Source: Polytrichum commune (taxonomy: Eukaryota > Streptophyta > Polytrichopsida > Polytrichales > Polytrichaceae). From it: a stretch of DNA of 64,000 nucleotides. The stretch covers positions 56,568,758 to 56,632,757 of the forward strand of contig OX485805.1 of the NCBI GenBank assembly GCA_950295325.1, given 5' to 3'. The notes beneath the pieces were generated by a model. That model did not search any database and was not told the origin of the DNA. It saw only the letters and a program-made list of their open reading frames with translations. Position numbers and translations under genes: made by a program. Positions 1-64,000 of the stretch are shown one piece after another (the first letter of the stretch is position 1; every line of letters starts with the position of its first letter).

Positions 1-484
1 TGTCCTGACCATGTATGGAAATCATGTGTCCGGTTTTGGAAGTTGACAGAGGGCATGGAAGTTTTAGCAATGATGTCTTATGCGCAGTCATGTGTGCAGT
101 TTGTTTCCACCCTTGGAAAAATGCCAAACATGTCACGCATGCATGGGTTGGTAATATTCTCAGTCCATTTTTTTGAAAGCCCCGTGCATTGTACAGAGTG
201 ATTTGCAGACAATTATAAATATTGATGTGATGGATGTGTTTGACGCCTGATGCAGGGAGAGGATATCCAAAAAAAAACTAAGAGAAAGAGGATTTGGGCG
301 ATGAAGAACCATCCAAAGATGTTGTCCCTAATTCAGAATTCCCTAACATCAACACAACAACAGGCCAACCTTGGGATCATAGATGAAGGATTATGTTGTG
401 AGTATCTCCATTGAATGTTGTGTATGTGTTGCATTCATGAATTAGGATGTTTGTGATTTGATCCATCGCACATCGTAAAACTAG

Positions 485-1729
485 GTGTACAAGCCAATGA
501 TATGTCACAAATCATGCTTGAATTGCACGCCGCAACTGTTGTTCTCCTTTTGGAGAGAAGAACTTGTTGACGAGAATATGAAGATCCGGAATAAGATTAT
601 TGAAATGGAAGAAGGGATCTCCTCTCCGGAGTTAAGGAACATCAATAGTGTTGGGGCAGCTGTGGAGAACACTCCCTTAAAGCCTTCTTTCTTGGTTGAG
701 TATGCAATGGCACGGATTCCCGTGCTGCAAAATATAACTGCCATGAGGTTGGAGAAGTTTTTTTCGAGTCCAGGGGGTCCAAGCAACAACCAAACCCCAC
801 ATCCATCTAGTCTAGAAGTTCTAGACAAGGGGAAGTTGAAAGGCAGGATGGGTGTGCAGTTATTAAATCACAACATGTGGACACATGAACGTCAGGGTTG
901 CGTTGTGGTGACTTGCACGGCATGATTTGTAGCATGGAACCTGGCTTGGATTTTGATGCGGTCACCGATGACAAAGATGTCGTGTGTTTGGGGACCCAGG
1001 CCCCACACATGGCAACATCTCCTCTGGTGAAACACTAGGGTGATCCTAAATGTATGAAATCCTCAGTTGTATTCCATGCACCTGCAGATCGGCCTCCATC
1101 AGTGTCAGCAAGAGGCAAAATGCCAAGGCAAAAATGGCAATGTCAAACGAGCGCAAGAGGTGTGATGACTTCCTTACATGTGTGACGATATGTAAAGACA
1201 ATGCTCATTACGAGGGCATATCTAAAGGTGCAAAATGTTGTTATTGTGCATTCGCAAAAGGGTGACAAAGCTTGGCATCGCTTTCTTCACGGACTTAGTG
1301 GAACAAGAATTCATGCACTAGAGAAGCGGGTTGGAGTACGAAGCAATGTTGCCCACACTGTGATGCCGGTGAGTGTCCATTTCAAGATTTAGATGGTGGG
1401 CATGGACGTGAAATATATTACAATGACACGGTCCCTTACTTTGAGATCATTGGTTGGTTGTGCAGGTGCCTATGGCATATGGGTCTTTGGTTGACCTAAT
1501 ACATCCCGATTTTGGCAGCGTTGTGGTTGAATCCGGGAGGGTAGGTATCCAAGGCCACTCCAACCCCCAACACACATTGAGCATCCCTTTTGGTCCCCAA
1601 GTGGTGACCATTACCTATGTAGCACATCCAAATGCGTCGTTGCTGCACCCAGACACCGTTGGGAGGTTTGCATCGGTGGAGACACTTGTAGAGAGTGTGG
1701 GCTGGAAAGTATATTGGCCAATCTGATAT
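485..1729 (+). pseudogene. Decayed transposon ORF fragments (possibly CACTA/En-Spm type)
   Basis: Four open stretches lie in different frames on the plus strand (485-925, 1050-1265, 1201-1392, 1454-1726), which suggests one old coding region broken by frameshifts or by introns I cannot place. The first contains a charged segment (EELVDENMKIRNKIIEMEE) that could be a short coiled coil. The last has the layout I associate with the small C-terminal domain of plant CACTA-type ORFs (DUF8039-like): a VPMAYGSLV start, a central hydrophobic strand, a run of Pro/His/Leu residues and an ending VGWKVYWP. That family assignment is from memory of the pattern and is tentative. It would fit the Ulp1-like relic near 27 kb, because the two domains often occur in the same transposon proteins. 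No transposase catalytic domain is seen here. Confidence 0.3.
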
Positions 1730-1739
1730 TTGATGCCAA

Positions 1740-3610
1740 ATGCTCCCCACACGGCATAGACTTTGTGGATCACAATTAGCCGTTTCCATTAGGGTGTAGC
1801 AACGCAACAATTATGTTAGGAAGAGGGCATTGTGCATTTTGAGATAGGGAGATTTTTTGGGCATGTGCAATGATATTCATGTACTTGAATCTCATATAAT
1901 GGAAGAAACTCCTCTGAGGAGGAATTTTGCCTTATCTAAATTTTAAGGTCATTGAATCTACGGACATGGGCATGGATTTAATCTCATGTAATGCAAAATT
2001 GTTTCGGATTGCCATTGAATCAGTTCTATAAGCTATTGTGATTGTTGTCCAATCTTAGACCGCTAATAGATTTGGATATCTAAAATATACCTCATATAGG
2101 CAAAGAAGTAATGGCAAAGAACCATGATCCTTGCAATATACACTTGCAAAGCCACTATCATTTTTTTTTAAATGTCCATAGTAAAAAAGTTCAATATTTG
2201 TATAATATTGATGTATGTAGCCAAATGTCTATATATGATGAGAAGATAGACTTGCATTCCAACAAATTTTTGGGAAGATTTCATCCTAGACCATGTTCAA
2301 CAAACTATATAAGTTTGCAAGAACTTCTATGTTGTAAGTACATTATTTTGTTTCTTGCACAAATGTTTCACCTTTTTGTTGTATGCTCCGGATTTTTTGG
2401 GAATTTGGATGGTCCGTTGCGATTGGGTCCAACCCACTCCAGTGTTATGTAGATCATCCTAGTGGCCATGGTGTCTACCCACTTCAAATGCTATGCAAAT
2501 TTCAGTGGCTGCGTGACGTGATACTTGTAGTGATGTGACTTAGAAATTTAGAATGTAGGCAAAGTTGCTTAAAATCTTCATGTGATTTTGACATATATTG
2601 TATTGCATCAACTCATTCAACTCATGTCAATAACACCTGGTAAGCCCACCCAATTCATTCATGTCATTCAGATGCAACAAACTCTTTCATAAATTTTGCC
2701 CACCAATTCTTTAAATTAAAACTTAAATTTTCTTTTCTCTGAGGTAAGATGGGTCTTAAATGGGTCTTGACTAACCAACTTCTCCTACAATACTAAACTC
2801 TACGACATGATTAGCAAATCCAAATCAAGGTTAAATGTTGCACCCATTATCCTCGTGAGTTTTGGAGCTCATACAATTATCTTCATAATCAAAGGGAAGA
2901 TTCTCTTTCTTCTTAAATGTTTACATAGATCCCCCGAATTATGTTAACTATTAAACTTATAGTAGTTAACAATGTGTGAGCATATAGGTTGTCTAATATC
3001 TTTTAAACACATGTCTTTTTGATCTAAGTCCTTAGATCCACACTTGGCTAAATACCACTCAATTATAGATGTCAGATCCAGATAAGTACCAGATTAGGCC
3101 CACTTATCACATGTTGATAGTTGTATGAAACAGAGATGAATACATGACCATCTTTTTAAGCTCTCACTACTGTAACTAGAGTTCGTTGATTTACTGGAGT
3201 CACTAATATGTCACTTAATTTCAATTAAAGTACTAACATTTCATTGCTTGATTGGGATTTAGCTGCAGTTTGAGTGAACCAAGTGTGGAGCCTGGTCGTT
3301 TTTGAGCCCCTTTAAGGTAGAAGCACCCAACTCAATCAGTACCGAATTCAAACATAAGGTTGAGAGCGAAATTTTGGAAATGTAAAACCATAAAGCTTTG
3401 AAGCTAATTCCGGTGTCCAAGCAACTAAAATAGGTACCCTTCGAACTGTGTACTGTTTCAGGGCTTTTATGCTGGATGAATGAGAGGGACTCTTGTATAC
3501 GATAACTCCTTCTCTCCGCCATGTGATGCAGGAAATTTGCCTAGAGTTTGGAAAACATCACTGTTCCAGATTGTATTTTATTACCTGGTGACAAAAGATT
3601 CCATGTTCCC
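1740..3610. other. AT-rich stretch without a recognisable gene
   Basis: Only short ORFs of no recognisable family occur here, the longest 113 codons at 2111-2452. I see no strong splice signals, long repeats or transposon ends. Confidence 0.5.
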
Positions 3611-3635
3611 CCTCTCACTTCAGGCTTCCCCTCTT

Positions 3636-3711
3636 CATCTCATAATATTCTTGTACAGACATCCTCTCCATCTCATAGTATTCTTGTACAGACATCTCAT
3701 AATATTCAAGC
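3636..3711. repeat. Short tandem repeat, about 2.5 copies of a 24-33 bp unit
   Basis: The phrase CATCTCATAATATTCTTGTA recurs at 3636, 3669 (one base changed) and 3693 (shortened), separated by short C/T-rich linkers. It lies about 200 bp upstream of the putative TATA box of the TPR-AP2 gene. Confidence 0.7.
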
Positions 3712-3892
3712 TTCCCCTTCCCCTCTTCCCCCTTGGCCCCACCCTCAGAATTCCTTCCCCACTCCTCTGGAGAAGAAGCACATAACATTATTAAGCAGTG
3801 TGCGTTCATTCATGTGGGTCTCGAGAATATAACCATGTGATGTCGCAGCTAGTGTAAATTTAGTCTGTTATGGAACTTAGATTGGTGCAAAG

Positions 3893-3904
3893 TACTTATA
3901 TATA
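3893..3904 (+). promoter_or_regulatory. Putative TATA box of the TPR-AP2 gene
   Basis: The sequence CTTATATATACA matches a plant TATA box. A start of transcription near 3925-3935 would give a leader running into a 5' UTR intron that ends at the acceptor at 5265. This is inference from sequence only; the distance to the coding ATG is about 1.5 kb. Confidence 0.3.
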
Positions 3905-5251
3905 CAGGAGTGTGTCGGTCGGCCTCTTCACGTTGTTGCTACCAGGTTTTGAAAGAACGAGCCATATGATTTTGGACGAGGAGAAGTATATCCGTTTCAG
4001 GTTTTACATATGAGCTCACGGCTATGATCAAGGTGAAGCATTCTCCATTAACACAAACACAAGAGGTTCACGTCGACTCTTTCTATCTATGTATTAAAGA
4101 GTTTGGATGTGGTCTTGCTCTCAATAGCTTAAGCAAAGCTTAACCGACCAAGTTGGGTGTTAGATCTGTTGTTTGGTGAGGCGGTATTCCTTTATGTGTA
4201 CGATGATAGTTTGAGTGCCAGTCGTGAATTAGATTTCCCAAGCGGTAGTTTAAATAGCTTTGTGGTTTTCCAAACTCTGATAGATTTCTCCACTCATGAG
4301 TCTAGGTATGAATCTGTCATCTAAATTAGTTGTTCACTCCTGCAATTGTCATCGTTTCGGATATTCGGTATACTCAGACTACAAACTTGCACTTGTATTC
4401 ACTCCATCATGGGTATTCCTTACCCCTCTGGACGCACAAATTATGTGCACAAGGCATCCTCAGATACCTTACAGGGTTGGTTCTTTAAGGCATTTGAGTT
4501 GCGTTGTCTGTGATGTGAAACATGGGAAGATAAATTTGTTGTTGACAGAGTTGAGGCATGCACTTGTGTCAGATTCCGTTTCAATTTTATCACCATGGAC
4601 TGTTACACAAGACTCGTGTGCTAAATATTATAATGCTCTTGGTATCAGTGGTCCTGCTGGAATCCTTGTAATGTTCAAGAGACACACGCCTTATGTATGA
4701 AAGCACGAATTATGTCTGTCTCTATGAGAGAATAGAGGCATATTCTTGTCAAGTACTTAAGGACGTGACCCATTAGTAATTTCGTTTAGAAATGGTGTTA
4801 GCTAAGACAAATTTTCTTTGTTCTTCAGTTTCAAAGATATCTCCCTGTACAGTGTTGTCGAGCCTTATTCATTTCTTTGAACTTTCTGGGCGGAGCAGTC
4901 CATCTTGCCATGGTTTTGCATTACAGGTTCTTGGACAAATCAACTGAAACTTAAGTCAACTCAATATTTGGGATATACGTTCCACGGATGTATTCATTTG
5001 TTTATAGTATGTAAATGGAATATTTCCCGATGAATTCTCACTCCGAATGATGAGAGCCTTGGGGCTAGAATAAGGTGCATGTGCTTGAATACTGCTGTAA
5101 GTTCGTTCCAAATTATACAATGATTGTAAAACAACGTGCACAAATGACTTCCTTTATGAGTTGCTCATTCAATACAACAACGTTCCAGTGATTTGAGTGA
5201 TTAAATTATGAGAGTGGTAAGGAGATTTTTATTCAATGATCTGAGCTCCAC

Positions 5252-5265
5252 CATTTTATTTGCAG
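5252..5265 (+). other. Probable 3' splice site of a 5' UTR intron
   Basis: A T-rich tract ending in TTTGCAG precedes 5266, a good plant acceptor. The following 104 bases to the ATG at 5370 include an in-frame TAG at 5292, so this exon begins as untranslated leader. The donor is uncertain; one candidate is CTAG|GTATGA near 4303. Confidence 0.4.
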
Positions 5266-5369
5266 TGAAACGCATATTGACGCAATCAAGATAGGTAGTG
5301 AGTGAAGACTGGTCCCCCTCCCAAGGGAAGACTTACAACTCGTTTTCACCCAAACAAAAAGGGTACAAA

Positions 5370-8180
5370 ATGTCGGAAGAATCAATCAGAGATTGGGTGG
5401 ATCTGGACAATGATGCAATTCCAAGTGATCAAGTTCTTGCTCTATCCCTCAAGGAATGTGGAGTTCGTAAACATGGATCAGGGGACTACAACGTAGCTAT
5501 AGAAAATTTGAACGCAGCAAATGCGACCGATCCAGAGAATGCAGACATCCTATTTGAGAGAGGACAGCTGGATGCAATCATGAAAAAACATGACGAAGCC
5601 TTGACAGACATTGACAAAGCTCCTGCATTGAAACCATGTTGTGTTGATATTATTGGTTGGCGAGCCGAAACAAAGTTGGCGTCGCATGATTTTGGTGGTG
5701 CCTTGCAAGATTTGAACACTACTCACCAGCTTGACCCACATGCTCCATGGGTTCTGAGGCTCCAAGGTAAAACAAAATATTGCCAAGATAACATGGAGGG
5801 TGCAATACATGATCTGAACAGAGAAAACGTGTTTGAGCGACACGATGCTGATACCTTGAGGTTTCGTGGAACTGCCAAACCTTATCGAAGTGACTACAAA
5901 GCTGCTTTGAAGGATTTGGACAAGAGCATTGAATTGGAACCAAACAACCCCCGAAATCTTTGGCATCGGGCTCGGACCAAACTCTGGTTGGGAGATCATG
6001 AAGGTGCTTTACTTGACTTGAACAAAGCAAATGAGATTGAATCAAACGATGTGTCCATTCTTTTATTGCGTGCAGAAGTTAAGGAAATGTCAGGAGACCT
6101 TCAGGGTTGTTTACATGATGTAAATGCAGCTTATCAACTTGATCCTCAGAATAGCAATGCTCTTCGATCTCGATCATTTGTGAGATATTTGCTCAAAGAT
6201 CAACAAGGGAGTGTACATGACATGGACATGGCTTTTGAACTCGACCCAACCAATGCATGCATTCTCAGATCTCAAGCTCGTTTGAAACAAATGATGGGAG
6301 ATTCTGAACGTGCTCTTCGTGACCTAAACAAGGCATGTGAACTGAAACCAGATTATGTTACCGTTTTAATAGCCCGAGCAGCTGTAAAACACTCGATGAA
6401 TGACATTCAAGGCTCCTTACATGACCTGGACACGGCTCATGACCTTGAACCACAAAACATATTTATTCTCAAAGAAAGAGCTGCACTCAAAGTGATGACA
6501 AAGGACTACCCAGGAGCTTTGATAGACTTGGACAAAGCAAATCACCTTGATCCTGATGATTTCACTCGTGGGTTGCGAAAAGCTTTGAGGCAAAACTCAC
6601 AACAGTATTTGAACGCTATGGCAAGTCTATTGGCAAAGGTTCTTCACAACGCCACTGAGGATATATTTCTACGCGCGTACTGGAGGAGTATTATTGGTTC
6701 TTTTGAGGATTTGTCATCACAAATGTCTTTTCTTTTGGAATTGACAAAGATCATCCTTCAAATCTGGACATGCTACTCCATGATAGTGACTTTCACATTC
6801 AAATACTTGATGGGGTACGTGGAGAGGGGTGAATGGGACACATATTCAAATGGATCATGGGAGTTTCGTGCTTCATACGTGTGCATCGAGTTGCGGTTGG
6901 GAGCCTATCCATTTCAAAAGTTCAGAGACGTTGCACCTACATCTCACCATGACCGGACACAAATTAGTCAACCCACTCGTCATCTCTCAATTGCAAGATC
7001 CCAATCCTTCCAACAACAAAGTGGTGCTCCCTTCATGCGAAGATTGCCTCCTGGAGAGCGCACGAAATATTGTGGCGTTTATCGTCGCCTCCGCAAAGGA
7101 AAACAAGGTCCTCGAATGGCATACGAACCACGAGAATCGTCCAAAAGGGATAACCTTAAAAGGATTTACCTCGGAGAATATCCTACTCTTGAAGAAGCTG
7201 TTCTCGTCCGCGACGTGGCTCACTTTTGCCTTGGCAAGCAAGGCCCTTTCAATGTGGATCCTGTCTTATATGAATCTCTTGCTCCCATCCCGCAAGGGCA
7301 CTCTCAACAACAAATTCGCAAGCTTGTTCTAGAGCGTGTGAAGGAAGTTGATCACTTGGCTTTCAAGGAGAAGCTAGAAAGTCAAGAGCTTATGGCAGAG
7401 TTAGGTTTCCCACCTGCTTCACACCATTTGCATTCTAATCAGCAAGCGTCTCAAGATGATGACACACACTTGGGAGATGATGACATTGATGAGTTCAACT
7501 CTTATTTAGGTGTAGATTTCATCATTTTTGAACCTCTTCCAGTTCCACAAGATGGTGTTTCATCACAACATGAAATGACAAGAATTGCAGAAGTCCTCAT
7601 AAGCAACAACTTGTCAGCACCAAACGAGTCACCGGATCTTCATGCCACAACGGAGCGCATAGTTGTTAACCATCCAACATGCACAGATTCTCAAATGATC
7701 AATGATCAAAATCTTGTGCATTCGCATGAAAGTACTCGCGCATGCAATGATCGCCCACAGGATGTGGGCGTTGTTGGCAACACGCTTTGCAGCACCAATT
7801 TACCCTTTTTTGGTCCAACGTCATCTTCAAACCAATTGTGGACTCGACAAATTGTAATCAAAGCACCAGTTGGAACCACGCTTCTTCAACAGAATGGGAC
7901 CCAAGAGCTTGTTTATTCGCCCACCTTAATTCGCGCACTCTCAGCACTCCAGATTTTTGGGGTGAAAAATTGGACTATGGTGCCCCCTTTTGCTTTTACG
8001 GGTCAATCACTAGTTGTATGTCCAGACATGTCGAATGGTGGAGTGGGAACTCGAGAGTCATGGCAATATGTGTTTCGAATCCAAAAGTCTGGATCTCCGG
8101 AGGAGCTTGCCATATCAGATTCCATTCGCGCAGCATTGGATAAATTCCGCGACCTCACAGGTTGGATCCCATGGTACTAG
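5370..8180 (+). CDS. TPR-repeat protein with a hydrophobic segment and a divergent AP2/ERF-like domain
   Basis: One uninterrupted ORF of 936 codons. I chose the ATG at 5370 because it is the first ATG after the in-frame stop at 5292. Residues about 24-397 form eleven consecutive 34-residue TPR units, each with the G/A-x-A-L-x-D-L-x-K-A core and a DP or EP turn. Residues about 452-484 are strongly hydrophobic (centre IILQIWTCYSMIVTFTF) and could cross a membrane. Residues about 567-630 read as an AP2 domain: YCGVYRR, then IYLGEYPTLEEA, RDVAHFCLG and PFNVD, matching the YRGV..., WLGTF.TAEEA, RAYD.AA..G and NF positions of plant AP2. The WAEI-like strand is altered and the usual tryptophans are missing, so DNA binding is uncertain. 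An acidic stretch (DDDTHLGDDDIDEF) follows near residue 695, then an unrecognised C-terminus. TPRs bind proteins and AP2 domains usually bind DNA; joining them suggests a regulator, which is inference. I know of no standard AP2 class with TPRs. Confidence 0.8.
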   Translation: MSEESIRDWVDLDNDAIPSDQVLALSLKECGVRKHGSGDYNVAIENLNAANATDPENADILFERGQLDAIMKKHDEALTDIDKAPALKPCCVDIIGWRAETKLASHDFGGALQDLNTTHQLDPHAPWVLRLQGKTKYCQDNMEGAIHDLNRENVFERHDADTLRFRGTAKPYRSDYKAALKDLDKSIELEPNNPRNLWHRARTKLWLGDHEGALLDLNKANEIESNDVSILLLRAEVKEMSGDLQGCLHDVNAAYQLDPQNSNALRSRSFVRYLLKDQQGSVHDMDMAFELDPTNACILRSQARLKQMMGDSERALRDLNKACELKPDYVTVLIARAAVKHSMNDIQGSLHDLDTAHDLEPQNIFILKERAALKVMTKDYPGALIDLDKANHLDPDDFTRGLRKALRQNSQQYLNAMASLLAKVLHNATEDIFLRAYWRSIIGSFEDLSSQMSFLLELTKIILQIWTCYSMIVTFTFKYLMGYVERGEWDTYSNGSWEFRASYVCIELRLGAYPFQKFRDVAPTSHHDRTQISQPTRHLSIARSQSFQQQSGAPFMRRLPPGERTKYCGVYRRLRKGKQGPRMAYEPRESSKRDNLKRIYLGEYPTLEEAVLVRDVAHFCLGKQGPFNVDPVLYESLAPIPQGHSQQQIRKLVLERVKEVDHLAFKEKLESQELMAELGFPPASHHLHSNQQASQDDDTHLGDDDIDEFNSYLGVDFIIFEPLPVPQDGVSSQHEMTRIAEVLISNNLSAPNESPDLHATTERIVVNHPTCTDSQMINDQNLVHSHESTRACNDRPQDVGVVGNTLCSTNLPFFGPTSSSNQLWTRQIVIKAPVGTTLLQQNGTQELVYSPTLIRALSALQIFGVKNWTMVPPFAFTGQSLVVCPDMSNGGVGTRESWQYVFRIQKSGSPEELAISDSIRAALDKFRDLTGWIPWY

Positions 8181-8319
8181 CCTTGTGATTAGCACTCCTG
8201 AATTTGTTTATATACACGAGTTCAAATTTCTAACTAGAGCCCAGTATAGGTTTAAGAAGTTTGAAATAGATTTGTGACAAATGTGTTTTTGTGGCTTTGT
8301 TTTTCTTGTTTCAAAACAA

Positions 8320-8535
8320 TGTCCGGGGAGATTTATGGGCATCATCAGTCAGGATCTTAGTATTTCCAAGTCCAACCAGTTTCATGTTGTGAGCTTTTGT
8401 CTTTTAAAAGAATGTGAGGCATATTCCATAATTTTCCTCTAAAATGATCGGTAAATTTCCCCAAGTCTTGAACTTCAACTGGTTATTTCTCAAACTCAAC
8501 TGGTTCATTTGTAACTAGTAGTTGGTTCTCCCTGT
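8320..8535. repeat. Dispersed repeat, copy 1 (TGTCCGGGGAGAT family)
   Basis: Starts TGTCCGGGGAGATTTATGGG and ends near GGTTCTCCC. The same order of phrases (ATCTTAGTATTTCCAAGTCC, CTCTAAAATGATCGGT, TTGAACTTCAAC, CTCAAACTCAAC, GGTTCAT) recurs at 20225, 33472 and 45082. This copy lies 140 bp after the stop codon of the TPR-AP2 gene and may be in its 3' UTR. Confidence 0.75.
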
Positions 8536-8619
8536 TTATTGTTACAAAAAGACTTTGCAGTGCCTTTCCTAAGTGCATGTGTAGGCTTCAAATATAGTGA
8601 TGTAGTGCATTAGTAAGTT

Positions 8620-8655
8620 TCAATGTTTAGCTTTTAAGGTAAAGCTAAACATTGA
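8620..8655. other. Perfect 15-bp hairpin downstream of the TPR-AP2 gene
   Basis: TCAATGTTTAGCTTT (8620-8634) is followed by the six-base loop TAAGGT and then by its exact reverse complement (8641-8655). It lies 440 bp beyond the stop codon. It may be a MITE remnant or a 3' UTR structure; the sequence does not decide. Confidence 0.7.
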
Positions 8656-8659
8656 CCCC

Positions 8660-10351
8660 ATAACAACATGAAATATTAGTGATTGTATACAAATATGGTA
8701 TGCTTGAATACTTGTACTTGATTGGACTAGCTCTACATCTAAGTTGTCTTTCTCTTAAAGTGCAAGTCTCCTAGGAGTTTTCACTTTATATTGGAGTTAA
8801 CTGTAAAGTAAAGGTATGAATTGTGAAGGACTTAGGAGGATGGAAGGTGGATTATCTTATTCTAAGTGTAACTGGAAAGCCTTGGAGGATTATTTTAGGC
8901 TTAGCCTCTGACATGTTTCATCTTGATTTACTTTGTGACCTAAATGAAGAAGGCTTATGTAGACACTTTTTATTCTTCTCGTCACTTAGGTACTCTCCAA
9001 ATGGCAAATAGACTCAAACTCAAGAAATGAACTCAAAACTTTTATCTCAAAGTTTTGCAGCCTTGAAATTAACTCAACAATGAACCCCTAGAGGCCCATG
9101 ATTTTTCTTAGTAATTTTGATTATGTATGTGAGGGACTTAGTTTTGTTTCAGTTTATGACTAGCACATGCAATAGCTTTCATTAATTGTAGTGACATAAA
9201 TTGTGGTTTAGTCTTAATCATATTTTTTTCACCACATGATGTTGCAAAATGGTCATTTCTAACCAGAAATCCTTGGTCCTCTTGGGGTTCAAACTAGGAA
9301 TCTAATTGTCCATATTCATATTGAATAGATCAAGATCAAACTCCTCCATTTTTTTTCAACTCCTGCACCTAGAAGATGAATAAGTATGGTTCAACTCAAA
9401 TTTTGATGCTTGAATTGGTCAAATTTGATGCCAGCTTCACTACTTAGGGTCCAGTTGCACATCCGGTTAAGGCTCCAATTATGGTAAATAATCACTCGAA
9501 CTAGTTATCTTCTGCTCCAGTTTTGGTATATAATCACTTAAATTAGTTATATTATGCCCGCTTGCCCAATTAAGAGAATTTGCTTACGTATCAAATAGCT
9601 AACCTATATGAGAACTAATCAAGCTCATAGCCGCATCACCTAGTTTAAATTGAAAGGTTGAGCAATGTGGAAGTGTAGGAGTCAATCATCAAAGATAGAG
9701 AAGATCAAGAACGAATACAAAAGACGAAATTGCTATCTTACTGGAACAATTGGCATTGGTGTGCTGTGCAAATTAGCAATGTTGGTAGTAGATAGAGTAG
9801 GATTCAGGGATGCTGAGAGTGCATGTGACTATTTTTGGTCCAAGACCTATTGATGTTGCTCCTTCCATCCAGAGCATTCAACCATTTCAAAAAAGACTTG
9901 CACAAGAATCACAGTGAACCACTACAGACTCGTAGTTCCATAACGCTTAGATTCTATGATAACATTTGTCTCTTACGTGATTCTAGCCATTATGCATAAG
10001 TGATTTCTTTAACGCAGCACATTATATAAGTAAGGCAATGCCACAATGTAATCACAAAACAGTATGCCAATCACCCAATAGCATGAAAAACATGTGTTTG
10101 GTCATTAATGCGAAGTGAATCAACAACTATAGCATCGGACAGCTCGCAGACTAGACTCAACTGAGCTGTGTGCTCCATGTAGATAGAAGATTGAGGTTAA
10201 TGCCTCAACGATTTAAATGGAGGGAGAGTTCCTCTCCCTCTCACTCTTTCGACAGGAAACCATATATACCATATGCAAATGCATGTGACTAACTATTATG
10301 TTTACTAGGGATGAGCCAGATTGTGCACTAAACAGGAAAGGGAAAAAAGAA
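8660..10351. other. Intergenic region between two convergent genes
   Basis: AT-rich, with only short ORFs of no recognised family (for example 62 codons at 9665-9853). Its right end should hold the 3' UTR of the minus-strand GH31 gene. I see no repeat shared with the rest of the window. Confidence 0.5.
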
Positions 10352-13300
10352 TTAGTTGTAGTTCTGGCCGTCAACCAATTCATATTCGTGGTTGATTTCA
10401 AGTGGTGTATCCTTGGAGACTGGTCTTTCCTTTGACCAGAGCTCAAGCGTGATATTCCCAGGGCCCCATTTGTAATGGACTGTATCAACTTGGTCCACAT
10501 CAAATCTATTGATGACCGCCAAATCAGTCTCTGTGTCCATTAGAGTCCACTCACCTGCACAAATAGACCAAAACTGTATGTGAGAATTCTAGATCAGTGG
10601 ATCAATGTAAATTTTAGAAAATATAGTAAAAACTGAATAAGTTACCCAGGCATGTAGCACTCACCGTTTGGTCTGGCTGAGCCTGTCAATGAAGTCTCGT
10701 AGAACTCCATGCCTGCCCTTACTTCATGCTGTGTCCCATCAATGGCCGTGTACTTGATTAAGGAATCCAACGGGTGCACAATCTTGAACATTGGAAACAC
10801 ACGGAGTTGGATCAACCTTGAGAATCCACCGGAACCAGCACCTACTGTCCTGGCTTGAATGGAGGACGATATCCTCACAGTATTCTGATGATCTTTTGGG
10901 ACAACAAAATTCCGAGCCAAGACAAGGCCTCCACCTATGTCACCCTCCAACCAAACAGACTCCTGACCGTCCATTGAAACAAGCTCACGCCTGCAGATCA
11001 AAATGAAACCTCACTGTTAACCAACAAAAGATATAGTGTCAACAGAGACACATACATGAATAAGCCCTGCACAAATTGACTCAAATCCGGGATGTTTATA
11101 TACATACTTGACAACTTTGAAGTCCTCGGGGTTGGCGGAAGACTGGAGATCAACACCAGTAATATCTTCATAGCCACCATATTCCATTCTTCCCTCCATC
11201 CATTCATAACCTGAAGGCTTATGAATCAAAGAGAACATGCGACCTCTAATCCAAGGAACAACCCTCACAAGCACATTCCCTTGATCGAGATCAACTGGCA
11301 CAAGTACAGCACCCGAACCCAGGAGAGGATGGTGCTCCTCAAACACTGAATCAAGCAAACCCTGAATTCGCTCTGCAAAACACATTCACAACAGTTCAGC
11401 ACGGTGTCCCAACCAGACCATACAATAAATTGCATATGCCCCAGAACTACACTTCTGAATAACGAACTACAATTCAACACTTCATCCCGCCCATACATTT
11501 ACTTCCCTAAAACATAGTGGAGATTGTGCACCTAGTTTACTGGTTTCGTGCTTGTGGTTTGCGGTCACAATTTCATTGATCACTGCAGCAGAAGGCACCT
11601 CCAGCTTCAACTCCTCCCCATCAATACATTCACCCTCAACCTGCTCAAATCCAACAATGAACGTTCTTAGTGTCTAAACGCTGTAAGACAACGAAAAACC
11701 ACCATACTACCGTCAATGTGGACACAACAGTAACGCAGGGAATAATACCTGAGTAGTGTCACCAACCAAGAGCCTGACATGAAGAGTACGTTTAGGCCGC
11801 TGACGTTGACCTTCACTTTTTGCAATTCTAACGACAACCTCCCCTCCGCTTTTAGCTAACTCGCCAGACACCAGTGCAGCCTCATAGTGAGTGAGCAGGT
11901 AATCACCTTTCTTATAGGCAAACCCTTCACCCTCATCTTCATACAGCTCACCCGCCGCCCTTCCTGCAACAAGGAATATCCGATCAAACACAAACAAAAC
12001 AAAAAAATACTAGTCCGAGAACAAAAGGGACAAAACATTGCACAAACAAATCGAAGAGTAAAACTAACCATTTTTATCAAGAGCAATCAGTAGTGTCACT
12101 GTGTCTGTTGGCTTGGCTTCACCAACACATTGAATAACAGGCCCAGTAGGAACAATTGAACCACCCCTCAAAAAGAGCAAAGGCAACTCCTGCAAAACAG
12201 AGGATTGATTAAGTCGAGAGATAATCAACACTAGAAAAAAACAATCACTACTTTAGAATGTTCCAATAAATAATTGCACAACACAGTAGGTGTAATGCAA
12301 ATAAGCAGGGCGTAATCTGGAATGGATATGCCATAACAAGCAGGAGAAACTTCGGAAAAAATTCCTACCGGATGATCATCATCAAAGTGGAATCTGTGCC
12401 AGATTCCGTCGGGAAGCACAGTATGCAGATTGTCCTTACGCTTCTTCGGTGTGGGACTGTAGAAAACGCATTACGCCCTTTAAAACGTCGCACAAAAACA
12501 AGAACAAGATGTGCAACAACTTAGCAGAGTCCAGTTCAACCAATGCACAAGTCAGGCACTCACCAGGCAGAAACAAGAATAGAGCCAATCAAGAAACTGT
12601 CATCGACGTTCCGGAGCTTAGGATCTTTTGGATCTGCAACATACCACAAGCAATGCTCAGTACCAAAATATATGTTGAGAAAGTTCAAAACAGCAGAAGC
12701 AAAGAGATAGCATCATGTGCAAGTAAAGCATCTTACCGGCAAAAAACAAGGGTGTCAGAACAGGAATCCCAGTCAGATGAGCTCTGCGAAAGAGGTTGTA
12801 AAAGTGTGGGAGGAAACGGTATCGCCTGTTCAAAGCAAATCTTGAGAGTTCTTCAACCTGCAATCAAGGAGAAGACCTCTAAGAAAGAGAACCACTTCAA
12901 TCCGTCCAATAAGTAAAATAAGAAAACCGCTCATTCATTCAGGCAGAATAACAGGAAACAAGTGGCCAATACAACAGGTATAGGAAAAGTCGATTCCTTT
13001 AAAAAAAACCCTCAATAAGCCCAATATATAAATAATGAAAGAATTACCTCAGGGCCAAATGACCAAGGCTCCTGGTCAATGGTTCCCTGCTCAGAGTGAC
13101 CCCTCGCAAACGGAAGCATAGCACCAAGTCCCATCCAACGTGCAAACAATTTTGGAGTCGAGTCTCCAGCAAAGCCACCAACATCGGGGCCACAAAACGC
13201 TTGTCCACTCAAACCCTGGAAGTCCAAAGCAACGTGAGAAACTAAAATTACAGAGTCTCAGTATGCATCAACAAGGTTGGATTCAAAAGATACCAAACCA

Positions 13301-15840
13301 ATCAAATCAAATACACATACCAAGTTAATTGCCATAGGAATACTCATGTATAGATGCTCCCAATTAGAAAGGTTGTCTCCTGTCCATGTTGCAGCATATC
13401 TATGCCCACCAATGAAGGAGGCTCGGGTCAACACAAATGGCCGTTTCTCCTTGTCGGCAAGCAACATTCCTTCATATGTGGATCTCGCTTGGAACATACC
13501 GTACACCTGTCCATACCAAACACATTAGACACCAACAATATACAACGGACAAGAAAATAAGCCACAACCAGTGAGAAATTACGTCTTACATTGTGGTAAT
13601 GCGAATGGCTTTGACGACCTCCAACTTCCTCGTCTCCTCTGTGAATGTTTGTCTCGGGCATCGTCTTTGAAACAGTCTGCAAAAAAATAACCCTGTAAGC
13701 CACAATAAACAATAAAACACCAAAATAAACAAGTTCAACCGTCCACAAAGAGCAAAGGCACCTAAATTTGTCCCATTATACCTTGAAGACAGCCGGTTCA
13801 TTCATGTCATTCCAGATGCCATCCACACCGTGTGACACAAACTCCTTCACAAGTTGAGCCCACCACTCACGAGTTTTTTTGTTTAGGAAGTCAGGGAACA
13901 CAACTGGTCCAGGCCAGCATTCACCTACACAGAAGACAGAGAAAGTAAGCTCTTTGAATATAAAAGCAGTCAAAAATCAGCACATTTTTCAATTAGTAAT
14001 GTAATGTTTCCAAATGGAACATACCAACATACTGCTTGCCAGTAGCAGTTTGGATCCACACGTCCTTCTGTGAACCTGTATCATATGCTTCATAACCCTC
14101 CTCAGCCTTGATCCCAGGGTCAAGCATCCAGATTCCCTTGAATCCAATGCGGTGCAGCTCTTCAGACAGCTTCTTTGGATCCGGGAAAGTTTCCTGAGCG
14201 TCCAAAAACCATCCAGTTATCAGCATAAGCATATCATCGAATATGCTCAACAACGAGCATGCCCAATAGGGTCATTGGTTATGTTAACTTTTAGAATCCA
14301 CACATACCTTATCAAAAGTGAAGCATTTAAATCCTTCCATGTAGTCAATATCCATCCAGATCACGTCACAAGGGATTTTCTTTTCCCGGAAGGTAGAAGC
14401 CACCTGAGATTCATTGCACAATTGCAGCCCAATGAGAAACAATTGCATGGGAAACATGTACACACAGCTATAGTCAATGACACAACATTACAAAGGACGA
14501 AACGAGCATCGAATTCTGTAGACCAAGAGAAAGTGGAGGCATCTGCATTGTTGACATTTGTTAAAAGTATGCACAACAATTCCTACCTCAGCAACCCTCT
14601 TCGCAGTTAAATAACTCCATCTGCACTGGTGATAACCAAGTGCCCATTTAGGGGGCATCTGGATTGTGCCTGTCAAACAGAAAATAGAAGTTCAAAGACA
14701 GGACAAATTCAGAGGGTCATGTTAAAAGGCGACAATACAAAGTCTTCCATATGTATGCACTTTGATCAATTCGCACAAATTCAAGAACAGAAATATAAAT
14801 ATACAGAGAAGTATACCAATGGCATGGGTAAGGCCAGTCATGAGCGCCTCAGGCGTTGCATATGGTCCGAAAGTTATGACAGGAAAAGGAGCCACCGCAC
14901 AAATTCTGATGACAGATGACTTCCTGAGATCAATCTGCACAACAAAAATTGGATTCAAGAAACTATATAAATGAAAGTTTAGTCCATCTCTGAGACAGAG
15001 CAACTTACAAGTTGAGAAGCCATTGAGTGTAAACAGAGCCATAAGGAGCCTTACCTCACACCGCCTACTTGTGTCAGCAAGAACTCCAAATGCTTCCCCA
15101 CTAGGGAGGACAGCGAAAACCCAAGGATGAGACTGGTACAACGAAGTAGTGTTTTGATTGTAACCCCAGGCATCTGTGTTCCATGTGTAAACCTGCAAAG
15201 AAACTAAGGATTTTCAATCTTTTGATCTAATGACCGACATTCAGGCTAAACGCTCACAACTTCGAATGAAAACGCTAGATATCCATACCCATGAAGCACC
15301 AAATTGCACTTGCATCATAGAACCATGCTTACCCGCTTTCCTGACCGCTCAGAAGCACCTCCAATTTCTCCTGTACCGTAAAAGGAAGTTCCCGCAGGCA
15401 GCTGCGTAAAAAAATTGTCAATTCACTTATTAGGATTCCAGCAGCACGTAGTTGTATCAAACCCACAATCTATTCTCTTCCAAGTGCTGTAATGGCCTGA
15501 CAACTTCTTCGAAGACTCCAGGCCTTTTCAGGAGAATTGTGTGGGATCTAATATTTGACACTGGACCTCATAGGGAAGAGGAAGTAAAAAAACAAAAAAT
15601 ATGCACCTTGATCATCACAAGTTGCTGTTCAATTTGGAGCTCGCACTCAGGTATGAACAAAGGTTTTTTTCCCTTGAAGGAAGAAGAGTCTATAGCCTTT
15701 TCCCGCAAGCTCGAATCTTCGAAGGAAAGACTTGGAAAAGCTCCTCTTTTTGCATCCTCAGAAGCATCAAAACGGAAAATTGCCTCCTCAATAATTGGCA
15801 TGAACACCATGTCTGTTTTGGAAGCCATGCAATCGGCCAT
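10352..15840 (-). CDS. HGL1: GH31 alpha-glucosidase, heteroglycan glucosidase 1 (HGL1)-like
   Basis: Twenty coding exons on the minus strand, all with GT-AG junctions read by eye: 15840-15607, 15401-15333, 15192-15055, 14934-14817, 14669-14587, 14403-14308, 14193-14025, 13924-13782, 13676-13590, 13506-13321, 13215-13048, 12857-12737, 12633-12564, 12456-12369, 12189-12069, 11963-11749, 11640-11532, 11372-11108, 10990-10665, 10554-10352. They join to 3009 nt (1002 aa plus stop); introns are 83-205 bp. An N-terminal beta-sandwich region precedes the barrel, which starts near residue 187 (IQMPPKWALGYHQCRW) and has IWMDIDYM at 229-236. The nucleophile motif WNDMNEP puts the catalytic Asp at 342, and WTGDN puts the acid/base Asp at 423. 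A long beta-rich C-terminus follows. Length and N-terminus resemble Arabidopsis At3g23640, annotated heteroglycan glucosidase 1 (about 990 aa), thought to act on cytosolic heteroglycans. No transit peptide follows from this start. Both catalytic residues are present and no break is seen. Confidence 0.93.
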
Positions 15841-15917
15841 GGCGTCAGAGCACGGAGCTCCTGATCTAACCAGGCCGGGTCTTCTTGGGGTTTGTGGGCT
15901 TGTCCCAATGCCGGAAC
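15841..15917 (-). other. 5' UTR part of the second exon of the GH31 gene
   Basis: The acceptor GATCAG|GTTCCGG ends the first intron at 15918. The reading frame stays open from 15917 into the ATG at 15840, so an N-terminal extension cannot be excluded from this exon alone. With the most likely upstream exon (16993 upward) the frame meets a stop before any ATG, which favours initiation at 15840. Confidence 0.5.
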
Positions 15918-16992
15918 CTGATCAACGAAACAAAGCTGTAAGCCAAAACAACCACATCCACAACCACGCCACACAAAATCTCCTTTAGCAAAGCATGGAA
16001 AACCAAATTCGATCCGTGTTAGTTCAAGGAAACTGAAGCAATAACTCAAGGAGAACTTCAACTCGGCCTTATCTACACCCTCGAGACCTAACGAGAAGCC
16101 CTGTAAGCTCCACCTGTCCAATTGGCATAAATCCATTTCGGCTGGAAATGCATTTGGAAAAACCTCCAGAGAAGTTACATCCTGGAAGAGAGCTTACAAA
16201 CTTTTGAACAAAAATACATCATATTCGCTCTTGATGTTCGAACTCCTCAAAGGCCAGCCGGGTTTTCCAATGCTCTGAATGGTTCAGACGGAAATTTACA
16301 GAGACTGAAAGCGATGAAGCAGCGCTACCGTTTAATACAATTAAACGCGGCCTCAAAGGATGACTCCATAAATCGTTACATCTTGAGAGAGCTTCAAACT
16401 ACAGTACAAAATTCACCTCCCTCGCTCCCTTACCGTAGGAAGGAGGCAGTTTTACGACGAGCATTAGAAAGGATGAACGTAAAGTGAGTACAGAAGTGAT
16501 TGGCACGTAAAGTCAGTAAGAAGCTACGTGCAAGCAAAGACGACATAATAATATTCCAATGTTAACTGCCAATATCTATCCGCGGCTCATAAGAACGGAT
16601 CGCCATGCATTAAGCTGCAAAGCAAACAATGCTCCACACACAATGCAGGCCGACAACCGGCGACCATCCATCCCGATCGCATGCGGAAATGCGAGCCACG
16701 GCACAACACCCCTAGGGTAACTCCCAAACGACACAGATCAACCGGCACTGAAGCTCATCGCAGGCATCACGAGTGCACGAACTTCCAATTCCACCCCGCC
16801 AAAAACCAGAGAGCAGCGACCTCACATTCACGCCAAGAATAGGCAACGGCATCTCCTCCTCCCAAACGTCCCCAAACCGATCGAATGAATCCCAATACAT
16901 TAACCCGACCAAATTCCACACTACAAAACGACAATTTCGAATACCAACTAAACCAACACGAACAAAAATTATAATCCATCGCAGGAGCTCAC
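15918..16992 (-). other. Probable 5' UTR intron of the GH31 gene
   Basis: Reading on the minus strand, the strong donor GTCG|GTGAGC starts at 16992 and the acceptor at 15918 ends a 1075-bp intron. Only short ORFs without recognisable features lie inside. A long first intron in the leader is common in constitutively expressed plant genes. Confidence 0.5.
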
Positions 16993-17053
16993 CGACGGCC
17001 AATCCTAGCAAAACCTCGTCGCGACCCTGCGCACTCTGTATCTGCGCACTCCG

Positions 17054-17086
17054 TTACGTCGACCTCGGATCACGATCTCGAGGCAT
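17054..17086 (-). CDS. Ten-codon upstream ORF in the GH31 leader
   Basis: ATG at 17086-17084 opens the frame MPRDRDPRST and ends at TAA (17056-17054). If the first exon is as modelled, ribosomes would meet this uORF before the main start at 15840. It could lower translation; there is no sequence evidence of a conserved peptide. Confidence 0.3.
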   Translation of the reverse strand: MPRDRDPRST

Positions 17087-17130
17087 AGACAAGAAACGAA
17101 TCCTCGGGGCGAGCAAGACAGCGAAAAGTA

Positions 17131-17169
17131 GGCAGGAAGGAAGGAAGGAAGGAAAGAAAGAAAGAAAGA
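17131..17169. repeat. GGAA/GAAA microsatellite
   Basis: A run of GGAA units passes into GAAA units on the plus strand, so the GH31 leader would carry a C/T-rich tract. CT-rich leaders are frequent near plant transcription starts. Confidence 0.85.
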
Positions 17170-17227
17170 ATGTCCAAGAAGCGCACCGGGATGAGTGAGA
17201 TATGCTGTGGTAACCGGGCGGATGATG

Positions 17228-17236
17228 CTATATAGT
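17228..17236 (-). promoter_or_regulatory. Putative TATA box of the GH31 gene
   Basis: On the minus strand ACTATATAGC lies in otherwise GC-rich DNA, about 30 bp ahead of a C/T-rich stretch suitable as transcription start. The motif reads similarly on both strands, so direction is not proven by it. Confidence 0.35.
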
Positions 17237-17900
17237 AGACCAGTGCGCGTGAGGACCAGTCCTCCAGAGGCGGCGGCGGCTGCAGCAGCAGCACTACTAG
17301 TGCTTGCAGGTAGCTCCGACCCTCGCTGGTGCCCCGTAGGCCCGAGGAGGCGATCGGAGACGCCCTGGAGCCACACGGGACGGGGCGAGGGTCGTTGGAG
17401 AGCCGAGGCGGGGGGGGAGGTGGTGTGAGAGGTCGAGAAAGGGAGCGGGGCGGGGTATAAGAAGGCGGAGGGCGAGAGTAGGTGCTGCATCATGGATATG
17501 GAGGTCGGACGACCTCGCCACCAATTCCAATTCCAATTCCAATTCCCCCGCAACCACGCCTGCATTCGAGGCCCCGAGGCGAGGCGGGGCAGGGCAGGGG
17601 CGCGGGGGGGTTTCTGTTGCGACCTGTACTCCCTGCCTGCGTGCCTGCCTGCCGTTCCCGTTTGTCCGTGGTGATTGAGGAGGACCGGTCTTCGGTGCCG
17701 AGGCTACCGTGATCCGCTGTTGCCCTATTAGCGCGTGGGCTTCTTTCTCCGTGGGCTGGGGGCGGTCCTGTCCCCCGTGTGAGATCAAGCGGTCGTGCGT
17801 TCGAATCCGTGGCCGGTGGGTGGGCCGTCTCTGGTTCGTGGGGTGGGGGGGGGGGGGATTGGTGGCTGGCAGGTCTGGCTGACGCACCTCTGCGAGGAAG
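17237..17900. other. GC-rich promoter region with simple repeats
   Basis: Marked by CGG/CAG triplets (17268-17293), four CCAATT units (17521-17546), GCCTGCCT runs (17633-17653) and a G-homopolymer (about 17845-17860). Composition differs sharply from the AT-rich DNA further right and fits a CpG-rich promoter upstream of the GH31 gene. Long minus-strand ORFs here (17005-17565, 17297-17887) are rich in Pro, Arg, Ser and Ala, as expected by chance in GC-rich DNA. Confidence 0.5.
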
Positions 17901-18031
17901 GAGGGGAAAGGACAGGGCCGATTGATGATATATTGTTTATTTCAGTATATTCATTGTTGTTCTATTCTCTTTTATTTTATTTTATGTCATGTTGGTTAGC
18001 CCCTTTCGTGGGAGGACGGGTTAATCATTTA

Positions 18032-18433
18032 CGGCCGATTCACGCGGGATCCCAAGCCCTACGCCCCACTTCACTTGAGGTTAGTTTGTGTAATCTCGGC
18101 CGTTGAGAGCGTGGAAGATGGGACGTACCATTTCATATGGGGTTCTAAGTCCCGCGTATGACATGTATGTCTGCTTACAAGGCAACAGTTTTTTTACTGG
18201 AGGGGTAGACTTGGGACTTGTGTCGAGAGTTGCGTTGAGCAAAAGGCTAGACCCAACTCTTAACATAAGTCCCGAAAATTTCATTGTGCCTAAAATAATG
18301 GAAATCCTAATTTCAGTGAATAGGAACCATATTTTAATGGCTCTTGAGGCTCAAGAGTCGGGACTTTGTCTCCATGTTGGGACTTTGCTAACATGAGTGG
18401 GATTGGGACTTGGGACCCCGTGTGAACCAACCC
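18032..18433. mobile_element. Tourist/PIF-Harbinger-like MITE, pair 1 left element
   Basis: Left end CGGCCGATTCACGCGGGAT, right end GTGTGAACCAACCC, flanked by TTA on both sides (18029-18031 and 18434-18436). Terminal inverted repeats carry TTCACG or TTCACA close to each end and GGACTTGG/CCAAG blocks further in. The three-base TTA duplication and G-rich ends are typical of PIF/Harbinger-derived MITEs. It is closely related to the next element and has no coding capacity. Confidence 0.7.
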
Positions 18434-18436
18434 TTA

Positions 18437-18817
18437 GGGTTGATTCACGCAGGATTCCAAGTCCCAATTCACTTGAGGCTAGTCCATGTAATCTCAACCA
18501 TTGAGAGCATGGAAGTTGCGACGTGTCATTTTAGACGGGTCCCAAGTCCTAAGTTCTAAGTATGACATGGGTGCCTACAAGGCAACAATCTTTGGAGGTG
18601 AGGTTGAAGACTTGTGTTGAGAGTTGCGTGAAGGAAAAAGCTAGACCCAACTCGCAATATAAGTCCCAATATTTTGCATAAAATAATCAAGATCTAGCTC
18701 TCATGGATATAAACAATACTTTAATGTGTTCTTGAGGCTCAAAGGTTGGGCTTCACGTTCATGGTGGGACTTGTTGACATGAATGGGACTTGGGATCCCA
18801 TGTACGTGAACCAACCC
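18437..18817. mobile_element. Tourist/PIF-Harbinger-like MITE, pair 1 right element
   Basis: Same family and orientation as the element at its left, from which it is separated only by TTA. Left end GGGTTGATTCACGCAGGATT, right end CGTGAACCAACCC, followed by TTA at 18818-18820. Internal phrases such as GCTAGACCCAACTC, ACATAAGTCCC and TTGAGGCTCAA are shared with the first copy in the same order. Confidence 0.75.
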
Positions 18818-18820
18818 TTA

Positions 18821-19670
18821 AGCGTCCAAGAGGTCCAAATTGGGCCTCTCCGAGCATAACAAAATGTATATGATTTACATACTTCCAATTTTAGTTAATT
18901 GTGTACAAAAGTGGCCCCCATCTAAAATCGATGAATTCTTCAAGTGTACATGCCCTTGGATACAAATACATGCATTGTATATTGATCATCACTGTCATGT
19001 ATGAATAAAAAAAAGTATTTCGCCCTAACATAATATAATATATATAATGAGGAATCTAAACCATAATTACATAAAAGATATTTTTGAACTTGGTGAGGCC
19101 CGTATAAAATGTGTCTATGGCCATATATTGAGACCATGCGGCCTTTAAGGGTTGATTGGTTTGTGGGGATGAAATTGCTTGAGGAGGAGGCAAGGACGAG
19201 GGTGAATGCTCACAACACCTACTGATGAGGAGGGGGAGAGTGAGAATGCTGATTATTGTAGTAGAGTTCAAGGAGTGATATTTTCAGTCAATTTAACTAT
19301 GCAATCGGAGACAAATATCTTGAATTAGTTTGTTGTAGTGAGATTAAATTGGGATGACCCCGTCAACAAACCTATAAGGAGCAAGTTTTTAATACCATCC
19401 CCTCGGTAGGTGTTATGAAACACAGTCTCCAGGTGAGGGAGGGAAGGGGAGAAGGGATGCGTGTCCATCCAAATTGGTGATAGAAAATCATCGCACAAAT
19501 GTGCACCTCCCATTCATCCAACACAAAAAGCTTTGAAATAATATGTATTGGGAGATTACTTTTTGAAAGTTCATGTGACCCGGATTAGCTTCAAAGACCT
19601 CAAATTTGGCCTACCCCATGTCATGAATTGACCACAAACGGCTTTTGTAGCGTTATGTAATTCCAAATAG
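18821..19670. other. Unassigned AT-rich spacer
   Basis: No ORF longer than 71 codons, no recognised family and no clear repeat ends. Confidence 0.5.
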
Positions 19671-19673
19671 TAA

Positions 19674-19703
19674 GTGACACTAAATATCATATTCAGTGTA
19701 GTG
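19674..19703. repeat. Palindromic ACTAAATA..TATT motif, copy 1
   Basis: GTGACACTAAATATCATATT followed by CAGTGTAGTG. Variants of the same palindrome occur near 26688, 39519, 39629, 42734 and 43282. It looks like one end of a small foldback MITE whose other end is lost or distant. Confidence 0.5.
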
Positions 19704-19947
19704 AGCCGATCCCAAATTAGTGCTGATAGGTAATGACCCGGAAATTGTTGGTTAACTTTCAGAGTAAGTAAAGCACTTCCAGGGTCACTGGATTAGCCCA
19801 CACGACTCCGGGACCAATTATTCAAGAGGCACATTGATATTTTAAGCAGTACTAGAAGGGAATGATGAAGGAGGTCCCGGCTGGAAGGGGAGACTAGTGC
19901 AGGCATCGAATTACAGGAAGCTGATTCGCATTTTGGATATTTTATCC

Positions 19948-20172
19948 TTTTTCTTTTTTCTTTTTCTTTTTCTTTTTCTTTTGCTTTTGCTTTTGCTTTC
20001 TTTTTCTTTTTCTTTTTCTTTTTGAGACAAAAGGTCAACAATCCAGCGCCAAAGCACAGGAGGCGGTTGACTACCTAGTAAGTTTTCTGTTAAGTAGAGA
20101 GGAGATTTCACAGTTGGAATCGAACCATCAACCTCGTCCTTGGGATTTGGGTATCTCTCCACCATCGTCTAG
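19948..20172 (-). mobile_element. tRNA-derived SINE with AAAAAG tail
   Basis: On the minus strand the element starts near 20172 with GATGGTGGAGAG, resembling a pol III box A. About 35 nt later it has GGTTCGATTCC, a perfect box B. A body of about 100 nt follows, and the element ends in a long AAAAAG/CAAAAG simple repeat (19948-20024). This order (tRNA-like head, body, simple A-rich tail) is that of plant SINEs. No clear target duplication was found. An isolated tRNA gene is excluded because the cloverleaf does not close. Confidence 0.55.
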
Positions 20173-20224
20173 TGATTTAGGGTCGTCTCAGACCATAATT
20201 TGATTCCTTTCAACACTTGAGCAG

Positions 20225-20425
20225 TGTCCGGGGAGATTTTTGGGCATAATCGGTTTAAGATCCTAGTGTTTCCGACTCCAACGAGTTACATGTCGTGATC
20301 TTTCGGGGTTGAATGAGGTATATTCCACGGATTCCTCCACAACGATCAGTCATTTTCCTAAAGTCTTCAACTTCAACCATTTGTTTCTCAAACTCAACCG
20401 GTTAGCCATCGGTTCTCCCCATGCA
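20225..20425. repeat. Dispersed repeat, copy 2 (TGTCCGGGGAGAT family)
   Basis: Starts TGTCCGGGGAGATTTTTGGG and keeps the phrases GATCCTAGTGTTTCC, GAGGTATATTCCACGGATTC, TTCAACTTCAACC, TCTCAAACTCAACCGGTT and GGTTCTCCCC, as at 8320. Confidence 0.8.
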
Positions 20426-20429
20426 TTGC

Positions 20430-21930
20430 ACCTCACTCGATTCAGGTATGTGGGTGTCGTTTGGTTCCTTTTCCATGTTCTCCAACTTCTATACCGATTA
20501 GAGTTACACAACAAAGCTCGTGTTGCATCAACAAATCAATGACAAAACATGTGCAAAAACCGCATTGAGAATCAGACCTCCCTTACGTTAGTTACCCTTA
20601 TCGGAATCGCATGTTTGTTGAATTCTTGACCTAGATACTTAAGTCCTCCCAGTTGTATTCACTATTGAGTATAGAATAGTTGTTAATGTTTGAAGACGTA
20701 GTCCAATCCCTTTTGAACATGTGTACGTATGATGTTTGCTCTTTGATCTCACCAATCCATACCAATCCAATAAGTTATAGGGGCCCCGGTTGAGAAATGT
20801 GACCGCATAACACCCACATACCTTACGACTGTCGTTCAGTGGCCACCACTTGCCAAGTGTCGAGAATGAGTTGCCAAACACCTGAATATCCAATCCTTGT
20901 CACCACAGATTTTTGCATTCGAAGATATATATGATAATATAAGCATTCGAATGTATATGATAGTATAAGCATCTTAAGTCAGTGCCAGCGGGAGCAGTGC
21001 TGATGAAGTGGTTGCAGGAAACCATATTTTAAGTTAGTGTTGACATGGGACGGGTCGTGACTCATCAATGGAACTTCCTCGCCTCTTCTGTAATTGCAAG
21101 CGCTGGGCCATATATAAATTTGGATGGTCAACAAAAGGAAGGTCTCCGTGTCTTGAACGGTTAGTTTTTGTTGTGTGCAATATCATTCTCGACTTGGATT
21201 GGAGAGCTAGGAGTTTTTTTCTGACCTCCTACTGTATGTTGCTGTCCATGGTGCTTCAAAATCAAAGGTATCATCGGACCCATAAACCGACCATGTAGGG
21301 TCTCCCAATCATGTTCACTATCGAGTCTAGAATGGTGAACGAATCCACTCTTTTTTTAAGATACATGTTTTATATGGTGTTTGTTTTTTGATTCGTATAT
21401 TATCAACGATTTAGTGTTGTGGGAACATGGTGGTTGCGACAATACTCGTTTTTGATACATTTTTGATAGTCTAGGGCATGACAAACTCATCCATTGTAGT
21501 AGGAAAAAAGGGTAATTTTTGAGACCGCTCAGTTGACACATTGTCTTTTAGGGCCCGGCAAGAACATCTCACTTTGTGTCAAAATGGTTAATTTGACATG
21601 CATACAATAGAAAATATGATTAGTTTGATGGGTCATAGGTGACACATGTCAAATGGGTCCTAGACACATCCCACGAAGCTCAACCACCATTCACCCCCAT
21701 CGTCAACACTTACCAATCGATTGGTAGAATTCGCCAACTGAAATGAGAGAGAGTTGCCAAAGCCACCACTAGATATAAGCAAGATAAATATGCCCACCTT
21801 ACCACGTGCCTACATCAAGGAGGACTGCAAGTCCCTCCCTTTTTAATTACACTTGCCGTGGGTATTTGCAGTGCCATCCATATTTGCACCATAGACCAAC
21901 CGTGTGTCACTGTGAATTGGATTTTTTTTC
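20430..21930. other. Stretch without recognisable gene
   Basis: Short ORFs only (longest 84 codons). No intact domain, long repeat or clear transposon end was seen. Confidence 0.5.
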
Positions 21931-21936
21931 AATAGG

Positions 21937-22475
21937 AAGAAAGAAAACGAATGTTGATGGCATAGCTATCCATCAGCGAGAAAGAGGCCCATTCGCCTCA
22001 ACCACATGGGCATGTGGATTCCTAGGGATGCTTGAGGGGGTAATAACGATAGGTAGGCCTGTGAGGGAGCATTCATGGGAGGTTAACATGAATTTGGTGT
22101 TTTCCAAGTTTTTTTTTTGCTCATGATGAGGTATGTAAGGCATCCAATGGCTTTAATCTTCAAGAAGGTCACAAGGTTATGAATATTTTGTATGGATATG
22201 TGAAGAGATTGTAGTTGGTATATCTACGTCAGTGAAGCGTTGTGAATGCATGTTATGTGGTCACGAGCAAACAACATCGTGACCATCCATGCAAATGGTC
22301 CCATGTAAAGGTTGGAATGTTTGCTTGACCCTAGCCCCAAGCAAAACCCACAAAACTTGGTGGATGGATGAAATTTCTAACTCGAGGTCATGAGTCAGAT
22401 CAACTGCCAAAATAAGCTTTTGCAAATGACCCTTGACGATGGGATTTAAACCCATCACCTCTTCCCTCCAAAGAA
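21937..22475. repeat. Left arm of a large inverted repeat
   Basis: Begins GAAGAAAGAAAACGAATGTT and ends in CACCTCTTCCCTCC. Read in reverse complement it matches 22793-23412 over its whole length, including TTCCTAGGGATG, GGTTGGAATG, CCACAAAACTTGG and GGTGGATGGATG-like blocks. The match is imperfect, so the structure is old. Confidence 0.7.
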
Positions 22476-22792
22476 AATTCTACAAATGAAACGTCGAATT
22501 TACCGACATTGAGCTTTTGAAAATTGTTCTACATGTTGATTATGTTCTCCTTAAGATCAAGTTTTGAGTTCAAATTTCATCTCTCTCATCTACTTGGTTG
22601 AAAACAAATACACTAAAAAAATCACAACAAATTGTGTTGCATTATTTTATCATTAGACCCTTTACAAAATGCATAACCCATTACACTTGCCTTCCTAAAC
22701 ATTAAAAACTCTTACATAATCCCATTTCTATATGATATTTTCTTTATTATGTTCATGGAAGAGAGTTGGGGTGATGGCTAGCCTTGTCCTTC
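22476..22792. other. Spacer of the large inverted repeat
   Basis: About 320 bp of AT-rich DNA between the two arms, without ORF or recognised motif. Confidence 0.6.
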
Positions 22793-23412
22793 GAAGGGAG
22801 GAGGTGGTGGATTGACTCCCACTACCAACAGTCAATTGCAAAGGTTGTTTTGGCGGTCGATATGGCCCTTAACCTCAAGTTGGAAATTCCATCCAACTAC
22901 CAAGTTTTGTGGCCTCTGTCCAGGGTTGGGGTTGCATTCCAACCTCTAGATGGGATCATTTGGATGGACGGTCATGATGTTATTCGCTCACAACCACACA
23001 TCAAGTGCTCACAACACCTCGATGATGTAGATAGACCAACTATAGTCTCTCCACATTCTCATTAAAAATATTAACAACCTTATGACCTCCTTGAAGAATA
23101 ATGCCACTAGAAAAGTAAAAGAAAAGGGGAAAAAAAACAAAACACCTTTGTATCTAGGTACCAACATGAATGTGAGCCATTAGCCTTTAGTTGATCATGG
23201 TTTATCATGATGCAACATAATGTGTTATGCCTCCTTTTGAGAGGTGGGCTTTGGATGCCACAAGATACTTTACATACCGCATCATGAATGAACAAAAACT
23301 TGGAAGACACCAAAACCATGGTAACCTCCCATTTATGCCCCTTGTAGGCCCACATGTTATCATTACCCCTCCAACCATCCCTAGGAACGCCATCAACGTT
23401 CATCTTCTTTCC
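22793..23412. repeat. Right arm of a large inverted repeat
   Basis: Inverted match of 21937-22475, with about 190 extra bases (roughly 23090-23265) that are absent from the left arm. A related stretch (CATGAATGTGAGCC, TTGATCATGG, GAGGTGGGCT) recurs near 39715-39800, so the arm belongs to a dispersed element. Confidence 0.7.
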
Positions 23413-23519
23413 TCATGCCATAAGTAATGCATTTCACTTGGATGTGTAAACTAAACACCAAAAGTGTGTCGAACAAATATCAAACGGATTTGGAAGTCTC
23501 ACCAAAAAAAACTAGCTTA

Positions 23520-23844
23520 GGGCCACTTCACACATGAGCCAAGGGCCATGACCATGTAACTGTGAGGGTCGTTGAATCTCATCCAAAGTTTGTACCACTT
23601 ACATAGTTTGTCATAATTTACATCAGGCGGCCTAACGCAAATTCCGGCAAACCATGAGACATTATCTATAAGTTTGCCCATGTAGGAATCCATGTAGACT
23701 TTTTCATCCACGATACTTTCTTTGGGCCTTGAGACCTTCACCTTGTAGTGTGAATTTGTGTTTGAAGAGTCTCAACCTTTTCGACCAATGAGAGATCGTA
23801 GAATGCAATGGTCACGGGCCCTCAGTCTTGTGCTTGAAGTGGCC
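23520..23844. mobile_element. GGGCCACTTCACAC MITE, copy A (internally deleted)
   Basis: Left end GGGCCACTTCACACATGAGC preceded by TTA (23517-23519); right end GAAGTGGCC, degraded. Internal blocks TCCATGTAGACTTTTTCAT, CAACCTTTTCGACCAATGAG and AATGGTCACGGGCCCTCAGT match the longer copy at 32676. Confidence 0.7.
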
Positions 23845-23849
23845 ATGAG

Positions 23850-24950
23850 TTCATGCTTAACAACTGTGGATGATTCATAATTAGTGTAACCAGCCATATC
23901 ATGACTAAATTTAGTGTGGTAGGTTGACTAAAATGAAAAGCTGAATTCAGTGGCTAATATTGTGCTGACAAAATGCGCAATCTTCCAATAGATGAAACAA
24001 TGAAGATTCAAGAACAAACAAGGATTGATTCACCTAGAGTACCTACACTTTATGTAAGGTAGATAAGGCTAATTCGACCCCCCCCCCTCCCCACTTAATT
24101 GGATACCTATATTTGAGTGTTATATGACTTGCTTGTAGTTATGAACAAACGCAAATGACATGTGTTATGATGAGATTGGATAATGTATTCTAGATAAAGA
24201 CACCATTATAGGCTTCGTGGAGAACAAAAGTGAGAGGTCTTATGTGACCATTCTTAAGAGAATATATTGTATAACTGGCATGATATATAATGGATGACAC
24301 TTGATATGTTAGAACCCTACTACAAATCTACTACATTGTGATCATATGTTGGTCACATTGCCAACACAAACATGTTTAGATCCAGTATAAATATAGAATA
24401 ATATTGGGCCTCGGTGTTTTGGTTGAGAATATATCATGTAATGCATTGGGCCCACGGAACATGGGACAGTTGTTGAAGAATGTTATGAATGCATGGCAAT
24501 TGCCCTTTCAAACTTTAGTATTGTAGTTCATGTTGAAGGAGGGAGTTCAAAGGGATTCTTACATGTGGAATGTATTAAGATTAGGTAACATGTCACGCAT
24601 AAAGAAAAACACTACTTTTAATGCATACAATTCGAGAAAGGATACCCTAACAAAACTTGTAAATTGGTTCAACTAACAATGGCAGGGTGGTATTGATCAC
24701 AAAGTTGTACCTCTCATGCATACAACATGAAAACTTGACCTATATATTTTTGCGGTTAATTCATCTCAAATGAATTGGTCTAGACTAATTCAAGGTCCTT
24801 AAAACTAATGATGATGCCAAACAACAAAAAATAACAACATCCGGGCTGCAAATGGTTCAAGGCTTGTATGTGATATTTCCCTTCCTTCTTAACAATGTTT
24901 TGGCTTACCACAAAGCAATTTATATTTGTTGATTTCATCGTGCTTGGAAG
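23850..24950. other. Spacer without recognisable gene
   Basis: AT-rich with a C-run near 24080. No ORF longer than about 60 codons and no recognised motif. Confidence 0.5.
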
Positions 24951-24957
24951 CAAGTGA

Positions 24958-25479
24958 GGGCCGCTTCACACACAAGCCAAGAGCCATGACCATGTGATTG
25001 GAAGAGCCCAAAAGAAAGTGTCCAAAGGCCGTCCCAACACACCTCCAAAATCTTGTAGTGTGGTCCAAAATCTTGTAGTGTGGTCACAAATCCTCAAGTG
25101 TAGTGTGAAGCCATATGTGACCGGACCCTCAACCAAATGCTATTTCAATGAATTTATATTCATGTTGGTCCTCACACGTGATAAAACAAAATAAATCAAC
25201 GGTTGTGAGCGTTGGGAGTGCCATGATCTCCTAGTTTTGTGTTAGGCCTACCTCCAAAAGGTGCTTTTTGAAAATAATCCAAGTGACCATGAAACATGAT
25301 CCATTTGATGCCATGTAGGGATCCATGTAGACTTTACATCCGTCTCACATTCGCATACTCCATTGGTCCCTCAGACGTAGTGTGAAGTAGCGAACTTGGA
25401 CCGGCTCCGCCTTTTCCACGAAGGAGAGTGGTTGAAGTGTAATGGTCATGGGCTCTCAGTGTCGTGTGTGAAGTGGCCC
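24958..25479. mobile_element. GGGCCACTTCACAC MITE, copy B
   Basis: Left end GGGCCGCTTCACACACAAGC, right end GTGTGAAGTGGCCC. Flanks are TGA and TCA rather than an exact duplication, so the insertion site has changed or the ends were rearranged. Interior matches copy A and the fragment at 40148. Confidence 0.7.
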
Positions 25480-25484
25480 TCAAG

Positions 25485-26680
25485 CCTTCCAAGTGGCAAA
25501 TAAATAAATAAATTATGGGATGAAGTGATCAGTACTAACTGTTTGCAGTCGTCGCGTCCTGCCAACAAAGGACCTGGGATTAAAAAAAGCATGTGCGTCA
25601 TGCTCCCACCACCCTAAGTTAGTGGACCAAGCTGCTGGACTGGCCAGCTTACAAAGGGGACTAAATTAAGTTTATTTAGCACAGACTCCGACACCGGAAG
25701 TTGAGTTCACTTATGCCTTTCTCAAGTGGCCTGCATGTGATGGCCATGATTTTCATGGCCTGTCGGTGGGTTGCAAGTGACGAGTCTCTTGCCAGAACCA
25801 TCTCTCTTTTTACACTCTGTTTGTTTCAAGCAGTCGGGCCAGCGGTTTGGTGTCTTAGGGCCAGTTTGGATTGCGGTGAAGAAGTGTACTTGTTGGTCAA
25901 GAATTTCAGTCCAAGATAAGGCAATCTAAGGCAACGGTTGGTATGGCGGACAAGATGAAAAAACAAAATAGAAATAAATGCATGTAGTTGGAGTTCTCCA
26001 TACGCCAAGTTTCTTGTTTGAGGGTTTGAGTTTGCCCAAGAAATGTGACCTCTGGAGAACTTCCCTCACAAAAAAATGTTGCCCTGTTGGCAACCATGTC
26101 ATTTTATTATTCATGCTTGAAGTTCTCCACCGGAGAAGCCTTGGTGCAGTGTAAACCCCGGCCGGTGAACAATCGTATTGCTCTATTCCCCTGAAATTCT
26201 TGACCTGTGTACTTCTTCATTGTATTTTGAACCTAATTTTAACACCTACCGAGGGGGTAAAAGTACAAAATTGACCCTTATAAGTTGGTTGCTAATTCAT
26301 CCCAATTTAAGCTCACAATGTCATGTCAATTTATGGCTTAACTTAGCTTTAAATCATAATTTTACTATGGAGTTTACAGTAGTAATCAATGTTTTCATCC
26401 TCCTCTCCATGAGTACATCTTCACCCTTCATAAGTGTTGTGAACATGTTTCCCTTGTGTCATGTTCAAAAGAATTATGTTTCACACAACACCAATTGGGA
26501 GTAGGGGGGTGTACTAAAAACATGCCCTTCCCAATTTAATCTTGATTCATTTCAATTGGGCCCAACTACACTATATTGGGTATGTGATCCGGAATCAAGG
26601 GTCTATCGAGTAGAATTATGAGTTACGAGGGAATATATTGCTTCTATACCTTTTGACCCTCCTCTTTGTTGGGTGTCACT
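25485..26680. other. Unassigned region
   Basis: Short ORFs only. TTAGGGCCAGTTTGGATTGC at 25855 looks like the left end of another TTA-type MITE, but I find no matching right end. Confidence 0.4.
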
Positions 26681-26687
26681 AAACTTA

Positions 26688-26716
26688 CTACACTAAATAT
26701 GGTATTTAGTATCACT
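26688..26716. repeat. Palindromic ACTAAATA..TATT motif, copy 2
   Basis: CTACACTAAATATGGTATTT followed by AGTATCAC. Same family as at 39519. Confidence 0.5.
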
Positions 26717-27044
26717 TACTATTTGGATTTACACATTCCTATATCTTGTTACATCTAATGTATTTCTTACGAAGTAAACATGTTGATGTTCTATAATGTC
26801 TAAACGACCAATTTAATCTTTGTTGGTAAAAAAATGAAATGTTCATTAAACAAGTCTATGTCTCAAGACCTTCATGAACTTCATTACGTTCTTGAACATG
26901 TAATACCCGCATGTTCAACTAGAATTTTGTTGGGGCACATTTGCTTGTATGCACGAGTGCGAAGATCATGCCTCCAACCATCTCTTAGATTGCTCGTCGA
27001 ATCATTTCCTCACACATCACATTTTTGGAAGGTGGACATGTATT

Positions 27045-30000
27045 TTAAGGTCGGAGTGTAAGCCAACGGTAAAACATTGAATAAAAATAAAAGTAACCTT
27101 GATTCCCTAACACATAGACACTCCAATGTTTTCCACATGAGAAAGAGACTATGAGTGTCGTGATGTCCAAGTCTAACACCTCACCGTACTTGTTATGTAT
27201 GAAATCTACGAATTCATGTAGACCATCCCTCCCCGTTTCTTTGACCATATGAGTCAATATGGTAGGTGTGTAAGGCAATATCATATGAATCTTTACGTCA
27301 TCTAATTGTGAATTGAGCCATGCTTTAACCTATTCCATCAAGGAAGAAGTTAACTCCTCATATCTATGCACCAAATGAAGCATACATGTCTTCCATTGAA
27401 GATGTACATTCTCACCATGATGCAAAAAATAAATGCAAGACAACATCTTCTCACTTGTATGAGCAACGATGGTGTTCACTAGCTCTTAAAGTCTACATGG
27501 CATAGATGAAAAAATCATACATAACGTATGCCTTTGAATTATATATTGGAGACTATATTCTATAATACCAATGAAGACATAATGATGCACCTGCTATTTG
27601 ACTTGTGAGAAGTTTACCTATCACATTCTCTAGTGTAGGATCCTTCTTCGCTGGCTTGCGTGAAGGATTGTCCTTTGCCTCTAAATCTCGCTCTATAACC
27701 TCTTATGCGAATGAGCATGTCGTTGGAATCAAAGGTTTTTTTTCCGTGTCACTCGAAACATCTACCGTTTTTACACCTTCCATATTGCTCTTCAAGTCGT
27801 TCTTCATGTTATTCGACTCGACCTTCATGTTCTTTGACTTCTCTACAATATTTTTCAATTCCTCTACACTATTCTCCATCTCATGTACATGAGCATTCGT
27901 GGTGTATGTTGATCCATCACTTATGTGCTTTGAATCAACTGGGTTGTTCATCACATCATCATTGTTCTTTGCGTATTCATGAGGCTCCAAGGTTGATTTC
28001 CCTACAGATCATGATGGAGTAATGTCATGCAGGGCTAGTTTCCATCTCGGGAAAATTGTTGTCTTGCATCCTAGAGGTCCCACAACAAGAGTGTGCGAAG
28101 GTGTCCAAGAGAACCACGGCCTTGGTCCCAACCCTTCACGAAGAGGGGAGGGTGGATGGATTTTTGGATTGCATATTGCACATACGTTCATATGGGGACA
28201 AAGGCATAGGATTTGCTACAAACCACACTAGGGAGCCTTGGAGCTCATCGTTTAGTTGTTTGAAGGACAAAATCTCCAGTGTTCATATGTTCAACCCAGT
28301 CAATTACAGGTTGGGAAGGCGATGGTATTGAATCAAGATTATCCAAAAACACGGCCTCTTGGACATGGAGCAAGTACAGTCAAGTATACAAAAATGCTCC
28401 GGTATATTAAAACCATTTTTTTACAAACACCTAAATATAAATAGAAAAATGTTGTTTGGATTGGAGTTATTTTCATGGTGCCCTCTATTGTTATATTAGG
28501 TACTCAAATATAGAATATGAAGACAAGATCTTCAAAACTTATCATTAAAATACTACTAAAAACGTAATGGCTAAATATGGTTCTGGATGTAGATTCATGA
28601 CCTTGAATATTTTAAAGTTGGAATTTTTTCATATTCCTTGAATTCATTAAAAATTTAAGGGTAACATTATAACATAGGAAAACATCAATGTAATGTACTT
28701 TTATCATGTTTTCAACAAATTTTAGACAAATACATATTCAAAATATCTATTTGCACACTACTTGTACCGCCTTTCAAAATATAGATTTTTCTTGAAAATG
28801 AATTGTCAACACACATTGTTTGGCTTTGTAGATCAATGTGGTTTTCAATTGTTTATGATTTTTTCCTTCACACAATTCAAAGTTAGTTTATAGTTTTGAA
28901 CAACTGTCACTTAAACCTATGCAAGATAATGGAGTTGTGTACTTGAATGTGTTTGTGCCCACGTTAACAACGAAGCCCCTTGACATTTGTGTTGAACTCT
29001 CTAGAGTGGTCATTGGGATCTCGTGCAAAAATGGCCTCATACAGTCCATGTCGGGTGCCGATGGGTCTTCCAATCCCATCCCAACATACATGAGATGCAA
29101 TCGTGTCGACCTTGGGGCTTTGAGATTGTCCACGATCTCTTCAATTCGGAAATTTATGCACCGGTTCTTCTTCTGCAAATCATCTAACACCTTGAACCCT
29201 ACATCCATGTCTTTGCAGATCACCAACAATGAACACAAAGCATGTGTGACATTATAAAGTGACATAAGGACACAAGAACAAAAACATCACACAACTTCAA
29301 TGACATGACAACACATCATAATAATGCATAGAAAAAATGTGAAGGACATAGTTGAACAACTTACCCGTATGACATAATTACATAAGAACACAAAACTCAA
29401 AAACAAAAGATTGTAGAACATTCCTCTTTGCACTTCTCTTGTCTCTAGATGAAGAGATCCTCATTGTACCACATGTCCGCGAGCTCGGTTTGGCGATGCA
29501 TGTGCAACATATCAACAAACAACCATGTGCATCATCTTCACTAAGAAGTAATGGATTTTGTCGACCACTTCCAATTACTTGGATGGCTCATATTCAAGTA
29601 GAGCAATAACTTCCTTGTGGAGCTCATTAAATGATTATGCAACATTGTGAACGCCAGGAAAACATGTCCAACCCATTGTTGGCATGTTCTACACAACCAT
29701 TGTTAGCACAACAAAGTGATCCTTGTTGTGTGCAAAGTCCATGGTGTACTGCAATCCTAAACCTTTAGTAGGATGAGCGAGGGGCCGCTTGTGCCCCTCA
29801 AGAGTCCTAACCAAATATTCTTTGGTCCTTCATTTTATACCTTGAGGCAGGAGGTAACATTGCTACCTTGGGTGCAACCTTTGTTGCTAAGTGGTGGTGG
29901 CATCGGGTCATAGGTTGCGGCCTTTGTACAAAGGTTTCGCCTAGCAAGTGGAGGGGCCTTCACTGATAGGTTGCGTTTCTTTGGAGGTGGTCCATGTCTT

Positions 30001-30110
30001 GTAGCCTTGACTACCGAGTTTTGCTTTCTTAAAGGTGTTGAGTCTAGGTGAAGAGGAGGTAGTTGTTGGGTGGGGGATGCAACACTTGAACATGAGGGCA
30101 AAGAAGTTTT
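27045..30110 (-). pseudogene. Decayed transposon gene with Ulp1-like protease remnant
   Basis: Several minus-strand ORFs lie in order: 30101-29835, basic with RRNL/KKRN runs; 29265-28888, 125 codons; 27990-27703, hydrophilic and Asn/Lys/Glu-rich; and 27284-27045. The last contains CGKHWSVYVLGNQGYFYF. This fits the Ulp1/C48 cysteine-protease segment that carries the catalytic histidine (HW), but the aspartate expected in the YYYDS-like strand is tyrosine and no following cysteine box is visible. Ulp1-like domains are common passengers in plant CACTA and MULE elements. The ORFs are separated by stops and may be exons or broken fragments. I infer a dead element; its transposase is not seen. Confidence 0.4.
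28395..28960. repeat. 570-bp dispersed repeat, copy 1
   Basis: Matches 53884-54466 in the same orientation over its full length. Shared blocks include TGCTCCGGTATA, TTAGGTACTCAAATATA, AAAACTTATCAT, TTTGCACACTACTTG-like, TTTGTAGAT and TTCACTTAAACCTATGCA. It lies inside the Ulp1-type transposon region and overlaps the end of the ORF 29265-28888. Confidence 0.8.
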
Positions 30111-30111
30111 T

Positions 30112-32100
30112 TCATAATTTGAACAATCCGCATTTTCTCACATTGCTCACTAGGCTCCTAGATAGGATACATCTCGAGTAGCTTATCTCCCTCATAGATC
30201 TTGTAGAGGTTGAACATCCTATGGTAAGAAACCATGTTCCTATCCTTATGCCATGTGTAACAATGAATGCAAGATTTTAAAAAAAAAAACAAAAAAAAAC
30301 ATGTTGTTTGTCATTTTCACTTTGGCCCTCAATTTGATAGTATTTAAGGCCAAATATGAGCAGATTGTTCTAGAACCTCAATCTGCTCATGTTTGTAATA
30401 TTCAAAGAGCATTGCACATGGCTTTCAATTTTGCATCATAGAACAACAATAGATTATAGATTTCCCATTATCCCCTATGAACACCTGCAACCATACAATG
30501 TATTCAAAATACTAAACTCAAATAATCGACATACAAGGGCACCAACATGTCTCAAATGACACAAAACTAAAGATCACTTACAAAGGATGAAAGACATGTA
30601 TGAATACTTAATGAAAATGAATATAATGCCTTAAACACTGCACAATTATGGGGTACATGTAGGAATATTGAAGGTCATGTTAAACCATTACTTATATGGT
30701 TGTACGTGTTAATGTTAATTTTAACATAGCATTCCTAATCATAGCAAGGAATTTTCCCACCATCTAGGTGCAAGGACACAAAAATGTATTTGCTAAACCA
30801 TTTAACATGTGAAGGACATAGATGGACACTAGAGAACACAAGAAAATAATGACTCTACAAACATCTAGTATAATACAGAAACAAAAGGACCTTAGCACAG
30901 TTGAGAAGCACATCAAAACAATGACCCTACATGCAAATAGCAAACTAAAAATAAAATAAACCCCAAACACCATTGAAGAATACATTCATGAATGCCAAAG
31001 GATATAAAAAAAATAACAATGCCTTGCAAATGAAATTCACAATATAAATTCCTATTTATGAAGTGAGTGAATGAACACAACATAATGGAGTGAGTGATTG
31101 AACACAACATTATGCTTGTTAGATGTTGCCATGAATATTAAACTCTATTTACATAACCTTATATTGTAACTATTAATAACATGTCATCAATGTAATGTTT
31201 TCCTCATAATTAATAAATGACACAATAGTAGAACTTAACCCTTAAATAATGAAGATGTATAACAAGCACCCAAAAAACAACATCAATCATGTCATATGTG
31301 AAGAAGCACTCAAGGAACCAATGTTCCTCATCCTTGCCTACAAATTATCACATCTAAAAGGTGATGGTCATTATGAACACTGAACAACACAAGGGTTTGT
31401 TTTAAAATAACACTCAAGTCACAAGTGCTTGATCATTTCAAGCTTTGAAGAATATGGAGGAAATGTTTTCAACCAAGGTACACTTAAAACAACACTCAAG
31501 TCACAAGATTGTCCTCCTTACAATGATCAAAGCAGATGAACAAACAATGAACACACTAGGTTATGCACCTTGTAACACTCAAAGGCATGAATGGAGGGAG
31601 GATTTCTTTAAAGCATTAGAGAAAAAGACAAAGATTCATGGAGGGCTTCTTTAAACCAATAGTGAAGAAGATGAGCATGGAGGTTTTACTTACAAGATCA
31701 TTGAACTCACAATAGCACACAACTCTCAAGAGTCCGCAATGAATATAATAAAGGACACAAAACAAATGTCATGAACCTTTAAAACAATTATGGAAACACT
31801 ATGCATTCACGCTTGGCCAAAACATTGAGGGAATTATTGCATTCTGCAATCACTCTACATGCACAACAAAGACATTGGCATTGACTTTGTGGGAAGAACA
31901 CCCAACCCCCAAAGAACCAAACCAACCCCTTCGAATAATTGGGCCGCACCTCGCACGTCCATCGTCATCCTCCACGCCTCGAGGGGTGCGTCCATTGCCG
32001 TTGAATAATGACATGTTGCACTGGTCACCGTCCTTCTCCTGAGCAGGACCTGAATGTTTTAGTTGCCATGTCATGCCCCCCTAAAATTTCGTAGGGGGGG
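30112..32100. other. A-rich stretch without recognisable gene
   Basis: Plus strand rich in A and C (ACACAA runs), a broken A-homopolymer near 30276-30299, and only short ORFs (longest 74 codons). Repeated phrase ACACTCAAGTCACAAG at 31410 and 31493. Confidence 0.5.
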
Positions 32101-32107
32101 ACACTTA

Positions 32108-32672
32108 GGGCCAGTTTACACCATGGACCATGAAGTCAAACAATGGAAGATGGCCTTTTCCATGATCCGATTTCTTTAAAAAACAATTTATAAAGCCTTT
32201 GGGCCCCTCACTAGGTGTAAACATAATGTGGACCAAGAGGAATGACCATGCAACAAAAAATGAATGTGGTGATTTTTTTTTAAATATGCCCAAAAAGGGT
32301 ATTTTAAAAGAAAAATAAATAATTATTGACCATTTGCTTGTATTCTCTTATCTTCATCTTCTTTCCCCCCCCCCCAAAAAAAAATCCATTAAATCCATTA
32401 AAAACATTATAACAACATTTCTCTACCATGGGCCCTTGTTTTTTTTTCTACTAGAGTAGTTTTTTTTGCCTCTCCACTACAAAACCTGTTGGAGGATGTC
32501 ATTAGATGATGTAGGCCTTATAATATGTCTTTTGGGGACCTCAAACTTCGTGGTCACTCTGAATTTTTTTTCCTTGGTGTAAATCGAAGTGGTCTCGGGA
32601 CGAGTTCAACAACCAATCACAAATTTTACAAGACCTTGGGATGACTTCATGGTCCATGGTGTAAATAGCCCC
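32108..32672. mobile_element. Tourist/PIF-Harbinger-like MITE, pair 2 left element
   Basis: Ends GGGCCAGTTTACACCATGG and, in reverse complement, GGGGCTATTTACACCATGG. The inner part of the terminal repeats (TTTACACCATGGACCATGAA) is identical. TTA flanks both sides (32105-32107, 32673-32675). Non-coding. A left-half copy of the same family lies at 40890. Confidence 0.8.
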
Positions 32673-32675
32673 TTA

Positions 32676-33193
32676 GGGCCACTTCACACATGAGCCAAGA
32701 GCCGTGACCTTGTAATGGTGAGGACCCTTGACTCTCATCCAAAGGTTGTACCACGGGTGTTGGGAAAGTCGTTTTATTTAGTCATGGGCCCTCAAGCATA
32801 GTGTGAAGTGAGAATGGACCATGTGGCGGGACCATTGCATATTTTGTTGGTGGAAAAAAGAGGGAAGGATTTGGTTTAATATAATATGTCTCAAACTCTA
32901 TCAATTTGAGAGAATTACTTGGTGGTGTTTGTCTCTCCTGGAATCTATCATGGTATATGTCTGGACCCTGCCCTGCTCAAATTTTTATTATTAAAAAGTC
33001 ACGGTCTCCCGACCATGAAACATTATTCATAGTCCGCCCTGTAGGACTCCATGTAGACTTTTCATTCATGAAATCTTCTTTGGACCTTACCTTCGTGTGT
33101 GAAGTGAACTTGGACGGTCGCCGTCTTCTCAACCAATGAGAGCTCTTAGATTGCAATGGTCACGGGCCTTCAGTCTTGCGTGTGAAGTGGCCC
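32676..33193. mobile_element. GGGCCACTTCACAC MITE, copy C (pair 2 right element)
   Basis: Best-preserved copy of the family. The terminal repeats begin GGGCCACTTCACAC on both ends and continue into GTGACC blocks. TTA lies at 32673-32675 and 33194-33196. It directly follows the 32108 element, which belongs to a different family, with a single shared TTA between them. Confidence 0.85.
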
Positions 33194-33471
33194 TTAGTGT
33201 CCACCATTACTTTGGAGCTGCATGCAATAAATTAAGGTGGGCATGTGCATCCAATATATTAAGTTAAGCATCACATGCGGATGTCAAGCCACGTGTCGAT
33301 ACTTGGTTGGTGCACTCGCATTTGTTTGTACTAAAATTATGAATCACCGGCATCTATGGCCGCTGCAATGACACTTGGCCCCCAAAAAAATTACAATCAA
33401 ACTGGACTTTCGCCAGAGATATTTCTTCATGAGCATCTCTCGAGCTGTGTTTCCAAATCAGTGTCTGGAGA

Positions 33472-33545
33472 TATTTTTGGACATAATCATTGGAGATCCT
33501 AGTATTTTACAAGTCTCACTGTTTACATGTTGTGATCTTTTAATT
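33472..33545. repeat. Dispersed repeat, copy 3, left part
   Basis: TGTCTGGAGATATTTTTGG, GATCCTAGTATTTT and TTTACATGTTGTGATCTTT match the start of the copies at 8320 and 20225. The rest of this copy forms the first unit of the tandem array that follows. Confidence 0.7.
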
Positions 33546-34570
33546 CTTCTTTATTGACTCGAGGTGTAGTCGATAGATTCCTCTAAAATGATGGGTGACT
33601 TTCATGAAGCATTGAACTTCAACCAGGTAATTCTCAAACTCAACCGGTTCATCGGTAACTGGCGGTCGGTTTTTGTAATAGCAACACTTATTGTATGTCA
33701 TAGCCATGCAATTTAGGCATGCAATTTTGTGGCCGATGCAAGCTATGTTACACAAGAGAGGGGTAGTTGCAATGCTTGGGATACATATTTTATTCGATTG
33801 TTTACATATTGTGATCTTTCGATTGTTCTTTATTGATTTGAGGTGTAGTCGATAGATTCCTCTAAAATGATGGGTGACTTTCATGAAGCATTGAACTTCA
33901 ACCACTTTATTCTCAAACTCAACCGGTTCATCGGTAACTAGCGGACGATATTTGTAATAGCAACACTTTTTGTATGTCATAGCCATGCAATTTTGTGGTC
34001 GATGCAAGCTACGTTACACAAGAGAGAGGGGTAGTTGCAATGCTTGGGATACATATTTGATTCGATTGTTTACATATTGTGATTTTTCGATGGTTCTTTA
34101 TTGATTTGAGGTGTAGTCTATAGATTCCTCTAAAATGATGGGTGACTTTCATGAAGTATTGAACTTCAACCAGTTAGTTCTCAAACTCAACCGGTTCATC
34201 GGTAACTAGCGGTCGGTATTTGTAATAGCAACACTTATTGTATGTCATAGCCATACAATTTTGTGGCCGATGCAAGCTATATACACAAGAATGGGGTAGT
34301 TGCAATGCTTGGGATACATATTGTGATCTTTCGATTGTTCTTTATTGATTTGAGGTGTAGTCTATAGATTCCTGTAAAATGATGGGTGATTTTCATGAAG
34401 TATTGAACTTCAACCAGTTAGTTCTCAAACTCAACCGGTTCATTGATAGCTAGCGGTTGGTTTTTGTAATAGCAACACATATTGTATGTCGGAGCCATGC
34501 AATTTTGTGGCCGATGCAAGCTATGTTACATAATAGAGGGGTAGTTGCAATGCTTGGGATCCGATTTTAG
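33546..34570. repeat. Four-copy tandem array, unit 244-279 bp
   Basis: Units begin TTCTTTATTGA at 33547, 33826, 34094 and 34338. Each contains TCTAAAATGATGGGTGA, TCAACCGGTTCAT, GTAATAGCAACAC, GCCATGCAATTTTGTGG and GTAGTTGCAATGCTTGGGAT. The first half of the unit is the right half of the TGTCCGGGGAGAT repeat, so the array arose by local amplification of one dispersed copy with neighbouring DNA. Minus-strand ORF 34007-33540 is only a repeat translation. Confidence 0.9.
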
Positions 34571-36590
34571 AGGCGAGTTTGTTGAGCAAAGACATAACCT
34601 ACAAAGCAAGAGGAGCACCGAGGTGCTGGAGAGTTGAAGGAAGGCGTTCAAACGTGGGTATGGCCACAATCATGATGCTAAAAAGCCTATAATGGTGTGC
34701 CAAATTCAACTCCTCCAAACCTCTATCGTGTGGAATATTCCTAACCATGGATGAATTGGCCAAGGTGTGGATCACCCCGGATCAAATGTGTTCTACTATT
34801 TCAAAGTGCTGATTCTTTCAAGCCTTAGTTTCTTTTTTGAGATCAATATAAACTCATAAGGATTTTTATAAATAAAAATGTTAAAGTCATATCAATATAA
34901 TGTTTATATATGGAGAGGCCCATTTTCTTTGTTTATGACAAAATGAGGGGAACCGCATCAGTGAGTTAAAGCACAATCGATATACTTTGGAAATGCTAAG
35001 ACCAAGTACTTTACCATGTTTGCTCACGGTCTTCTCACCAAGGTGATTTTTCTATTAACAATAGGTTGGTTGTTTTACTAAGTAGGAAATCAAGAGATAC
35101 AAGTAGGAACTTTTTGAAGGGATTCTAGGGAGTGGGCGTTGCAAACAACTAACAATGGTTGCACACCTTAGATGGTTCACATAGAAGTTGTGGTTAGGGT
35201 AGTGATAAGATTTCTTACGCCACAAATCATGCCTAAGGAAAATAAAATCATATATATATAGGATGGTAGGAGGTTGGTGTGGGAGTAATTTTGCATCACT
35301 CAACTAGGGGTGATGTACGTAGCAAGGATATCTTTGAAAATAAGAAGTCCATTGTGCATAGATGAAAGTATAAACTCAAGGTGTTGGCTAAATTGGCTTG
35401 AAATGATTCCATGTGTTGGACACGGGTTGCTAAATTGCAATGTGGAGTTATGGAAATTAATATAATAAGGGAAGTTCATGCACAAAGGTGCTACATTGCC
35501 ACCTCTCGTATTTGCCATTTTGTGATGAGCCTTTGCAGTTGTTGTTGTTGTTGTGTTTTAAAAATTTATTTGAGGGGAGGGGTGTCTATGTTGAAGACGT
35601 TACCAGTTATGGGCCGCATGAGAGTCATGTTCTTGGTAACACATGTGATATTTGCAATATTATGATAGGTAAGATAAATTCACCTACTTATATGAGCCAC
35701 ATTATAAACTTTTAAAGACTACAAAATAATTCTACTCAAGTTCTATTAATTGTGGTCACCCTAAAATATTTTTTACCCACTAGCAATGCTATAAGATTTT
35801 TTTTGTGCAAGTTGTAGTACGTGGGCCCAATCATGATAAGGTGCACCATAATTGTGTCACATGTCACCATTCTTTCACAATCCTTGACACTTCTTTGGAA
35901 AGTTATCATCATATTATTTTGACCTTATATTTGTAGTCAAAATTAGCACAATCATAGAAATTGTCATCATATTTGAGTAATGGTTTGTAATGGTTTGTAA
36001 TCATAGTTGGTGATATGTCTCAAATATGAGTCATTATGAAATGTAAGGACTCCTTTCTACTTAATCCTTAGGGGTACACCTTATCATGGTTGGACCCATG
36101 TACATAACGTACTTACTATGTTGACACCGCAACTAGGTAAATGACCAATCCATAAACCATACACTCCATGGTATTGTGATTACCAACAATAGTGATCATT
36201 ATTGTCCACAATCACTCACTTCACCTATTCTCACATGGATGAAGTCTTCAGCCAAGGTCGATGTCAACCCTTGGTTACAATGACCATCGACATATTTACA
36301 TCTCAAATGACCCTAGTGTATAGATGCGACATCCTCGTGATTAGTTGGAAAATTGAAAGATTTATAATATCTTAGGGGAGGTTGCCCTTGGTTGTTGGCG
36401 TGGGGTAACCCTTGGTGGTTGTTGTTGGTCCCTTCCTTCATGTGACAATTTGGCACTCTTGAAGGGTCCTACCTCCCCTCCAAGTGGGGGTGACTTCTTG
36501 GTTCTTATTTTGTTCTTGGCATTGGCCCTTTTTGACCTTATGTCTCCCAAAAGAAGACAATCAAAAGACAACCCAAAAAATAAACAAGCA
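34571..36590. other. Unassigned region
   Basis: AT-rich with short ORFs; a GTT triplet run at 35538-35553. The phrase AATGGTTTGT is duplicated at 35979/35989. No gene recognised. Confidence 0.4.
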
Positions 36591-36597
36591 AATAAAT

Positions 36598-36617
36598 TGT
36601 GTGTGTGTGTGTGTGTG
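36598..36617. repeat. TG dinucleotide microsatellite
   Basis: Uninterrupted GT/TG run. A complementary CA run lies at 36941-36954, about 330 bp away. Confidence 0.9.
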
Positions 36618-36995
36618 ATTATGCTAAACAAATGATTTAGTGTGGCCCACACTATTTGTCATCAACCCTCGTGATTTATCTTACCAATTATTGAGTAACA
36701 AAAATAAAAGGTGTCACATGATTCTTGGAAGTTGATATTGCAAGGTCTTACCGTGACCCAGAGCAACTTAGTCGTTACTTGAAAGGATAGGCCTCAAATG
36801 AGCATTAATTCTTGATTTCCACTCACGTTGCGTTGTTTCGACCATGTTAGTTGTATTTTGGGTTCTCTATGAATTTGTGCCAAAAAAAGAAAAAGAAAAA
36901 AGATAGTTGATGTTGCATGACAAATCACACCAAAAAAAAACACACACACACACACTTTAATTAACATGAGACACCAATTTTGATGTCACAGTAAA

Positions 36996-37626
36996 TCAAA
37001 TGTTTAGTGCAACGAACAAGTTATTGACACGACGATCAAGAGATCCCTTAGCTAGGCTGGATGTGGCCACTTGAAGCTCAAGGGTATCGAGAGCATGCCC
37101 ATCCATCCACCCCCTCACACGATCCTTTGGGAATTCCTCTTGAACGTGCCTCGGTTTGTCGTGCTCGGGAATAAAGGGTCCTCGATGGACATCCTCGTTT
37201 TGGAGCATGTTGTCCTATAACAGTTAAAACACTTGTCCCATAACGGTCCAATCTAGCACCTTCCACCAACCCTATACGTTAGGCCTTCGACAACATTCCT
37301 CACGCAAGAAGAACGCATAATATGGGCATAATAATCGCGGCACCATGGTGGTGATACGTATCACGGATCGGAGGTCGCCGCGCACATTGACCGCACATCG
37401 GTCAAGTGCATCGTCTCGGGCCGCGGCCACCCAAGTTTGAAAACAAAGGGAGGAAAGGAACGCCCCCACCATGCCAACACACAAGGAGCTTGGGAAAAGG
37501 GGATGCCCTTGGTCCATCCTTATCCCTTCTTCCAAATTTGACATCCACCACGAGGTGGTAGGCAAATGAGTTTTTTTTTCCCACACGGTCCATTTGACAC
37601 ATTTTAACTACCCTAGTAGAACACAT
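36996..37626 (-). pseudogene. Unrecognised minus-strand ORF fragments
   Basis: Three overlapping or adjacent ORFs (37626-37402, 37586-37272, 37269-37078/37208-36996) in a locally GC-richer stretch. Codes for segments rich in Arg, Trp and Cys, with no domain that I recognise. Could be a decayed transposon ORF or chance. Confidence 0.2.
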
Positions 37627-37629
37627 GGG

Positions 37630-39510
37630 ATCAACTCAACAGGGTTTTAAATATTGGATTCAGTGAACAAGGAGGAGTTTGAGCCGATGTGGTCGTTATC
37701 CTTATTTCTTTGTTATCAACCGATTATTCATTGAAATACTTCAGTTTTTTTTGTAGTTTTACTTGAAGTGAAATCTTTCTGAAATATGGTTCAGTTCGTT
37801 TCTTATAGGTTTGATTTCGAACTAGTAATTTGAAAGAAGAAAAAAAACCAGCTTGTATGTACACAAAAGTCAGTTCTCCCCGTTCATTGATTTCAAATTT
37901 TTAGATCAATATATTCAATCTAGATTAGTCATAGAGTTTTGGGATCATAGTTCTATTATTGCAATGAAACGATGTAACATCAAATGTTTACATTATATGT
38001 TAAATATGCATAACATTACTCAGTTGACGACTTGTGTTCAGGACCCCTGTAGTAAACTGAAGAATAAAGGCTTTGGATGTTAGAATTCCAATGCTTCAGA
38101 TTGAATCTGAAGGCAATAAAACTGAGCACATCTCATCAATTGAGTAATGTTGTGTGCCATGTCAAAGAGATTCGTGAATCTAAGAGGAAATGTGCAGATG
38201 GACAAACATTTGTCTGTTGAGTGATTATATGCATATTGACACAGAATATGCTATTTCTGAAATTTCTTAGAGGACGATGTGTCAAATGGGTTGTGTGAAA
38301 ACGACAAGCTTTTTCCGACTACATGTGTGGATAGGCATCAGGAGACAAAGGGAACTTGGGCATGGACCCATGCTGAGGAAGGGGGTCGGGTGGCTTTAAA
38401 GACATGCGCTAGGGTTTAGGACACGCCATAAGATAATTATAAATTAAGTACACAGACATGTTATGTTTTTTTTCTTTCCTTTTTTCCTTTTAATTTTTTT
38501 TTTTTGGCAAATGTCATGTTATGAGCCTCAATTCTATTGTAATAAATATATTTAAGAAAACTACAAAATGTAAAACCTTCATTATTTCATCTTCGTGACA
38601 TAGTGAACGAACAACAAAAAAACCAATAACTAAATTGGTTGACGTTCACTTATACATGCATTTTCTTGTAAAAAGTAAGCACATAACCATAAGTGGGTGG
38701 TAAAAAATACAGGTGTATAAGCTTGTGATGAAGTTAAAGCATTGGTCATAATGTCAAAGATAAGAACTAGTTCAACTCATAGAAACTAACATGTATATCA
38801 TCACCATATCAGTCAAGAGGGTTGATCCCTTGTATTTCTCCACAAGAATGTGACATAATTTCATCAATAGGAATATGTTGTTGATGTAATCAATATCAAT
38901 GTACCAAGTGTTTCCAATTTCAAAACAACTCGTAAATGGCTATTGATCACATTTTGCTTAGAGAAAACTCTCATACACAATGTTGTACTATAATGTATTA
39001 ATAGCACTCTCTATGGAAGTTTGTGTAAGTTGGGCGAGAAAGGCGGGTTGGGACAAGACTCATGCTCTAGTGAAAATATTTTAAATTCAACTAAGGTAAG
39101 AAAGTGTTCAACAAACAATTTTCTCTCTACCCCCACTTTTTGTCAGATATGAAACCCGTTTTACAATTATTGCAACAACCTATTTACTTATCATGACTAC
39201 ACTACATGTATGTATGTATGTGAATGATTTAGTGTGGCATTGGAATTAGTGTGCCACATAATTATCGTGGGCCAAATTAATCTTTCAAACTTTAAAAAGA
39301 ATGAAGATTCTTATCCTAGTATCACATGTCATGTTCATTGTGATAATTGTCATAAACCATTGACCAACAGTAACATATGGTCAAGGTAAATTGTGTGGTC
39401 GACAACAATAAACATCGTGAGAAAAGGTATCACGAGAAAAATATTTAGTCAAATTGTTCATATCTTGGGTCAATGATGGCCCAATCCACTGAATCATGTA
39501 CATAGTATAA
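37630..39510. other. AT-rich stretch without recognisable gene
   Basis: Contains T-rich runs (38466-38506), an ATGT tetranucleotide run at 39208-39221 and only short ORFs. No intact domain seen. Confidence 0.5.
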
Positions 39511-39518
39511 TGAACAAA

Positions 39519-39653
39519 CTACACTAAATATGATATTTAGTGTCACCAATTCTAAATGTCTTGCTCAATACTAATTGTAAACCACGGTATAGTGTCACTA
39601 ACACTAAATGTTAACCCAACATTATTTGTAGTAAATATCATATTTAGAGTAGT
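39519..39653. mobile_element. Small foldback MITE with ACTAAATA ends
   Basis: Left end CTACACTAAATATGATATTT; right end TAAATATCATATTTAGAGTA, the near reverse complement. Total about 135 bp. Each end is itself palindromic (AAATATGATATTT). Confidence 0.55.
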
Positions 39654-39659
39654 ATCTAT

Positions 39660-40145
39660 AAGATGGAGGGTTACATGGTTATAAAAAGAAAAAATAACGC
39701 CCGTATCTTGGTACTGGCATGAATGTGAGCCCGTTAACCTTATATTGATCATGGTGTTCCAAGATGTAATATAGGGTGTTTTACCTCCACGGGAGGTGGG
39801 CTCTAATATTATATTAGCATATCCAACTTTACTATGGCGGGGAGATAGGTGTTTGTTTGTTATCTAGTTTTCTTTTATTTAGGACTAGGTATGTGAGGTA
39901 TTTGATGGTGTTTTGGTGTATATGTTTTATGAGGAGTTTGATGTTGGGTTTAGGGATTTTTAGTTTGGTTTTTTAATCGATGGAGTTTTCGTGTATGGCT
40001 CCTCTAACTCCAGCTGTGATAGTGTTGATGGGGTTAGCCTGCCAACCATTGTTTTGTAGGGTGTTGATTAATGGGTCATATTTTGTGTGTTTTCGGGTGA
40101 GTGCTTGTTCTAGGAATCTATCATGGTAGGGTCATAAAAACATCT
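39660..40145. other. Fragment related to the 23-kb inverted repeat arm, plus unassigned DNA
   Basis: 39700-39800 matches 23148-23260 (CGTATCT, CATGAATGTGAGCC, TTGATCATGG, GGAGGTGGGCT). The following 340 bp is G/T-rich with no recognised feature. Confidence 0.5.
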
Positions 40146-40147
40146 AT

Positions 40148-40440
40148 GGGCCACTTTACACCATGGCCAAAAGCCATAACAATGAAATTGTAAGGGCCCT
40201 TGAAAGTCATTTGAAGATTGTAACAAGGAAGTTTGTGATTCAATTTTGTGTGGTCACATTCCTTGAAGTGTAATGTAAAGACCTATTATATAACTGGGCT
40301 CTCAACCAAGTGACGTTTCATTGATCTCATGTTCATGCACGTCCTTCTACACATTGAGTTATAATAAACCAAGGAATGTGAGGAATTTGAAGTGTCACGG
40401 ACCATATATAGTCTCTTGGTTTTGTGCTAGACCCACCTCT
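40148..40440. mobile_element. GGGCCACTT MITE fragment, right-truncated
   Basis: Starts GGGCCACTTTACACCATGGC and matches the left half of copy B (TGTGGTCACA, AACCAAGTG, TTCATGTTCATG, TAGTCTCTTGGTTTTGTG). The right terminal repeat is missing. Confidence 0.6.
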
Positions 40441-40889
40441 TTGACGCGGACTTCATACAAAATTCTACCTAGATGCTCACATTGCAAAGCTATGTAAGAT
40501 GCCAAGAAGGTCAACTTATCACCCTCTATTATCACAAGTGGGCACAAGCCAAGTAGGGGTCAAGTAGCTTATCCTAGCTCGAGAATGAAGTTGCATCAAT
40601 CAAGAGAAAATCTCATTCCTCACTCATTCACTCACGTCCATCGAAACCCTCACAAGTCATGCACCCGTTCTTGGGAACACAAAACGTGCATAAAATAAGT
40701 GGGAGGGGGAATAACTTCATGCGCTCGACGTCGGACTGTGGCCTCGATCTCGCCAAAGAATGGGCGCCGCTCTAACACTTGTTTACTTGTGGCTTAGCCG
40801 CTTACCGAAATTGAGGCACCCATGCCCATGCACATGCAAGGCCGGAAACCCTTACCAATCACGGCGTTTTTGATAGATTATATATCTTA

Positions 40890-41170
40890 GGGCCGGTTTA
40901 CACTATGAACCGTGAAGTCGGACCATGCAAGATGGCCTTTTTCCAGGGTCCAAGCTGATGGTCCAACTTCCATGGTCTGATTTCTTAAAAGAATCAGTTC
41001 ACAAAGTTTTTGGGTCCTCTCAATAGGTGTAAACCGAATGTGGATCACGAGGAATGTCCATGCACCAAAAAGTGAGTGTGCTAATATATGTCCAAAAAGA
41101 GCAGTTTTGAAAAGGATTCAAGTTTGACCATTCTCTTGTCTTCTCTTGTCTTCGTGTTTTCTTTCCCCAT
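40890..41170. mobile_element. MITE fragment of the 32108 family, right-truncated
   Basis: TTA then GGGCCGGTTTACACTATGAA; GATGGCCTTTTTCCAGG and ATAGGTGTAAACCGAATGTG match 32108-32373. Homology stops near 41170. Confidence 0.65.
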
Positions 41171-41527
41171 AAAACATTTCAGCCCAGTACGAGAACTTAT
41201 GTATAGAGTGGCTCGGGCTTTGGATTACATGAGGTATTGACCGAGGCCTTAAAGTGTCTCTTTTAAAGTTTTATGCAAAAATGCAGATTGTTAGAAATGT
41301 CGAAATGACTGCAAAAAAGAATGGTAGATTAGCAAACACGACTTGGACTGAAGCAACTAAAGTTCGGCACATATAAATTTTGTACGAGTCTGGGATCAAA
41401 TCAGAAAGGCCAAATTCTATCTGAGCATTTCAATGCTACTCATGGGGGGCTCATTAATGTGTGCATGCTTCCTTGTACTCTAGCTACTCACACAACTTCA
41501 ATTAAGTTGGTGGTAGACGGTGCACAT

Positions 41528-41764
41528 GCTACCTACATTGAATTGTCCTATTGGTGCGGGTTGCCATTTGGAGGTATGTGTTGCTATGACTTTTTACCGC
41601 CATTATCCTTTTGTATGAAATGAATTATATCATGTCCTTTGATGTGCATACTAATCATTTATGTAGCTTGAGTAAAAAAAATCATACGCTCAATAAAAAA
41701 AAACTACGACAACACATAACTCCAAATGGCAACCCACATTAATAGGACAATTCAACGTAGCTTC
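41528..41764. mobile_element. Foldback MITE with about 60-bp terminal inverted repeats, copy 1
   Basis: Left arm contains TTGAATTGTCCTATTGGTG and GGTTGCCATTTGGAG; the right arm carries the reverse complement (CTCCAAATGGCAACC, AATAGGACAATTCAA). The core is about 110 bp of A/T-rich DNA. Confidence 0.8.
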
Positions 41765-42329
41765 AACTTAAAGACCCAAAGTAGGTGTCACTATTGGACC
41801 TGTGTTACTTCAAGACCTTAGTACCTTATCTTCCAAAAGGCCACCAAACATGTTGACTTACATAATGAGCTAGCAAATGATATGGCTATACGGATGCTAA
41901 CACTCATTTTTACATACTAAAGTTATCCAAAAGTTTTTTTGCATTGAAGACGTTGAGTAACCTCCACGAAGTTACTGCAAAGTTCTTTGATAGTGCATGG
42001 GCTGCGAATAGTGTTATGTGCACTAGACGTGATCTCACTATTTGCTGGAAAGCTAAAGCCCCCCAAATGGGTGTCTTCACGTTGCCCGCCTCCCTTGGGG
42101 CGGCTTGTACTATGATACCTTTTTCTAGAATGAACTCTATTTTTGTTGGTGCCAAAAACAATTATAGTAAATAAAATCATGCATCGAAAGAAGAGGCTAA
42201 GGGAGTTTCACCCAAGTTTTGTGACGAGGTTCTTATAATTAACCTTAAGATTTTTTAAGCTAGATCTACATGGTAGTTTGCATGAACCTCCAACATGTTT
42301 GAAGCGAATGTCAACTTCTTAGGTACTGA

Positions 42330-42714
42330 GAGCATCTCCACCCTTGGGCAAAAAGGCAGGCTCTCGAAATGCGCTTTGAAGGGCTCCAAGCATGCACTAA
42401 ATTTTTTTAGGGTGGCACTCCCCCACTGTTACTTGCATACTGGCTCTTCAAGCTGAAAAAATATCAAGAATATTCCCTATAATGCTCTTGATTCCCAAAA
42501 GTGGCACGATTCACTGAATCGCAAGTGGATGAGGCCCCGGAATGTGGGCGCAGCAAGAGCAACGCTCACCTGCGAGGATAGTAGGTGGAGCCGGAAGTTT
42601 GAAGAGCCCTGGCAATCAAGGCCTCGGTGTTGGGGAGGGGTGGGGCAGGTTTTTCTCCAAGGCCGCGTTAAAGGGCTTGCCAAGTCCCTTTAACGCGGCA
42701 GGGTGGAGATGCTC
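42330..42714. mobile_element. MITE with GAGCATCTCCACCC ends
   Basis: Perfect terminal inverted repeat of at least 14 bp (GAGCATCTCCACCC and its complement). The interior is GC-rich compared with the flanks. A perfect internal hairpin with 14-bp arms (GCCGCGTTAAAGGG, 42662-42675 and 42686-42699) lies close to the right end. Such ends are known from several plant MITE families; I cannot define the target duplication. Confidence 0.75.
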
Positions 42715-42733
42715 AGAGTCAAGTTATGTTGCT

Positions 42734-43299
42734 TATGGTATTTAGTGTCACGCATATTGTTGGCAAATAGTCTAAAGCACATGCCTAGAGATCTTAAAGT
42801 GTCACGTATGTTGTTTGTTAATGTGATACTATTCGTTAACATAAGTAGTTTTTAAAGTGAATTTCATTTTATGTTATGACATTTAGCGTGGCACATTGGG
42901 ATACTTGAGATGATAGTTTCACATATCAATATGCAAGGGGAAGATATTATTGAGCATACTAATGGTGAGTGTCATGTGTTTACATTTTAGTATGCAAGAA
43001 GAAGGTTTTCTTGAGGATATTGATGCGAGGTGTCATTTGTATACACTTTTAGTCAACTTGAAGATCACCATTACACCATTACACTATGGTGATCACCATG
43101 TAATTAGGAGATAACCCACATAGACATACACCTCCTAACACCATGAAACACATTCATGCCAAGAAATTAGTAAGCGCACTTGAACACCAAGTGTCATGAG
43201 ACGACACTTGACGTGAAGTTGTTGATCATTAGTGTAACCTAGCATATGCCTTAACTTAGGGTAAGTGACACTATTCCACATGTGACACTAAATACCATA
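42734..43299. mobile_element. Element with TATGGTATTTAGTGTCAC inverted ends
   Basis: An 18-bp terminal inverted repeat is exact: TATGGTATTTAGTGTCAC at 42734-42751 and its complement at 43282-43299. The motif is the same as in the small MITE at 39519. Interior non-coding. Confidence 0.6.
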
Positions 43300-43438
43300 A
43301 ATGGTGTAGTTGTTGGGTGAAATGACTACAACACAACAAATGACTTGACCTTTGTAGCTAACTTGCTTTTCAAAACCTAGAATGCCAATAAGCTATCATT
43401 GTGGTGGGTAAATTAGGTTGTGTGAACGGGGGGAACTG

Positions 43439-43677
43439 AATGCTACATTGTTTAGCATGATTAGTGTGGGTCGCCATTTGGAGTTACGTGTTGCTATAAC
43501 TTTATTTATTTATTGAGAGTATCATTTTTCACCCAAATAACATAAGTACTTAGTATACACACGAAAGAACATGACATAACTTAGTTGGTGAGAAATGGTA
43601 ATGTATATAAAAAGTTACATCAACACATAACTCCAAATGGTAACCCACACTAATTAGGCAAAACAATGTAGTTACAG
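43439..43677. mobile_element. Foldback MITE, copy 2 of the 41528 family
   Basis: Left arm GCTACATTGTTTAGC...ATTAGTGTGGGTCGCCATTT and right arm AAATGGTAACCCACACTAAT. Same length and layout as copy 1, with diverged core. Confidence 0.8.
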
Positions 43678-43679
43678 AT

Positions 43680-45080
43680 GAACCAATCGAGTTGGAGGAA
43701 ATCACTGATCATTGTAGAGAAATTTGTGGAATCTACTCCGAATCAATTGAAAAACCTGAAAGATCACAACGTGTAAGGTAGGAATACCATAACATGTTAA
43801 CCACCCTCTAGCCGTGCACTAGACCGCCGTCATAATGGTGAAGTGTCATTTATCAAACCGATCATGGTTCGGCGGCAACTTCAATGCGTGTACACTTAGT
43901 GTAGCCAATGGAAGTCAAGTGTTAATGTACTCATGAGGTAACCGATTTAGGCAATGTTCTGTATGGAAATGCAGATTACCGTGTTCGGTGTAGGAAGAAT
44001 CTAGGTTTCGACAACTTACCACTTTGAAAAATTGTAGCATCTTTTGCATAGGGCAGAAAAATATGAAACAACTTGCATTCTTCATGAATCCTTCTCGTCT
44101 ATCTTGGAAAACTATCTCACGATTGTCAGACCAGATCTTCATTGCGAATCACCTTATTTTCACGGGTTATGGTATTTCTACCTTAACCGGATGGACTAGC
44201 TAGGAAACAATAGGAGTTTGGCTGATTGTGGCCGCAAAATCTCCAGGACGCTGGTTAGGTTATGGAGTGATGGGAGTGATGTGATGCATGCACGGAGCGA
44301 TTCTCGTATCGAATGTCAGTCATCAGGTGATGGTACTCGCATGGCAGCCTTAACTTAGTACTTCAAAACTCTGGTGAAACAAATGATATAAAACCACTTG
44401 TCATGTGCAGCCCACAATATCTCACCAAATGGAGTCGAAATATCTACCTGCACCCATGTGATTCCCAAGTGTAGAATATGGGTCAATCACTGATGCGAAT
44501 TGCCTCGCAAGCTACTCACTACCTCCCCTAACTTGCTAGCCTCAAGCAAAGAAAAAAAATTTGAAAAAAATCCATTATAGTGTCATAGAACTATGCAAGG
44601 TTTACTTTTGCACCCCTCACAAGCCAAAAGAAAGATATATAAAGTCTAAAATTAATCTTGCCCGTTGGGAAAAGAGGAAAATGAAAACATGCCCATCACA
44701 TGGAACGGCAAGAATTTATTTTAAAAATCAGCCATGTCAAAAGAAAGGTCCACTTGACGATTACCATCAACCGTATCCCATACCTATAGCCACACAATGT
44801 TGCATTCTGTAATGTATAAGCCGTGTTGGGATTTCATAGTGATTTCTACACTTGTACGTGACTTGATTTGAGTTAACTTCTACACTTGTAAGTGACACCT
44901 AACTAAACCCAGCTTGAGTTTGGGTTGAGATTTCAACGTGATTGTGATCATGGAAGAGGGTTTCATTGAAGAATGTGATAGTAGACATGAGGTATCTAAA
45001 AATATGTATGTAGAAAAGTAATTTACGTGATCTTAAATGAGCAATTGTGAATCACGTCCAAGTCCCAATTATAGTTTGTA
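43680..45080. other. Stretch without recognisable gene
   Basis: Short ORFs only (longest 83 codons at 44561-44812). No repeat shared with the rest of the window was noticed. Confidence 0.45.
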
Positions 45081-45081
45081 G

Positions 45082-45240
45082 TGTCCGGGAAATTTTTTTG
45101 GGCGTAATTGGTCAAAATCCTAGTGTTTCCAAGTCCAACCTATTACATGTTGTGAAAATTCGGGTTTTCTTTACTAAATTGGGGGGGGGGGGGGAGGTTT
45201 CTTGAAGTCTTGAACTCCAACCAATCATTCATCAAGCTCC
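45082..45240. repeat. Dispersed repeat, copy 4 (TGTCCGGGGAGAT family)
   Basis: TGTCCGGGAAATTTTTTTGGG, AATCCTAGTGTTTCCAAGTCC and TTACATGTTGTGA match the other copies. A 14-base G run interrupts it at 45181-45194, followed by CTTGAAGTCTTGAACTCCAAC. Confidence 0.75.
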
Positions 45241-45534
45241 CTCTAGGCTATGTAAGTTTTGAAGATGTTGACTATGTATATTTCTATATATGTGGATGAT
45301 TGAATTGTGAATAGTTGAAATTTATGTTATTTCACCATATAGTTTATTTATTTAAAGTATACTTTCACTTTGTGTTATTTCATAGAAGTTTTGGTTTTCA
45401 TTGTTTACACTTTTAATCATTCAATGATGAGTTTGTACACATTGCATCACAAACTTGAGTGAACGAGCCACTTTCAAATAGTGAGTGTGCACCTTCCGAT
45501 GATGATTTATTGGACTTCCTAAAAGTTCAACAAC

Positions 45535-46022
45535 ATGCACCGACAAGAGCTCGTGCATGGACATATGAAAGGAAATTTAGACCATCTTGGAAATTTGGCA
45601 GGAAATGACTCATGCATACGAGAACCCCATGGTGGGCTTACACACGGTTATCCAAAACGCCCTGTGTGTGAGGAATTCATGTTAACTCATCATGGGGTTT
45701 GGGAGCATATTTCAAAAGTATGCAAAAATTGTCCATATGTAACCACATACAAAACAATGATCACAAATATGTAGTGGTGAGATGGGAGGCCCTTCAAGTT
45801 CCTCTAATTGGTTTGGTTTTTATTATGTATCATGTTCAAAATGCTATCAAAAAAACATGCAAGGATTTTCACTTGCGTGAAGATTTTGTATTTTACATTT
45901 TGAATGATCATTTTATTATTAATTTTGAAAGGGATTGTCATTTTTTACGGCTTTTGAACATTCATGACATGCATGTGAATGATGAGTATGGATCTCACAT
46001 CACAAATACAACTACATTATAA
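45535..46022 (+). pseudogene. Unrecognised ORF pair, probably transposon relic
   Basis: ORFs 45535-45774 (79 codons) and 45699-46022 (107 codons) overlap in different frames and may be one broken coding region. The first ends with a His/Cys/Trp-containing segment (LTHHGVWEHISKVCKNCPYV). I considered a hAT BED finger, because a hAT relic lies at 50 kb, but the Cys/His spacing does not fit. Confidence 0.25.
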
Positions 46023-46599
46023 ACTTTATGGTCTATATTGGAGCATTTGAAGCAAACCCTAAAGTCTGATGCATCGACATCTCATTCTTCTTCTCTCATG
46101 ATCAACGAGTCAACCAACCAAACTATGAAACATCATTTTATAACTTATTGGTGTTATTTGATTTGAAAGGGAATTATAGATAATATTTTTCATTATGCTT
46201 CAAACTCACCCAAATAAACAACCCGTGGAACTAGGTCTCAAAAAAGATCAAGCTAGTGTCTATAAGGATTAATGTCACATTGGATTAAGGATTTTAATTA
46301 TAATCTAGGTCTTTTACTTCTTCATTTCTTCTTTATTAAACCTAATCTTCACTCTTATGATTTGTTGTGCTTTCTCAGTCGTGTGTGGACTTCTATCACT
46401 CTAATTCCATCCCCTAAATTAACCATGAAGCTCAAAAGCTTGGCAAGTAATCAATGGCTCATAGTTAGGACAATGTCCAGGGTAATGTCTTTTGAGTAAT
46501 TGCATCTTTTTTAATTTGCCATGAATTGTGCTTGCAATAATCTCAAATTTAGTTCGTTTTAATTAACTTAAAATTATCATACCAATCTTCACAAATGTG

Positions 46600-48350
46600 A
46601 TCACCACCTTCATCTTTGGAGGATTTGACACCTTATCTCAAAATTCAACGATATAGGTTAACTTAACATCAACACATGATCAAGATAGGCTATATCCTTT
46701 GTTTATGTCCTTTTAGTCTATTTTGTGCAACAAATAATCTTTACTATTTATCCACTTACTTCAGTAAGCTAGAGTCTTTCTCCTTTCAAGGTTATGTCCT
46801 TGATACCGTATAGGCTGCCTAAAGTAACCTCATTCTTTGTCACCACTGCACATAGCTATTGTGTTTGCTTGACAAGATGCAGTAGACCTAACTCGACCAT
46901 ATTCTTTAGTATCTACCATAAGGTAATGTCTTCCATTCACTTGCATATTTCCTACCATGGCATTCAACACATGGTAATGCCTTGTTCATTTATATCACTC
47001 TCAATCTTTGTCACAACTATGGTGTGTCAAAACTTATTTAGACATGACTATGCCAATTGCAGGCCTCTCAACATGTACCACAAGGTAGTGTTTTTCCCTC
47101 TCTTGGTTACTCTCAACCAAGACTTGGCTATGGCCCTCCTCTTTTATTTAGGTTGATTGCCTTACTTTAACTTTGTCAAATCGTAAACTTGGCTACTAGG
47201 TTATTCGCTCCCATTCACATAGGCTAACGCCCTTCTTAAGGTTCTCAATCATCTCATTTCTCCTTCTTTGTTTCACTTGGCTATCTACCTCCTATTCTCA
47301 TGCAAGTATTCTTTATCTCTTGACCTCCTACTAATCATGCCCTTATATAAATTTCATACGGTTATTGTTTTCTATTTCAACAATTAGTCCTTACCTCCTC
47401 TGACAAGTTGGGTGAATTAACTTACATGCTTATGGCCTCATGACTCCCTCATATCATGCATTTAACTCTCTTTCTTTCTCTACTTCAACGACTTGTGGCT
47501 CTTTGTCGGTTGACACTCTCTCATTCCTCTAAAGATATTTGCTCTTCGCTTTGGCAAGTTGCCCTTACAAGTTGAGTAATCAACTTTATGCTTATTGCCT
47601 CTTACATTCTTACATGCATTTGCTCTCAATAGCTTTCTCAACCACTACATTCTTCCACATTAGGCCTCAAGAGACATTGCTTATTCTATTTCATCTCTAG
47701 TCTTTCTCTCATTAAGCCTATCGCCAATAGTTTGTTCACTTAGGCTCAACTCTAGCTCTCACAATCTTTCTTCCACACATTGTTAACTTTATCTCTGCCA
47801 TCACTCACAATTTAATTGCTCTCATGCCATAGTCTTCCTAACCTTTCTCTTGGTGACAAACTCGTCAAACTTGCCCTCTTTTTCTTGGCGATCCTCTTCT
47901 CACAAGGCTATTACCAAAGTTTACTACTCACTTTCACTTAACTCATATTGTTTACAAACATTTCACTTGCTCAACCTAGCAGTTTACTTGCTTGAGTCCA
48001 TACTCTGCTTATTGCCATTTCTCACCTACACTTCACATATTGACTGACTTCAAACTTCAAACTTCAAATTTGAAGCCTCAACAATCATAATTAAATTCAT
48101 TCAAAGGATTTGAATCACTCGCTATAGTTGATTGCCTTTCCGGCCTATGATTACTTGCGAATCTTAATCACCAAGTATCAGTGATATCAAGTCTATTGCC
48201 TTCTACAAGACTATGCTAGATATTACATTTATCAAATAGCCTCCCTCCTTCCTAGCTAACCTTCTCCTTGTCCCACCGAGAGGGAAGAGAAGGCGGTTAC
48301 AAACAATAACCATCCTAAGTGGTTGTTGTCTTCCGATTTCACTAAGGATG
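46600..48350. other. Pyrimidine-rich plus strand, no gene
   Basis: About 1.7 kb in which the plus strand is strongly T/C-rich with phrases like CTCTCATTCC and loosely repeated pieces (ACAAGTTG..AATCAACTT..ATGCTTATTGCCTC near 47404 and 47568). ORFs here code low-complexity Ser/Leu/Phe-rich peptides. It could be a decayed tandem repeat. Confidence 0.45.
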
Positions 48351-48794
48351 AGATCCTAACTGTTATTTGCTAGATGAGAAGCAACCGAATGGAAAAATTG
48401 CCCTTTTCAACTAGGCTATGGCCAAGAAACTTAGTCTACAAGAAAGGAGTTGCAACTGTATCCTTTGTGGAACTGTTAGCAATTGAGGATTCTACAAAGA
48501 AAAATACGCACCTTGTTATAAATAACTTATTGGAAAGGTTCCAATGGACTACTAATTAACTTGTGGCTTCAACAACAAATGGAGCAATTTTGATGATAGG
48601 TTGTTATCATGGATTGACGACCTGTTTGAGACATGATGTGCTCATTTTGGTCAACACCCATTGCATTGCACATTGAGAAGGTTTGTTTGCATGCGATGGA
48701 TTCAAAACAATACCATGTTTGTTGATTTTGGATCAATTTGCTAACAAAGTTTAAGAGTGGGTAGGGAGAAGTAGCAATTGACAAATGCAACTAT

Positions 48795-49990
48795 GAGCCC
48801 AAAATGAGTGCTCATATTTGTTTTATGTTTAGAATTTAATTAGAATTGCAATTGGAGTGTTATTGAAACAATCAAAAGTATAAAAAGAGTGAGGCTTGGT
48901 GTGGATTTATGTTTAGGCCTTAAGCCATTTTGTGTGGTGAATTAGAAGCTTAGTGACATTAGGGGGTGTTTTGATTAGAAGAGTAGTGTTTGATGAGGCA
49001 AGGGGAAGTGCCTTTGATTTAATTGTTTGAATTAGAACGTGTTCTTGTTGGTTTAGGGGTTGAAGGGTTAGCGGAGAGGATGAGGTCCTACTAAGGGGGA
49101 GAAGGTTTAAGGGGTTGTGATTGGATGCCCTTTCTCTCCTCTTCCTCCCTTATCCTCTCTTCTCCTTAAGTTCCCTCTCTTTACCTTTTCTTTTCTCTTC
49201 TTCAAAATCATTCTCTCTCTCATTCTCTCTCTCATTCTCTCTCTGTCCCTCTCCTCTTTAGGATTTTTGAGCTCTTAGAATTAGAGGAAAAGAGTGTGAT
49301 TAGAAAGGAGGCACGGGGAAGTGCAAGTTTCTTTGGGGGGAAACCGGTGCCAACCGGTTGTGAGGTTAGCTTTATAGTGCTTAGTTATAGTGTTGGGATT
49401 AGTGGCATTTTATAGTGATTAGCTCATAATATTTAATTTGTAGTATTTAGTTTATAGGGCTTAGTTCATAAGATTTAATTTGTAGCATCCAGTTATGATT
49501 TTCGGCCGTGGCATTTAATTCTGGTGCTTAGTCGACTCTCGGGTTCTGAGACTGCAACAAAGCTACTGGACCGGGACTGCAGAAGGTGGTTTCGGCAAGC
49601 CCAGCAGGCTGTTGGTTGAGTCTAAGGGGCTACTGGACCGAGACTGCAAAGGGTGGTTTCGGCAAGCCCAACTAGCTGCTGGTTGAATCTAAGGGGCTAC
49701 TGGACCGGGACTGCTGGGGTAAAGGCTGCATCAAAGAGTAGGGGCTGGGTTAGGAATTAAGTAACTAGATAGGTTAGGATTTAAGAGGTTAGCTGGGTTA
49801 GGATTAGAGTTATAATTAGGAAATCCCGTATAGTGGGAAGTGACACTTGGAAGTGAACTTGTGAGGAGGATGACATGAGAGTGATAAGAGAGAGAAGTGT
49901 TTTTCAACACTTGTATTCTCATCATGGAGTAAATTGATGTGCTAATATGGATGTGAAGCACGAGATTGGGTTGTTGGCCCCACACAAGGA
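48795..49990. repeat. LTR-like repeat, left copy
   Basis: The outer end (TGAGCCCAAAATGAGTGCTC, then TATAAAAAGAGTGAGGCTT) and inner end (GAGAGTGATAAGAGAGAGAA, TAATATGGATGTGAAGCAC) have diverged counterparts in inverted orientation at 55080-56790. It includes CTCTCTCATT runs near 49213-49243 and the 67-bp tandem repeat. Either two inverted solo copies of one element or very long terminal inverted repeats. Confidence 0.45.
49562..49735. repeat. 67-bp tandem repeat, about 2.5 copies
   Basis: GCTACTGGACCGGGACTGC starts at 49562, 49629 and 49696. Each full unit also contains GGTGGTTTCGGCAAGCCCA and GGTTGA.TCTAAGG. Confidence 0.9.
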
Positions 49991-50429
49991 GAATGTCCTT
50001 GGGTTGACAATTGGGAATTAAGACACTATAAACTTAATTGAATCATGGAGTCGGCAACCCATAGCCTCACTGAGGTGGAGAGCAATGATGAGAAAACATT
50101 GGCCAAGGCTAAGGTTTCAAGAGGAATATCCTTAAGGGCATGTGTGGCCAAGGCCGCATGGTGGACCCTTGAGAAGGCCAATGCTCTACCTATTCAAGAT
50201 GCTAACATCAATAAAACATCGTGATTCTAAGTAAGTTAGGAGTTCATTGAGATGAGAGTTACATTCCATGTTACCACGAGTTTGGGTATGACACATGTGA
50301 TTCTCAAAACCACCACCCGGACTAGGACTCTTAAGGGTGGTGGGTTTGGCCTCACAACAACTTAAAAGCTCGATGAATGAATTCTATTTACAAATATTGG
50401 CTATCTTGAAATTCTAGTCTATTCATTGG

Positions 50430-51370
50430 TTTTCTCGAGGTCAAGTGTTGGAGTGGATTTTGTATTATATACCAACAATATTGGATGCTTTCCACGCGGA
50501 GGATGCACGTTGGTACCATCAACCTAGAACCTCCTAGTTTGAGTTTATGCTCCATCTTGTGGTGGATGCGTCGATGGAACTAAATAAATCGAATCAAAAA
50601 TTTCAATATGACTTGGTTGATATTTCAACAATTGGATCCACTTTGGATTCATCGATTTCTATTTTAAAGAGTCATTTTTCATGTGGTAATGGACCTAACT
50701 TTGGACGATCAACCAAGAATTTGGGTCTGTTTTTTTGTCTCAAGCTTAGGTGAATGGTGTGTTAAAAATGAAGGGCAAATGATAATGTTGAAGGCACATA
50801 TCATCCTATGCATCATAAATAATTTTTTGATTGGGAGGACACACTAGAAGAGTGCAAGATGATGGGAGCTATGTATATGCAAGCAATTATGGATAGCTTG
50901 AACAAAAGATTTCATGATATATATGTTTTCAACGTATCAAAACTTTCCAATCCAAAGAATTATCGAAGTGATAAAGAAGTTGTATGACCATGTCAAAGCA
51001 ATGGTTGGAGAGATTGATCATAAAACTTGATGATAGTGGTTGAAAGTGATGCAAGTGGAGCCAAGTTGCTTGAGTTTGTAGAAACTTTGAGGCACGAATG
51101 TGAGAACAAATCATTGTATGAGCCATGACAATTTTGTGGGGTCATCAATGAGTGGTATACCAATTGACCACACCTCGTGGAACTTTGGCAAATATACTTG
51201 TCATTGCCTCAATCATTGCAATTTGTGAAAGGGGATTCTCAAAATAGAATGCTATCAAGAGTCACTTGCAAGCTTCATTGAAGTTGGACACTTTGGATGG
51301 TTTGATGCTAGTATCATTATGTGGGATAGAGGTGGAGAATATGGATTGGAGGACAATATTTGAGTTATAA
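50430..51370 (+). pseudogene. hAT-family transposase remnant
   Basis: The plus strand carries a broken reading frame. 50450-50535 reads LEWILYYIPTILDAFHAED, 50547-50753 reads ...DISTIGSTLDSSISILKSHF, and after frame changes 51212-51370 reads IAICERGFSK, a stop codon, NAIKSHL, SLKLDTLDGLMLVSLCGIEV and ENMDWRTIFEL. The last part is the C-terminal dimerisation region of hAT transposases (SxxxxERGFS..N.IKS.LR..L..D.LD.LMRVSLCG.), as in the plant and animal ZNF862-like group. At least one stop and several frameshifts make it inactive. The upstream N-terminal half is not found, so the element is truncated or separated by other insertions. Confidence 0.65.
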
Positions 51371-51599
51371 AGCAACATAAGGAATTGGAGAGTTCTTCCT
51401 TTGGACTAAGTATCTTAAGAAGTTCAAATTTCTCTACATTTATTTTTGAAAGAATATGATTTGATTTTCAATTATGTGTGAAAGATAAAGAGTTTCAACT
51501 TGATTTGAAAGGTAGTTTTTGATGTTGACTATCACATTGAAAGGAGAAATTAAAGTCACCCGTCAAATACAATAAAGGTGGACCCATAAAAAAAACATT

Positions 51600-53880
51600 G
51601 AAACTAGGCATCGCATATGGATACTGCATTGTTCCTTTCTCTCAAACATCCAAAATTAGACAAAATCTTAAGTAAAGTCACCAAAGAAATATGCGACATA
51701 CCAAATAGCACACCCAACATCCTAAGGCACCTATCCAATGAATATTTTGGCATTGGCACAACCTCACTCCTATCCGATTATGTAAGTGCATCAGACAACA
51801 ACTCATTTAGCACTCAATGACACTCACCAACTAGGAGTGGACCTTATTCGTGCTAGAACGAGAATATGAATATGCATTGACACCAAGGAGCAAACCTTCC
51901 CCGTATGAATCATCTTATTAGAAGACAAATGGTGTTTTAACCCAATTTATATAGCTTGACCATAAGAAACCAAAAGAAATTTCAAAAAACACCTCAGGTT
52001 ATATACATGCACGGCATCACAACCCTCTCACAAATACCAAACACCAACAAAATTGTCATTCTAACACCAAAAGAACTCCCAAAAAACTTACAGACTAATC
52101 AAAGAGGCTCTCCAACTACCCAACACCCTCATTCTGCCCGCACCTCCACAACAACCCCTTATGCAATCACCATACCCTAGGTTACCGTAACAACACAACC
52201 CGTTGCTGACATTACAAAACCACCAACACCAAGGTTGTCAACAGTAAGGATTTATGAGGCGCACACTCCATTAAACACCACTACCTATGCCAACGACACA
52301 CCCGCAAGGCATCACATGCAAATGGAGTGAAGAAACATAACTATTCAACCATGACAACATACTACTAGACCATAACCTATTCTTACTCCACAACTACATC
52401 AATCAAACCCACATACAACACACACAAAAAGAGAGAAAAACAAGCCTCAACCACATCCAATGAAAGGAGACATGGTCATAAGACCACCACTCGCAATCAC
52501 CAACCTCACAATATGCACCCAAGCACACAAATAAGGACATCAATACTAAGCAACATACCATCCAAATCCAAGGCACCAAAGCCTACATGTACAACCAACA
52601 AGGAAATGTCATCGCTACGCTCACCACATAATGAATGTGGTGGTTATGGAACACATATTCTCAAAACAACATGCCACAACTAACAAACATACTCCCCACC
52701 CCCACCCCCTCCCCCCCAATAATTCAACACCAAAATAGTATGGCTTGCCCAATGATACATAACAATCCTACCCAAGATTTAACCCAAAATCATAAAAGTA
52801 GTCAAACAACACCACACAAGGCACCCAACAATCACCAAGTTACTCATTGAATCATTCAACACAACACAATCCTATTACTACTCACATCTAACATGCCCAA
52901 TGCAAATCCAACACTACAACTCTATCCACGACATGGTTATTATTTTCGGATCAACAATCCACGCTAAATTTCCAAAATTGACAAGCCACATACTAGCCCA
53001 CCCCACCGACCATGCCATGAACCTCAAAGCCATACACTAGGCCTACATGGTGGTCAAAGCATATTCTAGGATAGTCACCATCCTCATAATCAACCACAAC
53101 AACTGGACCCCACAACGAGTCCCCCCTAAACCAACACATCAATGTATTATTTCAGATACGCCCCACCCCATAATGACCAAAATAATACCAATAAAGGGAA
53201 CCATACCTCATATCCATAATATGCATTCACAATCAACAAAGCCCCCTAGGACACCCCCAAATTGCACAACACCTAAAACACACCCTCCAAGAAACCCACA
53301 TGATTTACAAAGACACACACTTGATCAAAGTACCCCAACGTAATACAATGTCAAATACTCAAATCATTGGAAGTCCATCCCAAGGTCCAATACACCCCCA
53401 TAGAAAACCCCAACAAACCACTCCTTAACGATTACAATTACATCCACCCGCTCAAATACCATCCCCAACAATGTATCTACACATATGGATCATTCACCCC
53501 TCCCACAGAAAAAAACCCCCAAATGCCACATTGAGGGAACATAGCATGCACATGAGTACGTAGCCCCAATAATAATCTACTAATAGCAATAAGGCTCTTA
53601 TGCTAGCAAAACATCCCAAGGCATGAACTACATGTGATACTATAAGCCATCCAGACCACATAACTAGAAACCTATATCTTTACCAATCAACGACTCCAAC
53701 AATCTCAACCTAATAAACAACACATCCAACACCACTCCACACATCACCACCACCCCGACAAATTGCTTAACGTCTCTACGGTCCACCAAATTTACAACAC
53801 CAAACACAAAATAACAAATAAAATACAAAAATCAGAGCACACACTAGGATATCGGAAACAAGAATACAAAAAATAAAAAT
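51600..53880. other. A/C-rich, G-poor stretch, possibly decayed coding DNA
   Basis: For about 2.3 kb the plus strand is dominated by A and C (CAACACCAACA, CCACACC). ORFs such as 51617-51820, 51956-52180, 52635-52850 and 53047-53343 code peptides rich in Pro, Thr, Asn, Gln and His without a recognised fold. Frames shift every 200-300 bp. A retroelement gag-like region is possible but unsupported. Confidence 0.4.
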
Positions 53881-53883
53881 AAA

Positions 53884-54466
53884 TGCTCCGGTATACTAAA
53901 ACCAAATTTTTTTTTGGGGTCAAACGCCTAGAAGTAGTAGCAAAGTGTTATTTAAATTGGATTTTTTTCATGGCGCCCTGTATTGTTATGTTAGGTACTC
54001 AAATATAAACTATAAAGATGAGATTCTCAAAACTTATCATAATAAGTAATTTTGAAAAGGAAATGGCTAAATTTGGTTTTAGACGTAAATTTCACGACCT
54101 TCAATATTTTGAAGTTGGAATTTTTTTTCGTATTTTCTGAACTCATTATAAGCTCGAGGGTTGTTTAACAAAAATTTGTAGGAAAACATCAATTTAATGT
54201 AATTTTATCATATCTAACAAACATTAGACAATTACGTGTTCAATATACCTACTTGCACACTACTTGCACTATCTTTCAAAATATGTAGATTTTTCTTGAA
54301 AAACAAAATTTCAACATAAATATGCTTGACTTTGTAGATTAATGTGTCTTTCAAATGTTTATGATTTTTCCTTCACAAACTTCAAAGTTAGTATATAGTT
54401 TTGAATCACTTTCACTTAAACCTATGCATGGTAATGGAGTTGTGCACTTGACCGTGCTTGCGCCCT
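53884..54466. repeat. 570-bp dispersed repeat, copy 2
   Basis: Same orientation and order of blocks as 28395-28960. Similarity may continue for some tens of bases beyond 54466. Suggests a second remnant of the same transposon family. Confidence 0.8.
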
Positions 54467-54467
54467 A

Positions 54468-55080
54468 TCATAAACAAAAACACAAAGGCACTTGCAAATG
54501 TGGAGCCACTAAGGACATGGACCCCCCCCCCCTCAAACCGCAACATGTCATAAAGGAACTATCAATAATATACCCACATTTATTGATAAAGAACATAGGA
54601 CAAGAGATACCAATGTCACCAAGTACAAAATCGTCAACATTGACAAATGGCTCTCCGACAACTTCTTTTAGACCACAACCGGAATATCTAACACACAAAT
54701 CATCCAAACGATCAAATTACAATACACATAGAAAATCACAAATTAAATATATCATGGTTGCCAACCCACGCAAACCCCAATCATATCCTATGCAGAAGCA
54801 ATGACCAAGACACGCGGCCACACCTCCTTTTAAAATGTGCCACCAATATATCAAAGCCCTACACATAGCTAAACAAAACAAAGCAATTCACTCAATAATA
54901 CCAACACTCCAAGCAAATAAAATTCAAGAGATTCTTCACACTAGCCAATGTCGCCACCGTTCACAACCAAACCCCATACTCAATGATACCGTATTGGCTA
55001 TGCAAGTGCTATTGTTGTGGTCTCCCAATGCTAGAAGGAAGCTAGTGTCAGCCATAAACCTCCACCCTTATGCATCCTAG
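54468..55080. other. Unassigned A/C-rich continuation
   Basis: Plus ORF 54355-54804 and minus ORF 54707-54468 overlap. Neither shows a recognisable domain. Confidence 0.35.
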
Positions 55081-56790
55081 TCCGGGTGAGAGCCTATGGC
55101 TCACATGAGCTCAATTAAACCCAATTCTATGTTGGATTCAGTCCCAGTGTTCCAACCACATTAGTATCCAACCCACAACTTTATTCAGAATGAATGGAAG
55201 CCATAAGCATTCACAAATGTTTTTCTCTCTTAAACATCACTCACACTTCACTAGTGAGTTTCAACATTTCACACAAGAAAAACACTTTCTACCCTACTTC
55301 CCACAACTATTCTAACCACTAATGTGCCATTCTACCACTCCTAATTTGGTTTCCCTAGCTAATCACCCAAGAGCTAATAGTCTGCGTAGCCCCTTAATCC
55401 CAGCTCCATGGCCTCTATTGCTGGTTCCAGCAAAGTATATTCAACCTAGTAACTAGCCTTCTCGGCCAGCTGCACGAGCATGGTTCCGGCCCATGTTTTC
55501 AGTCCAGCTTCTCTCAATGAAGACTCCTCCGATCCCTTCTCCCTCTGCACCCTTCCTTCCGTCCTCAAAGATTTGTTGATCAAGCAACGCCTTAGCGAGC
55601 TGGAATTCTATAACTGCCATAGCTCCACCCAACATTGCTTTGAATCGCAGTTTGCCCACTCTATCTCCCAACCTTCCATTCAATTCGAGACCACTCCCTT
55701 CCCAACTGACGGATCACTGCAACCTTCGCCGAACTCAGGGCCAACCCTCTGCCCAGTAATGGCCAATTGAAGCAGTTCCATCCCTCAGCATGCTATAGAT
55801 GGCTGCCCAATTCACCAACTATATGGTGGGGACCAAACAACCAGCTGCCTCGCCTCCAGATCATTCCCTTCCGCAGCTCAATTCATCATCCACGGCTTTG
55901 CAACCACTTGTGAGATTTCCCCTGCTCGGGCAAATTCGCCGCAGCTGACTACACGGCCAACGCTCAATGCCTCTCCTGACACTTCAGAGGGCTCCTCTGA
56001 ATTGTTGCGTGGCACCTTAAGCCAGAAATCTAATCCCTTCCCACTGCAAGACAATGCTTACTTCTGCACCAATAGTCAAATTCTCACCGGCAATGTGTCA
56101 ATTGTTTACCGCTTCCTAGGTGGCGAAGTTCGTTCTCCTCGGATGAGTGTGAGCACTGGTAGCTCCCTCGCCACCCACGCGGCCTCTAGAGCAGGGTACC
56201 ATCTCCTCTGCCCTTCTCTTATCCTTGAGCCTTGTTGCTGGTTGGGTAGTTGAATCCAACCATTCCACAACATCAATTGATAGTGACGCTCGACTCCAGG
56301 CTATGGGAGTTGACCCAAACCCCGAAGATCTGCCTCATAGTCTCTGCCGAGCAAGGCTCAGCCGCAACCATCCCGCCTCTTCATTCAAGTCGCGAGAGAG
56401 AGCAAAAAAAAACCTTCTGGCCGCCTTTCGATCCAAGGACTCCCTCCCAGCGAAACCTAACTATATTTCAGCTAACACTTCAATCGGTTGGCTTCCGAAA
56501 AACCACAAAGCCTCAAGCCACCATTCTAAAACAAATACTAACCTAAGTCATAACCCAACTAACTCTAAGCTTCACCTAACAAATAATTAATTCCCAAATC
56601 AATCCTTCAAAGCCTCAAGCCCAAAGTAACTCCTACACTCGTCTTTAAACTCACTCAAACCTAAACTTAAAAGCCTCACTCTTTTTATCTTTTTGAAAAT
56701 TTAATGTAAATCCAAAGCCTAAGGTTTTAATGATTTTTAAAATTAAGAACACATGTGGGCACAATATTGGGCTCACAGCTAGCGTGTGAG
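55081..56790. repeat. LTR-like repeat, right copy (inverted)
   Basis: The outer end in reverse complement reads TGTGAGCCCAATATTGTGCC and later GATAAAAAGAGTGAGGCTT; the inner end has GAGTGATGTTTAAGAGAG and TACTAATGTGGTTGGAACAC. The middle 55480-56400 has no clear match to the left copy. It is GC-richer and carries ORFs of 96-121 codons without recognised domains. Confidence 0.4.
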
Positions 56791-57159
56791 CGGTGGCATA
56801 TGAGCAATGATGATTAGAATCGGGTCGAAAGCCGGTCCTTCATTTTATTAATGATGATAAGACGGGTCACACCCTTAACCATTGAGAGTGAAATCGCTGA
56901 TTCTTGAAGTCATATTCTCAAATTTGAGTACGATATGGAATATAATTGGTTGTAAATTTTAGGATACAATATTTTGGAGAGACCATAAATATTGAAGTGG
57001 ACCCTATTTCATGGATTTCAGGATGTCAATTAGTCCACATTGATAGGTACTTTATTAAATAAACAAACATTACATTGAAATGTAATGTAATGTACCTTAT
57101 TGTGACAAACAACAATTGAGTTGCAACTTCATTGTGCTTTATTTTTCCTTAAGACAAAC

Positions 57160-57758
57160 CTATTTGCTCCTACACATAACTAGGTGTATAATGACACTAT
57201 CATGGCACTTAGCTTGTTCTACCACACCTACAAGCTCAAGAAGACACACCACCTCATTATAGCTAAATTTGGTGGCATAGTCAACCTTATACAAATATCT
57301 AATAAGGTAGTACAAATCATCGCAACATACCCACTGAGCCCTTTTCCCCGTTGCCAATGATGACGTCTTCACAAAATTAGGGCAACTACATTGTAGATTT
57401 TATGCAACGAACACGAGGTATGTCTCCTTCTCTTTGGAGACTATGCTTACGATGAATTTGTATCCAAGGTATAGGATGGTTGTTACACCCACCATATAAT
57501 ACCATCCATATGCGATGTGCTCTCCCATTTGTTTATGTGCCCATGCAGTGGAGCCAACAAATTACAATGAAATGGCTTTGAAAACCATGTGTTGAAGGGA
57601 ACACACATGTTTCCTAGAACATGCAAAATGCGATAAGGGGATGGGAAGGTTGGGCATTGTATCCAAACGACAATGTGGAGACATGGCCTAATGTTGTTAT
57701 AATTGAAAACTATTGCATGCCAATGCAAAAACCTATTTTCGTGTAAGGTTAGTCCCAA
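57160..57758 (-). pseudogene. Transposon ORF fragments
   Basis: ORF 57758-57483 (91 codons) and ORF 57372-57160 (70 codons, with WVCCDDLYYLIRYLYKVDYA and FSYNEVVCLLELVGVVE) share strand with the transposase relic at 58945-60870 and may be its downstream part or another element of that family. The coding quality of the second ORF is good but no start context or conserved domain is recognised. Confidence 0.3.
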
Positions 57759-58210
57759 CCTTCATTGGCCATATGGTGGGAAGATTTGGCCAGTCCAACA
57801 CCCACTTCTTCTTCTTACCCTTCACGCAAAGATTGATGTTATTTGTGCATATCCAAAAATCCTAAGGTATGTGGTTGCTGGAACAAACTCTTTTCTTCAA
57901 ACCTCTGTAGATTGGCATGGGTGTCCCATGTTTACATTTCCCAACTTTGGCCTTGCATGTATGCTTTGTGTTGGCATGTGATGCATGACATTTTTTCTTT
58001 AATGGGTAAGGAAACCTAGAAATGTGTCACTGTGATTCCATACACTCTGACTCCAACATGTTGGTGGTGTGAGACATCACATTCTCATTTTGTTGAATGA
58101 CTCCTCAATGTGAGCCTATGATATACCCGGATTAAAAGATTAAATGTTTGGATTATGCAACAAAGAAGACTAACCATACGTTGTTGTCCTTAGCATGTGA
58201 GCAAATGGTA

Positions 58211-58587
58211 TTTGAAGTTAGACAACTCCAAAAAACAAAATGGGGTCAGACAACCCAAGAAAGACAATGGTGCAAAAGGGCTAGACAACTCCCAATCAAA
58301 TATCTTCATGTTAGAGTTAGACAACTCCAATTGGGAGTTAGACACCTCCTCATGGAAGATCTGTGTATTGGAGTTAGACAACTCCAACTCGAAGATATGA
58401 ATTGGAGTTAGACAACTCCCAATGGATTGATGTTATTCATTGGAGCTAGACAACTCTCAATGAATAAATCTAGTTGGAATTAAAGAGTTCCAACTACAAG
58501 AATGGATGAAATGAATATAGTTGGAATTATACAGTTCCAACTAGAAGAATGGATGAGTGGATCAAGTTAGAATTAGACAGTCCAACT
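58211..58587. repeat. Array of about ten short hairpins (GTTAGACAACTCC family)
   Basis: Regularly recurring near-palindromes with a short loop, often AGAC. The clearest are centred near 58221, 58321, 58378 (TTGGAGTT and AACTCCAA, perfect), 58412, 58451, 58484 and 58531 (TAGTTGGAA and TTCCAACTA, perfect) and 58576. A few more are half-preserved (58250, 58285, 58340). Spacing is about 33-50 bp, and the linkers include GAAGAT and AGAATGGATGA. The first units read GGAGTT/AACTCC and the later ones GTTGGAA/TTCCAAC, so pairing is kept while sequence changes. Confidence 0.85.
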
Positions 58588-58589
58588 AC

Positions 58590-58940
58590 AACATTATGAT
58601 TTAGCCAAAAGATTGTAAAGGATCATACGGTGAAATGATCCACGTATAGAGATAAGGATGTTTTTGGTCCAAATCTAGTAAGACTTGAGACTTTTAAAAA
58701 TATCTCTCAAATACTATGGATAAAGATGGATGGAGTATCTTTGGAGTATAAGAGAGAGCTCGGTGGTGGAGAGAGAATCATCTTTGGTCTTTCTCCTTTG
58801 ATATGGTGGTTTAAGCTCACAACAATCACAATATTGTGTCTAAGGTGTAAAACTTTTGTAGTGCACAAAGTTTGAGAGTTCTCAATAGTAGTGTTTTGTG
58901 TGCATTCAATGATCGTATTATTCATGATCAAAAGAGGAAC
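58590..58940. other. Downstream flank of the hairpin array
   Basis: Contains GAGTATAAGAGAGAGCTCGG followed by a G/A-rich tract and a T-rich stretch. Looks like an LTR or promoter-type end, but no second copy was found in this window. Confidence 0.25.
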
Positions 58941-58944
58941 ATGA

Positions 58945-60870
58945 CTAAGCCTTAGTCAACCTCGTGGTTGGATGAGGAATGGATTTGTTCACCCTATTTG
59001 GACTATGAGAATCATACTTCAACCATGGAGACAAGTTTAGTGTTCTTTTGGTTGACCCAAACAATTCGGACCCCTCCAATGCACATGTCTTTGTATTCAT
59101 ATGCCTAACATTAGGGTATGACCTCATTGCATCGGCAAGTATCTTGAGATCATTGATATGCATTGCAACTTTAAGCTTCAATGACACTTGGTCATGCCCT
59201 TTTCGCAAAGAGCTCCCTTGTAGCCATGAACGGTGATTAAATATTTGCATGAAGGCATGGATCATGTGATCCGCCATTGCCTTGTATAGGCATGTCATTT
59301 TGTTCCCTACTTCTTGTAGCCACTTGTTATGCACTGTATTTGCAAGGTTGCAAGTAGGCATTCAACACGGTGCTCCAAAGTGAGGTCCTACATCACATGT
59401 CAAAAAACAAATATGTAAGAACCCAATAAAACAAGATTGTCAAACAAACATTGAGAGAATATGAAAATATTTGGAAATTGAAAACTTGAATGAGCACGTG
59501 TCCTCCCCATTGTCTATAACAATAATGCCATAACCCCAACCATTTAGACAAGTTGAACATGGCCTCCTTTGTGGTTGCACCTTATGACAATCACCAAGCA
59601 CAAATCACATGGTATTTGATGTCCTTGTCCTCCATACTCTTGGCATCCTTGAATTCCTTACAAAGTTCCTTGTGCTTATGTTGCAAAGAAGGTCTATTGT
59701 GTTTTTGTGTTATTTTATGAAGATTTGTAGATGAATGCAAAAGGCATTTACATTCAAAGCCCTCCATAGGAACACATGGATCACCATCACCATAAGTCTT
59801 CCTCACGACAATCCAACTTTCTTGTGCGTTGTCCACCATGAACCCCTTGACGTTAATGTTGGGGACATCATTATCTAGCATGACAACATTTAGGTTTTCC
59901 CAAAAACGGTTTGAGTTTTGAACTTTTGGCATCCTCCGATTGTATGTTACAATCTATGGTTAGAACCTTGCAATGTTTGTTGTCATAGACATGACATACC
60001 ATTGTAATCCAATTGTGAAGTTGTTTGACATGGTCAACATGATCCACGAATTCTCCATATTGCGTCTCCTCTGCATGTGCTTCACGAGATCGACTTCATT
60101 TCTAGCAAGATCCACGGACATTTTCAGCATGAAGACGTTATCTTTGAATTGCCCTAGAAACCAACTAACATGCACATACTTGAACCTAGAGTGGTCTTTC
60201 ATGGCCATTATACTATCATTGGAATCCAACCCATTACAAATGAAACACTCAGAACCCGCCATAGTAGAGAATTATCCATGACAAACTTCAAGGAAACACC
60301 TTAACAATGGTTATTTTCTCCGAGGAGTGGAAATTTGATATAATCAACTAGGAACCATTTACTAGTAGCCATGATAATTGCAGAATTATGTAGGGGATTT
60401 GGCCATCTCCTTAGCCACAAATTGAAAAACCATGTCATGTGATTCACGACAAAATCCAATGGACACAAGGTGGTTGCGGACACCCAAATGGATACATGCA
60501 TGGAACATGTTAGGTGATTGAGATTGAACATATGTATTTTTGGCATGGCATGTGGGAAGGGCACGGCAAAACTTGCATTGACACCTAGATTTTTTTAGTG
60601 GGTCTCCAATAACCACAAATGAAGAGGGTGCAATAGTGATCCATTCAATGTAGTTGCAATCCTCATCATTTGTGAACGATAACCACAAGAGTTGTTAGCA
60701 CATTGTTGATGACCAACACATGAAGACCTTTGGAATGTCAAACCATACTCATTTTGGATGTTGGTTGTTCTTGTTCGGCACAAAGCATGTCCATCATAAA
60801 TCTTGTCCATCCCATCCATTGTCTTCCCATAAGCATTTGGGACTCCAACCTCCACATGTAAAGAATTCAA
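58945..60870 (-). pseudogene. Multiply broken transposase of a plant DNA transposon
   Basis: Minus-strand ORFs follow each other with frameshifts: 60870-60595 (SSCVGHQQCANNSCGYRS), 60688-60386 (CKFCRALPTCHAK, ACIHLGVRNH and CRESHDM), 60564-60301 (NSAIIMATSKWFLVDYI), 60262-59960 (NDSIMAMKDHSRFKYVH, FMLKMSVDL), 59932-59591 (VKGFMVDNAQESWIVVRK, ECKCLLHSSTNLHKITQKH, QHKHKELCKEF) and 59361-58945 (TCNLANTVHNKW, TCALEGSELFGSTKR). Together these have the order of a Cys/His-rich N-terminal part, a DDE-type core and a 'CNLA..HNKW' C-terminal block. I recall this arrangement from transposases frequent in bryophyte and lycophyte genomes, probably MULE-related; the family name is uncertain. At least four frame breaks make it inactive. 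ORF 61067-60867 may be a fragment of the same gene. Confidence 0.6.
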
Positions 60871-61084
60871 AGATATAAGAAAAAATTAGAACCTATAGAG
60901 ACCGTACCGAATGTTTTTTTGCTAGACCCATACTTGGAGAAATGGCGTGTCTTGCTTTGGGGTAACGCATACATGCTCTTCATATGTGTCAATTTCCCTT
61001 GCACCAAAGGATCTAAACTATGTAATTTCAAATTTGGGAGTATGTCTATCAACTGTTTGTTGTACATGTGAGTTGTTGTTGGAC

Positions 61085-61610
61085 ATAATTATGTGTTGTG
61101 TTTGATTACTGGCAATTTGCTTCTTCACTTCTATTTGCTAGTGGAGCCATTATGTATTGTGTACTTAATACATTTAGATACATTTATATGGAATTACTTG
61201 CGAAGAAAGCCATTAATCCTATGAGGTTGCAACTTGTTGTAGGGTTTGGATTGATAGATCTCATAAATTGTACATGTATATAGTGGCCCAATCAAAAATT
61301 TGAAAGTATAACGTACGTGTCGCATGCATGTCCTTGGTTTGCAGATTGTTTGGTGGGTTTTTCATGTCTAAGGAGGAGAAAAATTCTAAGGCTATAGATA
61401 ATGTCCCAGAAGTAGAGGAAGTCCCAATTGACATCCAAGTTGTTTCATCACAAACTAGTAAGAGGAAGCAAAGAAACAATAATGCATTGACACCACTACA
61501 ACCTCGTGTCAATATTCCCACAAATGCCATAGTTCCTCCTACCATTCAAATGGATATGAAAACCTCCATTATCTCCCCCTTATCTTCCAACAAGTTTCTC
61601 GTGTGATTAT
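61085..61610 (+). other. Short plus-strand ORFs of unknown nature
   Basis: 61098-61283 (61 codons) and 61328-61606 (92 codons). The second is hydrophilic with a KRKQRNNN basic run. No domain recognised; not certain to be coding. Confidence 0.2.
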
Positions 61611-61639
61611 GCAAAATCAAAATTCACATGTGAAATTTA

Positions 61640-64000
61640 TGTTGGAAAACACTTATGTTTTTAACATCATTAATACCCTATCTCATCCAATGTTGTTGTA
61701 AACACACGGATTTGTCAAAGCGGTGTTAGGTAGAGTGGGTTTTACTATGGGAAAACACATGATTTCTAGCTGCAACTAGTGTAAGCCCAAGATATGGGGG
61801 AAAATTGTAGTGTAAATAGTTGGTTATGTCATTAAAACACCAAATTTATGTGTCCATTACAAAAAAACAACTTGTGTAGGGGCTTAAATCATTAAAAATA
61901 TTGTCAGCACTCAATTGAGTGTCACATGTGCATAATTATTCCAAATGATGTATACTATAAGTTTTTAGAAAGCCAACAAAAAAATACACAAATTGTAAAA
62001 GATTCAAAGGAAGAAATTTTATTATTCAATAAATAAAGCGTGTTGAAGTTGAGACTTTAAAATTCAATGGCAGCTATATATCCCTCCGCTTCAGAAGCAA
62101 TGATTTTTTAATTAAAACTCCGAATGAAGTGCACCATGAAGTTTTGGAAACCCAATGCCAACATCTATGCTCCCTAAAACACTTATATAATAATTGCATT
62201 ATGTTTGATTTCCAAAGCTCCTTAAAAATGAAATTCCTAAATCCAATGGCAATTCTACACCCCCAAACTTCCATATCCATAACTTCTACATCTTGTGTAC
62301 AAACTAAGAGTTATATGGCTTATAGAAAAACTATAAACATGATACAAATAATCCTAAAATATGAGACCAAACCAACAACTTGCCACATTTCCACAAATAT
62401 TCAAAGTAACTGCTTTTGGATTCTGATAGCAATAAAGTTGCCTTCTTTAAGAGGCATAACTTCCTCATAACAACTCCAAATAAAGTGCTCTATACATCAT
62501 TGGATTTTTTTTTTAAAAAAACGCTCACAAAGTTTCATTAAAATTTATAACTATTTAGAATAAGTAGTTCCTCCTCAAAGATACAGAAAAAAAACTATAT
62601 ACTCCGAAGAACATGGAAGAAAGAATGCCCTTGGGAGAGGAAGACATCCCCCCCCCCCTTTTTATCCACAAGGAGGAACATATAGGCCCATGCTTTGCCT
62701 AATGACCACCCTTAAATAAGTAGGTAATCCACATCATCCTCCTTATCTCTATCACTCACACTTTAAACAACTGGGCGATTTTAATCATGACCTTCTCTTA
62801 ACTTTCTCTATTATTTTCATTTCTATGAAAATAAATCAAAAGAACAATACCCTATGTTTTTTATATCATGTAAGAATTTATCTCACGACAACAGTGAGCA
62901 CACTACCATCAAATGCCTTTTTTTTTTTTTTTTTTCAAATTCATTTGTTTTTCATTTGAAATGTTTACAATCATTGTTTAATTGCAACTAAAAAAGATTG
63001 CTTCTTTTTTTTTGCAACAATTTCATAGTGTCCATTCCATACATGTGTCCATTGATTTATGCCCACAACAAGCTTTTAATTTACTAAATGCGGACTTGTT
63101 TGTAGGGTTCTCTATCTTGCGTGTTTATTCTCCTTTGTCAATTGTGCATCAATGGAATTAGCATAGTACCTCTGAAATTGAAGCATTTTTTTGAGTTTGC
63201 ATTTCCCTTCTTCCATGATGATGCTTTCATTCTTATGTACATATTGGAATTTAAAGATGTGCGCCAAGATAATCGTACATATTCAGCAACGTACGACTTC
63301 ACTCTATTGAGAGATTGGTGGGTTGTGAATGTCATGAAGTTGTGCTCTAGTATCAGTGCTTCCGCAATGGTGAGTGTGGCTTCCTATTTTCAATGCATTT
63401 TTATTGCAACACGTGTTTTTTATATATCCGTATGATTTTTGTATGACATACAAAAAGATTTTGAAACTTGTTTTTTCATGAAAAGAATGCGCACGAGAAA
63501 GTATCCTTCAACAAAAATATGAGTTCAAGAAACATGGTGTGTTTGTTGGCAAGGATGATGATGTCTATTTTATTTACACTAATGAGAAAGACACGGGTAG
63601 ATCACTCCATTGTCAAGTTGAACACAACGTGCGACCAAAAAAATCTTCTTTTGGTAAGTTGCACCACCAAAATGGGTCAAAATTTTATCAATTTTTTTTC
63701 ATGAGTAGATATACACAATACCTATGACATAGTTAAAAGTGGTAACTAAATTTGATGATTTGTTTTTTTCATAAAACATACCGTTTCTAACTAGAATGAC
63801 ACAGAATTGAGCTAAAACAATTACTACAAATAATAAAGATGACTAAAAATTTCAAAAAAGTATACAAAAGATACTATCAATGGTTATGTATATGTAGAAA
63901 AAATATCATAAATTTTAAAATTATATATGGCATGTAATATAGGGGTAGCAAACTTTGTCCGCACGTGGTGTCAACTTGACAATGAAGTGACCTCCCCGTG
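61640..64000. other. AT-rich end of window
   Basis: Contains a C run (62650-62659), long T runs (62918-62935, 63005-63014) and short ORFs at 63121-63435 and 63468-63727. The two frames at 63468 and 63539 overlap; the latter reads VGKDDDVYFIYTNEKDTG. None is recognised. Confidence 0.4.

What the first reader, a model, noticed from the sequence alone, without database searches (positions are those of the whole stretch)
5370..8180. TPR array fused to a hydrophobic segment and a divergent AP2 domain in one intronless gene
Seen: one 936-codon frame carries eleven 34-residue TPRs, a strongly hydrophobic stretch at residues 452-484 and an AP2-like domain at about 567-630. Known: plant AP2/ERF, AP2 and RAV classes have no TPRs. 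Inferred: a protein-binding scaffold joined to a DNA-binding module, possibly held at a membrane and released, would be an unusual regulator. The AP2 strand region is altered, so the domain may instead be structural.
Basis: partly seen in the sequence, partly recalled or inferred. Interest (0 to 1): 0.8.

Follow-up and report, generated by a model that had tools for sequence, protein, structure and literature searches.

The report
Plant TPR–hydrophobic–AP2 fusion gene family
A plant gene joins a protein-docking TPR array to a hydrophobic, possibly membrane-seeking segment and a heavily altered AP2 DNA-binding domain; four intact copies show that the joint is a maintained gene structure, but what it does is untested.

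Summary
Window 5370-8180 (+) is one frame of 936 codons with eleven TPRs (residues ~24-397), a hydrophobic segment (~455-484) and an AP2-like domain (~564-640). Pfam alone scores AP2 below its cut-off. Homology is supported by a family profile whose five PDB hits under E 0.05 are all AP2 proteins (best WRI1, 8.9e-11), by profile-profile scores that 0 of 200 shuffles reach, and by a standalone relative (L016) that matches both this protein and ordinary AP2 domains of the genome. A profile of the four TPR copies alone is not significant. Four intact copies keep the joint (dN/dS ~0.36 at dS ~1 between the distant ones). The TPR array is closest to arrays of TPR-kinases on the same chromosome. Best reading: a divergent, possibly membrane-tethered AP2 regulator with an added docking array. 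Membrane insertion, DNA binding and expression are untested; no other plant genome could be searched.

The parts
5370..8180 (+). single open frame, 936 codons, TPR-hydrophobic-AP2-like protein
   Evidence: full-length paralogues
5439..6560 (+). eleven TPRs (residues ~24-397)
   Evidence: Pfam; 34-residue step (nine units by motif, two more by eye); AF2/Foldseek (residues ~181-390 confident)
6732..6821 (+). hydrophobic segment (residues ~455-484), candidate membrane helix
   Evidence: dN/dS 0.18 and 0.17 for residues 401-484 against L003 and L004
6822..6938 (+). conserved motif after the hydrophobic segment, 'YSNGSWEFRASYVCIELRLGAYPFQKFR' (residues ~485-523)
   Evidence: dN/dS 0.05 and 0.06; shared with TPR-less families
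7059..7289 (+). divergent AP2 domain (residues ~564-640)
   Evidence: Pfam sub-threshold; not significant with the four TPR copies alone
7455..7574 (+). acidic stretch with hydrophobic residues (residues 696-735; 12 D/E, 0 K/R), possible activation segment
   Evidence: role is inference only
7845..8177 (+). C-terminal domain (residues 826-936), found in the four TPR genes and one decayed copy
   Evidence: 5 matches at E <= 1; no Pfam match

Best explanation
The gene encodes a divergent AP2-family protein. Its core is a module of one hydrophobic helix, a conserved EFR/GAY/KFR motif that may form a second, membrane-facing arm, and an AP2 domain with a remodelled strand region. The module exists without TPRs in at least two other clustered gene families of the same genome. 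Here an eleven-TPR array related to that of local TPR-kinases stands in front, and a group-specific C-terminal domain behind. Most likely mode of action (inferred): the protein is held at a membrane by the hydrophobic segment, the TPR array docks a partner or chaperone, and the AP2 part, with the acidic segment after it, acts on transcription when the protein is released or redirected. If the hydrophobic segment is a true single span, TPR and AP2 would lie on opposite sides of the membrane and release by cleavage would be required; if it is a hairpin with the EFR arm, both lie on the same side. Shown: the anatomy, AP2 homology by profile, conservation of the joint. Inferred: membrane location, DNA binding, release, transcriptional role.
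For: Four intact copies with the same order of parts: window, L002 92%, L004 53%, L003 50% identical. Whole-gene dN/dS 0.364 (window/L003, dS 1.07), 0.373 (window/L004, dS 0.95) and 0.456 (window/L002, dS 0.08); lowest in the EFR motif (0.05, 0.06 against L003, L004), then the hydrophobic region (0.18, 0.17) and the AP2-like domain (0.18, 0.32). AP2 homology: hmmsearch of the six-sequence profile A3 against the PDB gives 7 hits at E up to 10; the five under 0.05 are all AP2 proteins (WRI1 8.9e-11; two AtERF1 entries 0.0018 and 0.002; ERF096 0.018; TEM1 0.019); hhalign against 16 AP2 domains of this genome scores 36.0, 43.5 and 54.6 for three sets, 0 of 200 column shuffles reaching the observed score in each; L016 alone matches the window gene (E 3.3e-7) and places that Pfam calls AP2 (5.8e-7, 3.8e-6, 5.5e-6 and weaker ones) in one search. 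Module reuse: 25 matches to the hydrophobic+EFR stretch at E up to 10; in the seven TPR-less members whose frames I read an AP2-like stretch follows, by eye, L013, L017 and L038 also in alignments. Decayed copies L005 and L015 match from residues ~447 and ~489 on (weak 22-bit pieces slightly further up in L015), with no TPR match at E 0.1 in the ~4.3 kb and ~2.1 kb held upstream. Some relatives have a clearer hydrophobic helix (2.04 L042, 2.17 L038, 2.19 L039, 2.21 L003). TPR array nearest to TPR-kinase frames.
Against: Pfam AP2 stays under its cut-off for the window, and none of the 7 other family members sent nor the 5 sent gives an AP2 hit; the genome-wide AP2 search lists 121 places, none of them this gene or its three paralogues. 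A profile of the four TPR copies alone has no significant AP2 hit in the PDB: best a designed helical barrel E 0.03, WRI1 0.38. phmmer of the window stretch and of L016 against the PDB is also not significant (AP2 at 0.33-1.1 and 0.048-0.064). AlphaFold2 on the single sequence fails for the AP2-like part (pLDDT 44, helices only), so the fold is not confirmed. In the close pair window/L002 the AP2-like part has 1 synonymous and 4 non-synonymous changes (ratio 1.2, too few to read). Hydropathy in this copy is only 1.39. DNA contacts recalled from AtERF1: four or five of eleven kept, by alignment. No expression, localisation or binding data.
Confidence: 0.4

Rival explanations
1. The AP2-derived domain has lost DNA binding and now serves as a protein-binding or structural part of a TPR scaffold; the gene is not a transcription factor.
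For: Strand region has extra residues (1 to 7, by alignment) and more than half of the recalled AtERF1 contact residues are changed; the EFR motif is more conserved than the AP2-like part; Pfam below cut-off.
Against: R573, E586, R588 and R598 are invariant in the four copies; residues 564-630 are basic (15 K/R, 8 D/E) and an acidic hydrophobic stretch follows at 696-735.
Confidence: 0.35
2. The hydrophobic segment is not a membrane span but a buried helix of a soluble helical bundle between the TPR array and the AP2 part.
For: Kyte-Doolittle 1.39 in the window, 1.43 in L004; the window stretch holds a glutamate and a lysine; AF2 draws long helices there at low confidence.
Against: The segment reaches 2.04-2.21 in L003, L038, L039 and L042 and is 1.39 or more in the 11 proteins.
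Confidence: 0.35
3. Lineage-specific family in an arms race (immune or stress sensors), with shuffling of TPR arrays between kinase and AP2 outputs.
For: Clustered copies; a gene-conversion-like identical tract between the window copy and L002; dN/dS 0.62-2.11 in 11 of 12 region comparisons among L013, L017 and L042, the twelfth undefined; TPR-kinase and TPR-AP2 genes within about 2 Mb on C3.
Against: The TPR-AP2 group is under purifying selection (0.36-0.46), and among L038-L040 the hydrophobic+EFR and AP2-like parts are too (0.11-0.64); few substitutions in several high-ratio comparisons; no function known.
Confidence: 0.2
4. Two neighbouring genes or a splicing or assembly artefact read as one frame.
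For: No transcript data held.
Against: One uninterrupted frame in four copies and coding constraint on both sides of the junction.
Confidence: 0.04

Closest known systems
Plant AP2/ERF transcription factors (PF00847; AtERF1, WRI1, RAV)
   Same: Homologous domain by profile tests; basic domain, acidic stretch further on
   Different: Strand region remodelled, more than half of the recalled contact residues changed, TPR array and hydrophobic segment attached; Pfam score below cut-off
Plant membrane-bound transcription factors (NAC NTL, bZIP28 type)
   Same: A candidate DNA-binding domain in one chain with a hydrophobic segment; an in-silico survey lists a few AP2 and ERF members (PMC5694209, passages seen: in Physcomitrella AP2 0, ERF 3)
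   Different: Segment lies in the middle of the chain, not near an end; TPR array; no release shown
TPR-kinase genes of the same genome (C3:54.7-54.9 Mb, L006-L009)
   Same: Closest TPR arrays in the genome searches, pieces 33-50% identical; long single frames
   Different: Kinase domain (seen in L007 by Pfam, L008 and L009 by near identity; L006 not read) in place of the hydrophobic-AP2 module
TPR-less hydrophobic-EFR-AP2-like families (C3:31.2-32.9 Mb and C7:14.4-14.6 Mb)
   Same: Same module order
   Different: No TPR in the seven read; other N-termini; coiled-coil or Q-rich C-termini; no match to the C-terminal domain of the TPR group

Membership tests
AP2/ERF domain (PF00847) | Curated HMM score over cut-off 33.3 | tested here: not met
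   14.1 bits whole protein, 18.7 bits isolated domain
AP2/ERF domain (PF00847) | Homology to known AP2 domains | tested here: met
   not significant with the four TPR copies alone
AP2/ERF domain (PF00847) | Three-strand sheet plus helix fold | tested here: inconclusive
   single-sequence AF2 pLDDT 44, no strands
AP2/ERF domain (PF00847) | DNA contact residues (positions recalled from AtERF1) | tested here: inconclusive
   four or five of eleven identical, depending on how strand 1 is aligned
AP2/ERF transcription factor | DNA binding and transcriptional activity | not testable with these tools
   needs bench data
Membrane-bound transcription factor | Transmembrane helix | tested here: inconclusive
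   Kyte-Doolittle 1.39 in window, 2.21 in L003, 2.17 and 2.19 in L038 and L039; no dedicated predictor run
Membrane-bound transcription factor | Regulated release to the nucleus | not testable with these tools
   needs bench data
TPR protein | Tandem 34-residue repeats over Pfam cut-offs and TPR fold | tested here: met

The most novel reading that the evidence does not exclude
A class of plant membrane-tethered regulators in which a hydrophobic hairpin plus AP2 domain is a reusable cassette that has been coupled to different input parts, among them a TPR array related to that of TPR-kinases, giving a one-protein route from docking at a membrane to gene control.
Probability: 0.25. Interest if true: 0.75.

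Novelty: new variant of a known kind. Interest (0 to 1): 0.5.

Why it matters
It points to AP2-derived gene families that a Pfam cut-off misses, and to a maintained fusion of a docking array, a candidate membrane segment and an AP2 domain in one chain. If membrane tethering and DNA binding are confirmed, it would be a route from protein docking at a membrane to gene control outside the known NAC and bZIP examples.

Tried and rejected
Pfam alone for AP2: inconclusive. AlphaFold2 of residues 522-697 from one sequence: pLDDT 44, not used for any fold claim. Relatives in viral and prokaryote collections: 1 and 28 stretches matched a pattern, none confirmed by tblastn; this says nothing on other plants. 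tRNA and Rfam scans of the window: none. Other long frames of the window: 10 of the 35 stop-to-stop frames of 115 aa or more (the gene itself is one of the 35) sent to Pfam; no match over a cut-off, one hit below it. Two-gene or artefact reading: rejected on four intact copies and dN/dS. Paper searches aimed at a TPR-AP2 fusion (listings only) showed no title on it; the library lacks most subscription journals. Species: the seven contigs C1-C7 (42-78 Mb; lengths) sum to about 406 of 407.8 Mb, which with recalled chromosome numbers suggests a Polytrichaceae moss; searches did not confirm it, so it is a guess.

Full report
Observation. The window lies at C3:56568758-56632757 of a 407.8 Mb assembly; that it is a plant is inferred from its many AP2 genes. 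One frame, 5370-8180 on the + strand, encodes 936 residues. It carries TPRs over several Pfam cut-offs, in a 34-residue step, with TPR-like helix pairs predicted for residues ~181-390 from the sequence alone. A hydrophobic stretch lies at 455-484 (Kyte-Doolittle 1.39) and an AP2-like stretch at ~564-640.

Is the AP2-like part AP2? Against: Pfam is below cut-off (14.1 bits in the protein, 18.7 bits and E 0.0021 for the isolated domain); none of the other family members sent gives an AP2 hit (7, 5); a genome-wide PF00847 search lists 121 places, not this gene or its paralogues; phmmer against the PDB gives AP2 proteins only at E 0.33-1.1 for the window and 0.048-0.064 for L016. For: (i) hhalign of three sets against 16 AP2 domains picked from the genome list: window, L002-L004 and L005 (score 36.0), the same with L016 (43.5), and nine sequences with L013, L015 and L017 added (54.6). 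In each, 0 of 200 column shuffles reach the score (highest 18.4, 20.0, 15.7), and reversed alignments score 12.9-17.9. L013 with L017 alone score 27.0 and L016 alone 46.5, without a shuffle control. (ii) The six-sequence profile A3 (window, L003, L004, L016, L013, L038) against the PDB: 7 hits at E up to 10, the five under 0.05 all AP2, best WRI1 8.9e-11 as a sum over domains, the better one 9.5e-5 on its own. With L016 and the four TPR copies, WRI1 1.9e-4. With the four TPR copies alone no AP2 hit is significant (WRI1 0.38; best, a designed barrel, 0.03). (iii) A single-sequence search with L016 gives 77 matches at E up to 10: the window gene at 3.3e-7 is next after L016 itself, and places that Pfam calls AP2 follow at 5.8e-7, 3.8e-6, 5.5e-6 and lower. 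I take homology to AP2 as well supported, resting on the relatives, and the fold as unconfirmed (AF2 failed on this part).

What the AP2 part keeps. With contact positions recalled from AtERF1, E586, R588 and R598 match in every alignment seen; one or two more arginines match depending on how strand 1 is placed (R572 and R575, R573 and R575), so four or five of eleven. The second tryptophan position is Y600, and E603 and R614 replace T and Y (residues printed). There are 1 to 7 extra residues in the strand region, by alignment. EPR, RIYLGEY and RDVAH are invariant in the four copies. Canonical GCC-box binding is therefore unlikely; other DNA binding is open.

Family. One search gives 35 matches, with four full-length genes: window, L002 (92%), L004 (53%), L003 (50%) by A1. 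Divergence from L003 and L004 is old (dS 1.07, 0.95) and constrained (0.364, 0.373), most in the EFR motif (0.05, 0.06), then the hydrophobic region (0.18, 0.17) and the AP2-like domain (0.18, 0.32); linkers 523-563 and 721-825 are loose (0.45-0.73). Against L002 the whole-gene ratio is 0.456; the AP2-like part there has 1 synonymous and 4 non-synonymous changes. The joint is thus a maintained gene structure.

The module. A 75-residue query over the hydrophobic segment and EFR motif gives 25 matches at E up to 10: 4 in the TPR group, 3 pieces in two decayed C5 copies, 7 at C3:31.18-32.94 Mb, 8 at C7:14.43-14.57 Mb, 1 at C5:0.459 Mb (broken, L041) and 2 weak. I read 4 of the 7 (L013, L014, L017, L042) and 3 of the 8 (L038, L039, L040). 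By eye an AP2-like stretch follows in these 7 of 7, in L014 across a frame break. They show no TPR and different N-termini, with coiled-coil or Q-rich C-termini. Hydropathy of the first segment there is 1.45-2.19; the arm after EFR is 1.08-1.46 in the C3:31 Mb members, 0.73 in the C7 members and 0.14 in the window, so a membrane hairpin is credible in some relatives and uncertain here. Decayed copies L005 and L015 match from residues ~447 and ~489 and show no TPR at E 0.1 in the ~4.3 and ~2.1 kb held upstream. The C-terminal domain 826-936 has 5 matches at E up to 1: the four TPR genes and L005.

Selection in the TPR-less families. Among L013, L017 and L042, 11 of 12 region comparisons have dN/dS 0.62-2.11 and one is undefined. 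Among L038-L040 the hydrophobic+EFR and AP2-like parts are at 0.11-0.64, N- and C-terminal parts at 0.29-1.12. Several rest on few changes.

TPR origin. The nearest arrays are those of four frames at C3:54.73-54.90 Mb (up to 174.6 bits from the window; pieces 33-50% identical); next is a 399-residue TPR frame on C6. Pfam confirms a kinase domain in L007, the one of the four sent; L008 and L009 are nearly identical to it; L006's kinase part was not read. Joining of a TPR array of that kind to the hydrophobic-AP2 module on the same chromosome is the simplest history; the direction is inferred.

Mechanism. A single membrane span between TPR and AP2 would put them on opposite sides, which forces either cleavage or a hairpin. 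The GA before the KFR end is invariant in the five sequences; a review names GA as required by animal and bacterial rhomboids (PMC9237531, passages seen), a lead only. An acidic hydrophobic stretch (696-735) could activate transcription. An in-silico survey already lists membrane-bound AP2 and ERF candidates (PMC5694209, passages seen), so a tethered AP2 protein would be a new variant, not a new kind.

Limits. No other plant genome, transcript or localisation data could be reached. Searches of viral and prokaryote contigs do not bear on this. Genome searches score only the best candidates, so counts are lower bounds.

Noticed in passing
window 7620-8519 against L002 (C3:56557487-56563291): About 900 bases are 100% identical between the two copies, while the rest of the gene is 91-97% identical in 150-base blocks: a gene-conversion-like tract.
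   Followed up: partly
L006-L009, C3:54.72-54.90 Mb: Four long single frames with TPR arrays, the closest to the window gene; three are 99-100% identical over the TPR part and carry a kinase domain (Pfam on L007 only).
   Followed up: partly
L013, L014, L017, L042 (C3:31-33 Mb) and L038-L040 (C7:14.4-14.6 Mb): Two TPR-less clustered families with the same hydrophobic-EFR-AP2-like module; no Pfam domain over cut-off in the members sent (L013 and L017 whole, L038 domain only).
   Followed up: partly
L016, C5:25659379-25659666: Standalone divergent AP2-like frame without a Pfam hit that links the window family to ordinary AP2 domains.
   Followed up: partly
L020:1106-4675 (C2:0.21 Mb): A 1190-residue frame with, by eye, two AP2-like stretches and a long C-terminal part of another kind; AP2 32.6 bits, just below the Pfam cut-off.
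   Followed up: no
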